DNA from: Paraprevotella sp.
GTDB lineage: Bacteria > Bacteroidota > Bacteroidia > Bacteroidales > Bacteroidaceae
Assembly (NCBI GenBank): GCA_021205005.1
Contig: JAJPYK010000012.1
Location: forward strand, 1-10,372
DNA: 10,372 bases
Reading direction: 5' to 3'
Positions 1 to 10,372 of the stretch are shown in pieces. Numbering within the stretch: position 1 is the stretch's first letter; every line of letters starts with the position of its first letter. Position numbers and translations under genes: made by a program. Below the pieces are notes generated by a model that was not told where the DNA came from, made no database searches, and saw only the letters and a program-made list of their open reading frames with translations.

Positions 1-355
1 AATCTGAAGTATGAACTATATTTTGCTGATTGCTCATGCAGTAATCTCCTCGAATGGTACCGACCGGAGCGTTCCGCCCGTTTGTCGCACCAGCCATTGC
101 CCTTACGACAATCACGGCATCTACACCCTCCAGGCAACAAGCTATTATAGGAGTCACCATCATAGATTGCTTTAAAAGGGGGAAGAAAGGTTTATCCTGC
201 AAATGAGCATAGTGCTCGTTTAATACGGCATCCGTCAATTGCATCATCTTCATCCCGGCGATCCTCAGTCCTTTCTTCTCAAAACGATTGATAACGTCCC
301 CCACTAATCCTCGTTGCAGTGCGCAAGGCTTCAATAAGACCAAGGTTTTCTCCAT
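1..355 (-). CDS. ndk: Nucleoside diphosphate kinase, C-terminus cut by window edge
   Basis: Read by hand on the minus strand from ATG at 355; 118 complete codons are visible and the frame is open to the left edge. The enzyme moves the terminal phosphate of ATP onto other (deoxy)nucleoside diphosphates through a phosphohistidine in the cytoplasm. Visible family signatures are the N-terminal MEKTLVLLKP strand, the RFEKKGLRIAGMKM segment, HYAHLQDKPFF, EGVDAV followed by VRAMAGATN near residues 77-92, RGDY, and the active-site block NIVHTSD, whose His115 is the expected catalytic residue. Most bacterial enzymes have HGSD or HASD here, so HTSD is a mild variant. Family members are about 140-155 residues, so roughly 35 residues lie outside the window. 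It follows recG by 123 bases and has its own promoter, so it is probably transcribed independently. No frameshift is seen. Confidence 0.95.
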   Translation of the reverse strand, partial: MEKTLVLLKPCALQRGLVGDVINRFEKKGLRIAGMKMMQLTDAVLNEHYAHLQDKPFFPLLKQSMMVTPIIACCLEGVDAVIVVRAMAGATNGRNAPVGTIRGDYCMSNQQNIVHTSD

Positions 356-409
356 AAATAGACTTTTTAATTAGACATTTTATCGGCGTTCTTAAAACAC
401 CAACGCTGA

Positions 410-440
410 CAAAGATAGTCTTTTCGTAATAAAAAGCCAA
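410..440 (-). promoter_or_regulatory. Bacteroidetes-type promoter for ndk
   Basis: On the minus strand the -7 element TATCTTTG (410-417) fits the Bacteroidetes consensus TAnnTTTG. A TTG (438-440) lies exactly 20 bases upstream, matching the -33 element and its usual spacing. Transcription would start near 403, giving a leader of roughly 45-50 bases before the ndk ATG at 355. The same TTG-20-TATCTTTG arrangement occurs in the promoter at 8513-8543. Confidence 0.75.
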
Positions 441-478
441 GAGAAATAACGGATATTCTCAAAAAAACATCTACTTTT

Positions 479-2575
479 TTAAGAAATCGCCCCCCAGTTT
501 ACGGTCGAACGCTTTAATTTATTTAATTGTTTCCATAGTATTCTGTTTCGCTCTGCCGCTCCATAAGGATCTTCATCCAACACCTTTTCCGCTGTCTCCC
601 GAGCCAACTGCAAAATCTGTCCGTCACGCGCCAAATTAGCCAAACGCAAGGTGAATGAAACTCCACTTTGCTGTGTACCTTCCAAATCACCCGGTCCACG
701 CAGTTTCAGATCGGCCTCAGCTATTTCAAACCCATAATTAGTCTCTGTCATGATCTGAATGCGTTTGCGAGTTTCTGCGCTCATCTGGTATTTCGTCACC
801 AAAATACAATAAGATTGTTCCGCCCCACGTCCTACACGCCCCCTCATCTGATGAAGTTGTGGCAGCCCGAAACGCTCTGCATTCTCTATCACCATAACCG
901 ACGCATTCGGCACGTTCACCCCCACCTCTATGACAGTAGTCGCGACCAAAATTTGCGTTTCACCGGAAATAAAAGCCTGCATCTCCGCATCTTTCTCCGC
1001 TGAAGTCATCTTCCCATGTACTTTACTAATCTTACATTCCGGCAAGTCATGGCAAAGTTGTTCATATCCGTCTTCCAGATTTTTAATATCCATCTTCTCA
1101 CTTTCTTTGATCAACGGATAAACCACATATATTTGCCTACCCTCTCTCAACTGGGCACGCATTCCCCGATAAAGACTCTCTCTACGATTTTCAAATTGAT
1201 GAAGGGTTTGGATTGGCTTGCGGCCGGGAGGTAATTCATCGATTACAGATACATCCAGATCACCATATAAAGTCATAGCCAAGGTCCGCGGTATCGGCGT
1301 AGCCGTCATGACTAACACATGCGGGGGATTGACATTCTTCCCCCACAAACGTGCTCGCTGGGCCACTCCGAAACGATGCTGTTCATCGACAACCACCATT
1401 CCCAAGGACTTAAATACGACGGTATCTTCGAGTACGGCGTGCGTTCCCACAAGGATCTGTACGCAACCTTGTTCCAAGCCTTGCAGAACGTCTTTCCGGC
1501 GCTTCCCTTTTACATTTCCGGTCAACAACGACACGCCGATCGGAAGTCCGAACAACATTTTTTGAAACGTAGCATAATGCTGTTCCGCCAGGATCTCTGT
1601 CGGAGCCATTATACAAGCCTGAAAACCATTATCCAAAGCGATCAACATGGTCATCAGCGCGACGAGTGTCTTCCCGCTTCCCACATCACCTTGCAACAAA
1701 CGGTTCATTTGTCTTCCACTTCCCATATCCTGTCGGATCTCCCTAATCACTCTTTTCTGAGCTTCGGTCAATTGAAAAGGGAGATTCTTCTCGTAAAACT
1801 CATGAAACAGTTCACCTACACGAGTGAATACGAACCCCCGATACTTCTGTCGCCGGTCACGGGCATACCTTATAATATTGAGTTGAATATAAAACAGCTC
1901 TTCAAACTTCAGTCTGAATTGCGCCTTTCGCAAGTCTTCGGCACAAGTCGGATAATGTACATGACGAAGCGCTTGGTCCAATGAGACCAAATTGAGCGAT
2001 TCAATCAGATAAGACGGCAAAGTTTCAGGTATGGTAAAGTCGATCAACTTGAACAACGTGGTCGTAAAATGTTCCATAGAACGGGAAGTCAATCCCGCCC
2101 GCTTCATCTTCTCCGTAGTCGTATAATAAGGTTGCATGCCCATCGCATTCAATCTCAGTTCATCGGCCGGTTCTACATCCGGATGAACGATCTTTATCTT
2201 ATCATTGAATACGCTGGGGCGACCAAAAACGATATAATCTGTCCGTACCTTATAATGCGAAGCGATATACTTGATTCCGTTAAACCAGATCAAGTCCAGC
2301 ATGCTCTGTCCATCGGTAAAGTGAGCAATCAACCTACGTTTACGCCCTTCGCCTTCTGTCTCAAAGCTTAAAATTTGCCCCCGAATCTGCACATACGGCA
2401 TATCGGCCGTAAGTTCATGAATATAATAAAGGCGTGTACGATCGATATGTTTATAAGGAAAGGTATAAAGTAGATCGTGTAAAGTATGTATCTGCAATTC
2501 GTCGCCGAGAAATTTGGCACGTTGGGGCCCTACTCCCGGCAAAAACATAATATCCTGACGGTCGAGGTCTATCAT
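479..2575 (-). CDS. recG: ATP-dependent DNA helicase RecG
   Basis: A complete 698-residue RecG, the expected length for Bacteroidales. RecG remodels stalled replication forks and branch-migrates Holliday junctions. The start chosen is ATG at 2575, which overlaps the ispD stop by one base (TGATG); a TTG one codon upstream is possible but less likely. The N-terminal wedge/OB part covers about residues 60-135. The SF2 helicase core follows: Walker A GDVGSGKT (about 296-303), DEQH Walker B (about 397-400), motif III TATPIPRT (about 424-431) and motif VI QMRGRVGRG (about 576-584). Next comes the RecG-typical ADLKLRGPGDLEGTQQSG, with the C-terminus after it. All helicase motifs look intact. It is the last gene of the probable pdxJ-to-recG operon, and no obvious hairpin-plus-U-tract terminator follows the stop. 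Confidence 0.98.
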   Translation of the reverse strand: MIDLDRQDIMFLPGVGPQRAKFLGDELQIHTLHDLLYTFPYKHIDRTRLYYIHELTADMPYVQIRGQILSFETEGEGRKRRLIAHFTDGQSMLDLIWFNGIKYIASHYKVRTDYIVFGRPSVFNDKIKIVHPDVEPADELRLNAMGMQPYYTTTEKMKRAGLTSRSMEHFTTTLFKLIDFTIPETLPSYLIESLNLVSLDQALRHVHYPTCAEDLRKAQFRLKFEELFYIQLNIIRYARDRRQKYRGFVFTRVGELFHEFYEKNLPFQLTEAQKRVIREIRQDMGSGRQMNRLLQGDVGSGKTLVALMTMLIALDNGFQACIMAPTEILAEQHYATFQKMLFGLPIGVSLLTGNVKGKRRKDVLQGLEQGCVQILVGTHAVLEDTVVFKSLGMVVVDEQHRFGVAQRARLWGKNVNPPHVLVMTATPIPRTLAMTLYGDLDVSVIDELPPGRKPIQTLHQFENRRESLYRGMRAQLREGRQIYVVYPLIKESEKMDIKNLEDGYEQLCHDLPECKISKVHGKMTSAEKDAEMQAFISGETQILVATTVIEVGVNVPNASVMVIENAERFGLPQLHQMRGRVGRGAEQSYCILVTKYQMSAETRKRIQIMTETNYGFEIAEADLKLRGPGDLEGTQQSGVSFTLRLANLARDGQILQLARETAEKVLDEDPYGAAERNRILWKQLNKLKRSTVNWGAIS

Positions 2576-3267
2576 CAATCTATTTCGGATAAAAGCATTT
2601 CGGCGATTTTTAAATCGAATGGGGTCGTTATCTTGATATTCTCGCGATTCCCATCCACCAGATACACGGTTGTACCCGCAGCTTCCGCCACCGAAGCATC
2701 ATCCGTAAAATCCGGGCGATAGGGTTGGGCATAAGCTGCCTTCAATACATCTGCCCGGAAAGTCTGAGGCGTCTGCACCAATCTGAAACGAGAACGGTCT
2801 ACGGTTTCACTACTCTCTCCCCTTTCTTTCCCGAACAAATATCGCAGCGTATCTACGACTTCCACGACAGGTATCGCGGCCTGTTTCCTATAAGCGATGT
2901 CATAACACGTCTCTATAACCGAACGACTCACAAAAGGACGCACGCCATCATGCACCGCCACTAAAGCATCTCTCTCGTCGTCCGGCACCAAAGACAAGCC
3001 ATTGGACACAGAATGAAAACGTGTCTCTCCTCCTTCCGCAAATCGGTAAGGAAGAAGAAAATGATATTCGTGGCACAAGGCATCCCAATAATCTTTCTGC
3101 GAGGCAGGCAATACCAAAATAAGCTCCACACTTGTATCATAAGCATGGAAAGCCTCCAATGTCCGCATCAAGATCGGTCGGCCCTTTACGGGAATGAACT
3201 GCTTAGGAACGCTCCCTCCCATGCGCAATCCCTTCCCTCCGGCCACGATTATCGCATATTTTTTCAT
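2575..3267 (-). CDS. ispD: 2-C-methyl-D-erythritol 4-phosphate cytidylyltransferase
   Basis: A 230-residue protein of normal IspD length. It transfers CMP from CTP to methylerythritol 4-phosphate, the third step of the MEP isoprenoid pathway. The nucleotide-binding loop [10 protein letters not shown] followed by PKQF is at residues 9-24, with the catalytic basic residues expected there. [13 protein letters not shown] (79-91), VHDGVRPF (105-112), VVDT (137-140), QTPQTF (165-170), TDDAS (188-192) and the closing GNRENIKIT (206-214) are all present in the usual order. The start ATG at 3267 overlaps the stop of the DJ-1-like gene in an ATGA, and the stop overlaps recG in TGATG, so translation of the three is probably coupled. 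There is no sign of the IspF fusion found in some bacteria. The role in the pathway is family knowledge; the motifs are seen directly. Confidence 0.97.
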
Positions 3268-3830
3268 GGAGCGACCTCGTTGTACAACATACCTTGTCTG
3301 ACAGCTTCGGATTTGTCCTTCCCCACCAATTGAGCGGCAAGGGCGTAACCGAACTCAAATACGGCAGCCGGCCCTTTACCGGTGGTGAACAATCCGTCTT
3401 TCTCTACTAAAGCCCCGGTATAAGTTGCGCCTTCAAGGTTACTTTCAAAACCCGGATAACATGTCGCTTTCAATCCTTTGAGCAACCCCATCCGGCCGTA
3501 AACCAGCGGAGCGGCACAGATCGCAGCCAACGGCTTCCCAGCCTCATACTGGGTCCGGACTCCCTCGGCCAAACCTTGGTGAGCGGCCAAATTATATGCA
3601 CCGGACAGACCGCCGGGCAACACTAACATCGCAGCATGGGCATAATCCACCTCTTCAGCCAACAGATCAGCCTCCACGCGAATGCCATGTGCACCGGACA
3701 CCATTTTCTCACCCGTCACCGAAACGATACGGGTATCCACCCCTGCACGGCGTAATATATCCACCACAGCCAAGGCTTCCACTTCTTCCGAGCCTTCGGC
3801 AAAAAACAAATAAACAGGTTCCATTTCCAT
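3264..3830 (-). CDS. DJ-1/PfpI family protein (YajL/DJ-1-like)
   Basis: A class I glutamine amidotransferase-fold protein of the DJ-1 subfamily, 188 residues from ATG at 3830. The nucleophile-elbow motif AAICAAP carries the reactive Cys (residue 105 from this start, matching human DJ-1 Cys106). [11 protein letters not shown] near the N-terminus carries the partner Glu, and LPGG, TTGKGPA and FEFGYALA complete the pattern. DJ-1 relatives are credited with oxidative-stress, chaperone or glyoxalase-like activities; which applies here cannot be read from sequence. The frame is open ten codons further, to an ATG at 3860 overlapping the channel gene stop in ATGA. I prefer 3830 because the family starts about five residues before the first strand and the intervening bases are AT-rich like a leader, but 3860 remains possible. 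It overlaps ispD by four bases. Confidence 0.9.
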
Positions 3831-3856
3831 ACTATTTAAAATCCAACAATAATCAC

Positions 3857-5107
3857 TCATAAAACGGCCTTCTGCACGTCTGTCCCCGAAGGAGATTGAA
3901 ATACACGCAAACCGAATTCCGGGATGACAGCCAACACATGATCAAGCACATCGGCCTGAATGCCTTCATAACGGACCCACTCTTTCACGGTGGAAAAGAA
4001 ATATAGCTCCACAGGAAGACCTTTTTCCGTAGGCTGCAAATAACGTACCATACCATGCAAATCCGGATTATAATAAGGTAAACTACGCAAATAAGCTGTC
4101 AAATAGGCACGAAACACTTTCAGATTAGTCGGACGGCAGAAGCCTGCCTCCGCAGTCTCATCCTTCTCCGGCTCCCGGTGATCTTCATGCAACCTCCGAT
4201 CATGCCCCTCCATATAATCTTTCAACAGAGCGATCTTGCGAAAACGCGCCCACATTTCCGGAGTGCAGAACTTCACGCTATTCATATCGATATTCACAGA
4301 CCGCTTGATCCTCCGCCCTCCGCTCTCACGCATGGCATTCCAGTTTTGGAACGAGTCGCAGACCAAGGCATAGGGCGGTATCGTCGTCACCGTATTGTCC
4401 CAGTTCTTCACTTTCACGGTGTTCAAGGTCATCTCAATCACAATACCGTCGGCATTGTATTTGGGCATCTTGATCCAATCACCCACTTTCAGCATGTCAT
4501 TGGCCGAAAGCTGCACTCCGCTGACAAAGCCCATAATCGTATCCTTAAACACCAACATCAGAACGGCGGCCGAGGCTCCCAAGCCAGCCAACAAGGAGAA
4601 AGGCTCCTTGCTGACCAATTCGCTAAGAATTACGACTCCCCCGACGAACCACAATAAGACTTGTACGGTTTGCAGGATGCTTTTCAACGGACGATTACGA
4701 TAGCTCTCCTTATCGCTATATACGGAATAGACAGCCTTCAGAAACGAATGGGCAAAGGTCGATAAAGAAACCACGATGAACACGAAGCAGACGCGCTGGA
4801 TGATATCGACCGTCGTGGTACCGGCATCGGCAAAAATCAAAGGAATACCCGTATAGACGATTACCGGTACCACCAGACGACTGAGGTGAACCATGACTTT
4901 ACGGTCGAACACCACGTCATCCCACGTCGCCTTGGTACGCTTCACCAACTTCGCCACAGCTCCCAGCAAGACATGGCGGCAAATCAGATCAGCCAAAAAG
5001 GCGATGCCGATCAGAATCGCGAAGGCCAAAACATGCGACATCCACTCCGCCGCCATACCTACGCCCCACGACATCAGACAATCCCTTATGCCGTCCAGCA
5101 GTCCCAC
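3857..5107 (-). CDS. ybdG: YbdG-type MscS-family mechanosensitive channel
   Basis: A 416-residue membrane protein, almost the same length as E. coli YbdG (415). It should open under membrane tension in the inner membrane and help cells survive osmotic downshock. Hydrophobic segments lie near residues 24-44, 75-94, 102-123 and 143-163, then the pore-lining MscS helix GLGASAAVLMLVFKDTIMGF (about 175-194). The beta domain after it is strongly YbdG-like: LSANDMLKVGDWIKMPKY, NWDNTVTTIPPYALV and ESGGRRIKRSVNID. The C-terminal YbdG region with FRAYLTAYLR, VRYEGIQADVLDH and EFGLRVFQSPSG is also present. The start is GTG at 5107, since a stop lies three codons upstream; ATG at 5074 is the alternative. 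It follows pdxJ by 22 bases and ends in a possible ATGA overlap with the DJ-1-like gene, which indicates cotranscription. Confidence 0.95.
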   Translation of the reverse strand: MGLLDGIRDCLMSWGVGMAAEWMSHVLAFAILIGIAFLADLICRHVLLGAVAKLVKRTKATWDDVVFDRKVMVHLSRLVVPVIVYTGIPLIFADAGTTTVDIIQRVCFVFIVVSLSTFAHSFLKAVYSVYSDKESYRNRPLKSILQTVQVLLWFVGGVVILSELVSKEPFSLLAGLGASAAVLMLVFKDTIMGFVSGVQLSANDMLKVGDWIKMPKYNADGIVIEMTLNTVKVKNWDNTVTTIPPYALVCDSFQNWNAMRESGGRRIKRSVNIDMNSVKFCTPEMWARFRKIALLKDYMEGHDRRLHEDHREPEKDETAEAGFCRPTNLKVFRAYLTAYLRSLPYYNPDLHGMVRYLQPTEKGLPVELYFFSTVKEWVRYEGIQADVLDHVLAVIPEFGLRVFQSPSGTDVQKAVL

Positions 5108-5129
5108 GTGTGCCTATTTATAGATTTAG

Positions 5130-5843
5130 TTAAACCAGACAGTCCAGATAGCGTCTGATCGTAGTTTCCAACCCCAGATATAAAGCGTCGCAGATCAACG
5201 CATGCCCGATGCTGACCTCGTCCAGCCATTCGAACTGGCTGTGGATATACTTCAGATTCTCCAAACTCAAGTCATGACCGGCATTCAGCCCCAATCCCAA
5301 ACTGCGGGCCACCCGGGCGGCTTCCACAAACGGAGCTACGGCAACCTCCGGACCTTGGGCGTATGCCGAGGCATAAGGTTCGGTATAAAGCTCCACACGG
5401 TCGGCACCCGCCTTCGCGGCATACTCCACCATGACCGGATCGGCATCGACAAAAATAGAAGTGCGAATCCCCTTATCTTTAAACTCCCCCACGATTTCTG
5501 TCAAGAATCCTTGGTTCTGTTTGGTATCCCATCCGGCGTTCGACGTAATCTGATCGGGACTGTCGGGCACCAAGGTTACCTGAGTAGGACGTACTTTCAG
5601 CACCAGGTCGTTGAACTTATCTATGGGATTGCCCTCGATATTGAACTCCGTATGCAGCACCGGTTTCAAATCATACACATCCTGATAGCGGATATGGCGC
5701 TCGTCGGGACGAGGATGTACGGTAATGCCCTGTGCACCAAACTTCTCACAATCCAATGCTACACGCACAACATCCGGGTTATTCCCTTCCCTCGCATTAC
5801 GTATCGTAGCAACCTTATTGATATTTACGCTTAATCTTGTCAT
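5130..5843 (-). CDS. pdxJ: Pyridoxine 5'-phosphate synthase
   Basis: A 237-residue TIM-barrel enzyme that condenses 1-deoxyxylulose 5-phosphate with 3-amino-1-hydroxyacetone 1-phosphate to give pyridoxine 5'-phosphate, the last ring-forming step of DXP-dependent vitamin B6 synthesis. The ATG at 5843 is chosen because the protein begins with the family-typical [18 protein letters not shown]; the open frame runs further upstream into the promoter region without family resemblance. Recognisable blocks are [13 protein letters not shown] (residues 39-51, His43), TEFNIEGNP (65-73), VTLVPDSP (89-96), [13 protein letters not shown] (146-158), [10 protein letters not shown] (183-192) and [18 protein letters not shown] (209-226). 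It shares the DXP precursor with the MEP pathway to which the downstream ispD belongs. It is the first gene of the minus-strand operon and diverges from nadK. Confidence 0.97.
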
Positions 5844-5876
5844 GTCTAATCCTATTATATTTTGATCACTGGGAGG

Positions 5877-5884
5877 CAAAGTTA
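5877..5884 (-). promoter_or_regulatory. Putative -7 element of the pdxJ operon promoter
   Basis: The minus strand reads TAACTTTG, which fits TAnnTTTG, 33 bases upstream of the pdxJ ATG; a leader of about 25-30 bases would result. No good TTG is found at the usual -33 spacing, so the call rests on the -7 element and its position only. Confidence 0.5.
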
Positions 5885-5896
5885 GAAAAAAAATAC

Positions 5897-5904
5897 TATA
5901 TTTG
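5897..5904 (+). promoter_or_regulatory. Putative -7 element of the nadK promoter
   Basis: The plus strand reads TATATTTG, fitting TAnnTTTG, about 43 bases upstream of the nadK ATG. The expected -33 TTG is absent at 19-21 bases spacing. The element sits only 12 bases from the opposing pdxJ -7 element, so the two promoters share the same DNA. Confidence 0.5.
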
Positions 5905-5947
5905 TACACGCATAACGCAGCAAAAGTTTTAATTTTATCTTAGGAGA

Positions 5948-6832
5948 ATGGCAGAAACACTCAGATTCGCCTTGTTTGGCAATGTATACCAAGCCAAAAA
6001 GTCGGCTTCATTCAAACGACTCATCACCCTGTTGACCGCTCATCATGCAGAGCTCTATATCGACCGGGCCTTTTATGCCTATCTCACTCAAGAATTGCAT
6101 CTAGACTTTCATCCCAACGGCCTGATCGACGGAAGCGATTTCCAGGCCGACATCGCCATCAGCATGGGAGGAGACGGAACGTTTCTGGCAGCGGCCAGTC
6201 GGGTAGGCAACAAAGACATTCCCATATTGGGCATCAACCTGGGGAGGCTGGGATTCCTGGCGGACGTGTCGCCCGAGGAAATAGAGGAATGTATCGACGA
6301 CATCTACAAACATATTTATAAGATAGACGAACGGAGCGTCATCGAAGTACGATATGACGGACCGCAGCTCTCCGGTTATCCTTATGCACTCAACGAAGTG
6401 GCCGTATTGAAACGCGACAATTCTTCCATGATCTCCATACGGGTGGAAGCCGACGGTGAGTTCTTGGCCACTTATCAGGCCGACGGACTGATCATCAATA
6501 CGCCCACCGGATCGACGGGATACGCCCTGAGCGTGGGAGGGCCCATCATCGTCCCCCAGTCCGGCACGTTCTGCATCACTCCCGTAGCGTCGCATAGCCT
6601 GAACGCCCGTCCTATTACGCTCCGCGACCAGGTCACCCTCACCCTATCCGTAGAATCACGCAGCCACAACTTCCTCGTGGCCATCGACGGACGGAGCGAA
6701 GCCTGTACGGAATCTACCCGCCTCACGCTCCGTCGCGCACCTTATAATATAAAGGTATTGCAACGCAAGAACCATTCATTCTACTCCACGCTGCGAGAGA
6801 AACTCATGTGGGGGACCGATCCGAGAGAATGA
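5948..6832 (+). CDS. nadK: NAD kinase
   Basis: A complete 294-residue ATP-NAD kinase that phosphorylates NAD to NADP in the cytoplasm. The diagnostic GGDGT motif is at residues 74-78 with the catalytic Asp76, followed by [15 protein letters not shown]. Next come the NE pair of the NAD site (149-150), the glycine-rich [15 protein letters not shown] block (185-199), [12 protein letters not shown] and VAIDGRS. Length and N-terminus ([15 protein letters not shown]) fit Bacteroidales NadK. The start ATG at 5948 is supported by family length. An AGGAG at 5942-5946 lies only one base from it, too close for a standard Shine-Dalgarno interaction. It diverges from pdxJ, and its stop overlaps the start of the ABC exporter gene in an ATGA, which suggests translational coupling. 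Confidence 0.97.
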
Positions 6833-8499
6833 GCATGCTGAAACATATCCGTTCAAAGACCGACGCCTATTCCGCCTTTCGTGTGGGGAAATGGCTGTGG
6901 AACATCCTCCGCCGCCACAGGCTACAGGTAGGACTGAACACGGGATTGGGCTGCTTGTCCGTAGGACTGGATTTCCTGTTCATCGTCGCCACGAAATGGG
7001 CCATAGACCTCGCCACGCACAAAGCCTCTGGCAGCCTCTTTCTGGCAGCGGTTTCTCTGACCGGCATCTTGCTCTGCCAGATCGGCATCAATTTCGCCTC
7101 ACGATGGATCAAAGCCATCTTGGGCATAAAAGCGCAAAACCACATGCAGCAGTTCTATTTCGACCGCCTGCTGCACAGCCGGTGGCAAGAGCGGAACAGC
7201 AGGCACAGCGGAGACATTCTCAACCGGCTGGAACGCGATGTCACCGACGTGGTCAATGCCGTCACGGAAACCGCCCCCTCTCTCATCGCCATCTTCATAC
7301 GTATGACAGGGGCTTTTCTGTTTCTTTATTCCATGGACGCCCGGCTGGCCGGAATCACCGTCGTCATCATCCCCGTTTTCATGCTCTTGAGCAAACTCTA
7401 TATGAAACGGATGCGCCGGCTGACCCGGGAGATACGCAACACGGACAGCCGCATACAAAGTATCTTACAGGAGACGATAGAGCATCAGATGGTCATCCAG
7501 ACACTGGGACAGCAGCCCGCCATGATACGACGTCTGGCCGGCACGCACAACCATTTGCGCGAACAAATCCGGAAGCGCACGAAATTCTCCTCCGTATCGT
7601 CCTCATTGCTCAACGCAGGTTTCATGGGCTGCTACCTCATCGCCTTCTTATGGGGAGCCGGCCGACTATACGAGGGAACGATCACCTACGGCATGATGAT
7701 AGCATTCATCCAACTGGTGGGACAGATACAAGGCCCGTTCCGCGACATGAGCCGCTTCATGCCCTCTTTCGTCAATGCGTTCACGGCCGGCGAACGTCTG
7801 ATGCAACTGGAGGAAATCCCCCTGGAACGGGAACAGAACAAACCGGAGCTCTCGAAAGTGCCGGGCGTACGTTTCGAGAATGTCACTTACGCCTATACTT
7901 CCGGAGGGAAACCGATCTTACGGCAGTTCACCTATGATTTCCCGCCGGGAAGCCGGACCGCCATCGTCGGGGAGACCGGAGCCGGAAAAACCACGATGAT
8001 CCGGCTGATGCTGGATTTGATCCGTCCCGTAGAAGGAAAGATCACGCTGTACGATCCTGACCGCCAAACGGAATGCAACGCCTCCACACGGTCTTTCTTC
8101 ACGTATGTACCGCAGGGCAACACATTGTTCAGCGGGACGATCCGCGACAATCTGCGGCTCGGCAACCCGGATGCCGGCGACGACGATCTGCGTCGTTGCC
8201 TGACGGATGCCTGTGCCGAGTTCGTACTCGATCTGCCTCAGGGATTAGACACGCCGTGTGGCGAGAGAGGAGTAGGACTGAGCGAAGGACAGGCCCAGCG
8301 CATCGCCATAGCCCGGGCCTTATTGCGACCGGGCGGCATCCTGCTGCTCGATGAAGTCACGTCTTCACTCGACTCCCGTACGGAAAAGCGGTTATGGCAA
8401 AACCTCACGGCCCGCAATCAAGGAAAGACTTTAATCTTCGTCACTCATCGCACGCAAATCATCACCTCGGAAACCCGCATCTTGCATTTAGACAAATAA
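6829..8499 (+). CDS. ABC exporter, fused membrane and ATPase domains (MsbA/MdlB-like)
   Basis: A 556-residue half-transporter from ATG at 6829, which overlaps the nadK stop (ATGA); a GTG at 6808 in frame would overlap nadK by 25 bases and is less likely. The N-terminal membrane domain covers about residues 30-320, with hydrophobic stretches near 37-57, 70-90, 150-167, 172-190, 262-280 and 285-303. The ATPase domain has Walker [10 protein letters not shown] (381-389), Q-loop [10 protein letters not shown] (427-436), signature LSEGQ (484-488), Walker B ILLLDE (504-509) and the switch His in VTHR (538-541). The signature has Glu where LSGGQ has Gly, a fairly common variant. It should act as a homodimer or pair with another half-transporter in the inner membrane. 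The substrate (lipid, drug or peptide) cannot be told. All ATPase motifs are intact. Confidence 0.93.
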
Positions 8500-8512
8500 A
8501 GTCCCTGTTTTC

Positions 8513-8543
8513 TTGGGAGAACCCACCGAAAGTAGTATCTTTG
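8513..8543 (+). promoter_or_regulatory. Bacteroidetes-type promoter driving the riboswitch RNA
   Basis: TTG at 8513-8515 and TATCTTTG at 8536-8543 are separated by exactly 20 bases, an ideal match to the Bacteroidetes -33/-7 pattern. Transcription should start near 8550, right at the 5' end of the riboswitch aptamer. No terminator is visible between the ABC exporter stop (8499) and this promoter, so read-through from nadK is also possible. Confidence 0.8.
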
Positions 8544-8550
8544 CAAGCGT

Positions 8551-8734
8551 AATAGGTGTCCGGTCTGCCTGTCGGCATTCCGGATGAAAAGGAAATCGGG
8601 TGCAAATCCCGGACAGTCCCGCTGCTGTGAAATCCTCTATGACGTATCAAAAAGACTCATGCCACTGCCTTTAACACCCATACATAAGGTCGAGAAGGTT
8701 TTTGATACGGGAATAAGTCAGAAAACCTGCCTAT
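8551..8734 (+). ncRNA. Cobalamin riboswitch aptamer
   Basis: The stretch contains the conserved parts of the cobalamin (B12) riboswitch in order. These are ATAGG at 8552-8556 pairing with CCTAT at 8730-8734 (P1), the ATCGGGTGCAAATCCCGG hairpin (8595-8612), CAGTCCCGCTGCTGTGA (8614-8630), GCCACTG (8661-8667), GAGAAGG (8692-8698) and the B12 box AAGTCAGAAAACCTGCC (8715-8731). A perfect 10-bp helix forms between GTATCAAAAA (8644-8653) and TTTTTGATAC (8699-8708), as expected for the arm enclosing the GCCACTG region. The aptamer looks complete, and the B12-box differences from the most common form fall at positions known to vary. Such riboswitches bind cobalamin in the leader of transport or synthesis genes and usually reduce expression. 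Here no such gene follows. Confidence 0.93.
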
Positions 8735-9009
8735 ACAAACGCGGTGTCTCGCTTCGAGGGTTAGGCGATGATTCCATTCTGATTCCGAGATTTACGCTCC
8801 GTAATCAGAGTCTGACGTCCGTCACAAGGATACATAACATTTATTTCCGGAAGGCCGAAGCGATTCGCCCGCGCATCCGCAATGCTATCTGCTATTCAAT
8901 CAATTGTTCGGGATGCAGAAATAAGTCACATCCGTGAGACCGGACGAACCAACCCACATTCGACCAATGCCGTCGGTAGGTGCCAAACCTTCGGGCGGCA
9001 TTGTTTTTT
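8735..9009 (+). ncRNA. Candidate small RNA body downstream of the riboswitch
   Basis: Between the aptamer and the first terminator I see no recognisable protein. Visible elements are a small hairpin CTCG-CTT-CGAG (8749-8759) that includes a purine-rich GAGG. Next is an ATG at 8768 closed by a stop after four codons, then a hairpin with arms TCTGATT (8778-8784) and AATCAGA (8803-8809), and a GCATCC/GGATGC pair further on. With the upstream promoter and the terminator, transcription would give an RNA of about 460 nucleotides consisting of aptamer plus this tail. This could be a B12-responsive regulatory RNA, or the leader and debris of a deleted uptake gene. The boundaries and function are inference. 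Confidence 0.4.
8965..9009 (+). terminator. Rho-independent terminator of the riboswitch transcript
   Basis: CAATGCCG (8965-8972) pairs perfectly with CGGCATTG (8996-9003). Additional inner pairing includes AGGT (8978-8981) with ACCT (8987-8990). A run of six T follows at 9004-9009. The reverse strand has no comparable T run, so this works for plus-strand transcription only. Confidence 0.85.
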
Positions 9010-9013
9010 CCAT

Positions 9014-9065
9014 AAACAAACTGTGCATCGATAGTCTTTTTCCTATCCATGCACAGCTTGTTTTT
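9014..9065. terminator. Long bidirectional terminator hairpin between convergent units
   Basis: Bases 9014-9034 pair with 9043-9063 over 21 positions with only two mismatches (9020 with 9057, 9029 with 9048), leaving an eight-base T-rich loop. TTTTT (9061-9065) closes it on the plus strand, and TTTGTTTA follows the stem on the minus strand. It can back up the terminator at 8965 and end the minus-strand surface protein gene, whose stop is at 9111. Confidence 0.85.
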
Positions 9066-9110
9066 CATTTCGAGTTCGTCGGGCTCTCTAAAACATGTCC
9101 GGAGCGGTTA

Positions 9111-10372
9111 TTACAGGTCATATACAGTGCTCTTCCAATCTTTGCCGACGAAAGTGCTCCATGCAGAGTTACCCTGCGCTGTGGTGGAGAGATGGTACGT
9201 ACATTGGCCCGCCGTATTCCCAAAACTATAACTTAATGTTTTCGAGAAATCAGCCGGAGGATTATCTCCTCCGAAATACACATCCGTAAGGGACGGGGCT
9301 TCCTCAAAAGAGAAACTACCGATAGAGGTAAGACGGGTACAGCCGGAAAAGTCTATGCTCTTCAGTGCGGAACAGTCGAAGAAAACCGACTTTCCGATCG
9401 TGGAGAGATTCGGACATTGGGAGAAATCGATTTTCTCCAAAGTGGAACACGACTGAAAAGCATAATCTCCGATGTCGGTAAGATTCGGAAGAGCGGTAAA
9501 ATCGGAATTCTTCAAACTCGTACAAGAGGAGAAAGCACTACTTCCGATAGTGGTGAGATTCGAACAGCCAGACAAATCTACGTTCTCCAAAGCAGAACAG
9601 TTATAGAACAGATCGGTTCCTAATTGGGATAGAGACGCGCAGCCCGAGAGATTCACGCTTTTTAAAGTACTAATACTTTGGAAAGTGCCTGTTCCGAGGT
9701 CCTGTATTTTCGGACAATAGGACAAGTCCAGACTATCCAAGGATGTGATATAAAACCCATAGTCTCCGATGGAGATAAGTCTGGGACTGTGGGAGAAGTC
9801 TACCGTTTTTAGATTTTCAGCGTAAGAGAAAGCGGCATTCGCAATATGGGAAACTGGCCCCGGGACCAATGTTTCTATCTGGGGGAAATAGCCATTCTTC
9901 CCATTGCCATTTAGAGTCAGTTCTTCCGCAGCGGTTGCCTGTGAAAGATCGAATAAGGTAAATGAATCATGGAAAGTCGTGGTGAGGCAATCGAGATCGT
10001 CTTGGGTCAGAGGACCCACCACATGCAGTTCGCCCGTGCCGGCCATCGCTTGAACTGGCAGTTCCGAATGGCTGACGATATCTCCCGCATTGATATAAAC
10101 GGTATGGGTCACAGGGTCGGCAAATGGAGGTGCAACTGCATTCCCCTGGTTTTCGGTCAGCTCTCCGCTCGTCCAGTCCTCCACCGTCACCTCACCCACG
10201 GTCATGGCGTCCTTACCCACGGTGAGAGGATAGGTGTAGCTCTTACCCGCCTCCATCGCGGGGATCCCTGTCACGGTGAGCGACTTGCCCTCTACGGTAA
10301 GAGTGAGGAACGCCTGTCCCGTCTGGGCCTCGGCGGGAATGACGAGAGCCGTATAGGTCGTGCCCGTCTGTC
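9111..10372 (-). CDS. Fimbrillin-like / BspA-type leucine-rich repeat surface protein, N-terminus cut by window edge
   Basis: The frame is open from the right edge to a TAA at 9111, giving 419 visible residues. The first 65 or so (YTALVIPAEAQTG, then LTVEGKSLTVTGIP, GKSYTYPLTVGKD and VEDWTSGE) look like the C-terminal strands of Bacteroidetes fimbrillin/Mfa-like proteins, which typically end in a VxxWxxG-type segment. A linker with an INAGDI to LFDLSQAT section, similar to what often precedes BspA repeats, follows. About eight leucine-rich repeats of 24 residues come next, then a cap rich in Ser/Thr ending STVYDL. Related proteins are lipid-anchored surface adhesins, but the signal peptide would lie outside the window and was not seen. 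A GTG at 10274 is inside the domain and is not the true start. It converges on the riboswitch unit. Confidence 0.85.
   Translation of the reverse strand, partial: QTGTTYTALVIPAEAQTGQAFLTLTVEGKSLTVTGIPAMEAGKSYTYPLTVGKDAMTVGEVTVEDWTSGELTENQGNAVAPPFADPVTHTVYINAGDIVSHSELPVQAMAGTGELHVVGPLTQDDLDCLTTTFHDSFTLFDLSQATAAEELTLNGNGKNGYFPQIETLVPGPVSHIANAAFSYAENLKTVDFSHSPRLISIGDYGFYITSLDSLDLSYCPKIQDLGTGTFQSISTLKSVNLSGCASLSQLGTDLFYNCSALENVDLSGCSNLTTIGSSAFSSCTSLKNSDFTALPNLTDIGDYAFQSCSTLEKIDFSQCPNLSTIGKSVFFDCSALKSIDFSGCTRLTSIGSFSFEEAPSLTDVYFGGDNPPADFSKTLSYSFGNTAGQCTYHLSTTAQGNSAWSTFVGKDWKSTVYDL
9273..9848 (-). repeat. About eight 24-residue BspA-type (LRR_5-like) leucine-rich repeats
   Basis: Units follow the pattern L-x-x-I-G-x-x-A/F-F-x-x-C-x-x-L-x-x-[IV]-D-[FL]-S-x-C-x-x-L. 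Examples are TTIGSSAFSSCTSL and STIGKSVFFDCSAL, followed by segments such as VDLSGCSNL and IDFSGCTRL. The protein period is about 24 residues, giving a 72-base period in the DNA. Unit sequences differ enough that they are old, diverged repeats. Cys recurs in most units, at the positions before the SL/AL and NL/RL leucines. Confidence 0.85.

Follow-up and report, generated by a model that had tools for sequence, protein, structure and literature searches.

A putative cobalamin riboswitch-gated small RNA in Bacteroidaceae with predicted pairing to the methylmalonyl-CoA mutase start

Known riboswitch-gated RNAs and the Paraprevotella locus

Regulatory RNAs gated by riboswitches are a kind already known from Listeria and Enterococcus. 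EutX of Enterococcus, the counterpart of Rli55, is an orphan cobalamin riboswitch RNA that sequesters a protein, and ANTAR-type dual hairpins carry hexanucleotide loops. RyhB, an iron-sparing small RNA that represses enzymes needing the scarce cofactor, is Fur-controlled and has no built-in aptamer; we liken it to the RNA described here in regulatory logic alone. In the accessible parts of one source (PMC8079631), Rli55 is described as an orphan cobalamin riboswitch with a regulatory tail, about 450 nt long and located next to the eut operon, whose ANTAR element captures the antiterminator EutV. The same text describes AspocR of Listeria monocytogenes, a 1,400-nt non-coding RNA gated by a cobalamin riboswitch and full-length without B12; encoded opposite its target pocR, it acts on a regulator and lowers B12-dependent metabolism, probably by base pairing in trans (PMC8079631). 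Trans-encoded regulatory RNAs of the Bacteroidaceae include GibS and MasB of Bacteroides thetaiotaomicron. GibS has a conserved single-stranded seed that acts at translation starts (PMC7366714), and MasB is a post-transcriptional regulator (PMC10994844); no riboswitch is described for either in the available parts of these two papers, and the words "cobalamin" and "B12" are absent from the main texts of three B. thetaiotaomicron small-RNA studies, these two included.

The window analyzed here is the whole 10,372-nt stretch of Paraprevotella sp. contig JAJPYK010000012.1. On its plus strand, positions 8513-9009 hold, in order, a promoter, a cobalamin aptamer, about 260 nt of gene-free DNA and terminators. 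Judging from sequence, we consider it quite probable that this locus encodes a riboswitch-gated, trans-acting, B12-sparing small RNA that represses mutA, the gene for the B12-dependent methylmalonyl-CoA mutase, when B12 is scarce.

The promoter (8513..8543) consists of TTG at 8513-8515 and TATCTTTG at 8536-8543, which we take to be of the Bacteroidetes type by its consensus; from its position, transcription is expected to start at about 8549. The pair TTTG/TTG...TAnCTTTG lies upstream of the aptamer in all eight Paraprevotella copies, and a sigma-70 scan of the window listed no promoter. The aptamer (8536..8748) matches RF00174 over its full length (model positions 1-189 of 189) at 72.3 bits, against a gathering score of 31.5, with an E-value of 1.2e-16; the model's first positions overlap the promoter. 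No second Rfam family was found within the RNA. Directly 3' of the aptamer lies hairpin 1 (8743..8775; loop UUCGAGGGUUAG), presumably the usual kissing hairpin of the riboswitch platform; comparable hairpins are visible by eye in other cobalamin leaders. A non-coding tail of about 190 nt follows. It contains hairpin 2, whose core GGCCGAAGCGATTCGCC (8853..8869) has a GNRA-type loop and is related to the terminator hairpin core of the Bacteroides RNA described below, and hairpin 3 (8873..8916), with a covarying stem and a loop that is the predicted target-binding site (predicted seed CTATCTGCTATTCAATC, 8885..8901). The intrinsic terminator (8965..9009) folds as a hairpin with a 10-bp outer stem (8965-9003) followed by six T (9004-9009); a simple terminator scan had no plus-strand terminator in its list, and the hairpin and T-run are visible in the fold. 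Behind it, at about 9014..9065, a second inverted repeat with a T-run can be seen by eye, probably a bidirectional terminator common to the next gene. That gene (9111-10370, minus strand) encodes a leucine-rich-repeat surface protein, BspA-like by eye, and is cut by the contig end; the locus's other neighbor is an ABC transporter gene.

The original prediction for this locus was made from the bare sequence and had much of this anatomy right: a full cobalamin aptamer, here confirmed by the Rfam search that it proposed; a promoter directly before it; a strong terminator with a second right behind; no credible coding sequence in between; and a next gene running the opposite way. Only a distance needs correction, since the terminator ends about 260 nt rather than 275 nt after the aptamer. 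Open frames of at least 50 residues in the tail either run through the aptamer or are without any support. The full RNA folds modestly better than shuffled sequences (3 of 100 as good; tail, 7 of 200), and most single tail pieces fold no better than their shuffles. By eye, window positions 8750-8756 in hairpin 1 (CGCUUCG) are complementary over 7 bases to 8856-8862 in hairpin 2 (CGAAGCG), as they are in the eight Paraprevotella copies if G-U wobbles are counted; this is possibly an alternative pairing involved in switching.

How does this locus compare with the known systems? By sequence, an aptamer and a putative regulatory tail would share one gene-free transcript in 8/8 Paraprevotella loci, the plan of a riboswitch-gated RNA. 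Ordinary cobalamin leaders of Bacteroidaceae and relatives have the same aptamer and, by eye, a similar hairpin right behind it, but in 15 of 16 that were read a start codon follows the aptamer by 47-271 nt, and in the remaining one by 460 nt; the Paraprevotella RNA has none. With AspocR the RNA would share the gating and the lowering of B12-dependent metabolism, but rather than lying on the strand opposite its target it is encoded apart from it (RNA on contig C304, mutA on C276), presents a short hairpin loop, and would target the B12-dependent enzyme itself. The likeness to Rli55 and EutX drawn in the original prediction stands for the logic, a B12-dependent pathway held back without B12, and not for the mechanism, because those RNAs sequester a protein and the RNA here appears to pair with an mRNA. 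The window's frames include no eut or antiterminator gene, and the tail matches an mRNA start. The loops seen in the RNA measure 12 and about 17 nt and are not hexaloops.

Conservation of the tail and a sister RNA in other genera

Searching with the window's DNA recovered the aptamer and tail in several relatives, and on reading all tail blocks were present in seven. R1, a covariance model of the tail built from the same eight sequences that it finds, detects the aptamer-tail unit, with scores of 68-104 bits, in 8 of the 18 genomes available for Paraprevotella; two more R1 matches in the genus, both weak, were covered by motif scan only. RF00174 was confirmed in all seven other copies. In seven of the eight genomes the RNA lies behind the same ABC transporter gene; G010 has it at another place. 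Homologues of the ABC gene occur in all 18 genomes, and those without the RNA behind them have no aptamer motif in about 1.5 kb around. None of the eight loci has an uptake gene directly behind the RNA, with only a few hundred bases left before the contig end in G013 and G017. In G010, four frames separate the RNA from a TonB-receptor-like frame on its own strand, about 2.3 kb downstream. Also in G010, the RNA adjoins, by eye, a divergent TonB receptor with its own cobalamin riboswitch and a LuxR-type regulator gene.

Among the seven genomes that have the ABC transporter gene in this position, identity is 70-84% for the protein and 37-59% at the gene's fourfold sites, except between the close relatives G013 and G015 (95% and 86%). 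In the eight genomes, 16 of 17 columns of the hairpin 2 core are nevertheless invariant, as are nearly all of the hairpin 3 loop. The stems of hairpins 1 and 3 covary by arm swapping: own arms pair at -12.0 kcal/mol against -8.8 for crossed arms in hairpin 1 (30 of 20000 permutations as good), and at -15.3 against -10.7 in hairpin 3 (21 of 20000). These permutations ignore the relatedness of the genomes, and the figures are somewhat flattering because two of the eight sequences are near-identical. RNAalifold on a MAFFT alignment of the tail gave no favorable covariation term (+0.17). By eye, a hairpin with a T-run lies 3' of hairpin 3 in all eight loci. The pattern of sequence change indicates that the tail is under strong selection. 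The original prediction had named an unconserved tail as a reason to abandon it and covarying helices as something to look for; comparison of the relatives yielded invariant blocks and stems that covary by arm swapping.

Several other accounts of the tail were rejected. It is not coding: the spacing between its blocks, 15-20 nt, shifts the frame between genomes so that no common frame survives, and the block letters are invariant at third positions. We also considered the end of a minus-strand gene, as the tail's CTATCTG resembles the end of an HU-like gene in the B. luti group; by eye, an early stop interrupts that frame in the window and in G017. Pairing of the hairpin 3 loop with the aptamer stem was discarded because the stem is altered in G008 and G017 with the loop unchanged (by eye).

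Weak R1 matches in other genera led to an RNA of the same plan in Bacteroides-type genomes (24 loci scanned for motifs, 8 read, 4 of which led to the Bacteroides family). R2, a model of this sister RNA's end, has 6 pairs changed on both sides, a number reached by 1 of 500 shuffles. Most sequences of alignment A3 came from a pattern search, and some of its invariance is therefore built in. R2 scores at least 46 bits in 40 of 399 genomes of the family, and 48 of 399 match at an E-value of 1e-4. Nine weaker matches (<40 bits) were left out, and contexts were read for the 40 strong loci. Carriers include Phocaeicola vulgatus ATCC 8482, P. sartorii, P. coprophilus, Bacteroides clarus, B. gallinarum, B. 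luti and B. propionicigenes. An Rfam cobalamin aptamer lies upstream of the R2 module in 40/40 and a terminator-like hairpin stands at the module's end; in 36 the aptamer is a few hundred bases away with no convincing gene between. In the other four (L205, L211, L213 and L215) it lies about 1.2 kb upstream, and the gene between resembles a vitamin-B12-independent methionine synthase (MetE-like; family models were run on L211 alone and matched below cut-offs, the others being assigned by similarity or by eye). There the module forms a 3' UTR, 24-30 nt behind the stop codon.

What lies downstream of the sister RNA varies: a BtuB-like receptor gene, tryptophanase, a convergent gene or nothing obvious. 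The BtuB-like gene is close behind the terminator in 7 of 16 Bacteroides-type records; six of the seven were checked, and their best NCBIfam matches are B12 receptor models, below cut-offs. Several Phocaeicola and Bacteroides genomes keep the RNA without an adjoining uptake gene. We rejected a BtuB leader as the whole story, since the module also ends transcripts before tryptophanase or a convergent gene, or sits behind the MetE-like gene. Tryptophanase follows in the same direction in L122, L128, L135, L189, L190, L193, L198 and L201 (family models run on L135, the others by similarity or by eye); read-through there might let B12 affect the making of indole. Several Bacteroides copies (e.g. 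L122, L128 and L135) have by eye a short open frame with a common ATG (GAGTCTAATG or close) just 3' of the riboswitch hairpin; when translated, this frame might give B12 control over the extent of transcription. At L209, L210 and L219, in the B. luti group, the module hairpin apparently also serves as the terminator of a convergent HU-like gene. The last codons of that gene look like the Paraprevotella loop (CTATCTG), probably by coincidence, and these loci have another cobalamin aptamer about 1.1 kb beyond.

Complementarity to the mutA start in two lineages

B12-dependent enzymes are what an RNA produced under B12 shortage would be expected to restrain, and we therefore read the starts of metH and mutA; the hairpin 3 loop had been defined before any target was read. 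For metH, no common site was found in 15 genomes with start codons taken by script, and a stray TGGCAG/TTGGC motif occurs in five of these starts, at differing places. The mutA start reads ...AATAAACT-ATGGCAGA... in 15/15 Bacteroides-type genomes (GATAAACT in G367; G226 included), and this stretch is the complement of hairpin A of the sister RNA (CUGCCA-AGUUUAUU), a single base being bulged out over the start codon. In 30 genomes, taken from the 40 strong RNA-bearing ones, hairpin A matches ATAAACT-A-TGGCAG of mutA in every case; ATAAA[C/T]T-ATGGC is present in 30/30, exactly as ATAAACTATGGCAG in 29. A flanking pair is kept in 29 of the 30 (22 A-U, 3 G-C, 2 U-G and 2 G-U, with one mismatch in G123), and none of 20000 permutations reaches 29, relatedness not being corrected for. 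RNA-target covariation is thus shown in Bacteroides and allies. In G020, the hairpin A stem is changed on both sides and mutA carries no matching change. When 276 Bacteroides-type start regions were ranked, the best 22 were all mutA, and the next, at -14.9 kcal/mol, is fairly close.

The Bacteroides-type match led to the prediction, made ahead of any inspection of the gene, that the first half of the Paraprevotella loop, CUAUCUGCUAUCAAUC, would match that genus's own mutA start. It does, and the second half matches too. Two stretches of the mutA mRNA can pair with the loop CUAUCUGCUAU(U)CAAUC, namely AUGGCAGAUAG around the start codon and GAUUGAUA close to the 5' end (the predicted seed facing the start region and GATTGA); the one extra T of the window's loop falls between the two pairing arms. 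Loop complementarity holds in 8/8 RNA-bearing Paraprevotella genomes, all of which have GATTGATA near the expected mRNA 5' end together with GCAGATAG in mutA, and ATGGCAGATAG at the mutA start, G000, the genome of the window, included. Their loop-mutA duplexes reach -15.2 to -17.5 kcal/mol, with 0-1 of 500 dinucleotide shuffles as good; for G000 and its own mutA the value is -17.5 kcal/mol (0 of 500). That mutA (L307) is interrupted by a run of 10 N after about 170 bases, and another ATG lies in frame 9 bases before the start codon that we used. A conserved single-stranded seed thus faces a conserved translation-start site in 8/8 Paraprevotella genomes and, for the sister RNA, in 30/30. The Bacteroides mutA site itself is absent from all 16 Paraprevotella mutA genes.

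How specific is the match? Part of it, ATGGCAGA, is coding (Met-Ala-Asp) and would be conserved anyway. Eight RNA-lacking Paraprevotella genomes have mutA: both sites occur in G002 and G006, the start site only in G003, and neither in G007, G011, G012, G014 and G016; G004 and G009 have no mutA. With the consensus loop, G003 scores -15.2 kcal/mol (0 of 500 shuffles as good) from the start site alone, and the duplex energy thus comes largely from the coding part. The presence of the RNA and that of the mutA sites follow the species tree. A set of 203 Paraprevotella start regions was ranked as well; like the 276 above, it was gathered from fetched loci only, with duplicates removed by the first 30 residues and the first in-frame ATG taken. 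mutA occupies the first five ranks, twice with the gene of an RNA-lacking genome (G002 and G006); the best non-mutA start, at -14.3 kcal/mol, is fairly close, and mutA of six RNA-lacking genomes ranks 31st to 184th. The G000 mutA is absent from this set, its frame broken by the 10 N run, and that of G003 is mis-started there.

A contiguous 16-nt antisense search of 18 genomes with up to two mismatches had missed mutA because the pairing is split. It returned 27 matches, 7 of them the RNA itself, and the 20 others compare with 10 for a reversed control. Of nine contexts, only the 3' end of trigger factor was common, to two near relatives, and contiguous antisense targets were set aside. There, 14 of 16 bases complementary to the hairpin 3 loop lie where an apparent trigger factor gene ends, with an apparent clpP downstream (L156 and L158), in G017 and G010 only.

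Two expectations of the original prediction can be judged here. A non-coding, B12-controlled RNA acting on another B12-related transcript had been called conceivable, and the conserved tail, covarying stems and mutA match in 8/8 genomes support it. The antisense match had been sought in the leaders of uptake genes; it lies instead in the gene of a B12-dependent enzyme.

Proposed function and rival explanations

The locus would produce a stand-alone, riboswitch-gated small RNA of about 460 nt. Cobalamin riboswitches generally behave in such a way that the full RNA would accumulate at low B12, and B. thetaiotaomicron cobamide riboswitches are described, in the accessible text, as repressing downstream genes with the vitamin present (PMC8941943). 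The simplest option is that B12 silences the RNA by premature termination; available parts of the literature describe such termination for Rli55 and AspocR (PMC8079631) and report cobalamin riboswitch termination in many Gram-negative taxa (PMC12121620). Hairpin 3 would offer its 16-17 nt loop to the mutA mRNA, encoded elsewhere in the genome, and form about 11 bp (one G-U) over the start codon and codons 2-4 and 5-8 bp at the expected mRNA 5' end, the mRNA stretch between the two sites being looped out. Translation of mutA would be blocked, and that of mutB behind it likewise, so that scarce B12 would not be spent on an enzyme that cannot be filled. For the Bacteroidaceae at large we hold it likely, though with slightly less assurance than for the Paraprevotella locus, that a riboswitch-gated small RNA serves as a B12-sparing regulator of methylmalonyl-CoA mutase, with its target kept, its pairing hairpin rebuilt (A to 3), and its module placed in a 3' UTR in some Bacteroides. 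B12 increases MutA and MutB in Xylanibacter ruminicola at both transcript and protein level (log2 fold change 1.3-1.7); that species has four cobalamin riboswitches, all of them away from the pathway genes, and the authors, in the text available, call the mechanism unknown (PMC11575231). This comparison concerns mutase expression alone, the RNA being known from sequences of other genera.

Real pairing could have another effect: mutA might be stabilized or activated, or its mRNA might act as a sponge for the RNA. The paired region takes in the expected mRNA 5' end and we infer the sign, repression, so there is some room for this; against it, the start codon is covered in both lineages, more of a B12-dependent enzyme would be of little use when B12 is low, and the X. 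ruminicola proteins rise with B12 in the accessible account (PMC11575231). We regard such an effect as improbable. Slightly less probable again is that hairpins 2 and 3 sequester a protein at low B12 in the manner of Rli55 and EutX. The hairpin 2 core, strongly conserved yet outside the predicted mutA pairing, would suit a protein ligand, but mutA accounts for the conserved hairpin 3 loop, and the window's frames hold no eut or antiterminator gene, nor the RNA a second Rfam family.

The original prediction had offered the loss of a downstream uptake gene as the simpler alternative, the riboswitch lingering as a decayed leader without function. Half of this finds an echo, in that a BtuB-like receptor gene closely follows the related leader in the 7 of 16 Bacteroides-type records and no same-strand gene follows the RNA in the window. 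It leaves the conservation in Paraprevotella unexplained, however: blocks stay invariant and stems covary despite near-saturated synonymous sites, the RNA is kept with no adjoining uptake gene in Paraprevotella and several Phocaeicola and Bacteroides, and the tail is complementary to mutA. A decayed leader is therefore very unlikely in our judgment. Least probable of all is cis-regulation of a downstream gene by terminator read-through, for which one could cite the relatives with a BtuB-like or tryptophanase gene soon after the terminator in the same direction and the distant TonB-receptor-like frame of G010; the window's next gene is on the other strand, and downstream genes differ among the five further readable Paraprevotella loci, the G013 and G017 contigs ending early.

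The B12-sparing reading would carry consequences for a central pathway, as methylmalonyl-CoA mutase is the B12-dependent step in the production of propionate, a main product of gut and rumen Bacteroidales. If it is true, B12 and the mutase are linked directly by an RNA that is its own B12 sensor and base-pairs at the mutA start; a cobalamin riboswitch controls a trans-encoded base-pairing RNA across several genera of one family; and the hairpins with which sister genera pair to one common target are different. No riboswitch-gated RNA that acts in trans by base pairing on the B12-dependent mutase was found in the full-text literature, a scope outside which most subscription papers and bioRxiv lie.

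Other cobalamin riboswitches of these genomes were noted in passing. The window's genome, a 2.29 Mb assembly that is 82% complete, has four that we found, and the other three, judged from sequence, lie upstream of a biotin carboxylase and two TonB receptors. Elsewhere in the family (L001, L013, L015 and L016) they stand before biotin carboxylase and apparent anaerobic ribonucleotide reductase genes, positions that, as far as sequence can indicate, fit a wider response to B12 shortage.
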